A stretch of DNA of 64,000 bases from Candidatus Leucobacter sulfamidivorax (GTDB taxonomy: Bacteria > Actinomycetota > Actinomycetes > Actinomycetales > Microbacteriaceae), in NCBI GenBank assembly GCA_016771945.1, contig QZLF01000002.1, positions 1-64,000 on the forward strand. The letters run 5' to 3'. This document shows, piece by piece, positions 1 through 64,000 of the stretch; position 1 is the first letter of the stretch; the number at the start of each line of letters is the position of its first letter. A program made the position numbers and the translations under genes. The notes below the pieces were generated by a model. It saw nothing but the letters and a program-made list of their open reading frames with translations. It did no database searches and was not told the origin of the DNA.

Positions 1-108
1 GCTCAGGGGCGGACCCTGAAAGAGATCCGGCGTGGCCTCAAACGCTATCTCGCCCGTCATGTGTACCGGGTACTCACCGCTGCCCAGCCCGCACCGTTAC
101 CGGCTTGA
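1..108 (+). pseudogene. IS110-family transposase, C-terminal end only (cut by window edge)
   Basis: Frame 1 is open from the first base and ends at a TGA at 106-108, giving 35 residues that include TLKEIRRGLKRYLARHVYR. This basic helix ending a few residues before the stop is typical of the C-terminus of IS110-type (DEDD) transposases in actinobacteria, which join insertion-sequence circles without terminal inverted repeats. The stop is followed directly by CTTGACAAACATAGAAG, which resembles the 3' flank usually seen after such genes. Only the tail is visible, so whether the gene upstream is intact cannot be told. The family call rests on a short motif and the flank. Confidence 0.65.
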
Positions 109-289
109 CAAACATAGAAGGGTCTATTGCGCGAGGAAGGGACGGGACGGGGCAGGAGAAAGAGACCGGGCAGGGCGAGGGAAGAGAAATAGTTGCCCAT
201 TGAACGGGAAGGTTGGCGCGCACGGCGGCAATCCGCCCCACACTGGAGCGAAACGCCGCACGAACGGCGCACCGCACGAAGGAGAAGCC

Positions 290-1471
290 ATGACCGCAGA
301 GCGCACCCGCGTCGCCATCGTCGGAGCCGGCCCCGCCGGGCTCCTGCTCTCGCACCTGCTCGCCGAGGCGGGCATCGACTCGATCGTGCTCGACTCGCGC
401 AGCCGCGAGGACATCGAGCAGACCATCCGCGCGGGCATCCTCGAGCAGGGCACCGTCGAGATCCTCGAGAAGATCGAGGGCAGCCGCGTGCACACGATGG
501 GCCACCGGCACGACGGCGTCGAGCTGCGCTTCGCCGGCGAGGGCCATCGCATCGACTTCCCCGGGCTCACCGGCCGCAGCGTCTGGCTCTACCCCCAGCA
601 CGAGGTGCTCATCGACCTCATCGCGGCCCGGCTCGCGGCGGGTCAGGACCTGCGCTTCGGCGCGCACGTCGACACCGTCGAGGGCGTCGAGACCGACACC
701 CCCCGCATCACCGGGACCGACGCCGAGGGCAGGCCGTTCGAGATCGTCGCCGACTTCGTGGTGGGCGCCGACGGCTCGCGCAGCGTCGTGCGCCCCTCGG
801 TGGCGGGCTCGATGACCGCCGGCTACTTCCGCGAGTACCCCTTCGCCTGGTTCGGCATCCTCTGCGAGGCGCCGCCCAGCTCGGACGAGCTCATCTACAG
901 CAACTCCCCGAACGGCTTCGCGCTCATCAGCCAGCGCAGCGACACCGTGCAGCGCATGTACTTCCAGTGCGACCCCGAGGCGGACCCGAACGCCATGAGC
1001 GACGCCGAGATCTGGGAGACGCTGCAGAGCCGCGTGCCCGGCACTTCGCTGAACGAGGGGCCCATCTTCCAGCGCGACGTGCTGCGCTTCCGCAGCTTCG
1101 TGGTGAGCGAGCTGCGGAAGGGCCGCGCCGCGCTCGTGGGCGACGCCGCGCACACCGTGCCGCCGACCGGGGCGAAGGGCATGAACCTCGCCGTCGCCGA
1201 CGTGATCCTGCTGAACGAGGCCCTGCGCCGCCTGCTGCTCGAGAACGACGAGAGCGGCATCGACGCCTACGCCGAGGCCGCTCGCCACCGCATCTGGAAG
1301 GCGCAGCACTTCTCGTGGTGGATGACGAGCATGCTGCACCTCTCCCCCGAGTCGACCGAGTTCGATCGGTACCGCCAGCTGGGCGAGCTGCACGCGGTCG
1401 TCGAGAGCGAGGCCGGGCGACGCTACCTCGCCGAGTGCTACACCGGCTGGCCGTTCCGGACGACGCTGTAG
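290..1471 (+). CDS. pobA: 4-hydroxybenzoate 3-monooxygenase (p-hydroxybenzoate hydroxylase)
   Basis: Flavoprotein of 393 residues that hydroxylates 4-hydroxybenzoate to protocatechuate with NAD(P)H and O2, feeding the beta-ketoadipate pathway. The FAD-binding GAGPAG lies at residues 12-17, the DG motif (VGADGSRS) is in the middle, and the GD motif (LVGDAAHTVPPTGAKGMN) has its Asp at about 285. Length and motif spacing match PobA (about 394 residues). The ATG at 290 is chosen because GAAGGAG lies just upstream and the FAD motif then sits near the N-terminus; an open frame continues upstream but shows no domain. No other pca gene is in the window, so the ring-cleavage genes must be elsewhere. 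The gene is probably monocistronic; the IS110 remnant lies immediately upstream. Confidence 0.93.
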   Translation: MTAERTRVAIVGAGPAGLLLSHLLAEAGIDSIVLDSRSREDIEQTIRAGILEQGTVEILEKIEGSRVHTMGHRHDGVELRFAGEGHRIDFPGLTGRSVWLYPQHEVLIDLIAARLAAGQDLRFGAHVDTVEGVETDTPRITGTDAEGRPFEIVADFVVGADGSRSVVRPSVAGSMTAGYFREYPFAWFGILCEAPPSSDELIYSNSPNGFALISQRSDTVQRMYFQCDPEADPNAMSDAEIWETLQSRVPGTSLNEGPIFQRDVLRFRSFVVSELRKGRAALVGDAAHTVPPTGAKGMNLAVADVILLNEALRRLLLENDESGIDAYAEAARHRIWKAQHFSWWMTSMLHLSPESTEFDRYRQLGELHAVVESEAGRRYLAECYTGWPFRTTL

Positions 1472-1507
1472 GGGCGGGTCGGGCCTCCAATGCTCGAGAT
1501 ACCGCGC

Positions 1508-1513
1508 TATACT
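1508..1513 (+). promoter_or_regulatory. candidate -10 box of the toxin-antitoxin operon
   Basis: TATACT stands 45 bp before the antitoxin start. It is followed by a self-complementary TGCATGCA at about 1529-1536, which could be part of the autoregulatory operator bound by the ribbon-helix-helix antitoxin. No clear -35 box is seen. This is inferred from position and consensus only. Confidence 0.35.
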
Positions 1514-1557
1514 GGACGGTGCAGTCATTGCATGCAGAGCTGAGGGCGGTGATCCGT

Positions 1558-1818
1558 ATGACGGTGCTTACAGTGAGGAACCTCAGGCCTGAGGTCCATC
1601 AGCAGTTGCGCGAACAGGCAGCACGGCACGGTCGTTCAATGGAGGCCGAGGCGCGGGCGATTCTCGAGGCGGGGGTGGCTACCGACTCCCCGGATCTCGT
1701 CTCGCAATTGCGCGGCCTCGCCGAAGCGCTCGCGCTGTCGGACACGGAACTCGCGACAGTATTCCCGGAGCGCCGCACGGAGACTCAGCGCTCGGTCGCC
1801 CTGGGTGACGCCGCGTGA
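1558..1818 (+). CDS. FitA-like ribbon-helix-helix antitoxin
   Basis: Antitoxin of 86 residues that neutralises the PIN toxin encoded next and normally represses their shared promoter. The N-terminus (LTVRNLRPEVHQQLREQAARHGRSMEAEAR) is the Arc/FitA-type ribbon-helix-helix DNA-binding domain; the C-terminal half (AEALALSDTELATVFPERR) would wrap the toxin. The ATG at 1558 is preceded by a GAGGG stretch. The stop codon overlaps the toxin start by four bases (GTGA), the usual translational coupling in such pairs. A longer upstream reading frame exists but runs antisense-like through pobA and is ignored. Confidence 0.85.
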   Translation: MTVLTVRNLRPEVHQQLREQAARHGRSMEAEARAILEAGVATDSPDLVSQLRGLAEALALSDTELATVFPERRTETQRSVALGDAA

Positions 1819-2231
1819 TCGTGCTCGACACCAATGTGGTGTCGGCTCTGATGCGTCCCGACCTCGATCCTGCCATTGCGCGCTGGATAGCCGAGCATGA
1901 TCCTTCGGAGTTCGTTCTGACCGCTGTGACGCGGGCTGAGATCCGCTACGGTATCGCTCGGCTCCCGGCAGGGCAGCGTCGCGAACGACTCCGACACGCA
2001 GCCGATGCTCTGTTCGCCGCGCAAGCAGGGCGCATTCTCCCCTTCGATGAGCGAGCCGCGGATCTCTACGGAGACATCATCGCGCAGCGAGAGGCAACCG
2101 GACGACCCATCGGTGTGCTCGACGCTCAGATAGCGGCGATTGCGCGAGCCCACGACGCGGTCATCGCCACTCGGGATACCGGCGGCTTCGCCGACACCGG
2201 CACGGCTATCGTCAACCCCTTCGAGATGTAG
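1815..2231 (+). CDS. FitB/VapC-type PIN-domain toxin (ribonuclease)
   Basis: A 138-residue PIN-domain protein, predicted to be a Mg2+-dependent RNase that blocks translation when free of its antitoxin. The acidic PIN quartet is visible at D5 (VLDTN), E42 (RAEIRYG), D103 (VLDAQIAA) and D121 (TRDTGGF). The GTG start overlaps the antitoxin stop. The C-terminus DTGGFADTGTAIVNPFEM is characteristic of the FitB subgroup. The pair lies in otherwise chromosomal sequence between pobA and an unknown gene, so it may be a small past insertion. It appears intact. Confidence 0.87.
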   Translation: MIVLDTNVVSALMRPDLDPAIARWIAEHDPSEFVLTAVTRAEIRYGIARLPAGQRRERLRHAADALFAAQAGRILPFDERAADLYGDIIAQREATGRPIGVLDAQIAAIARAHDAVIATRDTGGFADTGTAIVNPFEM

Positions 2232-2285
2232 AGCAGCGGGAGCGGGCCCCCGCATCGCCCCAGTGCACCCGGATACGCTGAATAC

Positions 2286-4199
2286 ATGGCGAACCCCTTC
2301 GAAGACCCCGAGCTTCTCGCGGCGATGGCGCGATTCGGAGTCGTCCACCGACCCGGCTCGGCGCAGGAGGCTCTGAAGGAACTGGCGCCTCTCCTCGCAG
2401 CCGAGGGCGTCGACCTCGACGACCCCGATGCGGATTTCGACATCGACCAGCTGAACGCGGCGCTCACCCGAGCGACCGAGCGTCGCAATCTCGAGATCGC
2501 GACGCCGATCGGCGAGCATCGCACCCGGGCACTCGCCGTGCTGCGCACCTCGGGCATCGCATTCGCCGACGGGCGACCCGATGATGCGGCCGCGCTCCTC
2601 GGCGACATCGAGCCCGATGAGACCGAGAACCGCCCCTCCGCCTCCCACGTCATCGGGGCCGGGCTGGGCGCGCTCGACACCTGGTTCGCCGATCCCTCGC
2701 TCGGCGGAATGCTCTCCGTCGTACGGATGCCGAAGTGGCACAGCAAACCCTCGCGAAACGTCGCGAACGACATCCTCGCGCTCGCCAGCAAGCACCGCGC
2801 CTTCGACTCGCTGCACAGCCTCATCGTGCGGCACGCGGGGCTCGCGGTCTTGGAGGGCACCGCACTCGCGGTCGCTGGCGCACTGGCCGCGATCGCAAAT
2901 CGCGAGGGGTCGAGCGTCGCCGAGATCTCGGCGCGCCTGCTCACCGCGCAGGATGCGGCGATCCCCGAAGCGTCTCGTCCCGAGCCGCGACAGGGCTCCG
3001 GCGCGGCGTTCGGCGTCACTCCCCCGTTGATCACCGCCGCCGACCACGGCCTGCTGAGCCGCTTCGGCGCCTGGCTCGAGCGGGAGCCCTACATCGCCGG
3101 CCCCGCCGTCGAGATCGAGCTCGCCATGTTCGAGCACTTGCTGACCATCGCGCGCGAATACGGTCTCGATCTCGACAGGCCGAAGGACATGCTTCCGTTC
3201 TGCCTCCGGTTCTTTGATCCCGACGAGTATGAAGAACCGGAGGGGTTCGACACCCCCGGTATGCAGATGAACACGGCATACACTTTGGACGACTATCTGC
3301 ACTTCCAACTGCAGACCGCGAAGCACCCCGATGCTTGGGAGCGGGCTCACGGCTTCATCGAAGAACTGCTCGATGACCTCTCCGCGGAACTCGACGATCG
3401 CAGCGGTGCTCCCTCCGATGAGCTGATCCGCATCGCTCAGGAGGCGGACTCCCTCGACCCCACGCCCCGCCTCGCCGCGCTCGCGCGGGTACCGCTCGTG
3501 AATGGAGTGCGCGAGTTGCTCGTCTGGGTCGGCAAGCGTCGGCGCGTCACGCAGACCGGAGCAGTGCGCCGCAACGAGATCGGCGAGGTTGCGGCATTCC
3601 TGGGCATCAACGCTCAGGGGGTGGCGAAGCATCCCGATCCCGAATTCGATCCCGCGCTCGAATTCGACGCTGAGCCAGACTACGACGCCATCGTCTATGC
3701 ATCGTCGATGTGGGAGGTACCGGCACTCGCCGCCTGGTGGGAGTCGCTCAAGATGTTGGAAATCATCCGCACGAACACCTCCAGCGTCTCGCCGGGACCC
3801 GCAGCCGAGACCTGGCTCGCCCAGGAGCCCGTGCCGATCGAGCTCGCCGGGCAGCTCGTGGCAGCCACCGTCGCATACGCGCTCACCGTCGATCTAGTCG
3901 ATGAGCGCTCGAGCTTCTTCGCCTTCTTCGACCGCGGTGCCTTCGCCCTCACCATCGCCCGCCTGCTCGGTGCGCTCTCGCCCGAGCATTCACCGGGTAG
4001 ACCTGCCGACGAGAATGATCTCCGCACCGTTCTGCTGCTCGGACGCTCCACGAACATGCTGCGAACACTCGAGCGGTTCGGTGTCATCGCCCTCGACCCG
4101 CAGGGTGAGCCCGTCATCGCTCCCGAACTCCGCGGAGTGATGGCCAAGGCGGTGATGTTCGCGATCATGCAGCTCGACGCGAACGCGAGCATCGGGTAG
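2286..4199 (+). CDS. hypothetical protein, 637 residues, family not recognised
   Basis: A long single-domain-looking, acidic protein starting MANPFEDPELLAAMARFG at an ATG at 2286. I see no signal peptide, no convincing membrane segment, no Walker motif and no known catalytic motif. The sequence is rich in Ala/Leu/Glu/Asp and looks mostly helical, with one hydrophobic Ala-rich segment near residue 200 (AVLEGTALAVAGALAAIAN). It is monocistronic, between the toxin gene and the convergent alpha/beta hydrolase gene, with only 4 bp between the two stop codons. Codon usage looks like its chromosomal neighbours. The coding call is firm from length and composition; the function is unknown. Confidence 0.75.
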   Translation: MANPFEDPELLAAMARFGVVHRPGSAQEALKELAPLLAAEGVDLDDPDADFDIDQLNAALTRATERRNLEIATPIGEHRTRALAVLRTSGIAFADGRPDDAAALLGDIEPDETENRPSASHVIGAGLGALDTWFADPSLGGMLSVVRMPKWHSKPSRNVANDILALASKHRAFDSLHSLIVRHAGLAVLEGTALAVAGALAAIANREGSSVAEISARLLTAQDAAIPEASRPEPRQGSGAAFGVTPPLITAADHGLLSRFGAWLEREPYIAGPAVEIELAMFEHLLTIAREYGLDLDRPKDMLPFCLRFFDPDEYEEPEGFDTPGMQMNTAYTLDDYLHFQLQTAKHPDAWERAHGFIEELLDDLSAELDDRSGAPSDELIRIAQEADSLDPTPRLAALARVPLVNGVRELLVWVGKRRRVTQTGAVRRNEIGEVAAFLGINAQGVAKHPDPEFDPALEFDAEPDYDAIVYASSMWEVPALAAWWESLKMLEIIRTNTSSVSPGPAAETWLAQEPVPIELAGQLVAATVAYALTVDLVDERSSFFAFFDRGAFALTIARLLGALSPEHSPGRPADENDLRTVLLLGRSTNMLRTLERFGVIALDPQGEPVIAPELRGVMAKAVMFAIMQLDANASIG

Positions 4200-4203
4200 T
4201 CCG

Positions 4204-5115
4204 CTACTCCCCCAGCTCGGCCCGCAGCACCTCCCCGAGCGCCCGCGCGCCCTCGGCGGCGAGCACGACCGTGTAGTGGTTGAGATCGCCGAGGCGCACG
4301 TGGCGGATCGCCGGGTGCGCCCCGAGCATCCGCTCCAGGTGGGCGGGCGCGTACAGACCCGGGGTCTCGTCGCGCAGGCCGCGCGGCACCGAGACGAAGA
4401 GCACCGGCGGGCCGGAAACGCCCAGCGTCGCGAGAGCCGCCGGAAGGGCGGATCCCGAGTTCATGTCGATCGTGTCCTCGGTGACGGTGGCGAGGCTCGT
4501 CGCCGGCCGCAGCTCCGAGCCCGCGGGCACGAGGTCGTAGGCCAGGTAGGTCTCGAGCTCGGGGCTCCAGGCGCCTGCGAAGGCCGGGTGGTCGCGCCAG
4601 AAGTCGAAGTAGGCGGCGACCGAGGCGAAGCGCATCGAGAGCCGCTCCGCCGTGGGGCCGAGGATCGCCGCCACGAGCTGCTCGGGCGAGAGCCCCGCCG
4701 GCGCGTCGAGCGGCAGCCCGCCGTCGACGAGCACGAGCCGCGCCACGCGCTCGGGCGCCGCATGCGCGAGCGCGACCGCGACGAAGCCGCCCATCGAGTG
4801 CCCGACGACCGGTGCCGAGTCGACGTCCAGCGCGTCGAGCACCGCCACGAGATCGGCCGCGTGGGCCCGCAGGCCGGCCGGGCCGGGCAGCGCGTTGCTC
4901 GATCCGCGCCCCCGCAGATCGGGGGCGATGACGCGCGCGCCCGGCAGCTCGGCGACCACGAGCGGCCACGCGAGATGCGACGAGGTGATGCCGTGCACCG
5001 CGAGCACCGACGGAACCTGCGCACCCTCGGTGATCGCGATCGGGTCCCAGACCCCGACGCGTATCTGCCCGCCCGCGACGGGCACGTCGAGCGTGTGGTA
5101 CTTGTGGGTGATCAT
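4204..5115 (-). CDS. alpha/beta-fold hydrolase
   Basis: Predicted hydrolase of 303 residues with the canonical fold: oxyanion region VHGITSSHLAW (about 40-50), nucleophile elbow GHSMGG with Ser at 107, and a C-terminal His at about 280 in LGDLNHYT. It is cytoplasmic, without a signal peptide. The ATG at 5115 overlaps the stop of the 3-hydroxybutyrate dehydrogenase gene (ATGA), so the two are translationally coupled. Location downstream of ketone-body genes suggests an ester or thioester substrate, possibly a hydroxybutyrate oligomer; this is inference, and the family is too broad for a substrate assignment. Confidence 0.82.
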   Translation of the reverse strand: MITHKYHTLDVPVAGGQIRVGVWDPIAITEGAQVPSVLAVHGITSSHLAWPLVVAELPGARVIAPDLRGRGSSNALPGPAGLRAHAADLVAVLDALDVDSAPVVGHSMGGFVAVALAHAAPERVARLVLVDGGLPLDAPAGLSPEQLVAAILGPTAERLSMRFASVAAYFDFWRDHPAFAGAWSPELETYLAYDLVPAGSELRPATSLATVTEDTIDMNSGSALPAALATLGVSGPPVLFVSVPRGLRDETPGLYAPAHLERMLGAHPAIRHVRLGDLNHYTVVLAAEGARALGEVLRAELGE

Positions 5116-5891
5116 CGGGCGGTCCAGCCGCCGTCCATCGTGTACGACGCCCCCGTCACCATCGCCGCGGCATCCGAGGCGAGCCAGCCCGCGAGCGAGG
5201 CGACCTCCTCGGGCTCGACGAGCCGCTTGATCGCGCTCTCGGTCAGCATCACCTGCTCGACCACCTCGCTCTCGGGGATGCCGTGCAGCTTCGCCTGATC
5301 GACGATCTGCTTCTCGACGAGCGCGGTGCGCACATAGGCGGGGCTGATGCAGTTGCTCGTCACCCCGTGCGGCCCGCCCTCGAGCGCGGTCACCTTCGAC
5401 AGCCCCTCGAGGGCGTGCTTCGCGGTGACGTACGCCGACTTGAAGGCGCTCGCCCGCAGCCCGTGCACGCTCGAGAGGTTGATGATGCGACCCCAGCCTC
5501 GCGAGTACATGCCCGGCAGGACCGCACGGATCAGCAGGAACGGCGCCTCGACCATGAGCCGCTGGATCAGCCGGAACATCTCGGGGTCGAACTCCTCGAT
5601 CGGGGCCACCCGCTGGATGCCGGCGTTGTTCACGAGGATGTCGGCCTCGAGGGTCAGCCCGTCGAGCTCGGCGGTGTCGGAGAGGTCGACCCGCCAGGTC
5701 TCGGCGGTGCCGCCGCTCTCCTCGCCAAGCCGCCCGAGTTCGGCAGCGGCCTGCTCGGCGGCCCCGCCGTTCAGATCGGCGACCACGACGTGCGCGCCGC
5801 GCCTGACGAACTCCATCGCGCAGGCGCGCCCGATGCCGCTCGCGCCCCCCGTGACGACGGCCCGCTTCCCCGCAAGATCCCGTGTGCTCAT
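5112..5891 (-). CDS. 3-hydroxybutyrate dehydrogenase (short-chain dehydrogenase/reductase)
   Basis: An SDR of 259 residues predicted to oxidise D-3-hydroxybutyrate to acetoacetate with NAD+. The nucleotide-binding TGGASGIG lies at 14-21, followed by NNAGIQ, catalytic Ser in NLSSVHG, and YVTAKH (the YxxxK pair). The stretch around SSVHGLRASAFKSAYVTAKH and the loop PAYVRTALVEKQ are typical of the bdhA group. The ATG at 5891 is chosen because the Rossmann motif then begins at residue 14; an upstream extension has no domain. It is coupled to the downstream hydrolase gene by a 4-bp overlap. Its context with scoAB and a thiolase supports the substrate. Confidence 0.86.
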   Translation of the reverse strand: MSTRDLAGKRAVVTGGASGIGRACAMEFVRRGAHVVVADLNGGAAEQAAAELGRLGEESGGTAETWRVDLSDTAELDGLTLEADILVNNAGIQRVAPIEEFDPEMFRLIQRLMVEAPFLLIRAVLPGMYSRGWGRIINLSSVHGLRASAFKSAYVTAKHALEGLSKVTALEGGPHGVTSNCISPAYVRTALVEKQIVDQAKLHGIPESEVVEQVMLTESAIKRLVEPEEVASLAGWLASDAAAMVTGASYTMDGGWTAR

Positions 5892-5962
5892 GACTCCATT
5901 CTCCAACGGAATCCGCCGCAGAACATCTGATGCCGTTCCGCAGTGCAACCGCACGGACGACC

Positions 5963-5998
5963 GAAGGGGGTCGGGATCCGCGGATCCCGACCCCCTTC
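5963..5998. terminator. perfect 36-bp palindrome, probable transcription terminator
   Basis: Two 18-base arms meeting at 5980/5981 are perfectly complementary (GAAGGGGGTCGGGATCCG and its reverse complement). It lies in the 120-bp gap between the thiolase stop and the dehydrogenase start, both on the minus strand. A very stable GC-rich hairpin without a clear U-tract is a common terminator form in actinobacteria. It would separate scoAB-thiolase from the dehydrogenase-hydrolase pair. Confidence 0.6.
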
Positions 5999-6011
5999 CG
6001 CGTGCAGGCGA

Positions 6012-7187
6012 CTACACCGCGCGCAGCACGATGGCGCTGCCCTGACCGCCGCCGCCGCAGATGCCGACGGCGCCGAGCGAGCCCGTGCCGAGCTCCGCGA
6101 GCTGACGGGCGAGGGTGCCCACGATGCGGGCCCCCGAGGCGCCGATCGGGTGCCCGAGCGCGATCGCACCGCCGTGCGGATTCACGATCGCGGGGTCGAG
6201 GCCGAGCTCGCGGGTCGACTGCAGACCGACGGCCGCGAAGGCCTCGTTGATCTCGACCGCTGCGAGGTCGGCGACGGACGCTCCACCCTCCACCTTGGCG
6301 AGCGCCGCGGCGATCGCGCGGGCGGGCTGCGAGTGCAGGTGCGTGTCGGGTCCGGCGACGAAGGCGTGCGCCTCGACCCGTGCGATCGGCTTCAGACCGA
6401 GGCGCGAGACCGCGGCCTCGCTCACGATCACGAGCGCGGCCGCGCCGTCGCTGATCTGCGAGGCGTTGCCCGCGGTGATCGTGCCGTCCTTGGCGAAGGC
6501 CGGACGCAGGCCCGCGAGGCCCTCGGCCGTGGTGTCGGCACGCACGCCGTCGTCCGCCGAGACCACGGTGTCGCCGCGGCGGGAGGCCACGGTGAAGGGC
6601 TCGATCTCGCCGGCGAGGAACTCGGCCGAGGCCGCGACACGCTGGTGCGAAGCGGCGGCGAAGGCGTCCTGATCCTCGCGCGAGAGCTCGAGCGGGCCGT
6701 TGCCCTCCTCGGTCAGCGCGCCCATGGCGGTGCGGCCGAAGGCATCGGTCAGGCCGTCGTGGTCGACGGTGTCGACGAGCGTCGCCGGGCCGTACTTGGT
6801 GCCGGCCCGCAGCGGGATGACGTGCGGGGCCAGCGACATCGACTCCTGCCCGACCGCGACGACCACCTCCGCCTCGCCCGCGGCGATGAGGCGCACCGCC
6901 TGCGTGACCGCCTCGGTGCCCGAGAGGCACACGGCGTTCAGCGTGACCGCGGGCACGTCGAAGGAGATGCCCGCCCCGATGGCGGTCTGCCGCGCGGGGT
7001 TCTGGCCGGCGCCGCCCTGCAGCACCTGACCGGCGATGACCTGGTCCACCTGCTCCGGCGCGACGCCCGCGCGCGCCAGGGCGGCCTTCACCGCGTGCGC
7101 GCCGAGCGCCGTCGCGGGCTGCGCGGCGAGCTGCCCGGTGAAGCGGGTGAACGGGGTGCGGGCGTAGCCCGCGATGAGCGCGGTCAT
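6012..7187 (-). CDS. acetyl-CoA C-acetyltransferase (thiolase)
   Basis: A 391-residue thiolase expected to cleave acetoacetyl-CoA to two acetyl-CoA. The acylated cysteine is C87 ([12 protein letters not shown]), the catalytic His lies in [17 protein letters not shown], and the second Cys is in the C-terminal [11 protein letters not shown]. The ATG at 7187 overlaps the scoB stop by four bases. A beta-ketoadipyl-CoA thiolase (PcaF) was considered because pobA is nearby, but the partner CoA-transferase subunits are of the succinyl-CoA:acetoacetate type, so acetoacetyl-CoA is the better substrate guess. Confidence 0.87.
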
Positions 7188-7831
7188 CGGCTCTCCTCCT
7201 CGAGTTCGGTGGCGAACGGGGCGCCGGTCGCCTCGCGGATCTCCTCCTCCGTGTGCCCCGGCGCGATGCGTCGCAGTACAAGGCCGCCGCCCGTCACGTC
7301 GAAGACGGCCCGGTCGGTGACGATGCGGTTCACGACGCCTGCGCCGGTGAGCGGCAGCTCGCACTTCTCGACGATCTTCGGGCTGCCGTCCTTCGCGACG
7401 TGCTCGGTAATGACGACCACGCGGGGGGTGCCGGCGACGAGATCCATCGCGCCGCCCATGCCCTTCACGAGCTTGCCGGGGATCGTCCAGTTCGCGAGGT
7501 CGCCGTTCGCGGCCACCTGCATCGCGCCCAGGATCGCGGTCTGCACGTGGCCGCCGCGGATCATGCCGAACGAGGTCGCCGAGTCGAAGATCGAGGCGCC
7601 CGGCACGAGCGTCACGGTCTGCTTGCCGGCGTTGATGAGGTCGGCGTCCTCCTCGCCCTCGAAGGGGAAGAGGCCCATGCCGAGGATGCCGTTCTCGCTC
7701 TGCAGCTTCACGGTGACGCCCTCGGGCAGGTTGTTGGCGACCAGGGTCGGGATACCGATCCCGAGGTTCACGTACTGGCCGTCCTCGAGCTCCTCGGCCG
7801 CGATCGCGGCCATCTCGTCACGAGTCCACAT
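7184..7831 (-). CDS. scoB: 3-oxoacid CoA-transferase subunit B
   Basis: Subunit of 215 residues carrying the catalytic glutamate in SENGILGMG, which forms the covalent CoA thioester during transfer of CoA from succinyl-CoA to acetoacetate. Other family signatures are [14 protein letters not shown] near the N-terminus and [14 protein letters not shown]. The ATG at 7831 is one base beyond the scoA stop, and the stop overlaps the thiolase start, so scoA-scoB-thiolase form a tight operon. The longer open frame upstream overlaps scoA and is not used. Confidence 0.9.
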
Positions 7832-7832
7832 G

Positions 7833-8558
7833 TCAGGCCTCCCCACCGGTCGCGGCGCTCTCGCGCTGGCGAACCGTGCGTTGCTCGATGTCCTTCGTCG
7901 GGTCCTCCACGCGCACAACGCACTGCACGAAGACGCCCGGAGTGTCGATCCGCTCGGGATCGAGGTAGACGCCGCTCAGCGTCTCGACCTCGGCGATCGT
8001 GACGCGACCGCACATCGCCGCGAGTGGGTTGAAGTTGCGCGCCGTGAGGCGATAGCGAAGGTTCCCCTCGGCGTCGCCGATGTTCGCGCGCACCAGAGCG
8101 AGGTCGGCCACGATGCCGCGCTCGAGGATCGCCCGCTTGCCGTCGAACTCGGCCTCAGGCTTGCCCTCGGCGATCGGCGTGCCCAGGCCCGTCGGCGTGT
8201 AGAACGCCGGGATGCCCGCGCCGCCCGCGCGCATGCGCTCCGCGAGGGTGCCCTGCGGCACGAACTCCACGTCGAGCACGCCGTTCAGGTACTGCTCGGC
8301 GAAGAGCTTGTTCTCGCCCACGTACGAGGCGAGCACCTTCTTCACCTGCTGATTCTCGAGCAGCAGGCCGAGGCCCTTGCCGTCGACGCCCATGTTGTTC
8401 GAGACGATCGTGAGATCCTTCGCGCCGCTGTCGCGGACCGCGCGGATGAGATTGCTCGGGATACCGCTCAGCCCGAAGCCGCCGACCGCGATGGTCATGC
8501 CGTCCTCGATGATCCCTTCGAGCGCCTCCGCGGCGCTCGACCTGACTTTCGACACCAT
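7833..8558 (-). CDS. scoA: 3-oxoacid CoA-transferase subunit A
   Basis: Subunit of 241 residues that pairs with ScoB to activate acetoacetate. Diagnostic segments are [13 protein letters not shown] at the N-terminus, [23 protein letters not shown] and [21 protein letters not shown], which fit the SCOT type rather than PcaI. It is first gene of a minus-strand operon (scoA, scoB, thiolase), transcribed divergently from an IclR regulator across about 145 bp, which makes that regulator the likely controller. Confidence 0.9.
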
Positions 8559-8702
8559 CCGCTGCCTTTCCGTTCATGATGTGGCCGAGTGGATCGGCCC
8601 CGTTCCAGACTAAGATCGGCGTATCGGCGCGGTCAACTCGGGGATGAGACCGTCCGGCAAGGTGCTCGCCAGGTGGGCGATTCGCCGTGTATCGTCCATA
8701 TT
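8559..8702. promoter_or_regulatory. divergent promoter region between scoA and the IclR regulator
   Basis: This 144-bp gap must contain the promoters for the scoA operon (minus) and the iclR-type gene (plus). No strong consensus -35/-10 pair or long palindrome is apparent by eye, so the operator cannot be placed. IclR-family proteins usually bind in exactly this kind of divergent region. Confidence 0.4.
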
Positions 8703-9494
8703 GTGAACGCTTCGGATGCTCCGTTCTCGGAGGCGATGCCCGGCACCCAGGTCGTCGGGCGGGTGGTCGCGGTGCTGCACGCCGTGAGCCGGGCCATGCC
8801 CGCGGGTGCGGGAACGAGCGAGGTGGCGCGATCCGCCGCCCTGGCCCGCCCCACCGCGCACCGGCTGCTCGCCTCGCTCGCGGCGCAGGGGTTCATCGAC
8901 CGCGACGCGCGCAGCGGGCACTGGCTGCTCGGACCCGAGATCTACCTGATGGGCGCCGTCGCGGCCGAGCGCTACGACGTCTCCGAGCTCGCCCGCGAGC
9001 ATGTGGCCGCGCTCGCCGAGGCGACGGGCGAGAGCGCCTTCCTCTCGGCGAGGCGAGGCGGCGAGACCGTCTGCCTGCTGCGCACCGACGGCAGCTTCCC
9101 GATCCGCTCCTTCGTGCTCTACGAGGGCAAGCGCTTCCCGCTGGGAGTGGCCTCGGCGGGGCTCGCGATCCTGTCCTTCCTGCCCGAGGACGCGCGGGAG
9201 CGCTACCTCGAGCAGGCGCGGCTGCAGGACGAGTACGGCCCGAGTCACTCGGCCGCGGCGCTGCGGGAGCGCATCGACGAGACGCGGCGCCTCGGCTACG
9301 CCGTGAACCCGGGGCTCGTCGTCGAGGGCAGCTGGGGCATGGGCGCCGCCGTGTTCGGACCCTCGGGGCAGCCGTCGTGGGCGCTCAGCCTCACCGGCAT
9401 CGAGACCCGCTTCTCGGCGGACCGCCGGCCCGAGCTCGGACGCCTGCTGCTCGAGCACGCGCACCGGCTGTCGCAGCGCCTGGCCGGGCGTTAG
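8703..9494 (+). CDS. IclR-family transcriptional regulator
   Basis: Regulator of about 263 residues. The N-terminal winged helix is visible (TSEVARSAALARPTAHRLLASLAAQGFIDRD), followed by the C-terminal effector-binding domain (ESAFLSARRGGETVCLLRTDGSFPIRSFVLYEGKRFPLGVASAGLAIL). Such proteins commonly control aromatic or short-chain acid catabolism. The GTG at 8703 is one choice; an ATG at 8736 is another, with CGGAGG upstream but too close to serve. The gene is divergent from scoAB and the thiolase gene, which are its likely targets; pobA cannot be excluded. Confidence 0.83.
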   Translation: MNASDAPFSEAMPGTQVVGRVVAVLHAVSRAMPAGAGTSEVARSAALARPTAHRLLASLAAQGFIDRDARSGHWLLGPEIYLMGAVAAERYDVSELAREHVAALAEATGESAFLSARRGGETVCLLRTDGSFPIRSFVLYEGKRFPLGVASAGLAILSFLPEDARERYLEQARLQDEYGPSHSAAALRERIDETRRLGYAVNPGLVVEGSWGMGAAVFGPSGQPSWALSLTGIETRFSADRRPELGRLLLEHAHRLSQRLAGR

Positions 9495-9548
9495 GCTCCG
9501 GCATCCGAATCCGCCGGCGTCGCCTGCCCGACCCAATAAACTACCGGG

Positions 9549-10832
9549 ATGAGCAGTGTCGAGGCACCGGCGCGCAGCGAAGCCAGGCGCCGCATGATCC
9601 GCAGGCGCCGGCGCACCGTGACCGCCCTGATCGCGCTCATCGTCGTCGCGGGCGTCGCCTATGTCGCCGCCTGCGCGCTCGCCCCGCTGCCGGAGCCCCG
9701 CGTCTCGCTCGCGGTGGAGGCCGAGCGGCAGGTGGATCTCGAGCCCGCGCTCGCCGAGGCCGCCGTCGCCGCTCAGGGGCTGCCGACCGCCATCGGCTGG
9801 GCCGACGGCGAGGAGGTCTGGGCGAACGACGACACCGCCTACGCCATGGGCAGCATCTCCAAGCTCGTCACGGTGCTCGTGGGCCTCGAGGCCCAGCCCC
9901 TCGAGCCCGGAGCCGACGGCCCCACCTACGTCTGGACCGCCGAGGATCGCGCGAATCAGGACTACTACCTCAGCCTCGACGGCGTCGCCTACCCGATCCC
10001 GGTCGGCACCGAGATCACGCTGCGCCAGATGCTGCAGCTCATCTTCCTCCCCTCCTCGAACGACTACGCGTACGCCTACGCCATGTGGGTGTTCGGCAGC
10101 GAGGAGGCCTTCATCGAGGCGGTCGAGCGGTTCAAGGCGGAGCACGGCCTCGAATCTCTGAGCCTCGTCGAGCCGACCGGGATGGACGACCACAACCGCG
10201 CGAGCGTCGCCGACCTCGTGCGGGTCGCCCGCATCGCCATCGACAACCCGACCGTGCGCGAGTTCACCGGCATGCAGAGCGCCGAGATGCCGTGGGGCAT
10301 CGGGCTCATCGAGAACACCAATCCGCTGCTCGGCGAGATGCCCGGCGTGATCGGCTTGAAGACCGGCATGCTCTCCACCGTGGGCTACAACCTCGTCGCC
10401 GCGCAGCAGACCGACGCCTTCGGCCGCGAAGTCGTGGGCATCTCCGTCACCCTGGCCCGGCCCTCGAAGGAGGACCGCGCCGAGTCCGGCCGCGAGATGC
10501 TGACCCTGATGGCCGGCATGCCCCAGCAGGTGGAGATCGTCGCGGAGGGCGAGGAGGTCGGCTCGGCGCTGACCGTCACCGGCGAGCGGGTCGCCCTCGT
10601 CACGACCGGCGGTGCGAGCACGGTGCTGCTGCCCGGCGAGGCGGCTCGCCGCACGATCGACCTCGGCGCCGTCACCGCGGGCCCGTCGGGCAGCACCGCG
10701 GGTGCGGTGCTCGTCTCGACGCCGACCGGCAGCGCGGAGGTGCCCGTCGCCACGGCCGGCGAGATCACGGAGCCCGACTTGTGGTGGCGCCTCACGAACC
10801 CCGGGAAGCTCTTCGGCGGAGGCGGATCGTGA
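9549..10832 (+). CDS. D-alanyl-D-alanine carboxypeptidase (peptidase S11)
   Basis: A 427-residue penicillin-binding protein that trims the terminal D-Ala of peptidoglycan pentapeptides. Domains in order: short basic cytoplasmic tail, one membrane anchor (about 24-45), then the transpeptidase fold with SISK (S102-K105), SSN (169-171) and KTG (K271), followed by a C-terminal beta-rich domain. All three active-site motifs are intact. It acts outside the membrane. The antiporter gene follows 43 bp later on the same strand and may be co-transcribed. Confidence 0.9.
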   Translation: MSSVEAPARSEARRRMIRRRRRTVTALIALIVVAGVAYVAACALAPLPEPRVSLAVEAERQVDLEPALAEAAVAAQGLPTAIGWADGEEVWANDDTAYAMGSISKLVTVLVGLEAQPLEPGADGPTYVWTAEDRANQDYYLSLDGVAYPIPVGTEITLRQMLQLIFLPSSNDYAYAYAMWVFGSEEAFIEAVERFKAEHGLESLSLVEPTGMDDHNRASVADLVRVARIAIDNPTVREFTGMQSAEMPWGIGLIENTNPLLGEMPGVIGLKTGMLSTVGYNLVAAQQTDAFGREVVGISVTLARPSKEDRAESGREMLTLMAGMPQQVEIVAEGEEVGSALTVTGERVALVTTGGASTVLLPGEAARRTIDLGAVTAGPSGSTAGAVLVSTPTGSAEVPVATAGEITEPDLWWRLTNPGKLFGGGGS

Positions 10833-10875
10833 CCGGGCTCGCAGGCTCCGACTCGATGGCGGATCGGCTCACCGC

Positions 10876-12147
10876 ATGATCACCGTCATCGTCTGCGGCC
10901 TGGTCGCGATGCTCGCCTGGTCGCTCTTCAGTCGCCGCCTGCAGCGCTGGCACGTCACCGGACCGGTCGCGCTGGTGGGCTGCGGCATCGCAGTCGGATT
11001 CTTCTTCGCCGACCAGATCATGTTGGGGCTCGACACGGACATCGCCGAGCCGATCGTCGAGCTCATCCTCGCGGTGCTGCTCTTCGTCGACGCCACGGAG
11101 GTTCGTGGCGGATACCTGGGCGGGCAGCACGGCCTCGTCGCCCGCCTGCTGGGCATCGCCCTGCCGCTGTCGCTGGTGCTCGCCGTGCTCGTCGGCATCC
11201 CGCTCCTCGGCATCCCGGTGCTCGACGCTCCCTCCCTGGCGATCACCGCGCTGGTGGCGCTCGTGGTGGTCCCCGTGGACTTCGCCCCGGCCGCGAACTT
11301 CCTGCGGGACCGGGTCATCCCCCGTCGGCTCCGCAACGCGCTCGCCGTCGAGAGCGGCTACGCCGACGCCATCCGCGCCCCGATCTTCGCCTTCCTGCTG
11401 GTCATCGCGGAATCCCCCGACGAGTCCCACACCCTGTGGGAGCTGCTGGGTCACGCGGTCCCCGACATCGTCTTCGCCGTCGTCGCGGGCGCGGGCGTCG
11501 GCGCGCTCGCCGGGGTGCTCGCGCGGGTCGCCCTGCGGCGCGGCTGGGTGCAGCTGCACGGGCTGCGGATCAGCGCGGTGCTGATCCCCATCGTGACCTA
11601 CGCCGTCGCGGTGGGGCTGCATGGCAACGGCTTCGTGGCGGCCTTCATCGCGGGCATCACCTACCGCCTGATCCGGGCGCGCGGCACGGCGACGGAGCGC
11701 GAGAGGCACGAGGTCGCGCTGCGCGAGGAGCTCTCGCTCATCGAGAGCGTCGGGGAGCTCGCCTCGCTGCTCATGTGGTTCGTGTTCGGCACGGTGGTCT
11801 CCGTCGTGTTCCTGCTCGCGGTCGACTGGTCGCTGATCCTCTACGGCCTGCTCGCGCTCACGCTGCTGCGTTCGATCCCCGTACAGCTTTCGATGCTCGG
11901 CAGCGGGCTGCACTTCCGGGAGCGCTCGGCGCTCGGCTTCATGGGGCCGCGCGGCACCTCGACGATCGTGTTCGGCCTGCTCGCGTTCAACGCGATCGAG
12001 ACCACCGACGCGGTGATCGTGCTCTACGCGATGGTGGTGACGGTGCTCGCCAGCGTGATCCTGCACGGACTGTTCGGCACCCTGATCTCCCGGGGCATCG
12101 TGGGCCGGCGGGCCGAAGCCGTCGAGGCCCGGGACGACGCGGTCTAG
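10876..12147 (+). CDS. Na+/H+ (cation:proton) antiporter, CPA1 type
   Basis: An integral membrane protein of 423 residues with about 12 hydrophobic segments, beginning MITVIVCGLVAMLAWSLFSRRLQRWHVTGP. The pattern of helices and segments such as ILAVLLFVDATEVR and GFMGPRGTSTIVFGLLAF is that of NhaP/YjcE-type exchangers that swap Na+ or K+ for H+. The ATG at 10876 is chosen because the first transmembrane helix starts at once; the longer upstream frame overlaps the carboxypeptidase gene. Its stop overlaps, tail to tail, the stop of the M20 peptidase gene. Confidence 0.83.
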   Translation: MITVIVCGLVAMLAWSLFSRRLQRWHVTGPVALVGCGIAVGFFFADQIMLGLDTDIAEPIVELILAVLLFVDATEVRGGYLGGQHGLVARLLGIALPLSLVLAVLVGIPLLGIPVLDAPSLAITALVALVVVPVDFAPAANFLRDRVIPRRLRNALAVESGYADAIRAPIFAFLLVIAESPDESHTLWELLGHAVPDIVFAVVAGAGVGALAGVLARVALRRGWVQLHGLRISAVLIPIVTYAVAVGLHGNGFVAAFIAGITYRLIRARGTATERERHEVALREELSLIESVGELASLLMWFVFGTVVSVVFLLAVDWSLILYGLLALTLLRSIPVQLSMLGSGLHFRERSALGFMGPRGTSTIVFGLLAFNAIETTDAVIVLYAMVVTVLASVILHGLFGTLISRGIVGRRAEAVEARDDAV

Positions 12148-13466
12148 GAGATCCGCTCCGAGACGAGGCGGCGCAGGGCCTCGAGCGTGAGCCCGACCGA
12201 GGCCACGTCGATCCGCTCGTCGTGGGCGTGGATCCGCTCGCGGTAGCGCTCGTAGCTCCACTCCGTCGAGAGCAGGCCGAAGCCGTAGGACGGGATGCCG
12301 AGGCCTCGCAGCTCCCGCGCGTCGGATCCGCCCGCCGCCATGATGGGGACGACCGACGAGCCGTCGGCGCCCGCGATGGCGCGGCGGATCGCGGCGAAGA
12401 GCGGGGTGTCGACCGAGGAGGCCGTGGCCGGCCAGCCGCGCAGGTAGCGGATCTCGACCTCCGCGCTGAGCCCGTGCAGCATGCCGGCGAGCAGCAGGTC
12501 GATCTCCTTGTCCGTCGTCCCGGGCAGCGTGCGGATGTCAAGATCGATATATGCCTCATCCGGAATGACGTTGTGTGCCTGCCCCGACCGCAGCACGGTC
12601 GGCGAGATCGTCACCCGCGAGGCGGCGTGCGCGTAGCCGGCGATGCCGCCGAGCTCGGGCAGGGCCGCGTCGAGGCGCACGGGGTCGAGCATGCGCTCCT
12701 TCAGCGCCGGGTCGTCGACGCGGGCCTCGACGAAGGGCCGCCACAGGGGACCGAGCTCGATTGCGGGGGCCACGGTCGCGAGCCGCTGCAGCACCTCCCC
12801 TGCGACGACCGCCGCGCTGTGGGCGCCGTAGGGGATGGAGGCGTGACCCGGCGTGCCCCGCACGACGAGCCGGCGCCCGGCCGAGCCCTTCTCGGCCACG
12901 TCGATGGCGACGTATGCCCCCATGCGCATGCCGCCCGACTCAGAGACCGCCTCGGTGATGCCGAAGATGTCCGGATGCTCCTGCAGCAGGCGGCGCAGCC
13001 CGTAGTCGCCCCCGGCCTCCTCGTCGGCGACGGCGAGCAGCACCAGGCCGCCGCGCGGGGGCGTCGGCGCGAGGGCGACGTCGCGCAGCGCGCAGGCGAA
13101 GGCCGCCGTGAGGTAGAGCATGTCGACCGTGCCCCGACCCCACACCTCGCCGTCGACGAGGTCGCCGCCGAACGGGTCCCGGGTCCATCGCTCCGTGTCC
13201 GCGGGCACCACGTCGAGGTGGCCGAGCAGGCCGAGGACGGGCGCCTCGGGGTCGGTGCCGCGCACGCGGGCCACGAGCGAGGAGCGGCCCGGGGCCGCCT
13301 CGAACACCTGCGTCTCGACCGTGCCCCGAGCGATCGCCTCGGCGAGGAAGCGCTGCAGCACCCGCACGGCCCTGATCTCTCCGCCCGAGGCCGGGTCGCC
13401 CGTGTTGACGCACGCGGCGCGCACGAGCTCGCGCAGCAGCTCGACGGTATCGGAGGTGGCAGTCAT
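12144..13466 (-). CDS. M20/M25/M40-family metallopeptidase
   Basis: A zinc hydrolase of 440 residues acting on dipeptides or acylated amino acids. The metal-binding segments are visible: LLGHLDVVPAD (first His and catalytic Asp), GRGTVDM (bridging Asp) and ADEEAGGDYG (catalytic and metal Glu), with a C-terminal His. A dimerisation lid domain interrupts the catalytic domain, as usual. It is cytoplasmic with no signal peptide. This is the last clearly chromosomal gene before the mobile region. Confidence 0.86.
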   Translation of the reverse strand: MTATSDTVELLRELVRAACVNTGDPASGGEIRAVRVLQRFLAEAIARGTVETQVFEAAPGRSSLVARVRGTDPEAPVLGLLGHLDVVPADTERWTRDPFGGDLVDGEVWGRGTVDMLYLTAAFACALRDVALAPTPPRGGLVLLAVADEEAGGDYGLRRLLQEHPDIFGITEAVSESGGMRMGAYVAIDVAEKGSAGRRLVVRGTPGHASIPYGAHSAAVVAGEVLQRLATVAPAIELGPLWRPFVEARVDDPALKERMLDPVRLDAALPELGGIAGYAHAASRVTISPTVLRSGQAHNVIPDEAYIDLDIRTLPGTTDKEIDLLLAGMLHGLSAEVEIRYLRGWPATASSVDTPLFAAIRRAIAGADGSSVVPIMAAGGSDARELRGLGIPSYGFGLLSTEWSYERYRERIHAHDERIDVASVGLTLEALRRLVSERIS

Positions 13467-13505
13467 CCTTCCCAGGCTATCGCGCGGCAGGGCGCCGCCC
13501 GGCGC

Positions 13506-13607
13506 CTAGAAGTCCCAGTACTCGTCATGGGCCGCGTGATCACGCGGATCTTCGGGGTTTGCAGCGGTGCCGTGCCCTCTGCGTGCCACTCTGAAACAGG
13601 CTCTCAT
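13506..13607 (-). CDS. possible small protein, 33 residues, ending HDEYWDF
   Basis: A short open frame from an ATG at 13605-13607 (alternative GTG at 13587-13589) to a TAG at 13506-13508. The C-terminal half (NPEDPRDHAAHDEYWDF) is acidic and aromatic and looks like a real protein terminus. A possible -10 (TACCCT on the minus strand) lies some 40 bp upstream. No good ribosome binding site is visible, and no family is recognised. It may be a genuine small protein or the stub of a gene truncated by the arrival of the mobile region. Confidence 0.3.
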   Translation of the reverse strand: MRACFRVARRGHGTAANPEDPRDHAAHDEYWDF

Positions 13608-13760
13608 TTCTGCCGCTTTTCGCAGCGCGTGGCACGTTTCTAGGGTAGCCACGCGTGACGCGGGCGGCAACGATTGCCCGACGCACCCTCGCTTCGATAG
13701 GAATTTGAGGATCGATTCAGAAGAAGAGCTGCGGGCCGAGCCGCGCGAGGGCGCACGGTA

Positions 13761-15209
13761 CTATGCGACGTCGACGGTGGCCATCATGCCAGCGTCTTCG
13801 TGATCAAGGATGTGGCAATGGTAGACGCTGCGCCCCGGGTGACGCGCGAAGTCGACGAGCACCCGCACTCCATCCTGCGCGGGAACATTGATGACGTCGC
13901 GCCAAGTGGGTTCACTGACCGGTTGCCCACCCGCTTCGATCACCTGCATCGGCCAAATGTGCAGATGGAAGGGGTGATCCATAGGGGTGGGGTTCGTGAT
14001 GAGCCACTCCTCGACGGCCCCTGCAGCAACGTGTTGGTCCACTCGGTCCATGTCGAAGGCACGACCGTCGAACCCGAAATCCATCATGCTTCCGCCACCG
14101 CCCATCATCATCCCCATTCCCATGGTGAAGGTGATCTCGCGCTGCCGTGCGACGGGCTGCTCGCGCAGATCTCGAACCGACGGTCGTTCTAGTGCCGCGC
14201 CCGGCGCAGCAACTTCTTGCCCCGCGACAGTGAGCGTGGCAATGGTCTCGGGACCGGAGAGGTTCTGGCCTCCCATCATTCCCATCCCGCCGCGGTCATA
14301 ACCCAGCGTCTGAAACTCACCACTCCCAGCGCTCATGCTCACGAGAAGATCGGCGCGATTGCCGGGCGCTAGAAGTACCTCCCGCACTTCCGGAGGAGCC
14401 TGCTCGTGGCCGCCGTCGATCCCGAGCAACTCAAGACGTTGCCCAGGCAGGGCCAAGCGAAGGTAGCGCGAGGTGCATGCATTGATCACACGCCAGCGTT
14501 CCTGCTCCCCAGGTCGTGCCGACATGTGCGGACGGTGCTGACCATTGACCAACAGGAGATCACCTTCGCGGCCCATCATCACGTCCGCGCCCGAGGCGGC
14601 CGCAATCTGTCCGCCAGGAGTCAGTGAAATGTCCGAGACGACGAGCACCCGCTCGCGGCTGATGGGCATGTGGCCATCCTCGACGATCAGCGCACCGTAC
14701 AAGCCGCCGAATATCTGGTCGGCAACTGAGCCATGCCGGTGAGGGTGATACCAGAACACCCCAGGCGGATGATCCTCTGGCAACGTGAATCGGTAGTCAA
14801 AGCTCTGCCCCGGGTCTATCGAGAGGAAAGGGTTGTCACCGTTCCCCGCGGGAGACACCTGTAGTCCGTGCGTATGCAGGTTGGTTGGGGTGTCCAGTTC
14901 GTTCCGCAACTGCACCTCGATGGAGTCCCCCGGTCGCACGCGCCAGGTCCGTCCCGGCACCATGCCGCCGTATGTCAGGGCATGCACCTGACGTCCGGCG
15001 ATGGTCAATTCGCGACGCGCGGCAACGAGGTCGACCTGCAGCAACCCGCCGCTGCTTCGTAACACCTCCGGCTCGATCAGCAGTTCTCCATCGGCCATTG
15101 CTCTGCCCCAGGGGAGACCTGTTTGAGAGAGACCGATCCCGCCGATGACGACACCGAGCCCTCCCAGAGCGCCGAGCTGGAGCGCCTGTCGACGGGTAAT
15201 GGGTTTCAT
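13761..15209 (-). CDS. multicopper oxidase, CueO/McoC-like copper resistance
   Basis: Exported oxidase of 482 residues predicted to oxidise toxic Cu(I) to Cu(II) with reduction of O2. A Tat-type N-terminus (TRRQALQLGALGGLGVV) is followed by three cupredoxin domains. All type 1/2/3 copper ligands are visible: HTHG (about 111), HPHRHG (about 155), HPFHLH (about 425) and HCHILDHEDAGMM near the end. A Met-rich loop (MGMGMMMGGGGSMM) before the last domain probably delivers Cu(I), as in CueO. The start overlaps the upstream SHOCT gene stop (ATGA). It is the leftmost recognisable cargo gene of the element. Confidence 0.93.
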   Translation of the reverse strand: MKPITRRQALQLGALGGLGVVIGGIGLSQTGLPWGRAMADGELLIEPEVLRSSGGLLQVDLVAARRELTIAGRQVHALTYGGMVPGRTWRVRPGDSIEVQLRNELDTPTNLHTHGLQVSPAGNGDNPFLSIDPGQSFDYRFTLPEDHPPGVFWYHPHRHGSVADQIFGGLYGALIVEDGHMPISRERVLVVSDISLTPGGQIAAASGADVMMGREGDLLLVNGQHRPHMSARPGEQERWRVINACTSRYLRLALPGQRLELLGIDGGHEQAPPEVREVLLAPGNRADLLVSMSAGSGEFQTLGYDRGGMGMMGGQNLSGPETIATLTVAGQEVAAPGAALERPSVRDLREQPVARQREITFTMGMGMMMGGGGSMMDFGFDGRAFDMDRVDQHVAAGAVEEWLITNPTPMDHPFHLHIWPMQVIEAGGQPVSEPTWRDVINVPAQDGVRVLVDFARHPGRSVYHCHILDHEDAGMMATVDVA

Positions 15210-15466
15210 GCGTCGGGTGCTCGGTCAAGTCGTTGACGTCGCTCGTCGTACTCGGTGGTGTCAATTTCGCCACGGGCATAGCGCTCATCGAGCAACTCGC
15301 GAGCCCGGTTGCTCTCGGTGCGATGAGGTGACTGTCGAGGATCGCGTGCAGCAAAGACTCGAACTAGGAGCACAATGAGTACGGTAATTCCCACCAGGAG
15401 CAGGATGAGGAAAACCCAGCTCCAGCCCATACCCCACCAACCCATGTGGTCCCAGTTCGGCCCCAT
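15206..15466 (-). CDS. small membrane protein with SHOCT domain
   Basis: An 86-residue protein: an N-terminal Trp/Met/His segment (MGPNWDHMGWWGMGW) leads into one transmembrane helix, then a SHOCT domain (ARELLDERYARGEIDTTEYDERRQRL). The ATG at 15466 is chosen for the strong GGAGG eight bases upstream; the longer open frame has no features. It is co-translated with the multicopper oxidase gene. SHOCT proteins with Met/His-rich N-termini are frequent in copper clusters, but their role is not established. Confidence 0.82.
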   Translation of the reverse strand: MGPNWDHMGWWGMGWSWVFLILLLVGITVLIVLLVRVFAARDPRQSPHRTESNRARELLDERYARGEIDTTEYDERRQRLDRAPDA

Positions 15467-15799
15467 TACCCTCACCTCCGAGGTGCTGACTCCGCAAACT
15501 CCGGCGGGCAACTGTTGGGGTGGTATCGGCAACTCAGCCGCTGTTCCAGCAATCGTCGAGTGGAGTCTTTGCCTCGATTTTACTTGAGACCCGATTCCCC
15601 GACCATGTGTAATTACTGCGGGTGAATCGGGCGCTGGGAAGCTGAAGATGCGTCTGCACCTGATCGAGGTCTCGTACCGAGGTCGTGTCCGCCCGAGACG
15701 AACGGATTGCCAGGTGGTACCCCTGGGAGGTATCGCCTCGACATGATTGAATAGCATGTGCAAGTCAAGTTGCGACGTACCGGTCCGGGAGGTGTTGGA
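15467..15799. promoter_or_regulatory. 333-bp divergent control region of the copper cluster
   Basis: This gene-free stretch separates the minus-strand SHOCT-oxidase operon from the plus-strand DUF6153 gene and must hold both promoters. The best candidate for the plus side is TTGCCA at 15707-15712 with TATCGC at 15731-15736. Between and overlapping them lies TACCCCTGGGAGGTA (15718-15732), a partly palindromic sequence like CsoR-type copper operators. No csoR gene is in the window, so the regulator would be elsewhere. The rest holds nothing I recognise. Confidence 0.4.
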
Positions 15800-16282
15800 G
15801 TGTCAGTTCAAGGCGCCCTCCCCTCGGCCCTGTTCGACCTGAAGCCTCGCCGGTTCATCGTCGCCCTGTTCGCGATCGGTGCACTGCTGCTGTGTGCCTT
15901 CCTCATGCACGCCTTCGAGCATGGACAGAACCATGAGACCACGCCGACCGCGGCATCCTTGGTGCATGTCGCGGCTGCCGCGGGGAACCAATCATCGCCG
16001 GTCTCCGCCGGTCACGGCACCCAATCGTCAGTTGCGCAATCTGGTGGAGTCGCGGATCATGGCGACGCGTGTGGCGCAGGCTGTGGCGGACACGACGCGA
16101 TACAGCTCGCCTGCATGCTCGCATTTCTGACGAGCCTCGTGTTCTTCGCCCTCTACCTCACCCGCCTGTTGGCAACGAATGACAGGCTTCGTGAGCGCGC
16201 GATGGACACCATCGTGAGCGCTCGGGCTGGACCTCGCCCAATGACGCCGTCACCACAGGAACTCTCCATCAGTCGGACTTGA
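15800..16282 (+). CDS. DUF6153-family membrane protein
   Basis: About 160 residues with a first transmembrane helix (VALFAIGALLLCAFLMHAF), a His/Ser-rich extracellular loop with CGAGCGGHD, and a second helix (LACMLAFLTSLVFFALYL). This layout is that of DUF6153 proteins from actinobacterial copper clusters; they have no proven function, but the Cys/His pairs suggest metal binding. The GTG at 15800 is preferred because GGGAGG lies seven bases upstream; a GTG at 15758 would add 14 residues. Confidence 0.75.
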   Translation: MSVQGALPSALFDLKPRRFIVALFAIGALLLCAFLMHAFEHGQNHETTPTAASLVHVAAAAGNQSSPVSAGHGTQSSVAQSGGVADHGDACGAGCGGHDAIQLACMLAFLTSLVFFALYLTRLLATNDRLRERAMDTIVSARAGPRPMTPSPQELSISRT

Positions 16283-16360
16283 TCGGTCCGTCGACGCTGC
16301 GCACATGCGCACCGCCTCGATTCGCCGACCCAAAAATTCTCCGACACATTGGAACGACTC

Positions 16361-16957
16361 TTGAAACTCCGAACATTCTTCGTTATCCCTGCCATCCTCA
16401 CGGCAAGCCTGGTCTTGGCCGGATGCACGGCTGGCTCCGGCGCGTCCGCGCCGCCACAATCAACAACTTCGTCATCCGTGACTGAAGACTTCAACTCCGC
16501 TGACGTGATGTTCGCGCAGATGATGGTGCCCCACCACGTACAGGCCGTGGAGATGTCCGACGTGATCCTCGCGAAGGAGGGGATCGATCCTCGCGTCGTC
16601 ACCCTTGCCGAAGAGATCAAGGCGGCGCAGCAGCCTGAAATCGACGCGCTCAACGGCATGATCGAAGCGTGGGGGATGCCACCGGCCGCGACGGATGGCA
16701 TGGATATGGGGCATGGCGGCCACATGGACGGCATGATGACCGAGGAAGACATGGCCGCACTCGACGCCGCGACAGGCACAGAAGCGAGCCGACTGTTCCT
16801 TGAACAGATGATCGTTCATCACGAGGGGGCAGTGGAAATGGCGCAACTTCAGGTTGACTCCGGGGTGAACCCGGATGCGGTGACCATGGCCCAGGCCATC
16901 ATCGACGCTCAGAACGTCGAGATCGAGACCATGCGCGAAATCCTCCAGAGCCTGTAG
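16361..16957 (+). CDS. DUF305-family lipoprotein, copper-binding
   Basis: A secreted lipoprotein of about 198 residues. With the TTG at 16361 it starts MKLRTFFVIPAILTASLVLAGC, a clean type II signal with lipobox LAGC; a TTG at 16349 would add four residues. Two DUF305 repeats carry His/Met clusters (MMVPHHVQAVEMS and QMIVHHEGAVEMAQ), linked by MDMGHGGHMDGMM, a likely Cu(I)-binding loop. It probably buffers copper at the outer face of the membrane. A strong hairpin follows the gene. Confidence 0.87.
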   Translation: MKLRTFFVIPAILTASLVLAGCTAGSGASAPPQSTTSSSVTEDFNSADVMFAQMMVPHHVQAVEMSDVILAKEGIDPRVVTLAEEIKAAQQPEIDALNGMIEAWGMPPAATDGMDMGHGGHMDGMMTEEDMAALDAATGTEASRLFLEQMIVHHEGAVEMAQLQVDSGVNPDAVTMAQAIIDAQNVEIETMREILQSL

Positions 16958-16964
16958 CTCCCCG

Positions 16965-17006
16965 CTCGGTGCGGGTGACGTTGCTTCCAGTCACGCCCGC
17001 ACCGAG
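16965..17006 (+). terminator. hairpin terminator after the DUF305 gene
   Basis: CTCGGTGCGGG..TGAC pairs with GTCACGCCCGCACCGAG around an eleven-base loop, with a two-base bulge. It starts seven bases after the stop codon. No U-run follows, as is common in high-GC Gram-positives. Confidence 0.6.
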
Positions 17007-17089
17007 TCCCACCCCTACTTTGACTTCTGCTGTGCTCCTTGTGGTCGACCCGCGAGGAGCACAGCGTAATCAACCTTGAAAGACGTGAC

Positions 17090-17662
17090 ATGAAACGACC
17101 AACCATCCTCGCCGCAGCCGCAGCAGTCCTTGCCGTCGTGCTGGTCGGGTGCTCCGCCCCTGACACGAACCCTGACCCGGCAGGGGCCGATCTGCTCGCC
17201 GAGCACGGCCTCACCGACATGTCAGCGGTTGACATTATCGACAGCCTCGACAGAATGCCCGTGAGCGATCGCCCCGCAGACTTGATCGCATCCGTGCAGC
17301 CTGAAGCACTCGTTCTCACCGACAATGTCCGAGAAGTAACCATGGACATGCCGGACGATGTCACATACTTGTCAATCGCCCCATACGTCGAGCAGACCCA
17401 TGAGTGCTATTACCACAGCCTCACGACCTGCCGCGGTGAGCTGTCGGGACAGGACATCGAAGTACGCATCGTTGACGACACAACCAGCGAAGTGATCGTC
17501 GCAGAGTCGACGACGACATTCGATAACGGATTCGCTGGATTCTGGGTTCCTCGTAGTCTGCAGGGAACGATCGAAGTGACATACGGCGGCCGATCCGGCA
17601 CCACGCCGTTCTCTACCACAGGCGATGCGGCAACCTGCATCACAACGCTCCAGCTCACATGA
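17090..17662 (+). CDS. CueP-family metal-binding lipoprotein
   Basis: A 190-residue secreted lipoprotein. The signal peptide ends in the lipobox LVGC at about residue 20. The body contains the diagnostic CueP core, YLSIAPYVEQTHECYYHSLTTCRGEL, with its two cysteines, and FAGFWVPRSLQGTIEV towards the end. In enterobacteria CueP binds copper in the cell envelope and supports its reduction or delivery; here it would lie at the outer face of the membrane. The ATG at 17090 is chosen for the signal peptide. It precedes the CopB-type ATPase gene. Confidence 0.87.
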   Translation: MKRPTILAAAAAVLAVVLVGCSAPDTNPDPAGADLLAEHGLTDMSAVDIIDSLDRMPVSDRPADLIASVQPEALVLTDNVREVTMDMPDDVTYLSIAPYVEQTHECYYHSLTTCRGELSGQDIEVRIVDDTTSEVIVAESTTTFDNGFAGFWVPRSLQGTIEVTYGGRSGTTPFSTTGDAATCITTLQLT

Positions 17663-17758
17663 AACGACGTGCCGCCGACCCTTATCGGCCACACCTCTCT
17701 CGCATCCATCGGGCCGACGTCTGAATCGCGACGTAGCCAGCCATAGACGGGAACTGCA

Positions 17759-20029
17759 ATGAACCAACAACCAGGCCACGACCATCACGACCATCACGGC
17801 CACCACCCCTCCAATGGCCACAACCACGGCCGACCGGACACGCCGATCGAGCACGCCGCTCATGACGATCACGCCGTTCAACATTCGAGTGAACATGCAC
17901 ACCACGGCATGCACACCGAGACCGTCACCGCGGGCAGCCCGGATCCCCAGGTGGGTCACGATGCCCACGCGGGTCACGGAAGCGGTTCGCAGGGACATGA
18001 TTCCCATGCTGATCATGATCCGGGCGCCCATGCCGGGCACAGCGTGGCCATGTTCCGGAACCGCTTCTGGGTGACACTTGTCCTTTCAATACCCGTGGTC
18101 GCGTTCAGCCCCATGATCGCGATGATCTTCGGCTACCACCTGCCCGAAACTGGGTGGACGACATGGATCGCGCCTGTCCTGGGCACAGTGATTTTCTTCT
18201 ACGGCGGCATGCCGTTCCTCAAGGGCGCGTGGCGGGAGATCAAGCTCCGGCAGCCCGGGATGATGCTGCTCATCGCGATGGCGATCACGGTGGCGTTCCT
18301 CGCGTCTTGGGCCACGTCGCTCGGCGCCGGTCTCGATCTTGACTTCTGGTGGGAACTCGCCCTGCTGGTTGTCATCATGCTGCTCGGGCACTGGCTTGAA
18401 ATGCGAGCACTCGGCGGTGCGTCAAGCGCCCTCGACGCACTCGCTGCGCTGCTTCCCGATACCGCCGAGCTGGTTCGTGAAGACGGGGCCGTGGAACAAG
18501 TCCCAAGTACCGACGTCAATGCCGGAGACCTCGTGCTTGTACGTGCCGGAGGACGCGTTCCCGCCGACGGAACCGTCGAGTCGGGATTCGCAGACATGGA
18601 CGAATCTATGATCACGGGCGAATCGACAACCGTTTCCCGAGCCGTTGGCGATACCGTCACCGCGGGCACCGTCGCCACCGACTCAGCGATCCAAGTGCGG
18701 GTGACCGCAGTCGGCGAGAACACGGCGCTGGCTGGCATCCGTCGGCTCGTGGCGGACGCGCAGGCATCCTCCACTCGCGCCCAGGCGCTCGCCGACCGTG
18801 CAGCGGCACTGTTGTTCTACTTCGCCGTGGGTGCGGCCGTGATCACCGCAGTGGTGTGGCTCATCGTCGGCAGCCCCGCCGACGCCATTACCCGCACGGT
18901 GACGGTGCTGATCATCGCCTGCCCGCACGCGCTCGGGCTCGCGATTCCATTGGTGATCTCGATCGCGACAGAACGGGCCGCCCGCGCTGGCGTGCTGGTG
19001 AAGGATCGGCTGGCGCTTGAGCGCATGCGCACCGTCGACGTGGTCATGTTCGACAAGACCGGCACGCTCACCGAGGGCCGCCACGCCGTCACCGCAGCCG
19101 CAGCCGTTCCTGGCACCGACCCGCAGCGCGTGTTCCGACTGGCTGCCGCGGCGGAATCACCGAGCGAGCACCCCGTCGCTCGCGCGATCGTCGCATGGGC
19201 AAACGAGCACAGCGACGGCTTGCCCATTCCATCGGTTACCGAGTTCCGCTCGGAGCCAGGTGTCGGCGTGTCAGGAACCGTCGAGGGTGTCGAGGTTCGC
19301 GTTGGTGGCCCTCGGCTCCTCGCCGCGCTCGACCTGTCCGTGCCCGAAGGAATCCAGGCCGAGGTCACCGAGTGGGAATCGACCGGGTCGAGCGTCCTGT
19401 TCGCGGTTATCGAGGGCCGCATCGAGGGTGCGTTCTCGCTCAAGGACGTCATTCGCCCCGAATCGCGTGCCGCCATTGACGAAATGCACCGTCGTGGGAT
19501 CCGGGTTGGCATGATCACCGGTGACGCACAACAGGTCGCGGACGCGGTCGCAGCCGATCTCGGCATCGACGAAGTGTTCGCGGGGGTTCTCCCCGGAGAC
19601 AAGTCCGCCAAGGTCGCTGAACTGCAGGAACGTGGCTTCAAGGTCGCGATGGTTGGCGACGGTGTGAACGACGCCCCTGCTCTTGCCCGTGCAGATGTGG
19701 GTGTTGCAATCGGCGCGGGTACCGACGTTGCGATCGAGTCGGCAGGCATCGTCCTGGTGTCGAACGACCCGCGCGCCGTGCTGAGCGCGATCGAGCTTTC
19801 ACACGCCTCCTACCGGAAGATGGTGCAAAACCTCGTGTGGGCAACCGCCTACAACGTGATCTCGGTACCGCTGGCCGCGGGCGTGCTCGCTCCCATCGGC
19901 TTCAACCTGCCCCCGGCCGCCGCGGCAGTGTTGATGTCGCTGTCCACGATCATCGTTGCCCTGAACGCCCAGCTACTGCGCCGCCACGAATTGGATCCGG
20001 AGAAACTGGCGCCGTTGCACACTGCCTAG
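17759..20029 (+). CDS. copB: copper-exporting P-type ATPase, CopB (P1B-3) type
   Basis: Heavy-metal ATPase of 756 residues. The N-terminus is extremely His-rich over the first 100 residues (repeated HDHH/HGHH), replacing the usual HMA domain. Membrane helix 6 carries CPH (387-389), the signature of CopB rather than CPC. Phosphorylation motif DKTGT has its Asp at 431; TGES, GDGVNDAP and MITGD follow in order. It exports copper, or possibly silver, with ATP. The ATG at 17759 follows a GGGA stretch. It is downstream of CueP and DUF305 on the same strand and is followed by an inverted repeat. Confidence 0.93.
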   Translation: MNQQPGHDHHDHHGHHPSNGHNHGRPDTPIEHAAHDDHAVQHSSEHAHHGMHTETVTAGSPDPQVGHDAHAGHGSGSQGHDSHADHDPGAHAGHSVAMFRNRFWVTLVLSIPVVAFSPMIAMIFGYHLPETGWTTWIAPVLGTVIFFYGGMPFLKGAWREIKLRQPGMMLLIAMAITVAFLASWATSLGAGLDLDFWWELALLVVIMLLGHWLEMRALGGASSALDALAALLPDTAELVREDGAVEQVPSTDVNAGDLVLVRAGGRVPADGTVESGFADMDESMITGESTTVSRAVGDTVTAGTVATDSAIQVRVTAVGENTALAGIRRLVADAQASSTRAQALADRAAALLFYFAVGAAVITAVVWLIVGSPADAITRTVTVLIIACPHALGLAIPLVISIATERAARAGVLVKDRLALERMRTVDVVMFDKTGTLTEGRHAVTAAAAVPGTDPQRVFRLAAAAESPSEHPVARAIVAWANEHSDGLPIPSVTEFRSEPGVGVSGTVEGVEVRVGGPRLLAALDLSVPEGIQAEVTEWESTGSSVLFAVIEGRIEGAFSLKDVIRPESRAAIDEMHRRGIRVGMITGDAQQVADAVAADLGIDEVFAGVLPGDKSAKVAELQERGFKVAMVGDGVNDAPALARADVGVAIGAGTDVAIESAGIVLVSNDPRAVLSAIELSHASYRKMVQNLVWATAYNVISVPLAAGVLAPIGFNLPPAAAAVLMSLSTIIVALNAQLLRRHELDPEKLAPLHTA

Positions 20030-20038
20030 CAGTACCCA

Positions 20039-20068
20039 AGCGCTGACTGACCAAGCAGGCTCAGCGCT
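20039..20068 (+). terminator. inverted repeat after copB
   Basis: AGCGCTGA (20039-20046) is repeated inverted as TCAGCGCT (20061-20068), ten bases after the ATPase stop. Overlapping short GC-rich repeats continue to about 20085. It is likely to act as a terminator between the copper block and the next operon. Confidence 0.45.
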
Positions 20069-20241
20069 CGCTCGGAGCGAGATGTCCCGCCCGACGAGCG
20101 CTGGGCTTGCGGTTCCCAGACGAAGTTCGCGATGTCGCGAGAGGTAACCAGTTCAGCGGCCCTTCCACCAACAGTGGGCATAGAACTCATAGGCTTTCGT
20201 GTCGGATTGACTTATTTACCTGCGCAATCAAGAATATAAGC

Positions 20242-20625
20242 ATGTATGCAGATGATGCTCCTATCTCACCGCAGCACCCGTATGTGGAGCCCGCTGTCGA
20301 GGTGTTCGCAATGCTGGCGGATGCCACCCGTGTGCGGATCGTGCTCGCCTTACAAGACGGCGAACTGTCGGTTGGTGAGCTTGTCGAGATCGTGGGGCGC
20401 GCGCCAGCAGGGGTGTCGCAGCATTTGGCGAAGCTCCGCATGGCGCGAATTGTCGAGACTCGCCAGGAGGGGCAGCGGGTGTTTTATCGGTTGGCGAATG
20501 AGCACGTGATTCGATTAGTGACCGACGCGATTCATCAGGCCGAGCATGCAATTGACGCGGATCCCGCGCACCACCGGTCGAAGCACCCAGGTGCGGTCGA
20601 GGATCGCGAAGGTCGTCGTGCTTGA
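20242..20625 (+). CDS. ArsR/SmtB-family metal-sensing repressor
   Basis: A 127-residue winged-helix repressor (MLADATRVRIVLALQDGELSVGELVEIVGRAPAGVSQHLAKLRMARIVETRQEGQRVFYRL). There is no Cys pair in the recognition region. Instead the last helix and tail carry D/H residues (LVTDAIHQAEHAIDADPAHHRSKH), which fits an alpha-5 site of the SmtB/CzrA/NmtR kind sensing Zn, Ni or Co. The ATG at 20242 is chosen; sequence upstream is unlike coding. It overlaps the downstream MFS gene by 8 bp, so it probably represses its own efflux operon. A GCAT-GT-ATGC palindrome overlaps the start codon. Confidence 0.82.
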   Translation: MYADDAPISPQHPYVEPAVEVFAMLADATRVRIVLALQDGELSVGELVEIVGRAPAGVSQHLAKLRMARIVETRQEGQRVFYRLANEHVIRLVTDAIHQAEHAIDADPAHHRSKHPGAVEDREGRRA

Positions 20626-21844
20626 AGTACTCAAGAATCCGACCTACGCGAAGCTGTTCTCTGCCCAGATCATTGCCCTGCTCGGCACAGGCCTACTCAC
20701 GGTGGCGCTGGGGTTGTTGGCATTCGATATCGCCGGTGGCGACGCGGGAGTGATCCTGGGTACGGCGCTGACGATCAAGATGGTCGCCTATGTGGCAGTG
20801 TCGCCGGTCATCACTGCCTTGACTGCCCGGCTCCCCCAGAAGACGGTACTCATCGTTGCCGACGTGGTTCGTGCGGCCGTCGCGGTGGGGCTGCCGTTCG
20901 TGACGGAAGCGTGGCAGATCTACATTCTGATCTTCCTGTTGCAGTCGGCATCGGCGACGTTCACGCCAGCATTCCAGGCCGTGATCCCTGAAGTGCTGCC
21001 CGACGAACGCCAGTACACGCGTGCCTTGTCACTGTCGAGGCTCGCCTACGACCTGGAATCGCTGCTGAGCCCGATGCTCGCGGCCGCGTTGCTCACCGTG
21101 ATGACCTACAACAACTTGTTCGTCGGAACGATCATCGGATTCGTTATCTCGACCGTGCTGGTCACCATCACAGCATTCCCGCAGATCACGCCCGCCCCAC
21201 CCGCACCGTTCTTTGCAGAGCTGACCCGCGGTGTACGTGCGTTCTGGCGTAGCACAGAGTTGCGTGCCCTTCTCGCGTTGAACCTCACCGTCGCAGCATC
21301 GACCGCGATGGTCATCGTGAACACCGTCGTGCTCGTGCAGGGTCAGCTCGGCCGCACGCAAGCCGATGTTGCGCTCTTGTTGGCCGCATACGGGGCCGGG
21401 TCGATGGTCGTCGCACTCATCGCTCCGAAGTTGCTCGATACATTCTCGGACCGTGGGGTGATGCTGCTCGGTGCGCTACTGATTCCGGTCGGCTTGATGG
21501 GTGCGGCCTCACTCATCGGCATGGCGCCTCCCACGGACATGTGGATGGGCCTGTTCGGGATCTGGGCGATCCTTGGTGCCGCAACGTCGTTGATCCTGAC
21601 GCCGTCGGCTCGGCTACTTCGACGGAACTCGGATGAGACGAACAGGCCAGCCGTGTTCGCCGCGCAGTTCTCGCTGTCGCACGCTTGCTTCATGATTACC
21701 TACCCGCTCGCGGGAACGCTCGGCGCGGCGCTGGGCTTGAGCTGGACCGCTGTGATCCTCGCCGGTATCGGCGCGGTAGCCACCACGTTCGCGTTCGCAC
21801 TCTGGAGGTCGCGTACGCCGGTGGCCGACCACACCCTGAGGTAG
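20618..21844 (+). CDS. MFS efflux transporter, metal-regulated
   Basis: About 408 residues from the GTG at 20618, with roughly 12 transmembrane helices in two halves, beginning VLEVLKNPTYAKLFSAQIIALLGTGLLTVALGLLAFDIAGG. It resembles MFS exporters of the MdtG/EntS-like group commonly found behind SmtB-type regulators in actinobacteria. Export of a divalent metal (Ni, Co or Zn) or its complex is inferred from the regulator. An earlier ATG would overlap the regulator far more and put a basic tail in front of the first helix, so the GTG is preferred. Confidence 0.78.
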   Translation: MLEVLKNPTYAKLFSAQIIALLGTGLLTVALGLLAFDIAGGDAGVILGTALTIKMVAYVAVSPVITALTARLPQKTVLIVADVVRAAVAVGLPFVTEAWQIYILIFLLQSASATFTPAFQAVIPEVLPDERQYTRALSLSRLAYDLESLLSPMLAAALLTVMTYNNLFVGTIIGFVISTVLVTITAFPQITPAPPAPFFAELTRGVRAFWRSTELRALLALNLTVAASTAMVIVNTVVLVQGQLGRTQADVALLLAAYGAGSMVVALIAPKLLDTFSDRGVMLLGALLIPVGLMGAASLIGMAPPTDMWMGLFGIWAILGAATSLILTPSARLLRRNSDETNRPAVFAAQFSLSHACFMITYPLAGTLGAALGLSWTAVILAGIGAVATTFAFALWRSRTPVADHTLR

Positions 21845-21971
21845 CGCCGCCGACGAACTCGCGACAACAACGCGGTCCTCCAGATCGCCCAGCCGCGCTT
21901 CAGCCAGCAGAGTGGTTCGGTACTGAGCTAGGCGGCTCGAAGATTTTCAAACCCATCACTGGGAGCACCCA

Positions 21972-24900
21972 CTACCTCAACCCCAGCCCGCGAGCTTCGA
22001 GCGTAGCAACGGGATTCGGGGCGCGGCGCGACCGGCCCAGATTCTCGATCTCAAGTCGAGCCGCTTCGGCTCGGACTCGGTCGATCTTCTGGACGGTCCC
22101 GTCGGATGGTGCACCGAGCGCGGAGTTGGCAGTGATCTGATAGCGGTCTCGGTAGGCGGCGACCACGAACGCTGCTCGACGCCAGACGGTGGCGCGCTGC
22201 GGGTCCGCGGGCTCGCCGCCAAGAGCCGCAATCCACGGCGCCGAGTCAGCGAGGGCCGCAACGAGCACCGCGTCCGCTCGCGCTTCGATCAGGTGACGGC
22301 GCTCCGCCAGAGCCTTTTCCATCTCTAGGCTCATAGCGCCAGTTGCCTCGGGGATGAGCCCGGCGATCAGCCTGGGCACCGACTGCCTACGGGCCGAGCG
22401 CGCTGGCCTCGCAGTAGCCACAGCGACTCGATGGCGGAGCACTGCGGCAATATCATCGGCATCGCCGAAACCACGAGCGTGGACGAGTCGAGGAAGCAGG
22501 ACCTCCAGGTCGTGATGGTTGGCTTCGGCTCGGCGCAGTTCAGCGGTCAACGGTCCAAAAGCATCCGAGTCGATGACTTCGTCAGCCTGTTCTGCGTTGA
22601 GGCCCGATGTCCGCACCAGGGATGCCCAACGGTCGCGTTGCGCGGCAGCAGCGATCGTTTCGTACTCGGCAGCAAGCTGCGCGATCGTGCCCCAGGATTC
22701 TTGCTCAGCGGCCATCGTTTCGTGTGCGGAGAGTTCGGCGCCGACGTGCTGGAGCACGCCGTAGAGCACGCTGCGCCCGGTGGCTTCACTGTTGTCCCCC
22801 GGATGTGGTCCCGCGTGAGACGAATCCGGCTTGTCGACTGCGACATAAGCAACGTTGGCGGTACGGCCCCTTGTCATGGCCACGTAGAACGTCTCGCGAG
22901 TCATCGCCGAATCGACGAGCACGTGCGCTGTATCGGTGGTGAGGCCTTGCGCACGGAAGGAAGTGACGGCGTAGCCAAGTTCGACATGCTCGGCGACGTA
23001 GGCCGCTGGCAGGAGGACAGCGGATCCCCGGGAGCGTCCTTCTCGTCGAACGAGCATTGAGCCGTCGCTTCGAACATCGGCGACCTTCCAACGGTCACCG
23101 TTGCGCACCCAGCTCCGCCCGGCCCGCAAGCGTCGGTCGTTACGTCGAGTGATCACGATGTCGCCGGACGCTGCGTGGGTGCCATCGTGCAGCTCTGACT
23201 CTCGCGCACCTCGGACGGTGCCGTCGAGGATCAGGTCGGTTCGCGCACGGTTATTGAGCGCGGTGACGGATTCGTTCGAGTCAGCGACGAGCACCGCCGC
23301 ACGCCCCGCGATCAGGTCGGCGCGCCACGCGGCGTAGGCGGCATCGACCATAGCTTCGGTATCGCCTTCAAAGATGCGCCCATGCTCGGCGTAGGTGTCG
23401 ATGACTTCTGTGTGGCCGTGGCGGAGATCGAGGGAGGCGCGTTTCTCCCACTCGTGTGTGAAGCGGTGAACATCGACGAGTTCGGCGACGTCATCGCGGT
23501 CGTGCGCGAGGAGCCCGAACGCTCCACCCGCGTCAACCGCTTGCAGCTGCGCGTAGTCTCCGACGAGCAGCACCTTTGCTCCCGCCGTGGCGGCAAGCTG
23601 GGTGATGCGGTCAAGTGAGAGTGTTCCTGCAAGCGAGGCCTCGTCGATGATGACGAGCTGCCCAGCCTGGAACTTCTCCCCCGTTTGGAGATGGGTCTGC
23701 CACCACTTCGCTGTGTTTTCCGTTGCGATCCCAAGGTCGTCGGCGAGTACCTGGGCCGCGCTTGAAGATGGTGCGAGCCCGACGACTGATCCAGGGCCGT
23801 GCTCTTTCTCCCACGCTCGTCGTAGTGCGCTCATTGCGGTTGTCTTTCCCGCACCCGCAGGGCCGACCAGCAGGTCGATGACCCTCCCAGAGACCGCAAT
23901 AGCTATCAGCGCGGATGCTTGGTCCGCAGCAAGCATCCGACCCTCACGGTCAGACTTCTGCACGATTCGTTCGACCGTCGCCAGCGAGACGGTCGGCGCG
24001 GTCGTTGAGCGCGAGAGCTGCAGCAGGCGGCCTTCAGCTTCGAGCAGTTCACCCGACGAGAACACGGTGGAGTTTTTCGGTCGGAACACCGACGACTCAT
24101 CGCTCCTGCGGAAGACGGCGGGGCTCGATGCCAGTTCGGGCGGCGTGAGCCTGAGCGAAACGGCCTCGGCAGCATCCACGACCAATCCGACGATGGCCTC
24201 GCGGTCTCGCGTGCTCGCGAACCGATACCCCATCGTCTGGCGCGCAGCCTCAGCCGTGAGGTTCCAACGGCGCCACGTTGAACGTTTCTCTCCAACCACA
24301 GCGACAACACTCTGCCCGAGCCTCTGGACGACATCGAGCGGAACGTCATCGGCCCACAGGAGCAGCGGATCCTCGTTCGTGGTGACTCGTCGAGCCCAGC
24401 TCGTGGCATCCGCACCGAGGATCGTTCCAGCTCGCTCTCGCCATTGAGTGGTGAGTTCGGCAAGCGAATGGATCTGCTTTTCCGGCCTGGTGGCGAGCGT
24501 CGCTTGCGCCCGCAGTTTGATGATCGTCGTGCTTGATGGTTGCCTGCCGTGCTTCGCCACGTATTCAGCGATGAGACGGTCCTTTTCCTCGTCGATGTGC
24601 CGCGATCGCGAGGAGAACTCAGCGACGAGTTCTGGCGGGACTTGCGCGATCGTCCATGCCGGGTTGCGGTCGCGTCCCCTGTCGCGGGCTTCCCATGCGA
24701 CGCCGAAGAGACGGGTCAGGTGATCGGCGATCACGGCTTCGTGAAGCTCCGAGAGCGCCACCGTCGCCGCATGCATGGGGCGGCTATCCAGGCTGCGCCA
24801 TTTGTTGTCGAGCACGGTCTGGACCTTGTTGCTGATGACGACGTGCGTGTGGAGGTGAGGATCGCCCGCGCGTGAGTCGTAGTGGTCGTACGCTGTCGCG

Positions 24901-25523
24901 ATCAGCCCGCGCACATCGACCTGCGCAACGGCACCATCCCCGGGGGTTGCACCGGCGCGCGTGGCTGCAACCTCACGCTCCATGAACGCAACCACCTCCG
25001 CAACCGCAGCATGATGAGCATCAACGATGAGCGATTGCGTTCCCGCGTCGGCGACCGCCCACAACACCGACGCTGACTTCGGAATCGAGAACGTGTAGTC
25101 ATACCCCGCGACCGCCCGACGTGTAGCACGTTCCGCCTCTTCGGTCTCGATCGCCGCGACTGCTCGACCGCGAGCAGTCGCACTCAGACCGGGGTCCAGC
25201 GTGGCCACACGATCGGCGACGCGTTCGGCTTTCGCCTTGTACTGCGGGTAGGCGCGGCCCAACGGTGCGCCGGTGAGCGGATCTCGACCCATGCCGATCA
25301 GCAGTTGAAGTTGCGCCTCGGTGACCTCGTCCCCTTCTTCGAGCTGCCCGCTTCCCAGCGCCGCGAGTCCGCTACCCATCCAGCGTCCGGGCGGAGTTCC
25401 GTCGGCGTTGTAGTAGCGCGTCAGCGGTGTTGAAAGGTCGCGGTCTCCGTCCCCCGCGGCGACGGTGCGCAGCAGGTACTTGTAGCCGTCGCCCGCCGAC
25501 ATCAACCGCATCGACACCGTCAC
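21972..25523 (-). CDS. MobF-family conjugative relaxase/helicase (TraA/TrwC-like)
   Basis: A 1183-residue relaxase that nicks oriT, stays covalently bound to the transferred strand and unwinds DNA. The N-terminal TrwC relaxase domain has a Tyr pair (TRYY, about 36-38) and the metal-binding three-His motif DPHLHTHV (H223, H225, H227). A RecD-like helicase follows with Walker A GPAGAGKT (about 553-560), Walker B IIDEAS and a late motif FRAQGLTTDTAHVLVD. The C-terminal region is helical. The start is GTG at 25523, with GGAGGGAAGGTG upstream; an ATG at 25511 is an alternative. It is separated from the rest of the transfer genes by more than 18 kb of cargo. Confidence 0.93.
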   Translation of the reverse strand: MTVSMRLMSAGDGYKYLLRTVAAGDGDRDLSTPLTRYYNADGTPPGRWMGSGLAALGSGQLEEGDEVTEAQLQLLIGMGRDPLTGAPLGRAYPQYKAKAERVADRVATLDPGLSATARGRAVAAIETEEAERATRRAVAGYDYTFSIPKSASVLWAVADAGTQSLIVDAHHAAVAEVVAFMEREVAATRAGATPGDGAVAQVDVRGLIATAYDHYDSRAGDPHLHTHVVISNKVQTVLDNKWRSLDSRPMHAATVALSELHEAVIADHLTRLFGVAWEARDRGRDRNPAWTIAQVPPELVAEFSSRSRHIDEEKDRLIAEYVAKHGRQPSSTTIIKLRAQATLATRPEKQIHSLAELTTQWRERAGTILGADATSWARRVTTNEDPLLLWADDVPLDVVQRLGQSVVAVVGEKRSTWRRWNLTAEAARQTMGYRFASTRDREAIVGLVVDAAEAVSLRLTPPELASSPAVFRRSDESSVFRPKNSTVFSSGELLEAEGRLLQLSRSTTAPTVSLATVERIVQKSDREGRMLAADQASALIAIAVSGRVIDLLVGPAGAGKTTAMSALRRAWEKEHGPGSVVGLAPSSSAAQVLADDLGIATENTAKWWQTHLQTGEKFQAGQLVIIDEASLAGTLSLDRITQLAATAGAKVLLVGDYAQLQAVDAGGAFGLLAHDRDDVAELVDVHRFTHEWEKRASLDLRHGHTEVIDTYAEHGRIFEGDTEAMVDAAYAAWRADLIAGRAAVLVADSNESVTALNNRARTDLILDGTVRGARESELHDGTHAASGDIVITRRNDRRLRAGRSWVRNGDRWKVADVRSDGSMLVRREGRSRGSAVLLPAAYVAEHVELGYAVTSFRAQGLTTDTAHVLVDSAMTRETFYVAMTRGRTANVAYVAVDKPDSSHAGPHPGDNSEATGRSVLYGVLQHVGAELSAHETMAAEQESWGTIAQLAAEYETIAAAAQRDRWASLVRTSGLNAEQADEVIDSDAFGPLTAELRRAEANHHDLEVLLPRLVHARGFGDADDIAAVLRHRVAVATARPARSARRQSVPRLIAGLIPEATGAMSLEMEKALAERRHLIEARADAVLVAALADSAPWIAALGGEPADPQRATVWRRAAFVVAAYRDRYQITANSALGAPSDGTVQKIDRVRAEAARLEIENLGRSRRAPNPVATLEARGLGLR

Positions 25524-25852
25524 CGCTGCTCACCTTCCCTCCATCAAGGAGGAGGTGAACAAGGTGCTTCAAGACTCAGTCGTGAGGAGTCGCGACCTCG
25601 ATCTGCCAGACGCGTGGGCATCTGGAGACGGAAGCTCGCCATGGACCAGATCATGGTCCGGAACGCCCCGGCCGACGTAACCCGACGACTCACGGGATAT
25701 GGCCACTGAAGCCATAGGGTGCATCGGCGAATCTAATAGCGCCGAGTTCGACGGCGCGGCACTGTAGCAGTGTCAGTGGCCAACGGTAGCGTTAGACACG
25801 CACCCAATTCCAACTTTAAACGCGCTTGCAAGCGAAGGAGATCCAGCGAAGC
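25524..25852. other. 329-bp gene-free region upstream of relaxase; candidate oriT and divergent promoters
   Basis: The region separates the minus-strand relaxase gene from the plus-strand restriction-modification operon and is dense in inverted repeats. They are: CACCTTCCCTCC/GGAGGAGGTG (25531-25557), GGACCA-GATCA-TGGTCC (25643-25659), GGCCACTGA (25701-25709) with its inverse TCAGTGGCC (25773-25781), GCGCCG/CGGCGC (25739-25757), CACTG-TAG-CAGTG (25760-25772) and CGCTTGCAAGCG (25823-25834). MobF relaxases usually nick a hairpin-flanked site near their own gene, so oriT is likely here. The nick site itself cannot be assigned by eye. Confidence 0.45.
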
Positions 25853-27739
25853 ATGAGCAAGTCCCTTCTGGAGCAATTACCCGGCATTGTCGCGGCGGGC
25901 AAGCGTCAAGCGGCACAGATACTGGAGCAGCTGGAGGGACGTAACCGCGTTAGCCTTCAGACGCGCGAACTGGTCATCCCGTCGAAGGATCGTGGTGGCT
26001 TCAACTTTTGGGGAAACGACGGCGAGGGCATCGCCGAGATGCCGAACCGCCTGATCTACGGTGACAACCTGCTGGCGATGGCCGCATTGCTCGCGGGCGA
26101 TGAGGATACGCCGAGCCTGCGCGGCAAGATCGATCTGATATACATCGATCCGCCGTTCGATTCGAAGGCGGACTATCGAACGAAGATCAAGCTTCCGGGA
26201 ACCACGATTGATCAGAAGCCGACCGTACTTGAGCAATTCGCTTACTCCGACACGTGGTCGGACGGCACAGCTTCCTATCTCGCAATGATCATGCCGCGCT
26301 TGATTCTGATGCGGGAGCTTCTTTCGGAGAACGGCTCGATCTACGTTCACCTGGACTGGCACGTGGGCCACTACGTCAAGTTGCTTCTTGATGAGGCGTT
26401 TGGCAAACAGAACTTGCGCAACGAGATTGTCTGGGCGTATCACGGGCCAGGAAGCCCAGGGATGCGACAGTACAACCGCAAGCACGACACCGTCTTTTGG
26501 TATTCAAAGTCAGACAACTGGATCTTCAATGACGATCAGATCCGCGAGGCGCATAGTGAGAAGACCAAGGGGAACTTCAAGACCGGTCTCGCAGGCTCCG
26601 GGTTTATCACCGACGATTATGCGCTCGCCGAAGGAAAGATCCCCGAAGACTGGTGGGTGATGGCGATCGCTGGGCGTTACCCGGTAGATGGCAAAAAACG
26701 AGTCGGCTATGCCACCGAAAAGCCATGGCCGCTCATCGAACGAATCATAAAAGGATCCTCCTCGGAGGGCGCTATAGTTGCAGACTTCTTCGGAGGATCA
26801 GGTGTCTTCGCAGCTGTAGCCGAGTCGCTTGGACGAAGGGGGGTAGCGACTGACCTTGGCAAGCCCTCCACAATGGTGATGCGCAAGCGACTCATCGACG
26901 TCGACGCAAAGCCTTTTCTCTATCAGGCCATTGGCGACTATCAGGTGGAGCAGGCACGCTCGACTTTGGGCCGCTCGTTCCGAGTTGGAGATCTCGCCAG
27001 GGTCGTCCTCGACCTTTATGGCGCGTTGCCGCTGCCTCCCGAGGAGAACGTCAACGGCAGCCTTGGGCGGCTACCGGGTACCCGCACGCTCGTGTATGCA
27101 GACAGCCCGTCGCGCCTCACGACCATCTCGACGCTCAAGCGTGCGCAAGGATACCGCGAAGTCAAGATGGGTGGCTTCGACAAGGTTGTCGTACTCGGTT
27201 GGAACTTTTCCGCCGGCATCGGCCAGGACATCAGCGACCTGAACGACCCGAACCTTGAGGTACTGGTGATCCCACCTGACCTGCTCGACCGACTCAAGAA
27301 GAAGGGGGCGGACAAGCTGGCGTCCGAGGTGCGCTTCTCCAGCCTCCAGTATCTCCAGGCAGATGTCACCGCGCGCACGAGCAACGGCGAGCGCGAGACA
27401 CTCACGGTGAACCTGCAGAACTATGTACTGCTCTCACCCGAGGCGATCAACCTCGACCAGGCCAACCGGGCAAAGCTCCAGGAAGTCATGAACACGGAGC
27501 CGCTGGCGCTCGTTGAGTATTGGGCAGTCGATCCCGCCTACGACGGCGAGGTCTTCCGTTCCGTCTGGCAGGACTACCGAGGCAACACCGACAACGACAG
27601 CGACGAGTTGCGTGTCGTCACAACGGCCACGTTGGATCTCCCTCGCCTCAACAGCGCACGTACAGTTTGCGTACGGGCAGTGGATGTCTTCGGCTTTGAA
27701 TCTGAAGTCGTTATCTCTGGTGTGGAGGTAGATTCGTGA
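25853..27739 (+). CDS. type III restriction-modification system, DNA methyltransferase (Mod)
   Basis: Methyltransferase of 628 residues that protects host DNA by adenine methylation and is needed for recognition by the whole complex. Motif IV DPPF is at 99-102 ([13 protein letters not shown]) and the SAM-binding motif FFGGSG lies at about 313, so IV precedes I: the beta class expected for type III Mod. The central region between them would be the target-recognition domain. The ATG at 25853 is chosen (AAGGAG upstream); an upstream TTG at 25826 would add nine residues. The stop overlaps the Res start (GTGA). Confidence 0.89.
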
Positions 27740-30666
27740 GCGGCTTCGCGGACTTCCCTTTGGCTCGAGGACTGTCAGCAGGCGTTGATCCGTTCATCCC
27801 GGGCATCGTTGACGGCTCAGGTTCGGAGATACTCGAGCGAGTCACACCGGTTACCGCCGAGCTATTGCGCTACTGGTTCCAGCAGGACTATTGCGAACTG
27901 CGGGAACTGAACTTCCACGCTGGGCAACGCGCGGCCATCTTGAACATCATCTATGCTCACGAGGTGCTCGGTACGACGCGCCTGCGCGACCTCTACGAGG
28001 CCGTCGCGCCGGAGGCGATGCTTGAAGGCGGCGTCCTGGGCGAAGTCACCCGGCAGCGCCACGACTTTCCGAAGTACGCAGCGAAGATGGCCACCGGCAC
28101 CGGCAAGACGTGGGTGCTCAACGCTTTGCTCGTCTGGCAGTACCTGAACAAGCTAGCTGACCCGGCGGACCCGCGCTTCTCCAGCAACTTCCTGCTCGTC
28201 GCACCTGGCCTCATCGTATACGACCGCCTCCTGGACTCCTTCATGGGTAAGGAGCATGCGGGCGAGCGTGACTTCACCAGCAGCGACATCTACCGCCAGC
28301 AGGGACTGTTCGTACCGGACACCTACCGTTCGCAAGTCTTCTCGTTCTTGCAGTCATCCGTCGTCACCAAGGCTGAGATCGGTCGCAAGGTCACCGGCTC
28401 AGGCATGATTGCGATCACCAACTGGCATCTACTGGCTGGCAAAGAGGACCCTGACTTCCTCGAAGACGAGGCGGAGGTCGAGGCACCGGGCGCTGAGATC
28501 GATCAGAAGGCGGCTATCGAGAGCTTCTTCCCACTTACACCGGGCACGAGCGCCGGGAATGCGCTGGACGCGCTGGATCGACGCTTCCTGCGAGGAGGAC
28601 CGCTCCAGGCGCTGAAGGACTTACCTGACCTGGTCGTGTTCAATGACGAGGCACACCACATCCATGAAGTCAAGAAGGCCGACGAGGTCACTGACGTGGA
28701 GTGGCAAAAGAGTCTGAGCGAGATCGCTTCGACCAAGGGGCGACGCTTCACGCAAATCGACTTTTCAGCGACGCCGTACAACGAGGTTGGATCGGGGCGC
28801 TCGAAGGGCAAGGCATACTTCCCGCACATTGTGGTCGACTTCGACCTCAAGTCTGCGATGCGCTCTGGTCTCGTGAAGTCACTCGCACTCGATAAGCGCA
28901 AAGAGATCGCCGCGCTGCCACTGGACTTCAAGGCAGAACGTGACGAGCAAAAGCGCGTCACAGGCCTCTCAAATGGGCAGCGCGTCATGCTGCAAGCCGG
29001 TCTTAAGAAACTCCAGATCCTCGAAGAGCAGTTCACAGAGGTAGGCCCCGATAAACACCCGAAGCTCCTCGTCGTCTGCGAGGACACGAATGTCACCCCG
29101 CATGTTGTCGAGTACTTGCAGAGCACCGGGCTGTCTGAGGATGACATCCTGCGCGTCGACTCAGGCCGCAAGGCTGAACTTGGACCGAAAGACTGGGAAC
29201 CGATCCGCGAGAAGCTGTTTGACATAGACCGGCATAAGCAGCCGAAGGTCATCGTCTCGGTACTGATGCTTCGTGAGGGTTTCGACGTCAGCAACATCGC
29301 GGTCATCGTGCCGCTGCGATCTTCCCAAGCATCGATCCTGCTAGAGCAGACGATCGGACGTGGTCTCCGATTGATGTGGCGGGGTGATCCGTCGATCGAT
29401 GAGCTGAAGGCTGAAACGCGGGAGCGGATTAGCAAAGGGCTTGAGCCAACCAACTACTTCGACGTGCTGTTCATCGTTGAGCATCCGGCGTTCAGTGAGT
29501 TCTACGAGCAGCTGCTAGGGAAGGACGGTCTCCTGGGAGAGGCCGGTGATGACGCGGACAGCACCGGCGCAACCGGCGATCTGGAGCATGTTGACCTGCG
29601 GCCCGGCTATCAGGCGTATGACTTTGAGATCCCGATCATTCTGCGCGATGCGGACGAAGAGCTTCGTCAGCCGAGCGTCGACCCGCTCGCGCTAACACCC
29701 TGCCCGTATCCGCTTGACATGATGCTCAAGGTGATCGGCACGGGTGACCGGTTCGTCTCCCATGACGCGCAGACGGGCACGCAGTACGGCGACTACCGCG
29801 TTGACGGTGGTGTCCTGACAGCGAGTGGCTACAACGATTACCTCTCGCGCATGACCACGCGCATCACCGAGGCGCTCGGTCGCACCATGACCAAGAGTCA
29901 GAGCAAGTACAACGAGAATGCCAAGTTCCCGATCTTGCAGGCGTACCGCCCGCTCTTGACCGGCTGGTTGGATACCTACATCCGGCACAGACTCTTCCGT
30001 CAGGACTTTGATCCGCTCGATGGCGAAAACTGGCGCGTACTGCTGCTCGACGATGTCGCTCACAGCATCGCCGGGACGTTCGCAACAAAACTGGTCGAGT
30101 TGCAGGAGAACCAGGTCGTAACCTCCGCCGAGGTGCAGCACCGCTTCTTGTCGGAAGTCATGACGATCCCGGTGCGCGGTAGCACGGCGGAAGAGGTCAA
30201 GAAGTGCATCTACCCGAAGCTGCCGATCCCCTCCCAGGGCGGCGGTCTTGAACGACGCTTCATTCGATGGGCAGACAAGGATTCAGGGATCGAGGCCCTC
30301 GCGAAGGTACACGAGTACCGACACGACTTCCTGCGTCGGCCGTATCTGAAGGCGGACGGTATGCCCGCACAGTACTCACCGGACTTTCTGATCCGCACGC
30401 CCGAGACCATCTTTGTCGTCGAGACCAAAGCGCAATCGGCCCTCAGCGACGAGAACGTGCAACGCAAGAAGAAGGCTGCCCTGGCCTGGTGCGAGCAGAT
30501 CAACGAACTTCCCGAGGAAGAGCGAGACAGTCGTCGATGGGACTATGTACTTCTCGGAGAGTCGGTGATTGTCGAGTGGGAAAAGAAGAATGCCACCGTG
30601 ACTGACCTCCTTCACTACGCACGGCTACGCCGCGTGTCCACGGCGAAGCAGGAGCGGCTGTTGTGA
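27736..30666 (+). CDS. type III restriction-modification system, restriction subunit (Res)
   Basis: A 976-residue helicase-nuclease. The SF2 helicase core has Walker A ATGTGKT (about 120), DEAHH (304-308), SATPYN and the motif VI-like QTIGRGLR. Near the C-terminus a PD-(D/E)xK nuclease is visible: [18 protein letters not shown], with D883, E896 and K898. It uses ATP to track along DNA between two inversely oriented sites before cutting. The GTG start overlaps the mod stop, and its own stop overlaps the next gene start, giving a tightly coupled three-gene operon. All motifs look intact. Confidence 0.91.
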
Positions 30667-33266
30667 GCGACGATGTGACTGAGACCAGCATCGACTCAAC
30701 CCAAGAGCCCAAGTTGGTTGACCCGCGCGTATTATTGGCCGACTGGGCGAACATCAGCGACGAATGGGTGCGTCTACTGGTTGCCGAGGTGCTCGTGAGC
30801 GGGCGCACTGTCGGCGCATCCACCGTCGAAAAGGCGTACAAGCTATTCCGGCAGGAGAAGGCACTCGATAAGCGCGAACTGCCGACCGTGCCAAAGCTCG
30901 ATGTCGAGGCGCGACAGGACGAGTCAGCACCACCGCTGTCACTGATACGGCTCTCGGAGGTTCGTGGGGTCAATGCACTCGTGCCCGGCGCGATCATCGA
31001 GCCACACGAGGGTCTGACGATCCTTTACGGGGAGAACGGCACCGGCAAGACCGGCTACTCTCGCGTGTTCAAGGCTCTGGCAAATAGCCGCACGGCTGAC
31101 ACGATTCTCGGTGATATCGAAGCTGACACTGCCGAAGCGCAAACTGCCAAGCTTGAGTTCAAGCTCGGTGATGACGAGCAGACGCTGTCCTGGAGTGGGG
31201 AGCGCGGAGTATCGCCCTTCACCCGGATGTCGATCTTCGATAGCCCTGCTGTGAGTACGCACGTCGACGATGACCTTGACTACGTCTACACACCGGTATC
31301 ACTCGCGCTCTTCAACCACGTTAGTGCCGCAATCCAAGCCGTGACGAGTGAAATCGATACCGCAATCACCGCGCTTGGCACGGATAGTTCCGGCCTGCTG
31401 ACCAGGTTCCAGCGTGGGTCGTCCATCTATCCGCTGATCGAGACGCTCGGTGCGTCGACCGGCCTGGCCGAGTTGAAGGCCAAGGCCGCTACCGGCGAAA
31501 CCGTCGAGGCTGATCTCGACTCACTTACGCAGGCGGTGGCTGCGCTGCGGGCCAATACTCTCAGTGCACAGATCACCGTGCTTAAGGCGGAGCAACGTGT
31601 CTTGGCACAGGCAGCAACTGCAGCCGATGCGCTCGTGTCGTTCGACTCCAAGGCTTACAACGATGCACTAACGAAGCGAGCGCAGCTTGCGACCGACTAC
31701 GAGACCTTCCGCATAGAGCTCTTCGCCGCTGCCGACCTGCCCGCCGATCCTGACGACACATGGAGCGACTTCATTGAAGCTGGCGAAACGTACCGTCAGC
31801 ACCTCACAGAGCTGGGTGCGCATGACTCGGATCGGTGCTTATATTGCCGACAGTCGCTGCTGGACCCCGCACGGGATCTGCTCTCCAGGTATTCGACCTA
31901 CCTCGAAGACAAGATCTCGGCTGACATCCGTGACACCGACAGCTTGCTTGCAAGGTTCAAGCAGGAAGCCGCAGGTATTGAAGGTAAGGATTGCGCTCAG
32001 TTTGTCGACGAGTATCAGGCCGAAGAGGAGCAGCCTTCCTACTTCGCGCAGGTCGAGGCCATCGAGGGGGCAAGGAGCGCGCTCGCATCGGCAGTAGCAG
32101 ACAGCAAGCCCGCCAGCCTTACTATCGCCGACATCCTCACGCAGCTGAAGACCGATGTCGATGCCGCACTAAAGACTGCCGAAGAAGGCATCACGACGCT
32201 AGAGGCCCAACAGCAGAACAGGACGCAGCTACTCGCCGAGAAGCAGACCGAACTGGTGGAGCTGAAGGACGCGGTCGAACTTGGCACGTCCTGGCCACTG
32301 ATCGAAGGGCAAGTCAGGAGCGCCAAGGAGGCTGATCAGCTCAAAACGCTCAAGCGTCCGCTGTCATCGCTGACCAGAGCGGTTACCGCACTCGCCAAGA
32401 CCACCAGCGACCAGCTGATCAACCAGAGCTTCGACGCCCTCTTCCTTGAGGAGTGCGACGCGCTCAGGGCGCCAACTCTGAAACTGCAGTTCGTTGGACG
32501 GGAGGGTCGAGCGCATCGTCGCAAAGTGCTGAGCGGCAAGCACAAGCCGTCAAGAGTACTCTCCGAGGGAGAACAGAAGGTACTTGCGCTCGCCGACTTC
32601 CTGGCTGAGGCTCGCTTGGCGGGAATTACCGCCCCCGTCATCTTCGACGACCCCGTCTCCAGCCTCGATCACCGTCGGATCAACGAGGTCGCGCAGCGCA
32701 TCGCCGCGCTGGCGGATAACAACCAGGTCATCGTGTTCACGCACGACATCTTGTTCGCCACGACACTCCTTAGCCTCTTTGAGAAGTCCAAGCGCTGCGT
32801 CTACTTTCAGATCACGGACGAGAACGGCAAGGGGCAGGTTACCCGTGCCAGCGGGCCGAGGATCGACTCGCTGAGTGCAATCAAGAAGCGTATAACTGGC
32901 ACAATCCAGGCCGCGAAGTCTCAAGAGGGCGAAGTTCGCGATGCTCTCGTGCGCGTGGCATATAGCCACGTCCGTGCATGGTGTGAAGTCTTCACCGAGG
33001 AGGAGCTGCTGAAGGGCGTCACCAAGCGCTACCGTGCGAACGTCCAGATGACCACACTGCCGAACATCGACGGCACCAGACTCAATGAGATCGGTCCAAA
33101 GGTAACGGAGATCTTCGAGGTGGCATGCCGCCACATCGACGGGCACTCGCAACCACTCGTGACGCTGGGTGTCAGCCCAACGCTCACGGGGCTGGAGCAG
33201 CATTGGGCAGAGTTGCAGGACCTCAAGAGATTGAACGATGGCGCCCTCCCCCTAACGTCGAACTGA
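30663..33266 (+). CDS. SMC-like AAA ATPase with zinc hook; RloC/PrrC-like candidate anticodon nuclease
   Basis: An 867-residue ABC-type ATPase: Walker A GENGTGKT (about 123-130), two coiled-coil stretches flanking a CxxC zinc hook (C392-LY-C395), ABC signature SEGEQ (about 634) and Walker B VIFDDPVSSLD (about 658-669), then a His in VFTHD. This AAA_13-like layout is that of RloC and PrrC, host-suicide tRNA nucleases linked to restriction systems. In the C-terminal domain R771-x3-E775 is followed by H824/H828, resembling the Arg-Glu-His triad of PrrC; an RVAYSH (RxxxxH) at 764-769 also recalls HEPN nucleases. It overlaps res by four bases. The ATPase call is firm; the nuclease call is inferred. 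Confidence 0.8.
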   Translation: MSDDVTETSIDSTQEPKLVDPRVLLADWANISDEWVRLLVAEVLVSGRTVGASTVEKAYKLFRQEKALDKRELPTVPKLDVEARQDESAPPLSLIRLSEVRGVNALVPGAIIEPHEGLTILYGENGTGKTGYSRVFKALANSRTADTILGDIEADTAEAQTAKLEFKLGDDEQTLSWSGERGVSPFTRMSIFDSPAVSTHVDDDLDYVYTPVSLALFNHVSAAIQAVTSEIDTAITALGTDSSGLLTRFQRGSSIYPLIETLGASTGLAELKAKAATGETVEADLDSLTQAVAALRANTLSAQITVLKAEQRVLAQAATAADALVSFDSKAYNDALTKRAQLATDYETFRIELFAAADLPADPDDTWSDFIEAGETYRQHLTELGAHDSDRCLYCRQSLLDPARDLLSRYSTYLEDKISADIRDTDSLLARFKQEAAGIEGKDCAQFVDEYQAEEEQPSYFAQVEAIEGARSALASAVADSKPASLTIADILTQLKTDVDAALKTAEEGITTLEAQQQNRTQLLAEKQTELVELKDAVELGTSWPLIEGQVRSAKEADQLKTLKRPLSSLTRAVTALAKTTSDQLINQSFDALFLEECDALRAPTLKLQFVGREGRAHRRKVLSGKHKPSRVLSEGEQKVLALADFLAEARLAGITAPVIFDDPVSSLDHRRINEVAQRIAALADNNQVIVFTHDILFATTLLSLFEKSKRCVYFQITDENGKGQVTRASGPRIDSLSAIKKRITGTIQAAKSQEGEVRDALVRVAYSHVRAWCEVFTEEELLKGVTKRYRANVQMTTLPNIDGTRLNEIGPKVTEIFEVACRHIDGHSQPLVTLGVSPTLTGLEQHWAELQDLKRLNDGALPLTSN

Positions 33267-33303
33267 GCGGCGCCACAATATTTCAAGACCCAGCACAACT
33301 GAA

Positions 33304-33798
33304 TCACTCGTTGCTATCACTCTTGAACCATGCAGTGACGGTCTCCTTCCAGCGCGTCGCATCTGAGTTCCAAGCCAGCGTGTGCCCTGCATCGAAGGTC
33401 TCCAGCTGAACGAGATCTGGACGCTTCTGCGCGAGCGCCGACGAGGTCTTGATGGGAACTGAATCGTCTTTAGCCCCGTGAAGGATCAGCGTCGGCACAG
33501 AGAGTTCGTCGGCGCGCGCTATCCAATCAGACTCGCTGAACGAGATTCGGCTTGGGAGCCCTAGCCGTCGAGCCAGTGCGCGATTCGTCAGCCACGGGAC
33601 CGCGAGCAGCCCTGCACTGCGTGGGAACCCGGCGCGCTGGCAGTTGGCTTTGATGACCTCGACCCAGTTGAGTACCGGTGAGTCAAGCACGAGCCCTGCT
33701 ACCAGTGGCGCATAGTCTGACCGATGCGCAATCTGCAGTGCAATCGCAGCGCCCATAGACCAACCGAACAGCACGATCCGTTCTGCACCGCGGCGCAC
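33304..33798 (-). pseudogene. alpha/beta hydrolase, C-terminal part (split by IS21 element)
   Basis: Encodes the second half of an alpha/beta hydrolase: nucleophile elbow GWSMGAA, an Asp in HGAKDDSVP and a His in DAGHTLAW, so all catalytic residues are on this fragment. The apparent GTG start lies in the target-site duplication and is accidental. Removing bases 33793-36443 (one duplication copy plus the IS) joins this frame exactly to the fragment at 36438-37091, reading ..YAVRRGAERIVLFGW.. in one frame. The restored protein would have about 378 residues. It is non-functional as it stands unless the IS excises precisely. Confidence 0.9.
33793..33798. repeat. target-site duplication, left copy
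   Basis: GCGCAC here is repeated at the other end of the IS21-family element (36444-36449). A 6-bp duplication is within the range known for IS21. Counting only one copy restores the hydrolase reading frame. Confidence 0.85.
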
Positions 33799-33813
33799 TG
33801 TTTAGCCGATGGT

Positions 33814-33867
33814 TCGGAAAGCGCCTGTGTGAGGATCGGAAAGCGTGGGCGCGACGGTCGGAAAGCG
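33814..33867. repeat. left-end transposase-binding repeats of the IS21 element
   Basis: Three exact copies of TCGGAAAGCG at 33814-33823, 33836-33845 and 33858-33867, a regular 22-bp period (about two helical turns). The first copy begins 15 bases inside the element end, exactly as at the other end. Confidence 0.85.
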
Positions 33868-33886
33868 TGCCGCCGCGCCCGAGCGC

Positions 33887-34666
33887 CTATCCGGTGTGAG
33901 TATCTTCCGCGTTCTCGGCCGCGGTGTGGCGGCGCATGTTGGGGCCGGCCAGTTGCACGATCTCGGCATTGGAAATGATCCGGTTCAGGATGGATTCGGC
34001 GATGACGGCGTCGTGGAGCGATTTGTACCAGTCTTCGGGATCGAACTGGCTGGTCACCGCGGTGGAGCCTCTGCCTTCGCGTGCGGCGAGGATGTTGAGA
34101 AGCTCGGCCGCGGTCTCGCTGGTGATCGGCGTCGTGAGGAAGTCGTCGAGCACGAGCAGGTCGCAGGAGTGCAATTCATTCAGGAATCGGAGCCGTGCGG
34201 GGTCTGTGTGATGGTGGACGGCGATCTGGTTGGCGAGGTCGTCGAGCCGGTAGTACCGGGCGGTGTAGTCGCGTCGGCAGGCGGCGTGCACGAGCGCTTG
34301 CGCGAGGTAGGACTTGCCCACGCTGGAGGACCCCAGGACGACGAGATTCGTGGTGCGGTCGATCCAGTGGCATGCGGCGAGACGGGCCACGACCTCACGG
34401 TTCAGGCTGCGGCCTTCGAGGTAGCGGATGTCTTCGACGCAGGCGGCCGGGTTCGGGGTGCGGGACGCCTTCAACAGCTTCATCATGCGCCGCTCGCCCC
34501 TGGCTGTGGTCTCTTGCTCGAGGGCGTGGCGGATCTTCTGCGAGAACGTCCATTCATCGAAGGTGGGGTCGTTGGCGATGTCGATGACGGCTTCTCCGAA
34601 CGCGGTCATCCGCAACCGGGTGAACAGGGGCATGTCATCGATGGTGAGGTGTTGGTCACGCATCAT
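33887..34666 (-). CDS. istB: IS21-family transposition helper ATPase
   Basis: A DnaA/DnaC-like AAA+ ATPase of 259 residues that selects target DNA and activates IstA. Walker A is GSSSVGKS (VVLGSSSVGKSYLAQAL), Walker B is LLVLDDF, followed by the sensor region STAVTSQFDPEDWY. The ATG at 34666 is chosen; it overlaps the end of istA by 11 bp, the usual coupling, with GAGGG just upstream. A longer upstream frame overlaps istA and is not used. Confidence 0.92.
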   Translation of the reverse strand: MMRDQHLTIDDMPLFTRLRMTAFGEAVIDIANDPTFDEWTFSQKIRHALEQETTARGERRMMKLLKASRTPNPAACVEDIRYLEGRSLNREVVARLAACHWIDRTTNLVVLGSSSVGKSYLAQALVHAACRRDYTARYYRLDDLANQIAVHHHTDPARLRFLNELHSCDLLVLDDFLTTPITSETAAELLNILAAREGRGSTAVTSQFDPEDWYKSLHDAVIAESILNRIISNAEIVQLAGPNMRRHTAAENAEDTHTG

Positions 34667-36305
34667 CACCCTCGATTCCCTGGTCGCGGCCGATGAGGTT
34701 GTCGAGGCTGAACGCGCTGATTCCGGCCAGGTGAGCACGGCTGGTATCCCGCCCGGCGGGTGGGCGCGACGACGGCGGAGTATCCGCTCTGGCCCAGGCC
34801 TCTGGGTCTGTGGTGGGTCTGGCGTTCTGCTCGGCGCGGATCGCCGCGATGGCATGCTTCACGGCGGTGTAGCTGATCTGCCGGTGGGGGTCACCGTCCG
34901 TGAGCCTTCGGCAGGCGAGCTCGAGGAGCCCACGGTTCCCGCGCTTTCCGAGGTCGAGGATATTCATGCAGGAGCGGAACCCCTGCGCCTCGATCGTCTT
35001 CGAGTCCAGCAGGCGGGTCAGGGCTGTCACGGTTCCCGGGCCTGCTTTCGCGGCTTGGCGGAGGAAGTAGGCGCGGGTCCAGAGCCCTGCCTGATCTTCA
35101 AGGTAGGCGGGCGCATGCCCAGGGTCGGTGACGTAGCGATTGCGATGCCTGCCGCGCTGGTGGGTGGCGATCACTTCCCCGTCGGCGAGGACGTCGAGTG
35201 TGTCACCGACGATCCGCACGTCCACGCCGAGACCGGCGAACGCGTACGGAACGGAGTACTTGATGGTGTCGATCTGGATATGCCAGTCGCGATGCACCTT
35301 CGCTTTCCGCCACGACACCGGCTCCCACCGCTGTTCGGGCAGCTCGAGCAGCGCCGGCTTCTCGTGCTCGGCGAACCACTCCCAGCGCGATCGCTGATCC
35401 CCGCGGAACGGGGTTCGGTGGTTGATCCATTCCACCCGCTCGGCGATCGCTTCGTTCAGGTCGTCGAGCGAGGCGAACGAGCGGTCGGCGAGGTAGTGGA
35501 TGACCCAGTTCGTGACGACCTTCACGCCGGATTCGACGTGGCCCTTGTCTCTGGGGGCCGCGGATCTGGTCGGGACCGCAGCGGTCCGGTAATGCTCAAG
35601 GAACCCACTGTAGGAGGAGTTCACGTCCCGGGCCCGTTCGCTCTTGCTGATCTGGTTCGACGCCGTCGATGCGTTATCGGGCACCACCAGCAGCGTGACG
35701 CCGTCGATGTATTCAAACGCTCGCCGGTGCGCATCAGCCCAGGCAGGGAACTTCTCATCCAGGCACCCGTACGCGAACACGAGCCCGGAGTAGGGCAGCG
35801 ACGCCACGATCACCGACACCGCAGACACCTCACCGGAGATCGGGTCGACGATCTGTATCCGAGTGCCCGCCCAGTCGACCTGCATCGTATGCCCGGGGAC
35901 GTGCTGGATCGGGGCGGTGAGATCATTGACTCGCACGTGCTCAGCGACGATCTGGCAGAACCGTTCATACCCATAGTGGCCGCGGCCATCGGCAGCATCG
36001 ACGTGCAGATACTGCGCCCACAACACCTTCAGCGGAGGCTTGTTCCGCCCCAGCCTCGCAGCGACCACCTTGTCGATATCGACCGGCACGAACTCGCCGG
36101 TCACGCTCTTGCGCCCGTCAGAGAACAACCCGTCAACGTCTTCGCGTGAGAGCGCGTCGACCTGGCTGACAGCCGTCAACTGGTGTTCGTCGAGCACACG
36201 ACGGACCTTCGCGATCGTACGCTGCGAGCACCCCTGCCTGGCAGCGATCTCGCGATACGGGACCTTGTCCAGCACAAGCCGCATCAACTGGCGGTAATCG
36301 GTCAT
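34656..36305 (-). CDS. istA: IS21-family transposase
   Basis: A DDE transposase of 549 residues. The N-terminal HTH (YREIAARQGCSQRTIAKVRRVL) binds the end repeats. The catalytic triad is D144 (QVDWAG), D210 (VVPDNAS) and E258 (KGHVESG), in the rve integrase core. A C-terminal beta domain (VDVRIVGDTLDVLADGEVIATHQRGRHRN) is present, as in IstA. All residues are intact and the length is normal, so the element is probably active. Confidence 0.93.
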   Translation of the reverse strand: MTDYRQLMRLVLDKVPYREIAARQGCSQRTIAKVRRVLDEHQLTAVSQVDALSREDVDGLFSDGRKSVTGEFVPVDIDKVVAARLGRNKPPLKVLWAQYLHVDAADGRGHYGYERFCQIVAEHVRVNDLTAPIQHVPGHTMQVDWAGTRIQIVDPISGEVSAVSVIVASLPYSGLVFAYGCLDEKFPAWADAHRRAFEYIDGVTLLVVPDNASTASNQISKSERARDVNSSYSGFLEHYRTAAVPTRSAAPRDKGHVESGVKVVTNWVIHYLADRSFASLDDLNEAIAERVEWINHRTPFRGDQRSRWEWFAEHEKPALLELPEQRWEPVSWRKAKVHRDWHIQIDTIKYSVPYAFAGLGVDVRIVGDTLDVLADGEVIATHQRGRHRNRYVTDPGHAPAYLEDQAGLWTRAYFLRQAAKAGPGTVTALTRLLDSKTIEAQGFRSCMNILDLGKRGNRGLLELACRRLTDGDPHRQISYTAVKHAIAAIRAEQNARPTTDPEAWARADTPPSSRPPAGRDTSRAHLAGISAFSLDNLIGRDQGIEGDDA

Positions 36306-36374
36306 GAAGAATCATTCCTCCCACCCCACGAACACTCGTCGAAGGGTTGAGAGTCATCATCGAGCAGCCACACG

Positions 36375-36428
36375 CGCTACCCGATGCTTACACGCACGCT
36401 TTCCGATCTCTACACAGGCGCTTTCCGA
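36375..36428. repeat. right-end transposase-binding repeats of the IS21 element
   Basis: CGCTTTCCGA (inverse of the left-end motif) at 36419-36428 and 36397-36406, plus a degenerate copy CGCTACCCGA at 36375-36384, again at 22-bp spacing. The outermost copy ends 15 bases from the element end, mirroring the left side. Confidence 0.8.
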
Positions 36429-36437
36429 AGCGTCGTC

Positions 36438-37091
36438 CTAACAGCGCACCGCATAGCTGATCGCAGCCTCGACGTCTTCGGTTTCGGCGGCGCCGAGCGT
36501 GGAGCGACCGGATCCTTCCGTGGGCCCTTCACCGTCGTTGCGGTAGCTCACCACGAGCGAAGTAAGCCCCAGTTCCGTCGCGACCTGCACACCGCGGAGG
36601 GTGCCCGCTCGGGGGCTGCCAAGACCGTGAACGTGAATCGCCCAGATCGATGTGTCACCGTTGATTCGCCAAGCTGGCGCCGGGCCGACGGCGGTGCTGA
36701 TGACGACGTCGCTCGCATCGAGCCCGGCATCGGTGGGCGAACCGAAGTAGATGCCGCTCCACGAGACTCGATCGCCTTCTCGCGGCGTGAGCCCTGGTGA
36801 CAATCCCGCGACGACGCGGGCGACTTGGTTCTGGCCGCGATCCTCAACCTCGCTGCCAAGTTGCGCCCATCCGCCGTGCTCAAACCAGAGATTGTACGTG
36901 CCGGGCGCTCCGGTGTCGGGAGTGCGGTCGAGTATGAGAAGTCGGCCATCGCCATCGCCCTCAACACCACGCAGTGTCAGGTTGAAACGGCGTGGCCCGA
37001 CTGGTGCTGTTAGCTTCCGCGCGATCGTCCACCCCAGGGCTGCACCAACCGCACCGGCCATAGCACCGCCGATCGCGAGCTGCCGCTTCAT
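36438..37091 (-). pseudogene. alpha/beta hydrolase, N-terminal part (split by IS21 element)
   Basis: Encodes about the first 216 residues of the interrupted hydrolase, then reads two codons into the IS and stops. It opens with a membrane-anchor helix (AIGGAMAGAVGAALGWTIARKL), so the protein was probably membrane-attached with the hydrolase domain beyond it. A strand-turn segment IWAIHVHGLGSPRAGTLRG looks like the start of the hydrolase core. The ATG at 37091 overlaps the stop of the upstream membrane-protein gene (ATGA), making it the third gene of a coupled operon. See the C-terminal part at 33304-33798. Confidence 0.88.
36444..36449. repeat. target-site duplication, right copy
   Basis: GCGCAC directly beyond the right end of the IS21 element, matching the copy at 33793-33798. 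Confidence 0.85.
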
Positions 37092-38107
37092 GCGTGCTCC
37101 ATGCTGCTGTCGCCGCGATCCGCGCGCAAACCGATGCGCGCTACGCCAGAGTCGAGTCCCAACAGCTGCGCCTCGGCCCGTTCCAGGAGAGCTTCTTCAG
37201 CAGGCGTCACCTCGAATGTCACGCGTGGATCGATCATGGCGTCACGAATCTCAACCACTTCGCGATGCAATCGTCCTTCAGGGTCGTCAAGACTGGCGCC
37301 GAGGGCATCCGTGCCGCTGAGCCCGGGGCGAACGCTCGTGGCCCGCTGCCAGAGCGGTTCCAGCTCCCTCGTGATCTGCGCTATCTGCGAGCGCCGTGTG
37401 CGTTCACGCAGCGACCTGACAACAGGTTGGCCCGCGAACCCGGCGCACAAGAACAGGAAAGTGAGCAGCGAGAGCGGCCCGTATGCTTCGCCGAATGTGC
37501 GCATCAGTTCCAGCTGACCCGCGACGTGTGCGACATCCATTACGAGGACCACGGCGGCCAAACCCACGCCGCACGCCGAACCAAGGAGCAAGAGGAGTGC
37601 CGGGATGCGCTGGATGCCGGTGCCGACGCGGAGTTGGCGTGCCGCCAACGCGAGCATGGCAGCGAGAACGATGCCGCAGTAGGTGAAGCCGATCATTGAG
37701 TAGGCGGCCGTTACCGGTTGGTCGCCGAGGTCAAGCATGAATGTCGCGGTCGACGCCCCTCGGTCGATGAAGAAGAACAACACCGTCGTCGTGACCAGGG
37801 CAAGGATCAGCGCGGGGCGCCCGACGGCGGCTCGCACCAGCCGGGGACGATACTCACCAGCCTTCATTGCCGCGCGGCCCAGAAAGAAGAGACCGATCAT
37901 CAGGAGAGCATCCGAAAGTAGAGTCGCGATGTTTGTTCCGCCGAAGACGGGATCGACAGCGAGGTAGATCGCGTCGACGTTGAGGGTCATTGCGATGGCG
38001 ATCGTGACCGATGCGTAAGTAATGCTGCGATCAGGGCGCCCGCGTCGCAGGACCAGCAGGCTCGCTACGAGAACCCACATCAGGATCGCAACGAGCGTCT
38101 GGATCAC
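37088..38107 (-). CDS. multi-pass membrane protein, resembles MAB_1171c-type partners of ImmA peptidases
   Basis: A 339-residue protein with about seven transmembrane helices in the first two thirds (starting LVAILMWVLVASLLVLRRG) and a cytoplasmic C-terminal domain of about 100 residues (RSLRERTRRSQIAQITRELEPLWQRATSVRP). Helix pattern and the tail LEPLWxR resemble the actinobacterial MAB_1171c-type membrane proteins usually encoded next to an ImmA/IrrE peptidase and an XRE regulator. It overlaps both neighbours by four bases. The gene itself is intact, but both partners are damaged. Its biochemical function is unknown. Confidence 0.7.
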   Translation of the reverse strand: MIQTLVAILMWVLVASLLVLRRGRPDRSITYASVTIAIAMTLNVDAIYLAVDPVFGGTNIATLLSDALLMIGLFFLGRAAMKAGEYRPRLVRAAVGRPALILALVTTTVLFFFIDRGASTATFMLDLGDQPVTAAYSMIGFTYCGIVLAAMLALAARQLRVGTGIQRIPALLLLLGSACGVGLAAVVLVMDVAHVAGQLELMRTFGEAYGPLSLLTFLFLCAGFAGQPVVRSLRERTRRSQIAQITRELEPLWQRATSVRPGLSGTDALGASLDDPEGRLHREVVEIRDAMIDPRVTFEVTPAEEALLERAEAQLLGLDSGVARIGLRADRGDSSMEHA

Positions 38108-38424
38108 CCGAAGACCTCGAAGTAGCGAGACTCGGCAAAAGCGGACCCTCGGATCCCTGCCGCGAGCCGGTCCGCCAGAGATTCCGCAGCAATCTCGGTG
38201 TCCGAGTCAAGGTCCTGGCGCCTGAGCAGGCGGGCGCGAGTGTGCGGAGGAATGTCCGGCAGGAGCACGTCCGCCTCTGTGCACTCGTCGCCGTCGCAGT
38301 GACCCAAGATCATGTGTGACAACTCGTGTAACACAAACTGCTGGCGATGCAGTGCGGAGTCCGTGCGCGCATGGATGATGATGTCGTCTGCGTTTGAGTT
38401 GTTGATGCGAAGTCCATCAAGAAG
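38104..38424 (-). pseudogene. ImmA/IrrE-family metallopeptidase, N-terminally truncated
   Basis: The open frame is bounded upstream by a TAA at 38425-38427 and reads about 106 residues to a stop overlapping the membrane-protein start. It contains the zinc motif HELSH (FVLHELSHMILGH) and a preceding strand (ADDIIIHARTDSALHRQQ), but the first 60-70 residues normal for this family are missing and there is no good start codon before the zinc motif. The break coincides with the edge of the cadmium module, so acquisition of that module probably removed the 5' end and any XRE regulator gene. Confidence 0.75.
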
Positions 38425-38469
38425 TTATTGGCAGCCGAGAGCAGCGTCGAGCTACCGGGCACGCTGAAG

Positions 38470-38489
38470 TACATCAGATGATGTATAGT
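38470..38489 (+). promoter_or_regulatory. CmtR operator and -10 box
   Basis: A perfect palindrome TACATCA-GA-TGATGTA (38470-38485) overlaps TATAGT (38484-38489). The -10 box is placed so that transcription would begin at or within a base or two of the ATG at 38496, implying a leaderless cmtR mRNA. A repressor bound here would block RNA polymerase directly. No -35 consensus is seen. Confidence 0.6.
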
Positions 38490-38495
38490 CATTGG

Positions 38496-38855
38496 ATGCT
38501 GACTCTTACGGATCGAATCGACGTGATGAACCGGCTCGGTCGGGCGATGGCCGACCCGACCCGCTCTCGCATCCTCCTGGCCCTCCTGGCTGGCCCGAGC
38601 TACCCGGCGGTGCTGTCTCGCGATTTGGGGCTTTCACGCTCGAACGTGTCAAACCACCTGACATGCCTGCGCGGGTGCGGGATCGTGGTGGCCGAGCCCG
38701 AGGGCCGACAGACCCGCTACGAGGTCGCAGACCCGCACCTCGCCCGCGCGCTGACGGCGCTGGTGGACGTGACGCTTGCGGTCGACGAGAGCGTGCCGTG
38801 CATGGACCCCGACTGCGGAGTCGAGGGCTGCGTGGCGGGGGAGGCTCGGGCGTGA
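38496..38855 (+). CDS. cmtR: CmtR-like Cd(II)/Pb(II)-sensing ArsR-family repressor
   Basis: A 119-residue repressor very similar in layout to mycobacterial CmtR: RLGRAMADPTRSRILLALLAGPSYPAVLSRDLGLSRSNVSNHLTCLRGCGIVV. The sensing cysteines are present, two in the recognition helix region (TCLRGC) and further ones in the C-terminal tail (ESVPCMDPDCGVEGC). Metal binding releases it from DNA. The ATG at 38496 gives the CmtR-like MLTLTDRI start. Its stop overlaps the ATPase start, so it is first gene of the cadmium operon and autoregulated through the palindrome just upstream. Confidence 0.9.
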   Translation: MLTLTDRIDVMNRLGRAMADPTRSRILLALLAGPSYPAVLSRDLGLSRSNVSNHLTCLRGCGIVVAEPEGRQTRYEVADPHLARALTALVDVTLAVDESVPCMDPDCGVEGCVAGEARA

Positions 38856-40756
38856 GCGCGGTCACGGGTTCGCAGGTCGAGCACGTCGACCTCGACGACG
38901 ATGATGACGATGATCGGCCGTGGTATCGGAGCCCCAGCGTTCTGATCCCGATCGCTTCGGGTGTCGCGTTCGCCGCCGGTCTGGTGTGCGAGTGGACCGG
39001 CGCCGAGACCGCGGGTCTGGTGCTGTTCTGGATTGGCTTGCTGCTGGGCGCGTACACCTTCGTGCCGGGCGCGCTGCGCAAGCTGTTCACGAAGGGCAAG
39101 CTCGGCATCGGGCTGCTGATGACGATCAGCGCCACCGGTGCGGTGATCCTCGGCTACGTCGAGGAAGCCGCCGCGCTGGCGTTCCTGTACTCCATCGCGG
39201 AGGCGCTGGAAGACAAGGCGATGGACCGTGCCCGCGCCGGGTTGCGGGCGCTGTTGAAGCTCGTGCCCGACACCGCACTCGTCAAACGCGGCGACGCCAC
39301 GGCCGAGGTCGAGGCGAAGGAGCTGCGCGTCGGGGATGTCCTCGTGGTCCGGCCGGGCGAACGCATCGCCACCGACGGCACCGTGCGCGCCGGGCGGAGC
39401 AGCCTGGACACGTCCGCGATCACGGGCGAGTCGATCCCGGTCGAGGTCGAACTGGGCACCGACGTGTCGGCCGGGTCGATCAACACCACCGGCGTTCTCG
39501 AGGTCGAGGCTACCGCCGCAGGCACCGACAACTCGCTCACCACCATCGTGGAGCTGGTCGAACAGGCGCAGGCTGAGAAGGGCGACCGTGCCCGCCTGGC
39601 CGACCGGATCGCCCGACCGCTGGTGCCCGGCGTGATGATCCTCGCCGTGCTGGTCGGCGTGCTCGGGTCGCTGCTGACCGGCGACTGGGAGCTGTGGATC
39701 ACCCGCGCCCTGGTGGTGCTGGTCGCCGCGTCGCCGTGCGCGTTGGCGATCGCCGTCCCGGTGACTGTAGTCTCCGCGATCGGCGCTGCTTCGAAGTTCG
39801 GGGTGGTCGTGAAGTCCGGGGCTGCGTTCGAACGGTTCGGCGGCATCCGTCACCTTGCCGTCGACAAGACTGGCACCCTGACCCGCAACGAGCCCACCGT
39901 GATTCGCGTCGTGACCGCCGCGGGCGTGACCGAGGAAGAGGCGCTAGCTTGGGCGGCGAGCCTCGAAGGCAACAGTACGCATCCGCTGGCCGCCGCAATC
40001 ACGAATGCCGTATTCGATGCCCCGATCGCTGAAGGCGTCACCGAGACCGCCGGACATGGCATCACCGGCACCCTCGACGGTGCCCGTCTCGCCGTGGGCA
40101 GCCCCCGCTGGCTCGACGCGGGCACGCTGACCGACCAGGTGCAAGCGATGGAATCCGAGGGGATGACCGTCGTCATCGTCCACCGCAACGATCAGCCAGC
40201 CGGGGCGATCGGGGTGCGGGACGAGCTACGCCCCGAGGTTCCCGAGGTCATCGCCACGCTGAACCGCCGCGGGATCGGGGTGACGATGCTCACCGGCGAT
40301 AACGCGCGGACCGCCGCTGCCTTGGCCGACCAGTCCGGCATCAAGGACGTGCGCGCCGAGCTGCGCCCCGAGGACAAAGCAACCGCCGTCGCGGAGTTGT
40401 CGAAGTCTCAGCCCACGGCCATGATCGGCGACGGCATCAACGATGCTCCCGCTCTCGCGGCCGCGGATGTTGGGATCGCGATGGGGGCCAAGGGCGCGGA
40501 TGCCGCGATCGAATCCGCCGACATCGCCTTCACCGGCCACGACCTGCGCCTCATCCCGCAGGCCCTTGCCCACGCCCGCCGCGGCCGCAACATCATCAAC
40601 CAGAACGTCGTGCTGTCGATCGCGATCATCGTCGTCCTTCTGCCGTTGGCAATTACTGGAGTCCTCGGACTTGCCGCGGTGGTGCTCGTGCACGAGGTCG
40701 CGGAAGTCGTCGTCATCCTCAACGGACTCCGCGCAGCGCGGCGCACCAAGGCATGA
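38852..40756 (+). CDS. cadmium-exporting P1B-type ATPase, CtpG-like
   Basis: A 634-residue metal ATPase starting at a GTG that overlaps the cmtR stop. It lacks an N-terminal HMA domain and has instead an Asp run (DLDDDDDDDR) that may attract cations. The metal-site motif in helix 6 is SPC (294-296) rather than CPC, as in mycobacterial CtpG, which is itself controlled by CmtR. Phosphorylation site DKTGT has D338; TGES, MLTGDN and GDGINDAP are intact. It exports Cd(II) or Pb(II). It is coupled to lspA by ATGA. Confidence 0.9.
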   Translation: MSAVTGSQVEHVDLDDDDDDDRPWYRSPSVLIPIASGVAFAAGLVCEWTGAETAGLVLFWIGLLLGAYTFVPGALRKLFTKGKLGIGLLMTISATGAVILGYVEEAAALAFLYSIAEALEDKAMDRARAGLRALLKLVPDTALVKRGDATAEVEAKELRVGDVLVVRPGERIATDGTVRAGRSSLDTSAITGESIPVEVELGTDVSAGSINTTGVLEVEATAAGTDNSLTTIVELVEQAQAEKGDRARLADRIARPLVPGVMILAVLVGVLGSLLTGDWELWITRALVVLVAASPCALAIAVPVTVVSAIGAASKFGVVVKSGAAFERFGGIRHLAVDKTGTLTRNEPTVIRVVTAAGVTEEEALAWAASLEGNSTHPLAAAITNAVFDAPIAEGVTETAGHGITGTLDGARLAVGSPRWLDAGTLTDQVQAMESEGMTVVIVHRNDQPAGAIGVRDELRPEVPEVIATLNRRGIGVTMLTGDNARTAAALADQSGIKDVRAELRPEDKATAVAELSKSQPTAMIGDGINDAPALAAADVGIAMGAKGADAAIESADIAFTGHDLRLIPQALAHARRGRNIINQNVVLSIAIIVVLLPLAITGVLGLAAVVLVHEVAEVVVILNGLRAARRTKA

Positions 40757-41319
40757 CCGATCCCCTTGACGGCTCCGCTCCCTCCCCGGGATCAGCGGAC
40801 GCCGTGGAAGCGAGTTCTGCCCGCAAGCTGGCGCGGGTCCGGCTCCGCTGGTTCCTGCTCGCGTGCGCCGTCGCCGCCGGCGCAGTGCTGATCGACCAAG
40901 GCAGCAAGGCACTCGCCCTCGCAGAGCTCAGTGAGGATGACCGCATCCCGCTGTTGGGAGACTGGCTCGGCTTGCAGCTCGCGTTCAACCCTGGCACCGT
41001 CATGTCCCTCGGTTCCGACTCAACGTGGCTGCTCACCCTCATCGCCGCGGCGGCCTCCATCGCCCTGCTCATCGCCGCGACCCGCGCCCCCTCGGCCGGG
41101 TGGGCGGTCGCGATCGGCCTAGTGTGGGGCGGCGCAGTCGGCAACCTCCTGGACCGGCTGCTCGCCCCACCGGGGTTCGGCCGCGGTCACGTCACCGACT
41201 TCCTCGCTTACGGCAACCTGTTCATCGGAAACCTTGCCGACGTCATCCTCGGCGTCGGCGTCGCTCTCGGCCTCTTGCTCTACCTCCGCGGCCCACACCA
41301 CACCAGGAACGAACAATGA
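40753..41319 (+). CDS. lspA: signal peptidase II (lipoprotein signal peptidase)
   Basis: A 188-residue, four-helix membrane aspartic protease that cleaves lipoprotein signal peptides. The catalytic Asp residues lie in GNLLDRL and NLADVIL; DQGSKALA in the first helix and FNPGTVMSL are also family signatures. A 25-residue hydrophilic N-terminal extension is unusual but modest. It is translationally coupled to the cadmium ATPase gene. A second lspA beside metal ATPases recurs on mobile elements; the housekeeping lspA is presumably elsewhere, and the reason for the association is unclear. Confidence 0.9.
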   Translation: MTDPLDGSAPSPGSADAVEASSARKLARVRLRWFLLACAVAAGAVLIDQGSKALALAELSEDDRIPLLGDWLGLQLAFNPGTVMSLGSDSTWLLTLIAAAASIALLIAATRAPSAGWAVAIGLVWGGAVGNLLDRLLAPPGFGRGHVTDFLAYGNLFIGNLADVILGVGVALGLLLYLRGPHHTRNEQ

Positions 41320-41395
41320 TGGTCGCAGAGCATCAACGGCACGCGGCTGCCGGAAGCGCTGGGTCGCCAGGCAACTGGAACGCGGCGGTGGGCGC

Positions 41396-41974
41396 ATGAT
41401 TCTGTCCTCGGTCCTGCAGGCGATCGGCCTGTTCATCGCCACGAACATCGATGACATCATCGTGCTCTCACTGTTCTTCGCCCGAGGCGCGGGCCAGCGC
41501 GGGACCACCGCCCGAATCCTGGTCGGACAGTACCTCGGGTTCATCGGCATCCTGGGCGCGTCCGTGCTGGTGGCGCTCGGGGCGGGGGCGTTCCTGCCGC
41601 CAGAGGTCATCCCCTACTTCGGGCTCATTCCGCTGGGGTTGGGACTTTGGGCTGCGTGGCAAGCCTGGCGCAACCGCGGTGCGGACGATGACGATGAGGC
41701 AAAGGTCGAGGGCAAGACGGTTGGGGTGTGGACGGTGGCCGGGGTGACCTTCGCCAACGGCGGGGACAACATCGGCGTCTACGTCCCGGTCTTCCTCAGC
41801 GTGGGCCCAGCGGCCGTGGTGGCGTACTGCATCGTGTTCCTCGCCCTGGTCGCCGCCCTCGTCGGCCTGGGTAAGTTCGTCGCCACCCGCCGACCGATCG
41901 CCGAACTCCTGGAACGCTGGGAACACACCCTGTTTCCGATCGTGCTCATCGGCCTGGCATCTTCATCCTCGTGA
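41396..41974 (+). CDS. cadD: CadD-family cadmium transporter, C-terminus frameshifted
   Basis: A 192-residue membrane protein with about five helices. The N-terminus (LFIATNIDDIIVLSLFFARG) and the second conserved half (GVTFANGGDNIGVYVPVFLSV) carry the Asp-containing motifs of the CadD cadmium resistance family. The reading frame ends prematurely as IVLIGLASSSS. One base further, the next frame reads GIFILVSGGAFGL to a stop at 41995-41997, which is the expected terminal helix, so one G is missing in GGCCTGGCATC near 41955. This is either a real mutation removing the last helix or a sequence error. The ATG at 41396 is chosen by alignment to the first helix. Confidence 0.83.
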   Translation: MILSSVLQAIGLFIATNIDDIIVLSLFFARGAGQRGTTARILVGQYLGFIGILGASVLVALGAGAFLPPEVIPYFGLIPLGLGLWAAWQAWRNRGADDDDEAKVEGKTVGVWTVAGVTFANGGDNIGVYVPVFLSVGPAAVVAYCIVFLALVAALVGLGKFVATRRPIAELLERWEHTLFPIVLIGLASSSS

Positions 41975-42219
41975 GCGGCGGTGCCTTCGGCCTCTGAACT
42001 CGTAGCCGACTACGTACATGGCAGCGTGCTGTGATTGCTACCTGGCGGCTGAGTGTCCCAGTGTGCTCCGCGTGTCAGCGGCCCAGACGACGCGCTCGGC
42101 GCCGCTGCCTCAACTGAGCCCACGCTGACCGCGTAGGCATCGATCACGCGGTCGGTGCCGGTGCTGAAGGCGTCGCGGATACCACTTGGACCACCACATC
42201 GATGAGCCCGGCTCTTGTG

Positions 42220-43596
42220 TCAGGCACAGCAGGAGGTGGGGAGTTCGTTGCGGAAGAGGTTCGCTGTGAGGCGAATGCCTTCTGCCATGGTGAGGTACGG
42301 AGCCCACGTGTCGGCGAGTTGCGTGACGGTGAATCCGGCTTTGATCGCGTAGGTCGCGGCGAGCATCATCTCTCCAGCAGTGTCAGCGAGTGCGTGGACG
42401 CCGAGAACCCTCCCGGAGTCAGCATCGGCGACAATCTTGATGCCGCCTCGGGTGTCATGGTTGGCGATTGCGCGGGGCACGTCGGACAGTCGCAGGTAGC
42501 GGCAAGCGCACCGGTATCCGGCGGCGATGGCGTCTGCTTCGGTGATCCCGGCGGAAGCGAGCTGGGGCGAGGTGAACAGCACGGAGGGGAGCCCGGTGTA
42601 GTCAACATGCTCAGCGCTACCGAGTGCGTTCCGCGCAGCGATCTTTCCGGCCATCGCGGCGACGTACACGTACTGGGGCGCAGCGGTGACATCACCGGCG
42701 GCGAACACGGCCGGATTGGTTGTCCGCTGCAGTTCGTCGACGATGACGAAACCACGCGCGTCGGTCGCAATGCCCGCCGCGGCAAGGTCGAGTCTCTCGG
42801 TGCGCGGTGTGCGGCCGGTGGCTACGAGTACCCGTTCACCCACAGCCACAGTCCCCCGGGCCGTCGTCACGTGCGCCAAACCGTCGATACGTGCGATGCT
42901 CGTGGCACGGTCACCAATGACGGTAATTCCGTCAGCTAGGAAGGCTTTGCGGAGTTCCGAGGAAAGTTCGGGTTCGGCGTGCGGGGCGAGCCGTCCGATG
43001 ACGGTGACGTCGACCCCGAGCCGGGCGAAGAGTTGCGCTTGTTCCAGACCAACGAAACCCCCGCCGATCACGACCAGCGAATCGGGCAGCTCAGTCAGTT
43101 CCATCGCTGTGGTCGACGTCAGGTACTCGATTTGTTCGATACCGGGGATAGCCGGGATGAGTGGTTCTGCACCGGTAGCAATGAGATACGACTTGGCACG
43201 CACCGGTTGGCCATCTACGAGCAGCGTGGATGGACTGGCGAACGTGGCTGTGCCGGGAAGGATCTCGAATCCGTACGCGGTGGCGATGTCTGCGTACTTG
43301 GTTTGGCGGAGCATGCCGACCAGCTCGTCTTTTTGTTGCATGAGCGCGGCGAGGTCAACGTTGCCAGCAATCGTGGAGACGCTCGGGAACGGATTCGAGA
43401 TCGCGGCGTGGCGTATGTGAGCGGCCGCGAGGAGCGTCTTCGAAGGCACACAGCCCACGTTCACGCAGGTACCGCCGAGGGTGCCGGACTCGATGGCGAC
43501 GACGCTCGCACCCTCCAATCGGGCGTGGATTGCTGCGGACATTGCCGCGCCGCCAGTGCCGATCACCGCAAGGTCGAACTCGCTGTGTTGCGTCAT
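42220..43596 (-). CDS. merA: mercuric reductase, short form without HMA domain
   Basis: A 458-residue flavin disulfide reductase converting Hg(II) to Hg(0) with NADPH. FAD motif GTGGAAMSA (13-21) is followed by the redox pair C44VNVGC49 and NAD motif VIGGGFVGLE. The C-terminal vicinal cysteines C456-C457 (PTSCCA), which bring Hg(II) to the active site, are intact. The N-terminal metal-binding domain of many MerA proteins is absent, as in other compact forms. It is divergent from merR across a MerR-type dyad. No merT, merP or merB is in the window, so uptake proteins are missing or elsewhere. Confidence 0.92.
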   Translation of the reverse strand: MTQHSEFDLAVIGTGGAAMSAAIHARLEGASVVAIESGTLGGTCVNVGCVPSKTLLAAAHIRHAAISNPFPSVSTIAGNVDLAALMQQKDELVGMLRQTKYADIATAYGFEILPGTATFASPSTLLVDGQPVRAKSYLIATGAEPLIPAIPGIEQIEYLTSTTAMELTELPDSLVVIGGGFVGLEQAQLFARLGVDVTVIGRLAPHAEPELSSELRKAFLADGITVIGDRATSIARIDGLAHVTTARGTVAVGERVLVATGRTPRTERLDLAAAGIATDARGFVIVDELQRTTNPAVFAAGDVTAAPQYVYVAAMAGKIAARNALGSAEHVDYTGLPSVLFTSPQLASAGITEADAIAAGYRCACRYLRLSDVPRAIANHDTRGGIKIVADADSGRVLGVHALADTAGEMMLAATYAIKAGFTVTQLADTWAPYLTMAEGIRLTANLFRNELPTSCCA

Positions 43597-43650
43597 GGTA
43601 CTTCCCCCTATCGAACCGGGCCGTACGTTCGACCACTCGTAATAGGATGA

Positions 43651-43672
43651 ACCTTCAAGTACGGTTGAAGGT
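43651..43672. promoter_or_regulatory. MerR operator between merA and merR
   Basis: ACCTTCAA-N6-TTGAAGGT is a perfect dyad with the ACCTTC..GAAGGT form of MerR-family sites. It lies in the 100-bp divergent gap. On the minus strand TTGACC overlaps its edge and could be the -35 of merA, with an extended spacer across the dyad, the usual MerR arrangement. The -10 box is poor (TCATCC region). Confidence 0.65.
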
Positions 43673-43696
43673 CAAGCTGACTCCGGAGGTGTCACG

Positions 43697-44086
43697 ATGC
43701 GGATCGGGGAACTCGCCGAAAAGGCAAGGACTACTACGTCGACCCTCCGGTACTACGAAGAGCGCGGGCTACTGCCGCAGCCAGAACGAACCCCGACTGG
43801 GTACCGCAGCTATGGGGACGAGTCAATTCAGAGGCTTGAATTCATTGACCGGGCACGTGCCGCCGGGCTCACCCTGGCACAAACCGCAGAGATTCTGGAT
43901 GTTCGTGACTCGGGCCATTCGCCCTGCGATCACGTGCGAGGCCTCCTTGACCGTCAGCTCGTAGACATCGACGCGCTGATCGATAAGTTGCAGGCCTTGC
44001 GCTCCAACATCGTCGAGCTTCGCGCAAACGCCACGGCAACCGCATCCGAACCCTGCGCTCCAGAGTCCATCTGCCGCTACCTCTGA
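43697..44086 (+). CDS. merR: mercury-responsive MerR-family regulator
   Basis: A 129-residue regulator with an N-terminal MerR HTH (RIGELAEKARTTTSTLRYYEERGLLPQPERTPTGYRSY), a dimerisation helix, and three Hg-binding cysteines at C77 (SPCDHVRGLL), C120 and C126 (EPCAPESIC), matching the three-Cys pattern of Hg(II)-sensing MerR. It probably represses and activates merA and itself from the dyad 25 bp upstream. The gene is intact. Confidence 0.9.
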   Translation: MRIGELAEKARTTTSTLRYYEERGLLPQPERTPTGYRSYGDESIQRLEFIDRARAAGLTLAQTAEILDVRDSGHSPCDHVRGLLDRQLVDIDALIDKLQALRSNIVELRANATATASEPCAPESICRYL

Positions 44087-44271
44087 AGGACGTTCGCGAC
44101 ACATCGTCGCTGACGGCATGAGGTTCAGGTAGTACGACCGAGTGCCCGCGTTCGTGGCTCGGAGAGTGGACTTGGCGGATCGGGCTATGCCCCGCGGGAG
44201 ATGACCTGCGCACCTGGCTCTCGACCCTGTTCCGTCACCGCCGCGGGCGGTGTTCACGCCAAGGAGCCACC

Positions 44272-44583
44272 GTGTTCGAACTCATCACGACCCTCACCGC
44301 AGTCCTGCCGATGAATATCGACGTGACTCCCAACGACTCGGGGTTGCCCGGAATCGGTCAGTTGCGCGTCATCGTTGGCGCCGTCATGACGATCGGGCTA
44401 ATCCTGTCCGTGCTCGCACTGATCGTGTCGGCGATCGTGTGGGGATTCGGGGCCAACTCATCCAATCCCCACCTCGCCTCCCGCGGCAAGCTCGGCGTAC
44501 TCGTCTCCTGTGGCGCCGCCATCATCTGCGGTGCTTCCGTGACGCTGATCAACTTCTTCTGGAACGTCGGGCAGCAGGTGTGA
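44272..44583 (+). CDS. DUF6112-family small membrane protein, VirB2/pilin-like position
   Basis: A 103-residue protein with two hydrophobic helices (GAVMTIGLILSVLALIVSAIVWGFG and KLGVLVSCGAAIICGASVTLINFFW) separated by a short polar loop. This topology is that of VirB2/TrbC-type pilins and of DUF6112 proteins that begin actinobacterial conjugation clusters. The GTG at 44272 is preceded by AAGGAG at 44261-44266, a strong choice. It heads the mating-channel operon, followed 34 bp later by the VirB6-like gene. Confidence 0.78.
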   Translation: MFELITTLTAVLPMNIDVTPNDSGLPGIGQLRVIVGAVMTIGLILSVLALIVSAIVWGFGANSSNPHLASRGKLGVLVSCGAAIICGASVTLINFFWNVGQQV

Positions 44584-44617
44584 GCTTCGCGAATCCACCG
44601 ACTTCGAGAGCAACGCC

Positions 44618-46015
44618 ATGAGTGTCTGCGATATCCCCGTCATCTCCAGTGTGTGCGATGCGGTCGGTGAGGGCGCCGCAACGCTGGTGTCTGCCCCATT
44701 CGACTGGCTGGCTGCGACGATGGGGCAAGCCGCCGGATGGCTCATCGAATCCATGTGGACCGTCTTCGACAGCACCACCCTCGTCGACGTCCAGTCGCAG
44801 GGCTACCTCGACGTCTACAACCTGCTCTTCGGTATCGGTGTCTTCATCGTGCTGCTCTTCTTCTGCTTCCAACTCATTCTGGGACTGATCCGGCGCGAAC
44901 CTGCTGCGCTCTCGCGCGCAGCGCTCGGTGCGGCCAAGGCTGTGCTCGGTTCGTTTGTGGTCATCACGCTGACGGCAACGGCGTTGGAGATCGTCGACCA
45001 GCTCTCCATCGGCATCGTCCAGGCTGCGGGAGAGACCACCGAGACGATGGGCGACAAGATCGCGCTGCTTACCGCTGGCCTCACCACGATCAATATTGCT
45101 GCGCCCGGCGTCGGAGCGATCATCACGATCTTCCTCGCCGGGCTCATGATCTGCGCGGTCGCGATTGTCTGGTTCTCACTCCTCATTCGCAAAGCTCTGC
45201 TGCTCGTGGCGATTGGGCTTGCGCCGATCGCCTTCGCCGGTGCTGCCTGGGACGTCACTCGCGGATGGATCGGCAAATGGGTGGCGTTCGTCGTCGCACT
45301 GATCGTGTCCAAACTCGTGCTCGTCGTCGTGTTCCTGATCGCCATCACCCAGGTCTCAACGCCGATCGAAGCTGACCTCGCCTCCGTCACTGAACCGATC
45401 TCGGGCATTGTGCTGCTATTCATCGCCGCGTTCGCGCCGTACATGGTCTACCGATTCATCTCGTTCCTCGGCTTCGACCTCTACCAGGCGATGGGAAGCG
45501 AGCAGGAAGCGAAGAACGCCGTCAACCGCCCCGTTCCTGTTCCGTCGAAGCCGCAAGGAGACGGCGTGAAGAAAGTCCTCGATGGCGGCTCCGGCGGTTG
45601 TTCCGGCGCAACTCCCGCATCGAGCGGTGCGCGAGGCACATCGACCCCAGCGGGGGCGAGTACCAGCGGAGCAGCAGCCGGAGCCAAAGCGGGACCTGGC
45701 GCGAGCGGAGGCGCTGGAGCCAGTGCTGGTGCCGGAGCGGGCGCTGGTGCTGGAGCTGCCGCGGCGGCCGGGCCTGCAGCAGCCGTGATCATCGGAGCCG
45801 AAGTCGTCAAGGGCGCAGCGACAGCGGGACCGAAGCTCGGGCAGGCGATCGGCGGCACCGCCGAAACAGCGATGACCGGCGCAGGTGAAATCGGGGCTGC
45901 CCCGTCTGCGACGCCTCCTGCCACCGCGACTCCCTCTGTGCCACAGCCGCCAGCACCAAGATCAGATCCCGCACCGCCGAGCACCCCGCGGCCCCGGCCA
46001 AACGGAAAGGAGTGA
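44618..46015 (+). CDS. VirB6/TrbL-like conjugal transfer membrane protein
   Basis: A 465-residue protein with six or so transmembrane helices in the first 290 residues (for example VYNLLFGIGVFIVLLFFCFQLILGLI and GAIITIFLAGLMICAVAIVWFSLLIRKALLL), the topology of the inner-membrane channel component of type IV secretion. The last 150 residues are a low-complexity Gly/Ala/Ser/Pro tail, predicted disordered and cytoplasmic. It lies between the pilin-like gene and the SCO6880 gene, the usual order. The ATG at 44618 has no strong ribosome site. Confidence 0.83.
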   Translation: MSVCDIPVISSVCDAVGEGAATLVSAPFDWLAATMGQAAGWLIESMWTVFDSTTLVDVQSQGYLDVYNLLFGIGVFIVLLFFCFQLILGLIRREPAALSRAALGAAKAVLGSFVVITLTATALEIVDQLSIGIVQAAGETTETMGDKIALLTAGLTTINIAAPGVGAIITIFLAGLMICAVAIVWFSLLIRKALLLVAIGLAPIAFAGAAWDVTRGWIGKWVAFVVALIVSKLVLVVVFLIAITQVSTPIEADLASVTEPISGIVLLFIAAFAPYMVYRFISFLGFDLYQAMGSEQEAKNAVNRPVPVPSKPQGDGVKKVLDGGSGGCSGATPASSGARGTSTPAGASTSGAAAGAKAGPGASGGAGASAGAGAGAGAGAAAAAGPAAAVIIGAEVVKGAATAGPKLGQAIGGTAETAMTGAGEIGAAPSATPPATATPSVPQPPAPRSDPAPPSTPRPRPNGKE

Positions 46016-46021
46016 CCAATC

Positions 46022-47488
46022 ATGCCGAAGAATCACGACGTGCAACGAGCCGGTGACCTCGTCCCGGTGAAGTTCTCCCGGCTTACCCGCCGAGGTGTCC
46101 TGCTCGGGCTGTCGCTGTCGCAACTGGTTGCTCTCGGTCTCGGGGTCGGCACGCTCGTGTGGGCGTTCTACGCTGGCGGCGGCATTCTCATCGCGTTCTC
46201 CGCACCCGTGTGGCTTGCTGCGGCGGCCGTGGTGTGGATCCGGATCGCTGGACGCGCGATCGTCGAATGGCTCCCCGTGGTCGTGTGGTGGGTGTGGAAG
46301 ACCACCGGCGCGCAACTGCTCTACCGTCGACGAGTTGTGAAACCTCGGCCCGCCGGGACTCTTGCGCTCCCTGGCGATATGGCGCGGCTCCGCGAGTACG
46401 ACGACCCCACCACGGGCGCAGGGATGGTGCATGATCCGACCGCGGAAACACTCACGGCGATCGTTGCCGTCTCGCATCCCGCTTTCGTGCTCCTCGACCC
46501 CGGCGAACAGGAACGCCGCGTCAGCTCTTGGGGCCGCGTGCTCGCAACCGCCTGCCGATCAGGACGCATCTCGATGCTCCAGGTGTTGGAACGGACGCTG
46601 CCCGACTCTGGGACAGGGCTTGCCGAATGGTGGGCGTCGCACGGCAACGCCGACGCCTCCTGGGCCTCGACCACGTACGCCGAGCTGATCGAACGCGCCG
46701 GGCCCGCCGGAGAACGTCACGCGACCACGCTGTCCCTCTCCCTCGACATGCGTGCGGCATCCCGTCAGATCCGCACTGCCGGTGGTGGCATTCGTGGCGC
46801 GGCGGCTGTGCTGCGTCAAGAGATGTCGACGCTGATTGCCGCGTTGCGATCCGCTGACCTCTCGCCATCTTCCTGGCTGACATGCGGCGAGATTGCAGTG
46901 ATTCTGCGATCGGCTTATGATCCAGCGGTCGCGGCGACGCTTGAACGCCACGGTGAACTTGGGCAGTCGCTCGCGACGGCCGGGCCGGTCGCCGTCAATG
47001 AATCGTGGTCGAGGCTGCGCACCGACTCGGCCTTCCACGCGGTGCTGTGGATCTCAGAGTGGCCACGGTCGATGGTCTACCCAGGGTTCCTCGCACCGCT
47101 GCTGCTCTCGACCGGGATCCAGCGGTCATTTTCGCTGCTCTGCACTCCAATGCGCTCAGATCAGGCGGCGCGTGACATCCGAAAGAAGAAGACCGAGTAC
47201 ATCTCGGATGCTGCCCAGCGACAGCGGATCGGCCAGATCGAGGATGCATCGCAGACCGCGGAGTTTCACGACGTCCTCCAGCAAGAAGCTGACCTCACTG
47301 CCGGGCACGGTGTGCTCCGCTACACGGGTCTCATCTCGGTCTCAGCACGCACCGCCGACGATCTCGACGCCGCAGTCGCTGCTATCGAGCAAGCCGCCAT
47401 CCAAGCCTCCTGCGAGACCCGTCTCCTGGTTGGTCAGCAGGCGCAGGCATTCACCGCAGCTGCGTTGCCACTGTGCCGGGTGGTTTGA
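46022..47488 (+). CDS. SCO6880-family conjugation protein (PrgI/VirB3-VirB4 N-domain-like)
   Basis: A 488-residue protein: two membrane helices near the N-terminus (about 40-90), then a large soluble part (FSRLTRRGVLLGLSLSQ at the front; VLERTLPDSGTGLAEWW in the middle; IQRSFSLLCTPMRSDQAARDIRKKKTEY later). This is the SCO6880 family found in Streptomyces-type and other actinobacterial integrative elements, combining a PrgI/VirB3-like membrane anchor with a VirB4 N-terminal-like domain but no ATPase motifs. The ATPase is the separate gene at 49140. The ATG at 46022 follows AAGGAG. Confidence 0.84.
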   Translation: MPKNHDVQRAGDLVPVKFSRLTRRGVLLGLSLSQLVALGLGVGTLVWAFYAGGGILIAFSAPVWLAAAAVVWIRIAGRAIVEWLPVVVWWVWKTTGAQLLYRRRVVKPRPAGTLALPGDMARLREYDDPTTGAGMVHDPTAETLTAIVAVSHPAFVLLDPGEQERRVSSWGRVLATACRSGRISMLQVLERTLPDSGTGLAEWWASHGNADASWASTTYAELIERAGPAGERHATTLSLSLDMRAASRQIRTAGGGIRGAAAVLRQEMSTLIAALRSADLSPSSWLTCGEIAVILRSAYDPAVAATLERHGELGQSLATAGPVAVNESWSRLRTDSAFHAVLWISEWPRSMVYPGFLAPLLLSTGIQRSFSLLCTPMRSDQAARDIRKKKTEYISDAAQRQRIGQIEDASQTAEFHDVLQQEADLTAGHGVLRYTGLISVSARTADDLDAAVAAIEQAAIQASCETRLLVGQQAQAFTAAALPLCRVV

Positions 47489-47502
47489 ATTTGCAGTAGG
47501 AG

Positions 47503-48336
47503 TCATATTCCGATCGATTTCGGACGCTCATCAGTTTCATTCAGCCTTCGAATCACAACTTGCATGAGATCCGCGATTGCCTTGTCGTCCGCAAGGTCGG
47601 GGGCATCAGCGAGGATTTCCTGCACGATCCCAGCGACTTCGTTGGGCTGTAATTCGCGCATCTGACGCTGCCAACTGAGCACCTTGGCATCGCCGCCCTC
47701 GATGGCTGCATGCGAGAGCAAGAGCCATATCTGCTCTTCCCAGGAATTGAGGGTCACGGCGCTCTGGAAGAGCTGCCTCCATTGTTCGGGCGTCAAGCTG
47801 ACCACGGTCGTACCCTCAGAGGTCTCGACTTCTGTCGAGATCTCGACCGATTCAATCTCCGTCGAAACTTCTTGGATATCGATCTCCACTGCGTCGATGT
47901 CGGATGTCTTCGAAACAACGGCTTTCCTGGAACGGAGCTTGCCTAGCGTGCTCGTTCCCCAGCTCTTGATCGATTCCCAGTTCTTTCCGACAGCGATAGC
48001 ACCACCGACCACGACAAAAGCACCCGCCATGAGGATGACTTTCGTCCCTGGCGGCAAGTCCTTGATCGCGTCCATGACCTTCTTTATCCCCTCCTCGGAG
48101 GGGTCCTTCAAGAAGATCGGAGCATGCGTTTCGAGGGAATTGGAAAGAGGGTCTCGCAGGAGCGAACTAACTGCTGCCTCGGAGTAACTGGAATTCGAGA
48201 GCTTCGTCCCGTCAAACACCCGGATGATCGCGTCGTAATCGGTATAGCCCTCCCCAGACACGGTCTCCCCCATCCCATTACCAAACTCAACCTCTTTCAG
48301 CTTACTCAGCGCCGCCGCGCGGGTCGGCTCGTACAC
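47503..48336 (-). CDS. hypothetical single-pass membrane protein, antisense to the transfer operon
   Basis: A 277-residue protein from a GTG at 48336 (alternative ATG at 48273). One transmembrane helix lies near residues 103-121 (VILMAGAFVVVGGAIAVG). A Glu/Val/Ser-rich linker follows (IDIQEVSTEIESVEISTEVE), then a helical C-terminal domain (LTPEQWRQLFQSAVTLNSWEEQIWLLLSHAAIEGGDAKVL). It is transcribed against its neighbours, inserted between two core conjugation genes, and seems lower in GC than they are, so it looks like recent cargo. Entry exclusion or a host-interaction role is conceivable but unsupported. I do not recognise the family. Confidence 0.65.
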   Translation of the reverse strand: MYEPTRAAALSKLKEVEFGNGMGETVSGEGYTDYDAIIRVFDGTKLSNSSYSEAAVSSLLRDPLSNSLETHAPIFLKDPSEEGIKKVMDAIKDLPPGTKVILMAGAFVVVGGAIAVGKNWESIKSWGTSTLGKLRSRKAVVSKTSDIDAVEIDIQEVSTEIESVEISTEVETSEGTTVVSLTPEQWRQLFQSAVTLNSWEEQIWLLLSHAAIEGGDAKVLSWQRQMRELQPNEVAGIVQEILADAPDLADDKAIADLMQVVIRRLNETDERPKSIGI

Positions 48337-48369
48337 CTGTCAAGCATTGACTCAGTTGAGGAGGTCACG

Positions 48370-49143
48370 ATGCCTACGTTCTACGATCCCGGCGCCGATG
48401 CCGGTGAAGCATCCGAGGCGCTGCGCGGGCTCGCGCATGCATCACGCAACTTCGAGAACCCCCAGGATCTTTACGGTGTGCTCGGCGACCTGCTGTCGGG
48501 AGTCCGTTCGCTGAGGCAGGTGCTCGATCAGCTCGCTACTGCCCACATAAGCAATCGTGCCCATGCGTTCGACGATCACGGCGACCATGCCGTTGGATCA
48601 GCGGACGCGGTCGCTGCCGCCGATGAGCTGCACCAGGCGGCAACATGCATCGACCAAGCCGAGGATCGACTGAACGCCGCAGCATCTGCAGCGAGTCGTG
48701 TCGCCTGGTACGACGCGCCCGCGACAGAAGACACCCCGGCAACTCGGTGGGTCAACGTCGTCTTCATCCAAGGTGAAGAAGCCGACGAGGTGCTCGACAT
48801 GATCGACACCGACGGCCCTACCGCCGGACTCGACCACCTGAAGAGCTGGGATTACGGAGACGAGACCACGAGCGCGGCGATGGAGAACGGGTATGTCTAC
48901 GACGAGCCGCCCAGCGGACCGTTGGAGCACGAGCTGCGAGAGGGTGACTACCACCTCACCTACAGTCACAGCTTCGACCACGTCGCCCTTTATCGACTCC
49001 ACACCATCGAAGCCGAAGACGGACTTCCGAACGATTCGCGCGGCCTTGGTGCACGCCGAGCGGCGCCGCGTCAGCAGCGAGCATCTTGGTTCGAGCCTGC
49101 GAACATCACGGCACTCAAGCAACAGCGAGGACTGGGTCTATGA
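48370..49143 (+). CDS. hypothetical protein of the conjugation cluster, 257 residues
   Basis: Starts at an ATG at 48370 with GGAGG close upstream and overlaps the VirB4-like gene by four bases. The N-terminal half is helical (EASEALRGLAHASRNFENPQDLYGVLGDLLSGVRSLRQVLDQL), then a region WVNVVFIQGEEADEVLDMIDTDGPTAGLDHLKSWDYGDE resembling small stress or antitoxin-like modules, then a basic tail. No membrane segment or catalytic motif is seen. Tight coupling to the VirB4-like gene suggests a role in transfer; not otherwise identified. Confidence 0.65.
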   Translation: MPTFYDPGADAGEASEALRGLAHASRNFENPQDLYGVLGDLLSGVRSLRQVLDQLATAHISNRAHAFDDHGDHAVGSADAVAAADELHQAATCIDQAEDRLNAAASAASRVAWYDAPATEDTPATRWVNVVFIQGEEADEVLDMIDTDGPTAGLDHLKSWDYGDETTSAAMENGYVYDEPPSGPLEHELREGDYHLTYSHSFDHVALYRLHTIEAEDGLPNDSRGLGARRAAPRQQRASWFEPANITALKQQRGLGL

Positions 49144-50633
49144 ACCGGGATGAAGCCGAGCGGCTCCATACGGCGGTCCTCGTTGCTCCAGCGTCTGAGA
49201 AGCGTCGAGTGCGCAAGCAACGTCAAAAGGCGGCAGCAAACCTACAGATCGAGCAGCAGCACTCGGAACGCGAAGAAACCCGCGCGAAGTATCTGGCCGA
49301 GTTGGCTGAGCGTCGGGGCACATCGTATCTCCCCGCCGCCGGGGAGCAGGGCCCCACTCAGCTGCGTTCATCAGGCAGGTTCCGCCTGCCCCGACATCAG
49401 GACACCTCTGCCACCCTCGCAGGGGCGTACCCATTCCTCGCGGAGGGCGGCCTCGGATCCGACGGCGTCTTCGTAGGCCAAGATCTATACTCCGGCGGCT
49501 CCTTCGTCTACGACCCGTGGGTGCTCTACGCCCGCGGTATTATTACCGCCCCGAACCTCGTGCTCGCGGGCATCGTAGGCTCCGGGAAGTCCAGCCTTGC
49601 AAAGAGCCTCTACACACGGTCCCTCCCATTCGGGCGCCGCGTCTACGTGCCAGGTGACCCGAAGGGCGAACACACGGCCGTCGCCGAAGCCGTCGGCGGA
49701 CGGGCAATCGTGCTCGGGCACGGACTCGCCACACGACTCAACCCGCTCGACGAGGGCTACCGCCCCTCAGGCATGAGCGACGAGAGCTGGGCGTCCACCG
49801 TCGCGTCTCGGCGCCGCGACCTGATCGGCGCACTCGCTGAGACCGTTCTTACTCGACCCCTCACCCCGCTGGAACACACAGCCATCGACACCGCACTGAC
49901 CGAGATCGTGCGCAGCAACGATGTACCAATCTTGCCAATGGTCGTCGAACACATCCTCGCCCCTGCTCAGGACGCCGACCCCGAGGGGAGACTCGCCGAA
50001 GACGGGAGGCTGGTCGGGCATGCACTCCGAAGGCTTGTGGCTGGAGACCTCGCCGGGCTCTTCGACGGCCCGTCAACGGTGACCTTCGATCCGACGTTGC
50101 CCATGATCTCACTCGACCTTTCACGCGTGACCGAGAACTCCACGCTGATCTCGGTACTCATGACCTGCTCCTCAGCGTGGATGGAGTCCGCCCTGCTCGA
50201 TCCCAACGGCGGCCAACGCTGGTGCATCTACGACGAAGCCTGGCGACTCATGTCCCACCCAGCATTGCTGCGAAGGATGGATGCCCATTGGCGACTCGCA
50301 CGTCACTACGGGATCGCGAACATGCTGATCTTCCATAAGCTGACCGACCTGGAAAACGTCGGTGACGAAGGTTCCGCCATGCGCGCGCTCGCCAACAGTT
50401 TGTTGGCCAACGCCGAGACGCGGATCATCTACCGGCAGGAATCCGACCAACTCGGTGTCACTGCCGGAGCACTCGGGCTCACCGGTACGGAACAGAAGCT
50501 ACTGCCCGGTCTCGGCATTGGCCAGGGCCTCTGGCGCATCAAGGATCGCTCGTTCGTCTGCCAGCACCAACTGCATCCTGACGAGCTGGAACTCTTCGAC
50601 ACGACGGGCCGCATGGTTTCGAATCGCCACTGA
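49140..50633 (+). CDS. VirB4/TraC-like conjugation ATPase
   Basis: A 497-residue ATPase that powers assembly of the mating channel. Walker A is GIVGSGKSS (about 144-152) and Walker B CIYDEAWRLM (about 361-370), the typical VirB4 form with DEAW; RQESDQLGVT and LLPGLGIGQGLWRI follow. The N-terminal 100 residues are charged and coiled. It lacks the VirB4 N-terminal domain, supplied by the SCO6880 protein. The ATG at 49140 overlaps the previous stop. It ends the mating-channel operon; the arsenic cluster begins 100 bp later. Confidence 0.87.
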   Translation: MNRDEAERLHTAVLVAPASEKRRVRKQRQKAAANLQIEQQHSEREETRAKYLAELAERRGTSYLPAAGEQGPTQLRSSGRFRLPRHQDTSATLAGAYPFLAEGGLGSDGVFVGQDLYSGGSFVYDPWVLYARGIITAPNLVLAGIVGSGKSSLAKSLYTRSLPFGRRVYVPGDPKGEHTAVAEAVGGRAIVLGHGLATRLNPLDEGYRPSGMSDESWASTVASRRRDLIGALAETVLTRPLTPLEHTAIDTALTEIVRSNDVPILPMVVEHILAPAQDADPEGRLAEDGRLVGHALRRLVAGDLAGLFDGPSTVTFDPTLPMISLDLSRVTENSTLISVLMTCSSAWMESALLDPNGGQRWCIYDEAWRLMSHPALLRRMDAHWRLARHYGIANMLIFHKLTDLENVGDEGSAMRALANSLLANAETRIIYRQESDQLGVTAGALGLTGTEQKLLPGLGIGQGLWRIKDRSFVCQHQLHPDELELFDTTGRMVSNRH

Positions 50634-50701
50634 TTCGCAACCCATAACCCAAGAGCGAGCGCACCCCAACATGAACAGTTGATGACGGGGGCCAACCAGA
50701 C

Positions 50702-50727
50702 TTGATAGTCATTTCGATTTCTATCAA
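50702..50727 (+). promoter_or_regulatory. candidate ArsR operator upstream of the arsenic operon
   Basis: TTGATAG (50702-50708) and CTATCAA (50721-50727) form an inverted repeat with a 12-bp spacer, ten bases before the trxB start. The AT-rich TTGAT..ATCAA form is like ArsR/SmtB operators. One of the ArsR proteins encoded in the cluster would bind here. The transcript leader would be very short. Confidence 0.55.
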
Positions 50728-50736
50728 TATAGAAGT

Positions 50737-51714
50737 ATGTCGAATCAAGAAGTTGAGTTGGTCATCGTCGGTTCTGGGCCTGCCGGATACACAGCCGCCG
50801 TGTACGCGGCGCGCGCCGGTCTGGAGCCGGTGGTGATTGCGGGAGCGGTGACCGCGGGCGGCGCACTGATGACGACTACCGAGGTAGAGAACTTTCCCGG
50901 CTTCCTGGATGGTGTTCAAGGCCCCGCCCTGATGGAGAGGATGCGGGCACAGGCCGAACGTTTCGGCGCCAGCATCGTGTATGACGACGCGACCAACCTG
51001 AAACTCACTGGTGACGTGAAGACCATCGAGACGGGGAATGGCGTGACCTATCGCGCCCGCGCGGTGATCCTTGCGATGGGTTCGGCGTATCGCAAGCTTG
51101 GGCTCCCCGAGGAAGAGCGCCTGTCTGGGCACGGCGTGTCATGGTGTGCAACCTGTGATGGGTTCTTCTTCCGCGAGCAGAAGATCGCCGTGATCGGCGG
51201 TGGCGACTCGGCCATGGAAGAGGCGTTATTCTTGACTCGGTTTGCATCACAGGTGATCTTGGTTCATCGGCGCGGTGAGTTTCGCGCATCGAAGATCATG
51301 GCGCAACGTGTACTTTCTGACCCGAAGATCGAGGTCGCTTGGAACAGTGAAGTGATGCAGATCCTTGGAGAGGATCAAGTCACCGGGCTTCGGCTACGCG
51401 ATACCGTGACTGGCGCCGAACGGGATCTCGATGTCTCCGGGGTGTTTGTCGCGATTGGGCATGACCCTCGATCCGAACTTGTGAACGACCAAATCGCGAC
51501 AGACGACGATGGGTATGTTCTTGTGGACCACCCTTCGACGCGCACGAACCTTCCCGGCGTGTTCGCCGCGGGCGACCTTGTGGATCACACCTACCGGCAA
51601 GCGATTACTGCTGCAGGGACCGGGTGCGCAGCCGCCCAGGATGCGCAGCACTATCTCGCTCAGCTGGCACCAGACGGCGCTGCCGACGCACGGGTTCTGG
51701 CGGTCTCCGCATGA
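50737..51714 (+). CDS. trxB: thioredoxin reductase in the arsenic operon
   Basis: A 325-residue flavoprotein transferring electrons from NADPH to thioredoxin. FAD motif GSGPAGY is near the N-terminus, the redox pair is C137ATC140 (WCATCDG), NADPH motif GGGDSAMEE and the C-terminal FAAGDLVD are present. It is first in the operon trxB-trxA-acr3-arsR/C-arsC-arsO, where thioredoxin is the electron donor to the arsenate reductases. The stop overlaps the trxA start. A housekeeping copy is presumably elsewhere. Confidence 0.93.
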
Positions 51715-52034
51715 GCATCACCCATGTCACCGATGCCACCTTCCACGCTGAAGTCATCGAATCCGAGTTACCAGTGCTCGTGGATATCTGGGCAGCATGG
51801 TGCGGCCCATGTAAGGCGATTGCGCCGATCCTCGACACGCTCGCGGAAGAGTATGCGGGCCGGGTGAAAGTTGTGAAGGTTGATGCCGACGCCAACCCGG
51901 AAACGGTGACTGCTGCGGGAGTGACGTCGATACCCACCATCGGATTCTACCGCGCAGGCGAACGTGTAGATGTGCTGATCGGCGCGCATCCGAAGCCCGT
52001 GATCGCGGCAAAGATTGAAGACGTGATCGCATGA
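51711..52034 (+). CDS. trxA: thioredoxin in the arsenic operon
   Basis: A 107-residue thioredoxin with active site W30-C31-G-P-C34 and cis-Pro in SIPTIGF. It is overlapped by both trxB and acr3 (four bases each). It most likely reduces the disulfide formed in ArsC during arsenate reduction, using electrons from the adjacent TrxB. Confidence 0.93.
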
Positions 52035-53170
52035 GGACGAACACCACCGCTGCATCCCTCATCACACCGAAGCGGATGTCGACGCTCGACAAGTGGCTAC
52101 CACTGTGGATCGGGCTCTCCATGGTCGCTGGCCTGCTGCTGGGCCGATTCGTGCCAGCGTTATCTGGGCTACTGGCGCGCCTGGAAGTTGGCGGCATCTC
52201 GGTTCCCATCGCACTCGGGCTGCTCGTGATGATGTACCCGGTGCTCGCGAAAGTCCGGTACGACAAGGTGGCCGCGGTCACCGGCGACAAGAAGTTGCTG
52301 GTCTCCTCGCTGCTGCTGAACTGGTTGGTCGGCCCGGCAGTCATGTTCGCGCTCGCCTGGATTTTCTTACCAGGCCTCCCCGAATACCGCACGGGCCTCA
52401 TCATCGTGGGCCTCGCACGCTGTATCGCGATGGTGGTGATCTGGAACGATCTCGCCTGCGGTGACCGCGAGGCGGCCGCGGTACTCGTCGCGATCAACTC
52501 CGTGTTTCAGGTGGTCATGTTCTCGGTGCTCGGTTGGTTCTACCTGACCGTGCTACCTGGGTGGCTCAGTCTCGACACACAAGGGCTTGAGGTGTCGCTG
52601 TGGCAGATCGCGTTGAACGTGCTTGTGTTCCTCGGCGTGCCACTCATGGCCGGGTTCGCCTCTCGCTGGATCGGTGAGAAGCGCCGCGGCCGCGTCTGGT
52701 ATGAGCAGAAGTTTCTCCCAGTCATTGGGCCCTGGGCGCTCTACGGGCTGCTGTTCACGATCGTGCTGCTCTTCGCGTTGCAGGGTGAGGCTATCGCCGA
52801 GAACCCGTTCGATGTTGCCCGGATCGCGTTGCCGCTGTTCATCTACTTTCTGGTGATGTGGTTCGCAGGAATCCTCCTCGGGAAGGGCCTCGGGCTCGGA
52901 TACGCGCGATCCACGACGTTGGCGTTTACTGCGGCAGGTAACAATTTCGAACTCGCGATCGCGGTTGCGATCGGCACGTTCGGCGCTGCGTCAGGTCAAG
53001 CCCTCGCAGGAGTGGTCGGGCCCCTCATCGAGGTGCCCGTGCTCGTCGGGCTGGTCTATGTTTCGCTGTGGGTGGCACGTGCCTGGTTCCATACCGACCC
53101 TTACAGCTCCGTCGCAGTTCCAGTGACGGAAGCCGCAACCGACCCGACAATTGAGACGAGGACATCATGA
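52031..53170 (+). CDS. acr3: arsenite efflux transporter, Acr3 family
   Basis: A 379-residue membrane protein with ten helices that extrudes As(III). The conserved cysteine is C131 (LIIVGLARCIAMVVIWNDLACGD) in helix 4, and the late helix pair has FTAAGNNFELAIAVAIGTFG, both Acr3 signatures. The ATG at 52031 overlaps the trxA stop; the next gene overlaps its stop. It is the arsenite exit route for arsenate reduced by the two ArsC activities in the same operon. Confidence 0.93.
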   Translation: MRTNTTAASLITPKRMSTLDKWLPLWIGLSMVAGLLLGRFVPALSGLLARLEVGGISVPIALGLLVMMYPVLAKVRYDKVAAVTGDKKLLVSSLLLNWLVGPAVMFALAWIFLPGLPEYRTGLIIVGLARCIAMVVIWNDLACGDREAAAVLVAINSVFQVVMFSVLGWFYLTVLPGWLSLDTQGLEVSLWQIALNVLVFLGVPLMAGFASRWIGEKRRGRVWYEQKFLPVIGPWALYGLLFTIVLLFALQGEAIAENPFDVARIALPLFIYFLVMWFAGILLGKGLGLGYARSTTLAFTAAGNNFELAIAVAIGTFGAASGQALAGVVGPLIEVPVLVGLVYVSLWVARAWFHTDPYSSVAVPVTEAATDPTIETRTS

Positions 53171-54159
53171 CAGACACCTGCACTCCGTCCATGGCGCATG
53201 CGATCGGCGAGAGCGCAGCGACCACCGTCGCGAGCACTTTGAAGGCCCTCGCTGACCCGTTCCGACTGCGCGTGCTGTCGGCCATTGCGACCGACCCGCG
53301 CGGTGAATCGTGTGTGTGCGACCTTGCAGAACTCGCCGACGTCTCCCAGCCCACTGTCTCCCATCACCTGAAAGTACTCAAGGACACCGGACTGTTGGCC
53401 TCCGAGCGGCGAGGTACCTGGGTCTGGTACCGCATCGCACCCGAGAAGCAGCGCGCGGTCAGCTCCCTGCTTGACGCGTTCGCCCCCGCAGCGCTGGCGA
53501 ACCAAACTAGCGAGACGAGCGATGCGGCCCTCGCGAAGGCCGACGCACTGGTCGAAATGGATGCCCGGGTGACACGTCTCGCCGAGGAACTCGCAGACGA
53601 ACACGCGGACCAAAGCCGCGACCTCGTGATTGCGATGGTGAGGGAGTCGTTTGCGGGTCTTGCCCGCGCCGCCCGTGTCCCCCAGCACCTGATTCCCCTG
53701 ACAGAGCGGTTCGCTCGGCAACGCCTGACAGACCTCGCCCGTGAACGGAAAACCGGCGTGCCGCAGGTGCTGTTCGTGTGCGTCCAGAACGCGGGCCGTT
53801 CGCAACTAGCAGCCGCACTCGTGAACCAACTCTCCGATGGCCGGGTCGTCGCCCGCTCAGCCGGATCCGCCCCCGCGGCCGACGTGCACCCGCACGTGCG
53901 CTCTCTCCTCACCGAGATCGAAGGCGGCCAGCGCACCGACGCCGCATTCCCGAAGCCCCTCACCGACGATGCGGTGCGCGCCGCCGATGTCGTCGTAACG
54001 ATGGGGTGCGGGGATGTGTGCCCGATCATCCCCGGGGTGCGCTACGAGGACTGGGCCGTGGGCGACCCGGCCCTCGCCTCACCCGAGGGTGTTGCCGCGA
54101 TTCGCGACGACATCGCCGGGCGCGTGCGCACCCTCATCGACTCCCTCACCAACGACTGA
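53167..54159 (+). CDS. fusion of ArsR repressor, three-helix domain and arsenate reductase ArsC
   Basis: A 330-residue multidomain protein. Residues 15-95 are an ArsR winged helix with C49-V-C51 (ESCVCDLAEL) and the recognition helix SQPTVSHHLKVLK. Residues about 120-190 are a three-helix module (LAEELADEHADQSRDLVIAMVRESFAGLARAARV). Residues 198-330 are a low-molecular-weight phosphatase-type arsenate reductase with P-loop C205VQNAGRS and CGDVCP cysteines. Sensor and enzyme in one chain suggest coupling of expression to arsenate reduction; similar fusions are known in actinobacteria. It overlaps acr3 by four bases. Confidence 0.89.
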   Translation: MTDTCTPSMAHAIGESAATTVASTLKALADPFRLRVLSAIATDPRGESCVCDLAELADVSQPTVSHHLKVLKDTGLLASERRGTWVWYRIAPEKQRAVSSLLDAFAPAALANQTSETSDAALAKADALVEMDARVTRLAEELADEHADQSRDLVIAMVRESFAGLARAARVPQHLIPLTERFARQRLTDLARERKTGVPQVLFVCVQNAGRSQLAAALVNQLSDGRVVARSAGSAPAADVHPHVRSLLTEIEGGQRTDAAFPKPLTDDAVRAADVVVTMGCGDVCPIIPGVRYEDWAVGDPALASPEGVAAIRDDIAGRVRTLIDSLTND

Positions 54160-54179
54160 AACGGAAAGCTTCCATACTC

Positions 54180-54590
54180 ATGACCGATCAGAAGCCGTCA
54201 GTATTGTTCGTCTGCGTGCACAACGCCGGGCGCTCGCAAATGGCCGCAGGCTACCTACGTCACCTCGCGGGCAACGCCATCGAGGTGCGTTCGGCCGGGT
54301 CGATGCCCGCCGAGCAGATCAACCCTGTAGCGGTCGCAGCGATGCGCGAAGAGGGCATCGATATCACCGCGGAAGCCCCGAAGGTACTTACCACCGAGGC
54401 TGTACGGGCCTCCGATGTGGTGATCACGATGGGGTGCGGCGACGCCTGCCCCTTCTTCCCCGGCAAACGCTACGAGGATTGGAAGCTCGATGACCCCGCC
54501 GGTCAGGGTATCGATTCCGTCCGGCCCATCCGCGACGACATCAAGGGCAGAATCGAAACCCTCGTCGGCGAACTGCTCGGAAAGCAGTGA
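54180..54590 (+). CDS. arsC: arsenate reductase, thioredoxin-coupled
   Basis: A 136-residue stand-alone reductase with P-loop C12VHNAGRS and the shuttle cysteines in GCGDACPFF. It reduces As(V) to As(III) for export by Acr3, with TrxA/TrxB upstream as donor. It closely resembles the C-terminal domain of the preceding fusion, so the operon carries two ArsC copies. The ATG is at 54180, and the stop overlaps the next gene (GTGA). Confidence 0.93.
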   Translation: MTDQKPSVLFVCVHNAGRSQMAAGYLRHLAGNAIEVRSAGSMPAEQINPVAVAAMREEGIDITAEAPKVLTTEAVRASDVVITMGCGDACPFFPGKRYEDWKLDDPAGQGIDSVRPIRDDIKGRIETLVGELLGKQ

Positions 54591-55672
54591 CCAAGCCCAC
54601 GCAGAGCCCCTCTGTCATCCCGCTGGCGGATCGGGACCTCGATGTAGTCGTCATCGGTGGCGGCCAGGCCGGACTGGCCGCCGGATACTACCTACGCCGC
54701 GCGGGTGTGCGCTTCGTAATCCTCGATGCGTCCGCCGATCCTGGCGGCGCATGGCAGCATGGCTGGAACTCGCTCCGTCTCTTCTCCCCGGCCGATTACA
54801 GCCCACTGCCGGGATGGCCGATGCCAAGGCAGGAAGGCGAGGAGTATCCGACCGCTTCGCACGTCGTCGACTATCTTCGTGCGTACGAGCACCGCTACGA
54901 CCTCCCCACCCATCGCCCGGTCCGGGTGAGCGCGGTTCGACGTGATGTGGAACAGCTAGCAGTGGACACCGACCACGGCACCTGGCGGGCCGCTCACGTG
55001 ATCAGCGCGACCGGCACTTGGGGGAACCCCTATGTGCCGACGTACCCTGGCGCATCCGCCTATACCGGGAAGCAGCTCCACACCGTCGATTACTCGTCAC
55101 CCGACTCCTTCCAGGGGAAACGGGTCGCTGTCGTCGGCGGTGGCAACTCTGCGGCGCAGATCCTCGCCGATGTGTCCATGGTCGCTGCGACCCGGTGGTA
55201 TGCGCAGCGGCCACCCCTGTTCATGCCAGACGACGTCGACGGGCGCGTACTGTTCGACGTCGCAAGCCGTCGAGAATCCGCTCAACGACACGGAAAACAG
55301 ACGGCCGGTGTGTCAGCGCTGGGTGATGTCGTCATGGTGGAAAGTGTCCGCGAGGCACGTGATCGCGGCGTCCTCCACACACTCCCGATGTTTCACCAGC
55401 TCACCGCCCACGGGGTTATCGAGTCGGACGGCAGCGAGTGGGAGTGCGATGCGGTCATCTGGTGTACCGGGTTTCGGCCCGCCCTCGACCACCTCGCACC
55501 GCTTCATCTCACAACTCGGGCAGGCAAGCCGCTCACGAACGGGACACGCTCAGCAGATGAACCACGGCTGGACCTGCTCGGTTATGGGGATTGGACGGGT
55601 ATCGCATCGGCGACCATCGTCGGCGCGAGCCGCACAGCCAAGCTCGCCGTCGCAGATATCGTCAATAGCTGA
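54587..55672 (+). CDS. arsO: FAD/NADP-dependent monooxygenase, ArsO-like
   Basis: A 361-residue flavin monooxygenase with FAD motif GGGQAGLAAGYYL near the N-terminus, NADP motif GGGNSAAQI in the middle, and the late ATG-type motif (WCTGFRP). Proteins of this form in arsenic operons are called ArsO; the reaction is not firmly known, but oxidation of arsenicals is suspected. The GTG start overlaps the arsC stop, so it is last gene of the plus-strand arsenic operon. The next gene is convergent. Confidence 0.8.
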   Translation: MTKPTQSPSVIPLADRDLDVVVIGGGQAGLAAGYYLRRAGVRFVILDASADPGGAWQHGWNSLRLFSPADYSPLPGWPMPRQEGEEYPTASHVVDYLRAYEHRYDLPTHRPVRVSAVRRDVEQLAVDTDHGTWRAAHVISATGTWGNPYVPTYPGASAYTGKQLHTVDYSSPDSFQGKRVAVVGGGNSAAQILADVSMVAATRWYAQRPPLFMPDDVDGRVLFDVASRRESAQRHGKQTAGVSALGDVVMVESVREARDRGVLHTLPMFHQLTAHGVIESDGSEWECDAVIWCTGFRPALDHLAPLHLTTRAGKPLTNGTRSADEPRLDLLGYGDWTGIASATIVGASRTAKLAVADIVNS

Positions 55673-55689
55673 CTGGGCGGAAGCCGACG

Positions 55690-56907
55690 TTATCGCACGT
55701 GCGCCAAGGGCGATCGGGTTTGAACACGAGCGCTGGCGATCAGGAGGAGCGTTGCGATACCCGCGATAACAGCCAGCGCGCCGAAGGCGGCCGCGTAGCC
55801 GCCGAACGCTCCGGCGAGTACCACGCCGATCCACGGCGCCATCGCGGTTACCAACATGGTGGGTGTTCCGATTATCCCCGAGAGTTGCCCATAGGCGCGC
55901 GGCCCCCAACGATCCGTCACAGCGGTGGCCTGGAGAAGGGTCCCGATGCCACGACCGACCCCGGCTGCCATGGAGATTCCCACGAGCACCGCGAACGGGC
56001 CGGAAAGGATCGCGAATGCCGCGGCGCTCACGGCGACGATCGCAAACGCTGCCCCGGTGCGCATGGTGAGCGACGCTCGCCGCGCGAAGGCGGTGTAGAA
56101 GACACGCCCCGCGACCTGCCCGATCCCGCCGAGTCCGAGCACCCACGCAGCTTCGGACGTCGTCAGTCCACGTTCGAGCATCAACGCCATCATCGCGATC
56201 AACACCGTATGTATCGCGGCGGATGCGATCGTGAGCCCGGCCGTCAAGAGCCAGAACTGGCCACGGCGGAGAACTCCTGACACGTACCCCCGCTCATCGA
56301 GAGACCGAGCTGTGTGGTCAGCGTGCTGTTGGGGTCGCGAATGTCGCAAGAGGATCCAGTGCGCTGGTGCGGTGACTAGTGCCAGAGCGACGGCAGACCA
56401 CAGGTAAGTGCCACGCCAACCGACAGCCGCCCCAACGTGCGCGACGAGCGGAGCGAACACTGTTGCGGACAGGTCAGCGACCAGCGTGAGCGTGGTCAGT
56501 GGCCCGAGGCTGCGCGCGCCGTACCATGAGGTGATGGCCGCGAACGCGGGCTGGTACAGCACGCCCGACATTCCGAATCCCGCAAGGATCCACGCGGCAG
56601 CGAACACGATCGAATTGTCAGATGCGGCAACGAGAGCCAGCGCCGCCGCGCTGAGCAAGGACCCGAGGGCCATTACCCAGCGCGGGCCGTGTCGGTCGAT
56701 GAGCTTCCCGACCGGCACCCCGAGGAGCGCGGACACCACGAGCGACCCTGAGAACGCGAGCGTCACGAACTGGGCAGACCAGCCCGTGTCGCTCACGATT
56801 TGCGGTGCAAGAACGGGAAACGCGTAGTACAGCAACCCCCACGACACGGTGACCGTGACGCTGAGCGTGGCGAGCATCACACCCAGCCGCGGCGGGCGTT
56901 CTCGCAC
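55690..56907 (-). CDS. MFS transporter of the arsenic cluster
   Basis: A 405-residue, 12-helix major facilitator starting at a GTG at 56907 (VRERPPRLGVMLATLSVTVTVSWGLLYYAFPVLAPQIV), with the loop motif GKLIDRHGPRWVM after helix 2. It begins one base after the stop of the flavoprotein gene, so the two are co-translated. Substrate is unknown; because of that partner an oxidised or organic arsenical is the natural guess. It is not an Acr3 or ArsB. The gene is intact. Confidence 0.82.
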   Translation of the reverse strand: MRERPPRLGVMLATLSVTVTVSWGLLYYAFPVLAPQIVSDTGWSAQFVTLAFSGSLVVSALLGVPVGKLIDRHGPRWVMALGSLLSAAALALVAASDNSIVFAAAWILAGFGMSGVLYQPAFAAITSWYGARSLGPLTTLTLVADLSATVFAPLVAHVGAAVGWRGTYLWSAVALALVTAPAHWILLRHSRPQQHADHTARSLDERGYVSGVLRRGQFWLLTAGLTIASAAIHTVLIAMMALMLERGLTTSEAAWVLGLGGIGQVAGRVFYTAFARRASLTMRTGAAFAIVAVSAAAFAILSGPFAVLVGISMAAGVGRGIGTLLQATAVTDRWGPRAYGQLSGIIGTPTMLVTAMAPWIGVVLAGAFGGYAAAFGALAVIAGIATLLLIASARVQTRSPLAHVR

Positions 56908-56908
56908 G

Positions 56909-58216
56909 TCACACAGTGAGCGTCAGCGATACCGGCTTGGGAGCACAACACGAGCCCGCGCCGCTCACCGCGTCTGGGGCGTCGAAGTCGCCAGCGCCTC
57001 CGCACACGCCCGTGTCGGGGAGCACGAGATCGACTCGTGCGGCAGCCTCGTGATCGCCCGCGATCTCCGCCACCACGCTGCGCACCTGCTCGAACCCGGT
57101 CAGTGCGAGGAAGTTCGGCGCACGACCATAAGACTTCGCGCCGACAATATAGAAGCCTTGCTCGGGGTGTGCGAGATCCGCCGCGCCGGTCGCACGAATC
57201 GATCCGCAGGAGTGGAGATTCGGGTCAACCTCCTCCGCGACACGCACCGGGGCCTCAAGACGCACATCGAGATCGAGTCGAATCTCAGACAAGAACGACA
57301 GGTCGGGACGCAACCCGGTCGCAACGAACACGCGTGCAGCAGGATCGAGTCTCCGCCCGTCTTCTGCGACCAGGACCACCCGGCCGTCCTCGTGCAGAAT
57401 CTGTTCGGTGCGGAACCCGGTGACCAGGTCGACAAGCCCATCGTCGACGGCCTGCTTCGCGCGCTGCCCGAGCGCTCCGCGCTCCGGCAACTCATCAGCT
57501 GTGCCCCCGCCGAAGGTGTTGCCGACCAGGCCGCGACGTAGCACCCACGACACCCGTGTGCCCGGCGCCTCGTGTACCACGGGCGCGAGCAGAGTAATGG
57601 CGGTCGCCGCAGAGTGGCCATTGCCGACCACGACCACGTGCTCACCGCCGAATGCCGCTGCCAACTCGCTGGTCGGGATGCCGTAGCTGAGCGCCCCGGC
57701 TTCAACCGCCGCCAGCTCACCGAGGGCAGGCAACCCGTCGGCGCCCGCCGGGTTCGGGGTCTGCCACGTGCCCGAGGCGTCGATCACGGCACGAGCATCG
57801 ATGCGACCCTCGCCCCCATCCGCAAACTGCACGTGCACGACGAAGGGCTGTTCGTCGCGGCCCGCGTCGACGGTGCGGTCACGACCCTTGCGACTGACTC
57901 CGACCACGCGCGAGCCGTACCGGACGCGATTGCCCAGCGCCTCAGCGAGCGGGGCGAGGTACCCGTCGATCCACTCCGCTCCGGTCGGAAGTCCGCTCTC
58001 GGGCTGCACCCAGCCCGTGGACTCTAACAGCCGGGCACTGGCCGCATCGACCAGCTCGGCCCAGTCCGAGAACAAGCGCACGTGGCCCCACTCCGCAACG
58101 CCGGAAGCCGCACCCGGTCCCGCTTCCAGCACGAGCGGTTCGATTCCGCGCTCCACAAGATGGGCCGCGGCGACAAGTCCCTGTGGGCCTGCACCAATTA
58201 CGACGACAGGATTCAT
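56909..58216 (-). CDS. FAD/NAD(P)-binding oxidoreductase with C-terminal Cys pair
   Basis: A 435-residue flavoprotein. FAD motif GAGPQGLVAAAHL is at the N-terminus, NADP motif GNGHSAATA in the middle, and FVATGLRPD later, as in flavin monooxygenase-like enzymes. The C-terminal 45 residues are an added tail with DTGVCGGAGDF and SGAGSCCAPKP, a vicinal Cys pair suited to As(III) binding. The ATG at 58216 (GAAGG upstream) is preferred over an upstream ATG that would add 22 featureless residues. It is divergent from arsR and coupled to an MFS gene. The reaction is unknown. Confidence 0.8.
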   Translation of the reverse strand: MNPVVVIGAGPQGLVAAAHLVERGIEPLVLEAGPGAASGVAEWGHVRLFSDWAELVDAASARLLESTGWVQPESGLPTGAEWIDGYLAPLAEALGNRVRYGSRVVGVSRKGRDRTVDAGRDEQPFVVHVQFADGGEGRIDARAVIDASGTWQTPNPAGADGLPALGELAAVEAGALSYGIPTSELAAAFGGEHVVVVGNGHSAATAITLLAPVVHEAPGTRVSWVLRRGLVGNTFGGGTADELPERGALGQRAKQAVDDGLVDLVTGFRTEQILHEDGRVVLVAEDGRRLDPAARVFVATGLRPDLSFLSEIRLDLDVRLEAPVRVAEEVDPNLHSCGSIRATGAADLAHPEQGFYIVGAKSYGRAPNFLALTGFEQVRSVVAEIAGDHEAAARVDLVLPDTGVCGGAGDFDAPDAVSGAGSCCAPKPVSLTLTV

Positions 58217-58256
58217 TTCATACCTTCTCTTATCGACATTCTTCGATGGGTCAAGC

Positions 58257-58275
58257 ATGTCGAATGCATCGACAG
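58257..58275. promoter_or_regulatory. candidate ArsR operator in divergent gap
   Basis: TGTCGA-ATGCA-TCGACA (58258-58274) is a perfect short dyad in the 87-bp gap between the flavoprotein gene and arsR. A related half-site, TATCGACATTC, lies about 25 bp to the left. A repressor here could control both directions. Confidence 0.5.
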
Positions 58276-58303
58276 ATGTCAATACGTGCGAGAGAATGGA
58301 TCT

Positions 58304-58657
58304 ATGGCAACCCCGGGAAGTACCACCGAAGAGATCACGGCACGCACGTGCTGCGCGCCCGCAAACGATGCGGCACTCGATGACTCACGTTCGCAGCACC
58401 TCGCACAGGTGTTCAAAGCGCTCGGCGACCCCGCCAGAGTAAAGTTGTTCTCACTAATCGTCGCGAGTACCGACGGTGAGATGTGCGTCTGCGATCTCAC
58501 CGAGCCCGTGGGGCTCTCACAATCGACTGTCTCACATCACATGAAACTGCTCGTCGAGGCGGGCCTTGTCACTCGTGAACAGCGTGGGCGTTGGGCGTAC
58601 TACCGGACGGTTGACGGCGCTGTCGAAAAGGCCGCCCGCTCGGTCCTCACAGTCTAG
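58304..58657 (+). CDS. arsR: ArsR-family arsenite-responsive repressor
   Basis: A 117-residue winged-helix repressor. The N-terminal tail carries a vicinal pair (ARTCCAPAND), and the usual ArsR metal-site region has MCVCDLTEPVGLSQSTVSHHMKLL, with C-x-C. Combined sites of this sort bind As(III). It is divergent from the flavoprotein/MFS pair and likely controls it, and perhaps the operon at 50737. The ATG at 58304 is chosen for the ArsR length; ribosome site is weak. Confidence 0.87.
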   Translation: MATPGSTTEEITARTCCAPANDAALDDSRSQHLAQVFKALGDPARVKLFSLIVASTDGEMCVCDLTEPVGLSQSTVSHHMKLLVEAGLVTREQRGRWAYYRTVDGAVEKAARSVLTV

Positions 58658-58744
58658 GCCTTCATGCCACCACAAGTTCTCGGTCAGGTGTGGCTGATTG
58701 GGGACGTCTGAGATCGATCGCGCGCGACTGAGCACCTTCTTTGC

Positions 58745-59278
58745 ATGAGCAAGCGCAACACTCGAAGTTCATTACCCGATCCCTCCGTCGACCTTCCAAT
58801 CGCCAGCATCAGCGTCGATGAGCGTGGCGCGATGCACGTCACGTACGACGGACATGAGTTCCCACCTTCGACGCCAGATACAGAATGGAGTCGGGGTCGG
58901 TTCGGTGATCTGCTCGACGCACTCTCCGCGCACCGCACGCGCACACTCCGCGTCGAGGTGCACGAGTACGACGGCTCGGTATTCACTGACATCATCCACG
59001 CCACTCGCAGCGAGCGCATCGAAGACGAGGTGCCGCTGCCCAGTGCCACGCGGCGAGCGCGCCATCGAACGACTCATCAACTGATCGAGATACGCGGCTC
59101 CGGGTTCATTCCCGGTGAGGACGTGACGGTTGCGCTCACGCTATCGAGCGCGGAAGGCGCCGCAGACGGCACAGCTCGCGCAGTTGTCGATCTCAGCCAC
59201 ATTGCGGATCAGAACGCAGAACTCCTGCTCATCGGGCGCATCTCAGGTGTGATTGTCGTCGAGCGGTTGCAGTCATGA
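58745..59278 (+). CDS. hypothetical protein of the conjugation cluster, 177 residues
   Basis: A soluble protein, ATG at 58745, whose stop overlaps the coupling-protein gene by four bases. The first half is mixed strand/helix (IASISVDERGAMHVTYDGHEFPP), the second half looks beta-rich (QLIEIRGSGFIPGEDVTVALTLSS) like an Ig-type fold. No signal peptide or membrane helix is seen. Coupling to the VirD4-like gene implies a transfer role, unknown in detail. Confidence 0.68.
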   Translation: MSKRNTRSSLPDPSVDLPIASISVDERGAMHVTYDGHEFPPSTPDTEWSRGRFGDLLDALSAHRTRTLRVEVHEYDGSVFTDIIHATRSERIEDEVPLPSATRRARHRTTHQLIEIRGSGFIPGEDVTVALTLSSAEGAADGTARAVVDLSHIADQNAELLLIGRISGVIVVERLQS

Positions 59279-61053
59279 CGAGCGCCCAGTCTCACAGCCG
59301 AGGTCTTGGAGAGGAGCTGACCAACGCCCTCATGATTGGCCTCTTCGCACTGTTCGGTTTCGCCGCCGTACTCCGCGGGGCCGGATCGGTCGCAGCGTTT
59401 CTTACTGGTGCTAAGCAGCCTGAAATCGGCTTCGCTGGCGGTGTCAACGTGCTCTTTGCCCCCGCTGACCCCGCCACGGCACTTGGTGCGCACGGCCTCA
59501 ATGCAGTTGTGTACTGGGTCGTAGCAGTTCTTCTTCTCGGTTTGCTCACCACCGCGATTGTGTGGGCCTGGGCTCGGATACGACGCCATACTCGGGCCCT
59601 CACTATCGACCCCCGCAAGCTCCAAGGAACCGCGAGTGGGCACGACGTCGCATCCAGCGCTTCCTCGAAGTCACTCCTTCGTCGGGCTGCGACGCTACGT
59701 CCTTCGCTTGAGCATCCGAAGCCGGAGGATGTGGGCTTCTTGCTTGGTCGCTCGCACGGCAAACAGATCTGGGCGAGCGTCGAAGATTCGATCTTGCTGA
59801 TCGGTCCTCCGCGCTCAGGCAAGGGCCTCCATTTCGTGATCCCGGCCATCCTCGACGCCCCAGGCGCAGTCGTCACAACGTCCACCCGCCCAGACAACCT
59901 CACCGTGACGCTCAAGGCACGAGAACGCATGGGCCCTGTCGCGGTCTTCGATCCACAACACCTGGCCGAAGGCATTCCTGCCGGGCTGCGATGGTCACCG
60001 ATCAGAGGCTGCGAGGATCCGCTCACTGCGATGATCCGAGCGACCGGTCTCGCGGCAGCAACCGAACTCTCCTCTGGTGGTGTCGAAGGTGGCGGCTTCT
60101 GGGAGGGCAAGACCCGGGTCGCGCTACAAGCGCTCCTCCACGCCGCAGCCCTCGATCACAGGACCCCTGCGGAACTATTCCGATGGACGCTCGACCCCGC
60201 GGCCGCCGCCGAGGCCGTTGCGATCCTCACCGGTTCACCGCTCGCCGCAACCGGATGGGCCGAATCATTGGAAGCAATGCTCGACGCTGACCCGCGCACT
60301 CGCGACAGTATCTGGCAGGGAGTGTCGCTCGCACTGGCGTCACTCGCCGACCCCAGGGTGTTGGACGCGGTAAGCCCCACTGAGGGCGAGCACTTCGACC
60401 CGGAGCAGTTCATTCGCAGCCGGGGCACGCTATACCTGCTCGCGACCGGAGCTGGTGCCGGAAACAGCGCCGCGCTGGTCGCTGCCTTCGTCGAAGACCT
60501 CGTCGAAACCGCGCGCCGCATGGCCGCACGATCACCCGGCGCGAGGCTGGATCCACCGCTACTGCTCGCGCTCGATGAGATCGGGAACCTCGCCCCGCTC
60601 CCTTCATTGCCAACCCTCATGGCCGAGGGTGGCGGCACGGGCATCACGACGATGCCGGTGCTCCAATCGCTCGCTCAAGCACGCGACAAGTGGTCAGAAA
60701 ATCAGGCCGCTGCGATCTGGGACGCAAGCATCGCGAAGATCATCCTCGGCGGTGCATCGAACTCTCGCGACCTCCAAGACCTCTCCACCCTCATCGGCGA
60801 ACGCGACGAATTCACCGATTCCGTTACGTTCGGCGACTACGGCTCACGCTCCAGTCAGCGCTCCGTCCGCAGAGTCCCCATTCTGCCGCCGGATCGCATT
60901 CGGGCGCTCCCCTTCGGGTCCGGCGTGATTCTGCTCCGATCGACGGCACCAATCATCACCGATCTACACCCATGGCCGAAACGTGCTGACGGAGAGAAGC
61001 TCCGCCTCGATCGTTCGGCGACCGAGGCTCTGCTGGAGCACCCCAAGCATTAG
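59275..61053 (+). CDS. type IV coupling protein (VirD4/TraG-like ATPase)
   Basis: A 592-residue ATPase that brings the relaxase-DNA complex to the mating channel. Two N-terminal membrane helices (LMIGLFALFGFAAVLRGAG and VVYWVVAVLLLGLLTTAIVWAW) are followed by Walker A GPPRSGKG (about 176-183), a nucleotide-binding core and Walker B LLLALDEIGNL (D434-E435). PTLMAEGGGTGITTMPVLQSL is the expected motif after it. It lies about 9 kb from the mating-channel genes because the arsenic cluster sits between. Confidence 0.91.
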   Translation: MTSAQSHSRGLGEELTNALMIGLFALFGFAAVLRGAGSVAAFLTGAKQPEIGFAGGVNVLFAPADPATALGAHGLNAVVYWVVAVLLLGLLTTAIVWAWARIRRHTRALTIDPRKLQGTASGHDVASSASSKSLLRRAATLRPSLEHPKPEDVGFLLGRSHGKQIWASVEDSILLIGPPRSGKGLHFVIPAILDAPGAVVTTSTRPDNLTVTLKARERMGPVAVFDPQHLAEGIPAGLRWSPIRGCEDPLTAMIRATGLAAATELSSGGVEGGGFWEGKTRVALQALLHAAALDHRTPAELFRWTLDPAAAAEAVAILTGSPLAATGWAESLEAMLDADPRTRDSIWQGVSLALASLADPRVLDAVSPTEGEHFDPEQFIRSRGTLYLLATGAGAGNSAALVAAFVEDLVETARRMAARSPGARLDPPLLLALDEIGNLAPLPSLPTLMAEGGGTGITTMPVLQSLAQARDKWSENQAAAIWDASIAKIILGGASNSRDLQDLSTLIGERDEFTDSVTFGDYGSRSSQRSVRRVPILPPDRIRALPFGSGVILLRSTAPIITDLHPWPKRADGEKLRLDRSATEALLEHPKH

Positions 61054-61136
61054 CAAGCACGGGTGACGATCGCGCACCTACCTGTCGCAGCGGCTGAACA
61101 AAGGCGGCCGCCTGACCAGACAGGAAGAACATCATC

Positions 61137-61595
61137 ATGTCGATCCACACACAAGAATCCGTCTCGGGCTTTGTCACCTCAGAACCGCAGCTGACCGTCT
61201 CGGCTAATGGCAACCCGCGCCTCTACTTTCGCTTCGGGCAAGAACACTTCCGCCGCGAGGAAGACGGCACATTCACGCAACTGGAGTCGAGCTTTCACCA
61301 CCTCGTCATGTTCGGGCGTTCCGCCGAACGCGCTTCAGAACGATTTTCCAAGGGCGACAACTTCATAGCTGAGGGATATCAACGACCCGTAAGCTACGAG
61401 CGCGAAGGTCAAAGCGTCGAGAGCGAGGAGTTCGTCGCAAAGCGGATCGGCCACGACGCGGCCCGCACCCGGTACGAAGTCGACCGCTCACCCCGCAAGA
61501 CCGCCTCGCGGAGCAGCGCCGACAAAGAGCAGCGCCGTGCATTTGCACCCCGAACCTCGGGAGCCGTGAATGGTGCTCCGTCTCTCGGGTACTGA
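61137..61595 (+). CDS. single-stranded DNA-binding protein (conjugative type)
   Basis: A 152-residue protein with an OB-fold start (SGFVTSEPQLTVSANGNPRLYFRFGQEH) and LVMFGRSAERASERFSKGDNFIAEGYQRP, matching SSB-like proteins carried by conjugative elements. The C-terminus is basic and disordered and lacks the acidic tip of housekeeping SSB. It probably coats the transferred strand. The ATG at 61137 follows AGGAAG. Confidence 0.82.
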   Translation: MSIHTQESVSGFVTSEPQLTVSANGNPRLYFRFGQEHFRREEDGTFTQLESSFHHLVMFGRSAERASERFSKGDNFIAEGYQRPVSYEREGQSVESEEFVAKRIGHDAARTRYEVDRSPRKTASRSSADKEQRRAFAPRTSGAVNGAPSLGY

Positions 61596-61613
61596 GCCGG
61601 ATCGGAGCAGCAC

Positions 61614-62186
61614 ATGAACGAGCACAGCATCCCCGGCGAAGACAACGAGAACATCCAGGCTGAGCGGTTTGAGCCGGATCTCGTCGCAGAGCCGCCACAT
61701 CCCATCAACTGGAACCTCCTCACATCGCAAGACCTCGAAGAAGAACTCCTCGAACTCAATCGCTGGGTGAACTGGCTCCGCACGGAGTACGGCCTACCCG
61801 CCGCGGTGATTCCACCGGTCTGGCATCGTCACCCCGAGTTGTTCTGGGAGCTTTCCGCACTCCACCTGCATTGGCTGTGCGCCTACGACGCCAACCAAGA
61901 CGGCTCAGCACCGTTCGGTTGGCATCGCGACTTCGCAGAGGCCCGTCAGCGTCTGCGCGACTGGGTGACGGCCAGCGGCACGCGACTTGACCGAGATCGC
62001 CCGACGCGGCAAACCGTCTGGCCGGGCGAGGAACGCACCGTCGACATCGTGGAGCAGACCATCACGGATCGGGATGCAGATTTCGTACAGTTCGTTCTCG
62101 AACAGGTTGAGGCGCGCAGGGCCGCAGAGGATGCGTTCTACGCAAGTATCGACGATCGGCCCGGGGAGGTGTCTGGTCAGGAGTAG
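61614..62186 (+). CDS. DUF4913-family protein
   Basis: A 190-residue acidic protein with the DUF4913 core: LNRWVNWLRTEYGLPAAVIPPVWHRHPELFWELSALHLHWLCAYD, then a GWHRDF segment. This family is common on actinobacterial plasmids and integrative elements beside ssb or coupling-protein genes, without known function. It follows the SSB gene by 18 bp on the same strand. Confidence 0.8.
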   Translation: MNEHSIPGEDNENIQAERFEPDLVAEPPHPINWNLLTSQDLEEELLELNRWVNWLRTEYGLPAAVIPPVWHRHPELFWELSALHLHWLCAYDANQDGSAPFGWHRDFAEARQRLRDWVTASGTRLDRDRPTRQTVWPGEERTVDIVEQTITDRDADFVQFVLEQVEARRAAEDAFYASIDDRPGEVSGQE

Positions 62187-62194
62187 TCCAGCCT

Positions 62195-62551
62195 TCATGT
62201 GCCGACGAGTTCCCCGTGATGTTCGTGGCGCGCTTGCTCGCGACGTGCCACGGCTTCGTCGTGTCGCGCACGGATGAGAAGTGCCACGGAGATCGGGCCG
62301 ATCACGACGTATTTCAACGCGTTCCACAGGCACAGCAGGATGACGAGGTTGAGCCAACCTGGGGCGCCATCGCCGACCCCAGATGAGCACCAATACGCGA
62401 GCACGATGTACGGCGCAGCCAAGAGCATCGCGGGAACGCCCCATTTCAGGCCACGGCGTCGCCGGATCCGGCCCAGCACAATGTTCGTGGGTGCGTATCG
62501 CTGCAGAACTGCATAGATGAAGCTGCTGACCGTCAATATCAAACGGATCAT
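62195..62551 (-). CDS. small membrane protein of the conjugative element
   Basis: An 118-residue protein from an ATG at 62551, with helices MIRLILTVSSFIYAVLQRY, VPAMLLAAPYIVLAYWCSS and WLNLVILLCLWNALKYVVIGPISVALLI, and a His/Glu/Arg-rich cytoplasmic tail (EAVARREQARHEHHGE). Such proteins recur next to transfer genes in actinobacterial elements, sometimes mislabelled as sulfate permeases. The function is unknown. It runs opposite to its neighbours and nearly abuts the DUF4913 gene. A longer start at 62710 seems less likely. Confidence 0.65.
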   Translation of the reverse strand: MIRLILTVSSFIYAVLQRYAPTNIVLGRIRRRRGLKWGVPAMLLAAPYIVLAYWCSSGVGDGAPGWLNLVILLCLWNALKYVVIGPISVALLIRARHDEAVARREQARHEHHGELVGT

Positions 62552-62745
62552 GATGGGGCCTATCGTCACACGTCGATCTCCGTCGAGGAAGCAGCATGTG
62601 AATCGAACGCCCGAGAGGGCCGCCCCGAAGGGCCCGCAGAGTTGGGAACCTGCTTCGTCTCCCAGGGTACGCCTACTCCGTATGAGTCGAAAGGGGCAGC
62701 ATTCGAACACCTTCTCAGTGAGATCTCACCTCGAAGGAGGCCATC

Positions 62746-63726
62746 ATGCCCACGCTCTCGAATCTCGCGAAAGATGAGCGAACTGCCCGCCAGGTGCTGT
62801 CATTGATCGGCACCCCGAACGACGCCGCAACGGGCGCACTCCTCGAACGAGTCGGTGGGGTCGAACTCATCGCACTGGTCGAGCGCGACACCGCGATTCC
62901 CGGGATGGATCGAATCGAAGCGGCAATCTGGCGAGATCGATTGCAATCACGCGCGAATCCCAATCAGGTCGCCTCGCGGTTGCTCACTGAGAACGACTAT
63001 CGGGTGCTCGTACCCGAGGACTCAGAGTGGCCCGCCGCCCTCAATGACCTCCGCGAGCGAGCCCCGTACGCGCTCTGGGCTGCGGGACGTGCAGAACTTC
63101 TCAGCGCGCAGCCCTCTCAACTGATCACGATCACTGGCGCCCGGGCGGCGACCGCTTACGGCGTGCACGTTGCCGAGGACATCTCCAGCGAGCTGGCCCG
63201 GAACGGCAAGACTCTCGTCGCCGGTGCTGCCTACGGTATCGAAGGCTCCGTACACAGGTCTGCGCTCATCGAGAGCGGCAACACGATCGCGGTACTTGCC
63301 TCGGGCGTCGACCGCCCCTATCCCGCAGGTCATGCTGACCTCATTGCGAGCGTTTCACGCCAGGGGCTGGTGCTCTCTGAGTTACCGCCAGGGGTCAGCC
63401 CAACCCGTCAGCGTTTTCTGGATCGTTCCCGTATCCTTGCAGCGCTGTCTGGCGCCACCATCGTCGTTGAAGCGGGGTTTCGGTCTGGAACGCTGCACAC
63501 AGCTCGGGAGGCTGGGCACTTGGATCGCATCGTTGGCGCTGTCCCCGGGCCCGTTACCTCCGCCGCCAGCGCCGGAACGAATCATCTGCTTCAGGAGGGG
63601 AGCGCACGCGTCGTCACCAACGCATCGGACGTCACGCGGATGCTTGACAGTGCGAACGCCCCCAGGCGGAGCGTCATCCACCTGGGGGCGTCGCGTGCCG
63701 TTCTGCCGAACAACCGCGCGCTGTAA
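62746..63726 (+). CDS. DprA/Smf-family DNA-processing protein
   Basis: A 326-residue protein with the DprA Rossmann-like fold: ITGARAATAYGVHVAEDISSELARNGKTLVAGAAYGIEGSVHRSAL, ASGVDRPYPAGHADL and VVEAGFRSGTLHTAREAGHL, close to the GSRxxS..GGAxGID core of DprA but with ARAAT in place of the usual Arg motif. An N-terminal helical domain precedes it. DprA loads RecA on single-stranded DNA; here it would handle the incoming strand. The ATG at 62746 has an excellent AAGGAGG. It is convergent with the excisionase-like gene. Confidence 0.83.
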   Translation: MPTLSNLAKDERTARQVLSLIGTPNDAATGALLERVGGVELIALVERDTAIPGMDRIEAAIWRDRLQSRANPNQVASRLLTENDYRVLVPEDSEWPAALNDLRERAPYALWAAGRAELLSAQPSQLITITGARAATAYGVHVAEDISSELARNGKTLVAGAAYGIEGSVHRSALIESGNTIAVLASGVDRPYPAGHADLIASVSRQGLVLSELPPGVSPTRQRFLDRSRILAALSGATIVVEAGFRSGTLHTAREAGHLDRIVGAVPGPVTSAASAGTNHLLQEGSARVVTNASDVTRMLDSANAPRRSVIHLGASRAVLPNNRAL

Positions 63727-63729
63727 CCG

Positions 63730-63936
63730 CTATCTCATCGTTGGGATCTCCACGACGAGACTCTTTCGCAGTTCATCCATGTCAACCCGGATGAGGCGCC
63801 CGACCCGGTACCCGCGAACCGTGCCGTCGGAGATTCGACGCCGGATCGTCTTGACTGAGACGCCCAGGCTTTCGGCCGCGACGGTAAGAGAGACCAGGTC
63901 GGGTTCGTGCTCCTCGCTGCGAGTTCGAGAGTTCAT
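63730..63936 (-). CDS. excisionase-like small HTH protein
   Basis: A 68-residue protein whose core (SLTVAAESLGVSVKTIRRRISDGTVRGYRVGRLIRVDMDEL) is a MerR-type winged helix of the HTH_17/excisionase kind. Such proteins direct excision of integrative elements or act as copy-control regulators. The gene is on the minus strand at the right end of the window, and the integrase is expected beyond the edge. The sequence just upstream (63975-63996) has a repeated GTCCGC that might be a binding site. Confidence 0.78.
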   Translation of the reverse strand: MNSRTRSEEHEPDLVSLTVAAESLGVSVKTIRRRISDGTVRGYRVGRLIRVDMDELRKSLVVEIPTMR

Positions 63937-64000
63937 GGCAGTGCCTTCCTGTGAATGGATTGGTGTTACCTCACAGGTGTCCGCGGCTGTCCGCTTACGA

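Follow-up and report, generated by a model that had tools for sequence, protein, structure and literature searches.

Architecture of the operon

The window, a 64,000-nucleotide stretch of Candidatus Leucobacter sulfamidivorax DNA, carries three consecutive genes on one strand: mod, res, and a gene coding for an 867-amino-acid ABC ATPase (Table 1). ORF coordinates bear out the first-pass annotation, which described this triplet as joined by 4-bp overlaps, of which there are two. The operon is not a chance arrangement, because it consists of three long same-strand ORFs, each with whole-length homologs. It is carried by a bacterial conjugative element. An AAGGAG sequence (positions 25835-25840) lies 5' of the mod ATG, and a TTG at 25826 in the open frame is a possible alternative start. 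A scan for sigma-70 promoters found none, where shuffled sequences lead one to expect 1.8, and a plasmid DNA search with the whole operon matched 23 records, none of which reaches 80% coverage.

Table 1. Positions of the genes, overlaps and protein motifs in the window
Feature	Positions	Strand	Remarks
mod	25853..27739	+	type III-like N6-adenine DNA methyltransferase (predicted); ATG start at 25853
mod/res overlap, 4 bp	27736..27739	+	ORF coordinates
res	27736..30666	+	SF2 helicase + PD-ExK nuclease (predicted), BPTD_3080-like Res
res/ATPase overlap, 4 bp	30663..30666	+	ORF coordinates
RloC-like ABC ATPase gene	30663..33266	+	867 aa, GTG start; zinc hook + C-terminal helical domain
Walker A GENGTGKT, residues 123-130	31029..31052	+	G123, N125, G128, K129 invariant
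Zinc hook CLYC, residues 392-395	31836..31847	+	C392, C395 in 83/83 rows
ABC signature LSEGE, residues 633-637	32559..32573	+	S634-E637 invariant
Walker B + D-loop, residues 658-669	32634..32669	+	D662, D663, P664, S667, D669 invariant
C-terminal helical domain, residues 728-867	32844..33263	+	model pLDDT 90, five helices
R771-x3-E775 of putative catalytic triad	32973..32987	+	83/83 rows
R823-x4-H828; H828 is the triad histidine	33129..33146	+	H828 in 83/83 rows; R823 fits HEPN Rx4-6H

Type III restriction-modification (R-M) systems form a Mod2-Res complex that cleaves between unmodified sites in inverse orientation. The first two genes appear to code for such a system, with a beta-order amino-methyltransferase (mod) and an SF2 helicase/PD-ExK protein (res) whose nuclease is recognized by pattern. 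Mod matches Pfam family N6_N4_Mtase (7.5e-37) and PADLOC model MTase_III (9.9e-82, residues 61-630), and its DPPF motif (108) lies ahead of FGGSG (322). Res matches Pfam ResIII (2.8e-10) and also NF046055 (1.4e-63, under the cut-off of that model). It carries GTGKT at 121, DEAH, SATP at 344 and QTIGRG at 538, followed by a C-terminal PD...ETK at 882 that matches the PD-ExK pattern.

The zinc-hook ATPase

The third protein matches Pfam AAA_13 (2.3e-17) and, over its whole length, the PADLOC candidate PDC-S06 (E 4.2e-118; best model PDLC04888, 393.7 bits, residues 24-855). The Walker A and B motifs, ABC signature and CxxC hook noted previously are all present, with FDDPVSSLD around residue 662, and H694 is also found. 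Conservation was judged from 83 homolog rows, window protein included, which were picked by ATPase motifs without reference to the triad. W35 in the N-terminal part is invariant across the family. In the predicted full-length model (pLDDT 89), helices flank the hook on either side, and the best PDB matches are Rad50 and SMC heads.

The C-terminal domain and its putative triad

The only invariant residues of the C-terminal domain are R771, E775 and H828 (82 rows), a restriction that has the look of an active site. The distance from the glutamate to the histidine is 52 in the window protein and 48-52 across the family (83 rows), and an arginine lies five to seven residues ahead of the triad histidine in 52 of the 83 rows. 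The first-pass annotation had named R771 and E775 together with H824 or H828. The first two stand, and H828 is now settled as the histidine to mutate, H824 being ruled out by a tyrosine at that position in 52/83 rows. Its other candidate, R764-x4-H769 as a HEPN motif, is likewise ruled out, with the arginine in 22/83 rows and the histidine in 10/83.

Structure comparison of the five-helix model leans toward a HEPN fold without reaching significance. The best Foldseek row is a HEPN-type toxin (E 0.69, not significant), and HEPN entries are among the top PDB matches, although in VIA two metavinculin chains (8.9 and 8.7) score above the best HEPN entry (8.2). Three further searches with the domain gave uninformative absences: a Pfam scan returned no family at E up to 10, a profile search of PDB sequences gave one match to a designed helical repeat (E 3.9), and the best E-value against a viral structure library was 0.55. 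The domain is probably a HEPN RNase. HEPN had earlier been offered as an alternative to PrrC/RloC, but these nucleases were assigned to HEPN in 2013 (PMC3710099, available part), so the two options fall together.

Comparison with known systems

Judged by its motifs, the ATPase is RloC-like. As in RloC of Geobacillus kaustophilus and Acinetobacter baylyi, a coiled coil bearing a CxxC zinc hook interrupts the ABC ATPase motifs, and an Arg-x3-Glu-x(n)-His arrangement follows, in which n is 52 in the window protein. The available part of PMC2610378 gives the RloC triad as Arg-X3-Glu-X36-52-His, often with a serine before the histidine, and describes RloC proteins as 658-897 amino acids long, some with GTG starts. 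The window protein has the same start codon and a length in this range, and carries glycine in place of that usual but not strict serine. A few RloC genes reside at R-M loci of type I or type III, and RloC at type III loci has been on record since 2008 (PMC2610378, in part; the type III pairing appears also in PMC3506569, in part). Thus, the pairing with a type III system has already been described, and the window is a further case.

The family also differs from canonical RloC-like proteins. Walker A begins at residue 123, versus 37 in a canonical-type protein of the same genome, which indicates a longer N-terminal part. The glutamate-histidine spacing of 48-52 compares with 36-46 in the canonical branch, and serine precedes the triad histidine in 7/83 rows versus 34/36. 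Profile comparison with RloC, which had been put forward as a check, succeeded for the ATPase and not for the C-terminal domain. Residues 388-721 align with the canonical RloC-like profile (probability 99.7, E 4.7e-27) in an alignment that ends before the triad, and an earlier run against six canonical sequences (E 2.8e-23) paired R771/E775 with R676/E680. However, domain-only hhalign gave E 0.086 (6 rows) and E 0.061 (36 rows), neither significant. The nuclease domains of the two groups are therefore not joined by profile, and published RloC is compared by description. RloC cleaves the tRNA anticodon and excises the wobble nucleotide. For the window protein tRNA is a putative target, and none of the searches pointed to an RNA substrate. 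A viral scan with canonical RloC alone found no relative. The 6-row canonical alignment found 76 loci, of which 32 (L178-L209) were examined and supplied 30 ORFs as canonical-branch viral rows.

PrrC with EcoprrI (type Ic) likewise combines an ABC ATPase and an Arg-Glu-His nuclease with an adjoining R-M system. However, PrrC proteins are described in the available part of PMC2610378 as 341-416 amino acids long and lacking the zinc-hook insert, and their linked partner is of type Ic rather than type III. The 867-residue, CxxC-bearing window protein is thus not a PrrC, and the PADLOC PrrC model matches it at residues 659-716 only. The PDC-S06 match spans the whole protein, and PDC-S06 also takes in, through other models, the canonical RloC-like protein encoded in this genome. 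PDC-S06 is a candidate label that has no description in the PADLOC table and is listed as a prediction in the available part of one paper. A TrlF family AAA-like ATPase resembles the window protein in being an ABC-type ATPase behind the same kind of res (G672, Novosphingobium, Sphingobium), but it belongs to a different family, NF045780, and matches anti-phage Ppl less strongly. A literature search on TrlF gave nothing relevant.

Relatives of the ATPase and their partners

A survey for further mod-res-ATPase triplets, suggested in the first-pass annotation, covered 105 loci, leaving out L007-L031 (short matches to the ATPase head). Neighbors were typed by BLAST to Pfam-typed examples, considering ORFs of at least 150 amino acids on the same strand within 120 bp. 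Nine type III and five type I operons were found, along with 33 other operons whose neighbors were mostly left at coarse typing. No such ORF was seen at 57/105 loci, a count to which smaller genes are invisible; 16 of the 105 have a locus end within 1 kb. One relative from the phage collection (L129) is located immediately ahead of sbcD and an sbcC-like gene, which code for enzymes of DNA ends.

The R-M partner of the ATPase is exchangeable. Its near relatives (72-75% identity) reside behind a type I system, behind another type III system, or alone. The window ATPase is 74% identical to that of L045, located in a type I HsdR operon, and 73% identical to that of L047, which ends a type III operon whose Res is unlike that of the window, while the close relatives at L048 and L063 have no operon partner that we could find. 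From the other side, a Res with 78% identity to that of the window precedes a TrlF ATPase elsewhere, and the same type of R-M system also occurs with no such ATPase next to it.

Proposed function and alternatives

The explanation we favor, with reasonable though not high confidence, is that the operon is a two-layer defense in which a type III R-M system is combined with an RloC-like ABC-HEPN ribonuclease that has a self-contained switch. Mod and Res would mark the cell's own DNA and cleave unmodified incoming DNA. The Rad50-like ATPase with its zinc-hook coiled coil would hold the C-terminal RNase shut, and the most likely signal for release would be free DNA ends, arising from restriction or from the breakdown of host DNA by a phage. 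The activated RNase would cleave tRNA or another RNA and translation would stop, most likely as a backup if restriction alone fails against the invader. Physical contact with Mod or Res would presumably not be needed. The direct basis for this model is the gene order, overlaps, motifs, invariant triad, predicted structure and partner exchange. Exchange at L045, L047, L048 and L063 is what a self-contained switch would allow. It speaks less for a lock tailored to a single restriction complex than for a module that regulates itself and probably senses DNA ends, and the location of the L129 relative next to genes for DNA-end enzymes also counts in favor. An internal switch has been reported for RloC, which is turned on by linear DNA and by inducers of double-strand breaks, R-M mutants included (PMC3874168, available part).

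Another possibility, which we rate as rather unlikely, is that two functionally uncoupled defense cassettes travel together on a conjugative element. Relatives without an operon partner are common, and this R-M type is found with TrlF or without such an ATPase. At 7/105 loci a TrwC relaxase is found no more than five genes away, so the mobile setting alone could unite the cassettes. On a quick ATPase tree with long branches, R-M labels are not clustered beyond shuffles (type III, 104/500 as low; type I, 112/500). However, the 4-bp overlap with the upstream gene recurs (window, L037, L045, L046, L047, L109, L132). It directly involves an R-M gene in the window, L109 and L132, and L045 and L047 are the last genes of R-M operons. 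On starred branches of this tree the type III label must also change at least three times, so the pairing had more than one origin or was exchanged.

We are slightly more doubtful that the ATPase is a PrrC-like guard, bound and silenced by Mod-Res and released once an anti-restriction protein of a phage has blocked the complex. The shared operon with its overlaps and the recurrence of R-M-linked relatives are consistent with such a guard, and PrrC itself is held by the linked type Ic enzyme (PMC3710099 and PMC2610378, in part). However, the many loci without a co-directional neighbor, L048 and L063 included, mean that a linked R-M enzyme cannot be what silences these ATPases in general, and partners as unrelated as the various Res and HsdR enzymes make a single conserved docking face unlikely. 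The overall reading in the first-pass annotation is partly supported, with tRNA cleavage putative and a PrrC-like trigger proposed. A partner-bound guard and a DNA-end sensor make opposite predictions that can be checked with natural swaps, because ATPases of 72-75% identity occur with type I, with two unrelated type III enzymes, or with no partner. Improbable is a role of the ATPase as an accessory of DNA restriction, bridging or loading DNA in the manner of Rad50/SMC so that Res finds or cuts it, with a C-terminal domain that is structural rather than a nuclease. The Rad50/SMC-like head and hook and the non-significant fold match fit this reading, but invariance confined to three triad residues and the many relatives without an adjoining R-M gene speak against it.

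We tentatively raise the possibility that the slot behind mod-res, and likewise behind type I or BREX genes, serves as an interchangeable socket for suicide modules built on end-sensing ABC ATPases, among them RloC-like ABC-HEPN proteins and TrlF. If so, what these modules recognize would be the DNA ends left by restriction rather than a particular R-M protein, and one module could guard several unrelated DNA-cutting systems.

The operon and its ATPase

The mod, res and ATPase genes overlap by 4 bp at each junction. Translation of mod could alternatively begin at a TTG at 25826, up to which the frame stays open, and AAGGAG lies at 25835-25840. Mod and Res both look intact from their sequences, since DPPF precedes FGGSG in Mod and Res carries helicase motifs and a C-terminal PD...ETK. 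The third protein matches PADLOC candidate PDC-S06 over residues 24-855 (4.2e-118), and its motifs include Walker A at 123, CLYC at 392, LSEGE at 633, FDDPVSSLD around 662 and H694.

Features of the operon and its surroundings in the window
Feature	Position	Strand	Remarks
mod	25853-27739	same as res and ATPase	Pfam N6_N4_Mtase; PADLOC MTase_III 9.9e-82
res	27736-30666	same	Pfam ResIII; PADLOC REase_III 3.4e-22
third gene (867 residues)	30663-33266	same	Pfam AAA_13; PADLOC candidate PDC-S06
TrwC relaxase gene	21972-25523	(-)	close to ATPase
short alpha/beta-hydrolase ORF	33304-33798	(-)	apparently a fragment; between operon and IS21

Relatives were collected through ATPase-motif patterns (77 + 18 loci), and the C-terminal domain played no part in their selection. 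Of the 84 ORFs measuring 840-905 aa, 82 were aligned with the window protein. In the resulting 83 rows, some of them near-copies of one another, R771, E775 and H828 are invariant (83/83), as are zinc-hook residues C392 and C395. Within the C-terminal domain by itself (82 rows), the triad supplies the only invariant positions. Thus, the Arg-Glu-His residues proposed in the first-pass annotation hold for R771, E775 and H828, whereas H824 is not conserved; its alternative, an RxxxxH at R764/H769, is not borne out, as neither residue is conserved in the 83 rows. The E-to-H distance is 48-52 in this family, and the RloC pattern in the available text of PMC2610378 is Arg-X3-Glu-X36-52-His.

Relationship to canonical RloC-like proteins

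A second AAA_13 protein is encoded in the same genome (781 aa; G000:C3 about 150.3-152.7 kb; L171:7344-9686, minus strand), with no operon partner seen. It carries Walker A at 37, CEFC at 277, R676-x3-E680 and SH723 (triad R676, E680, H723). Across this protein and 35 relatives, R and H are each present in 36/36 and E in 34/36 (D in 2), the triad spacing is 36-46, and Ser precedes His in 34/36. The profile match of the window family to this 36-row canonical set covers 388-721 (E 4.7e-27) and ends before the triad; in the first full-length run, against 6 canonical rows (E 2.8e-23), the alignment extended and paired R771/E775 with R676/E680. Because the ATPase and hook match, yet the C-terminal domain alone gives no profile match to the canonical set (E 0.061 with 36 rows, 0.086 with 6), the window protein, judged by sequence, represents a sister branch and has an extended N-terminal part. 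Kinship to RloC is thereby shown for the ATPase and hook; the case for a putative nuclease comes from the triad, from the order of the domains and from a fold that leans to HEPN without significance.

Distribution and exchange of partners

ATPase matches at E 1e-30 occur in 9/396 genomes of the order and Res matches at E 1e-50 in 3/396, own genome included in both. Class-wide, 121/394 genomes have an ATPase match at E 1e-3, mostly short and covering the ATPase head only. Of 14 well-known genomes taken as controls, PF13166 alone matches 7, with 3 above cut-off.

Partners were surveyed at 105 loci, of which 16 lie no more than 1 kb from the end of a locus. Outside this count are the window and its own-genome copy L002, the fragment L006, res loci that lack the ATPase, and the short matches at L007-L031. 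The operon partner is type III in 9, type I in 5, BrxL in 1 and other or untyped in 33; 57 have no co-directional ORF of at least 150 aa within 120 bp of the ATPase. An additional type I case is hsdM-S-R-ATPase in genome G744. The nearest relatives differ in partner. The L045 ATPase follows HsdR, DUF6414 and a ClpA-like AAA protein (the last two at L045:8078-10001), the L047 ATPase, from a different genome, follows type III Res and then the same pair (L047:8772-10001), the L046 ATPase is preceded by an AAA_21/AAA_15 ATPase, and no operon partner was found at L048 or L063. Window and L047 Res share only 42%, over 50 residues.

Res in genome G672 is 78% identical to window Res and is adjoined by an ATPase of a different ABC-type family, TrlF; G672 is absent from the 9 genomes with ATPase matches. 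Novosphingobium and Sphingobium plasmids likewise carry window-type Res followed by TrlF, and the Paenarthrobacter, Arthrobacter and Acetobacter plasmids examined carry mod-res with no such ATPase adjoining. When mapped on a quickly built tree with 97 ATPases, the type III label requires 4 changes against type I, at least 3 judging by starred branches, and the R-M type labels cluster no more strongly than in shuffles. At L127:3-15089, a relative follows Eco57I, Shedu SduA, PglZ and BrxL genes, with an sbcC-like gene two genes further.

The type III pairing is already known, and the useful addition is the exchange of partners. The available 2008 text placed RloC beside type I or type III systems in 8/72 and tied one copy to ArdC and a type III system (PMC2610378), and type I and III systems were described in 2012, in the part available, as carrying HEPN and other toxin-like domains (PMC3506569). 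The accessible portion of PMC3710099 links RloC proper to no R-M system and puts a subset of RloC-like proteins beside R-M genes, which argues against a general RloC/R-M link. No paper naming the mod-res-ATPase triplet in its title or abstract opening was found in a search that left most subscription journals outside.

Possible mechanism

Because close relatives live without linked R-M genes, the family ATPase would have to keep itself off, and the unrelated partners argue against a single docking surface. We favor, from sequence and analogy, a model where sensing of DNA ends would be the trigger and a translation stop the output of the putative nuclease. This reading draws on the partnerless relatives, the unrelated partners, the sbcD and sbcC-like genes that a family member directly precedes at L129:7980-15066, and a report, in its available text, that linear DNA and agents inducing breaks switch RloC, in R-M mutants too (PMC3874168). 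A neutral association of R-M system and ATPase is possible. So is a PrrC-like guard, in which the linked R-M enzyme holds the ATPase silent until restriction is blocked, but the same partnerless relatives and unrelated partners speak against it.

Second copy of the operon and probable mobile setting

Window 1-36443 recurs in own-genome contig C3 (40236-76679) at 99.98%, with 6 mismatches and 1 gap, and the repeat ends at an IS21 element. This 36,443-base repeat means that the operon is present twice, through either real duplication or assembly. The operon looks to ride on a conjugative element (17759-62000), a region holding a relaxase, a TraG-type coupling protein, a P-type ATPase, an SBF-family transporter and IS21. 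A TrwC relaxase lies near the ATPase in 7 of the 105 surveyed loci (L049, L050, L053, L065, L066, L071 and L078).
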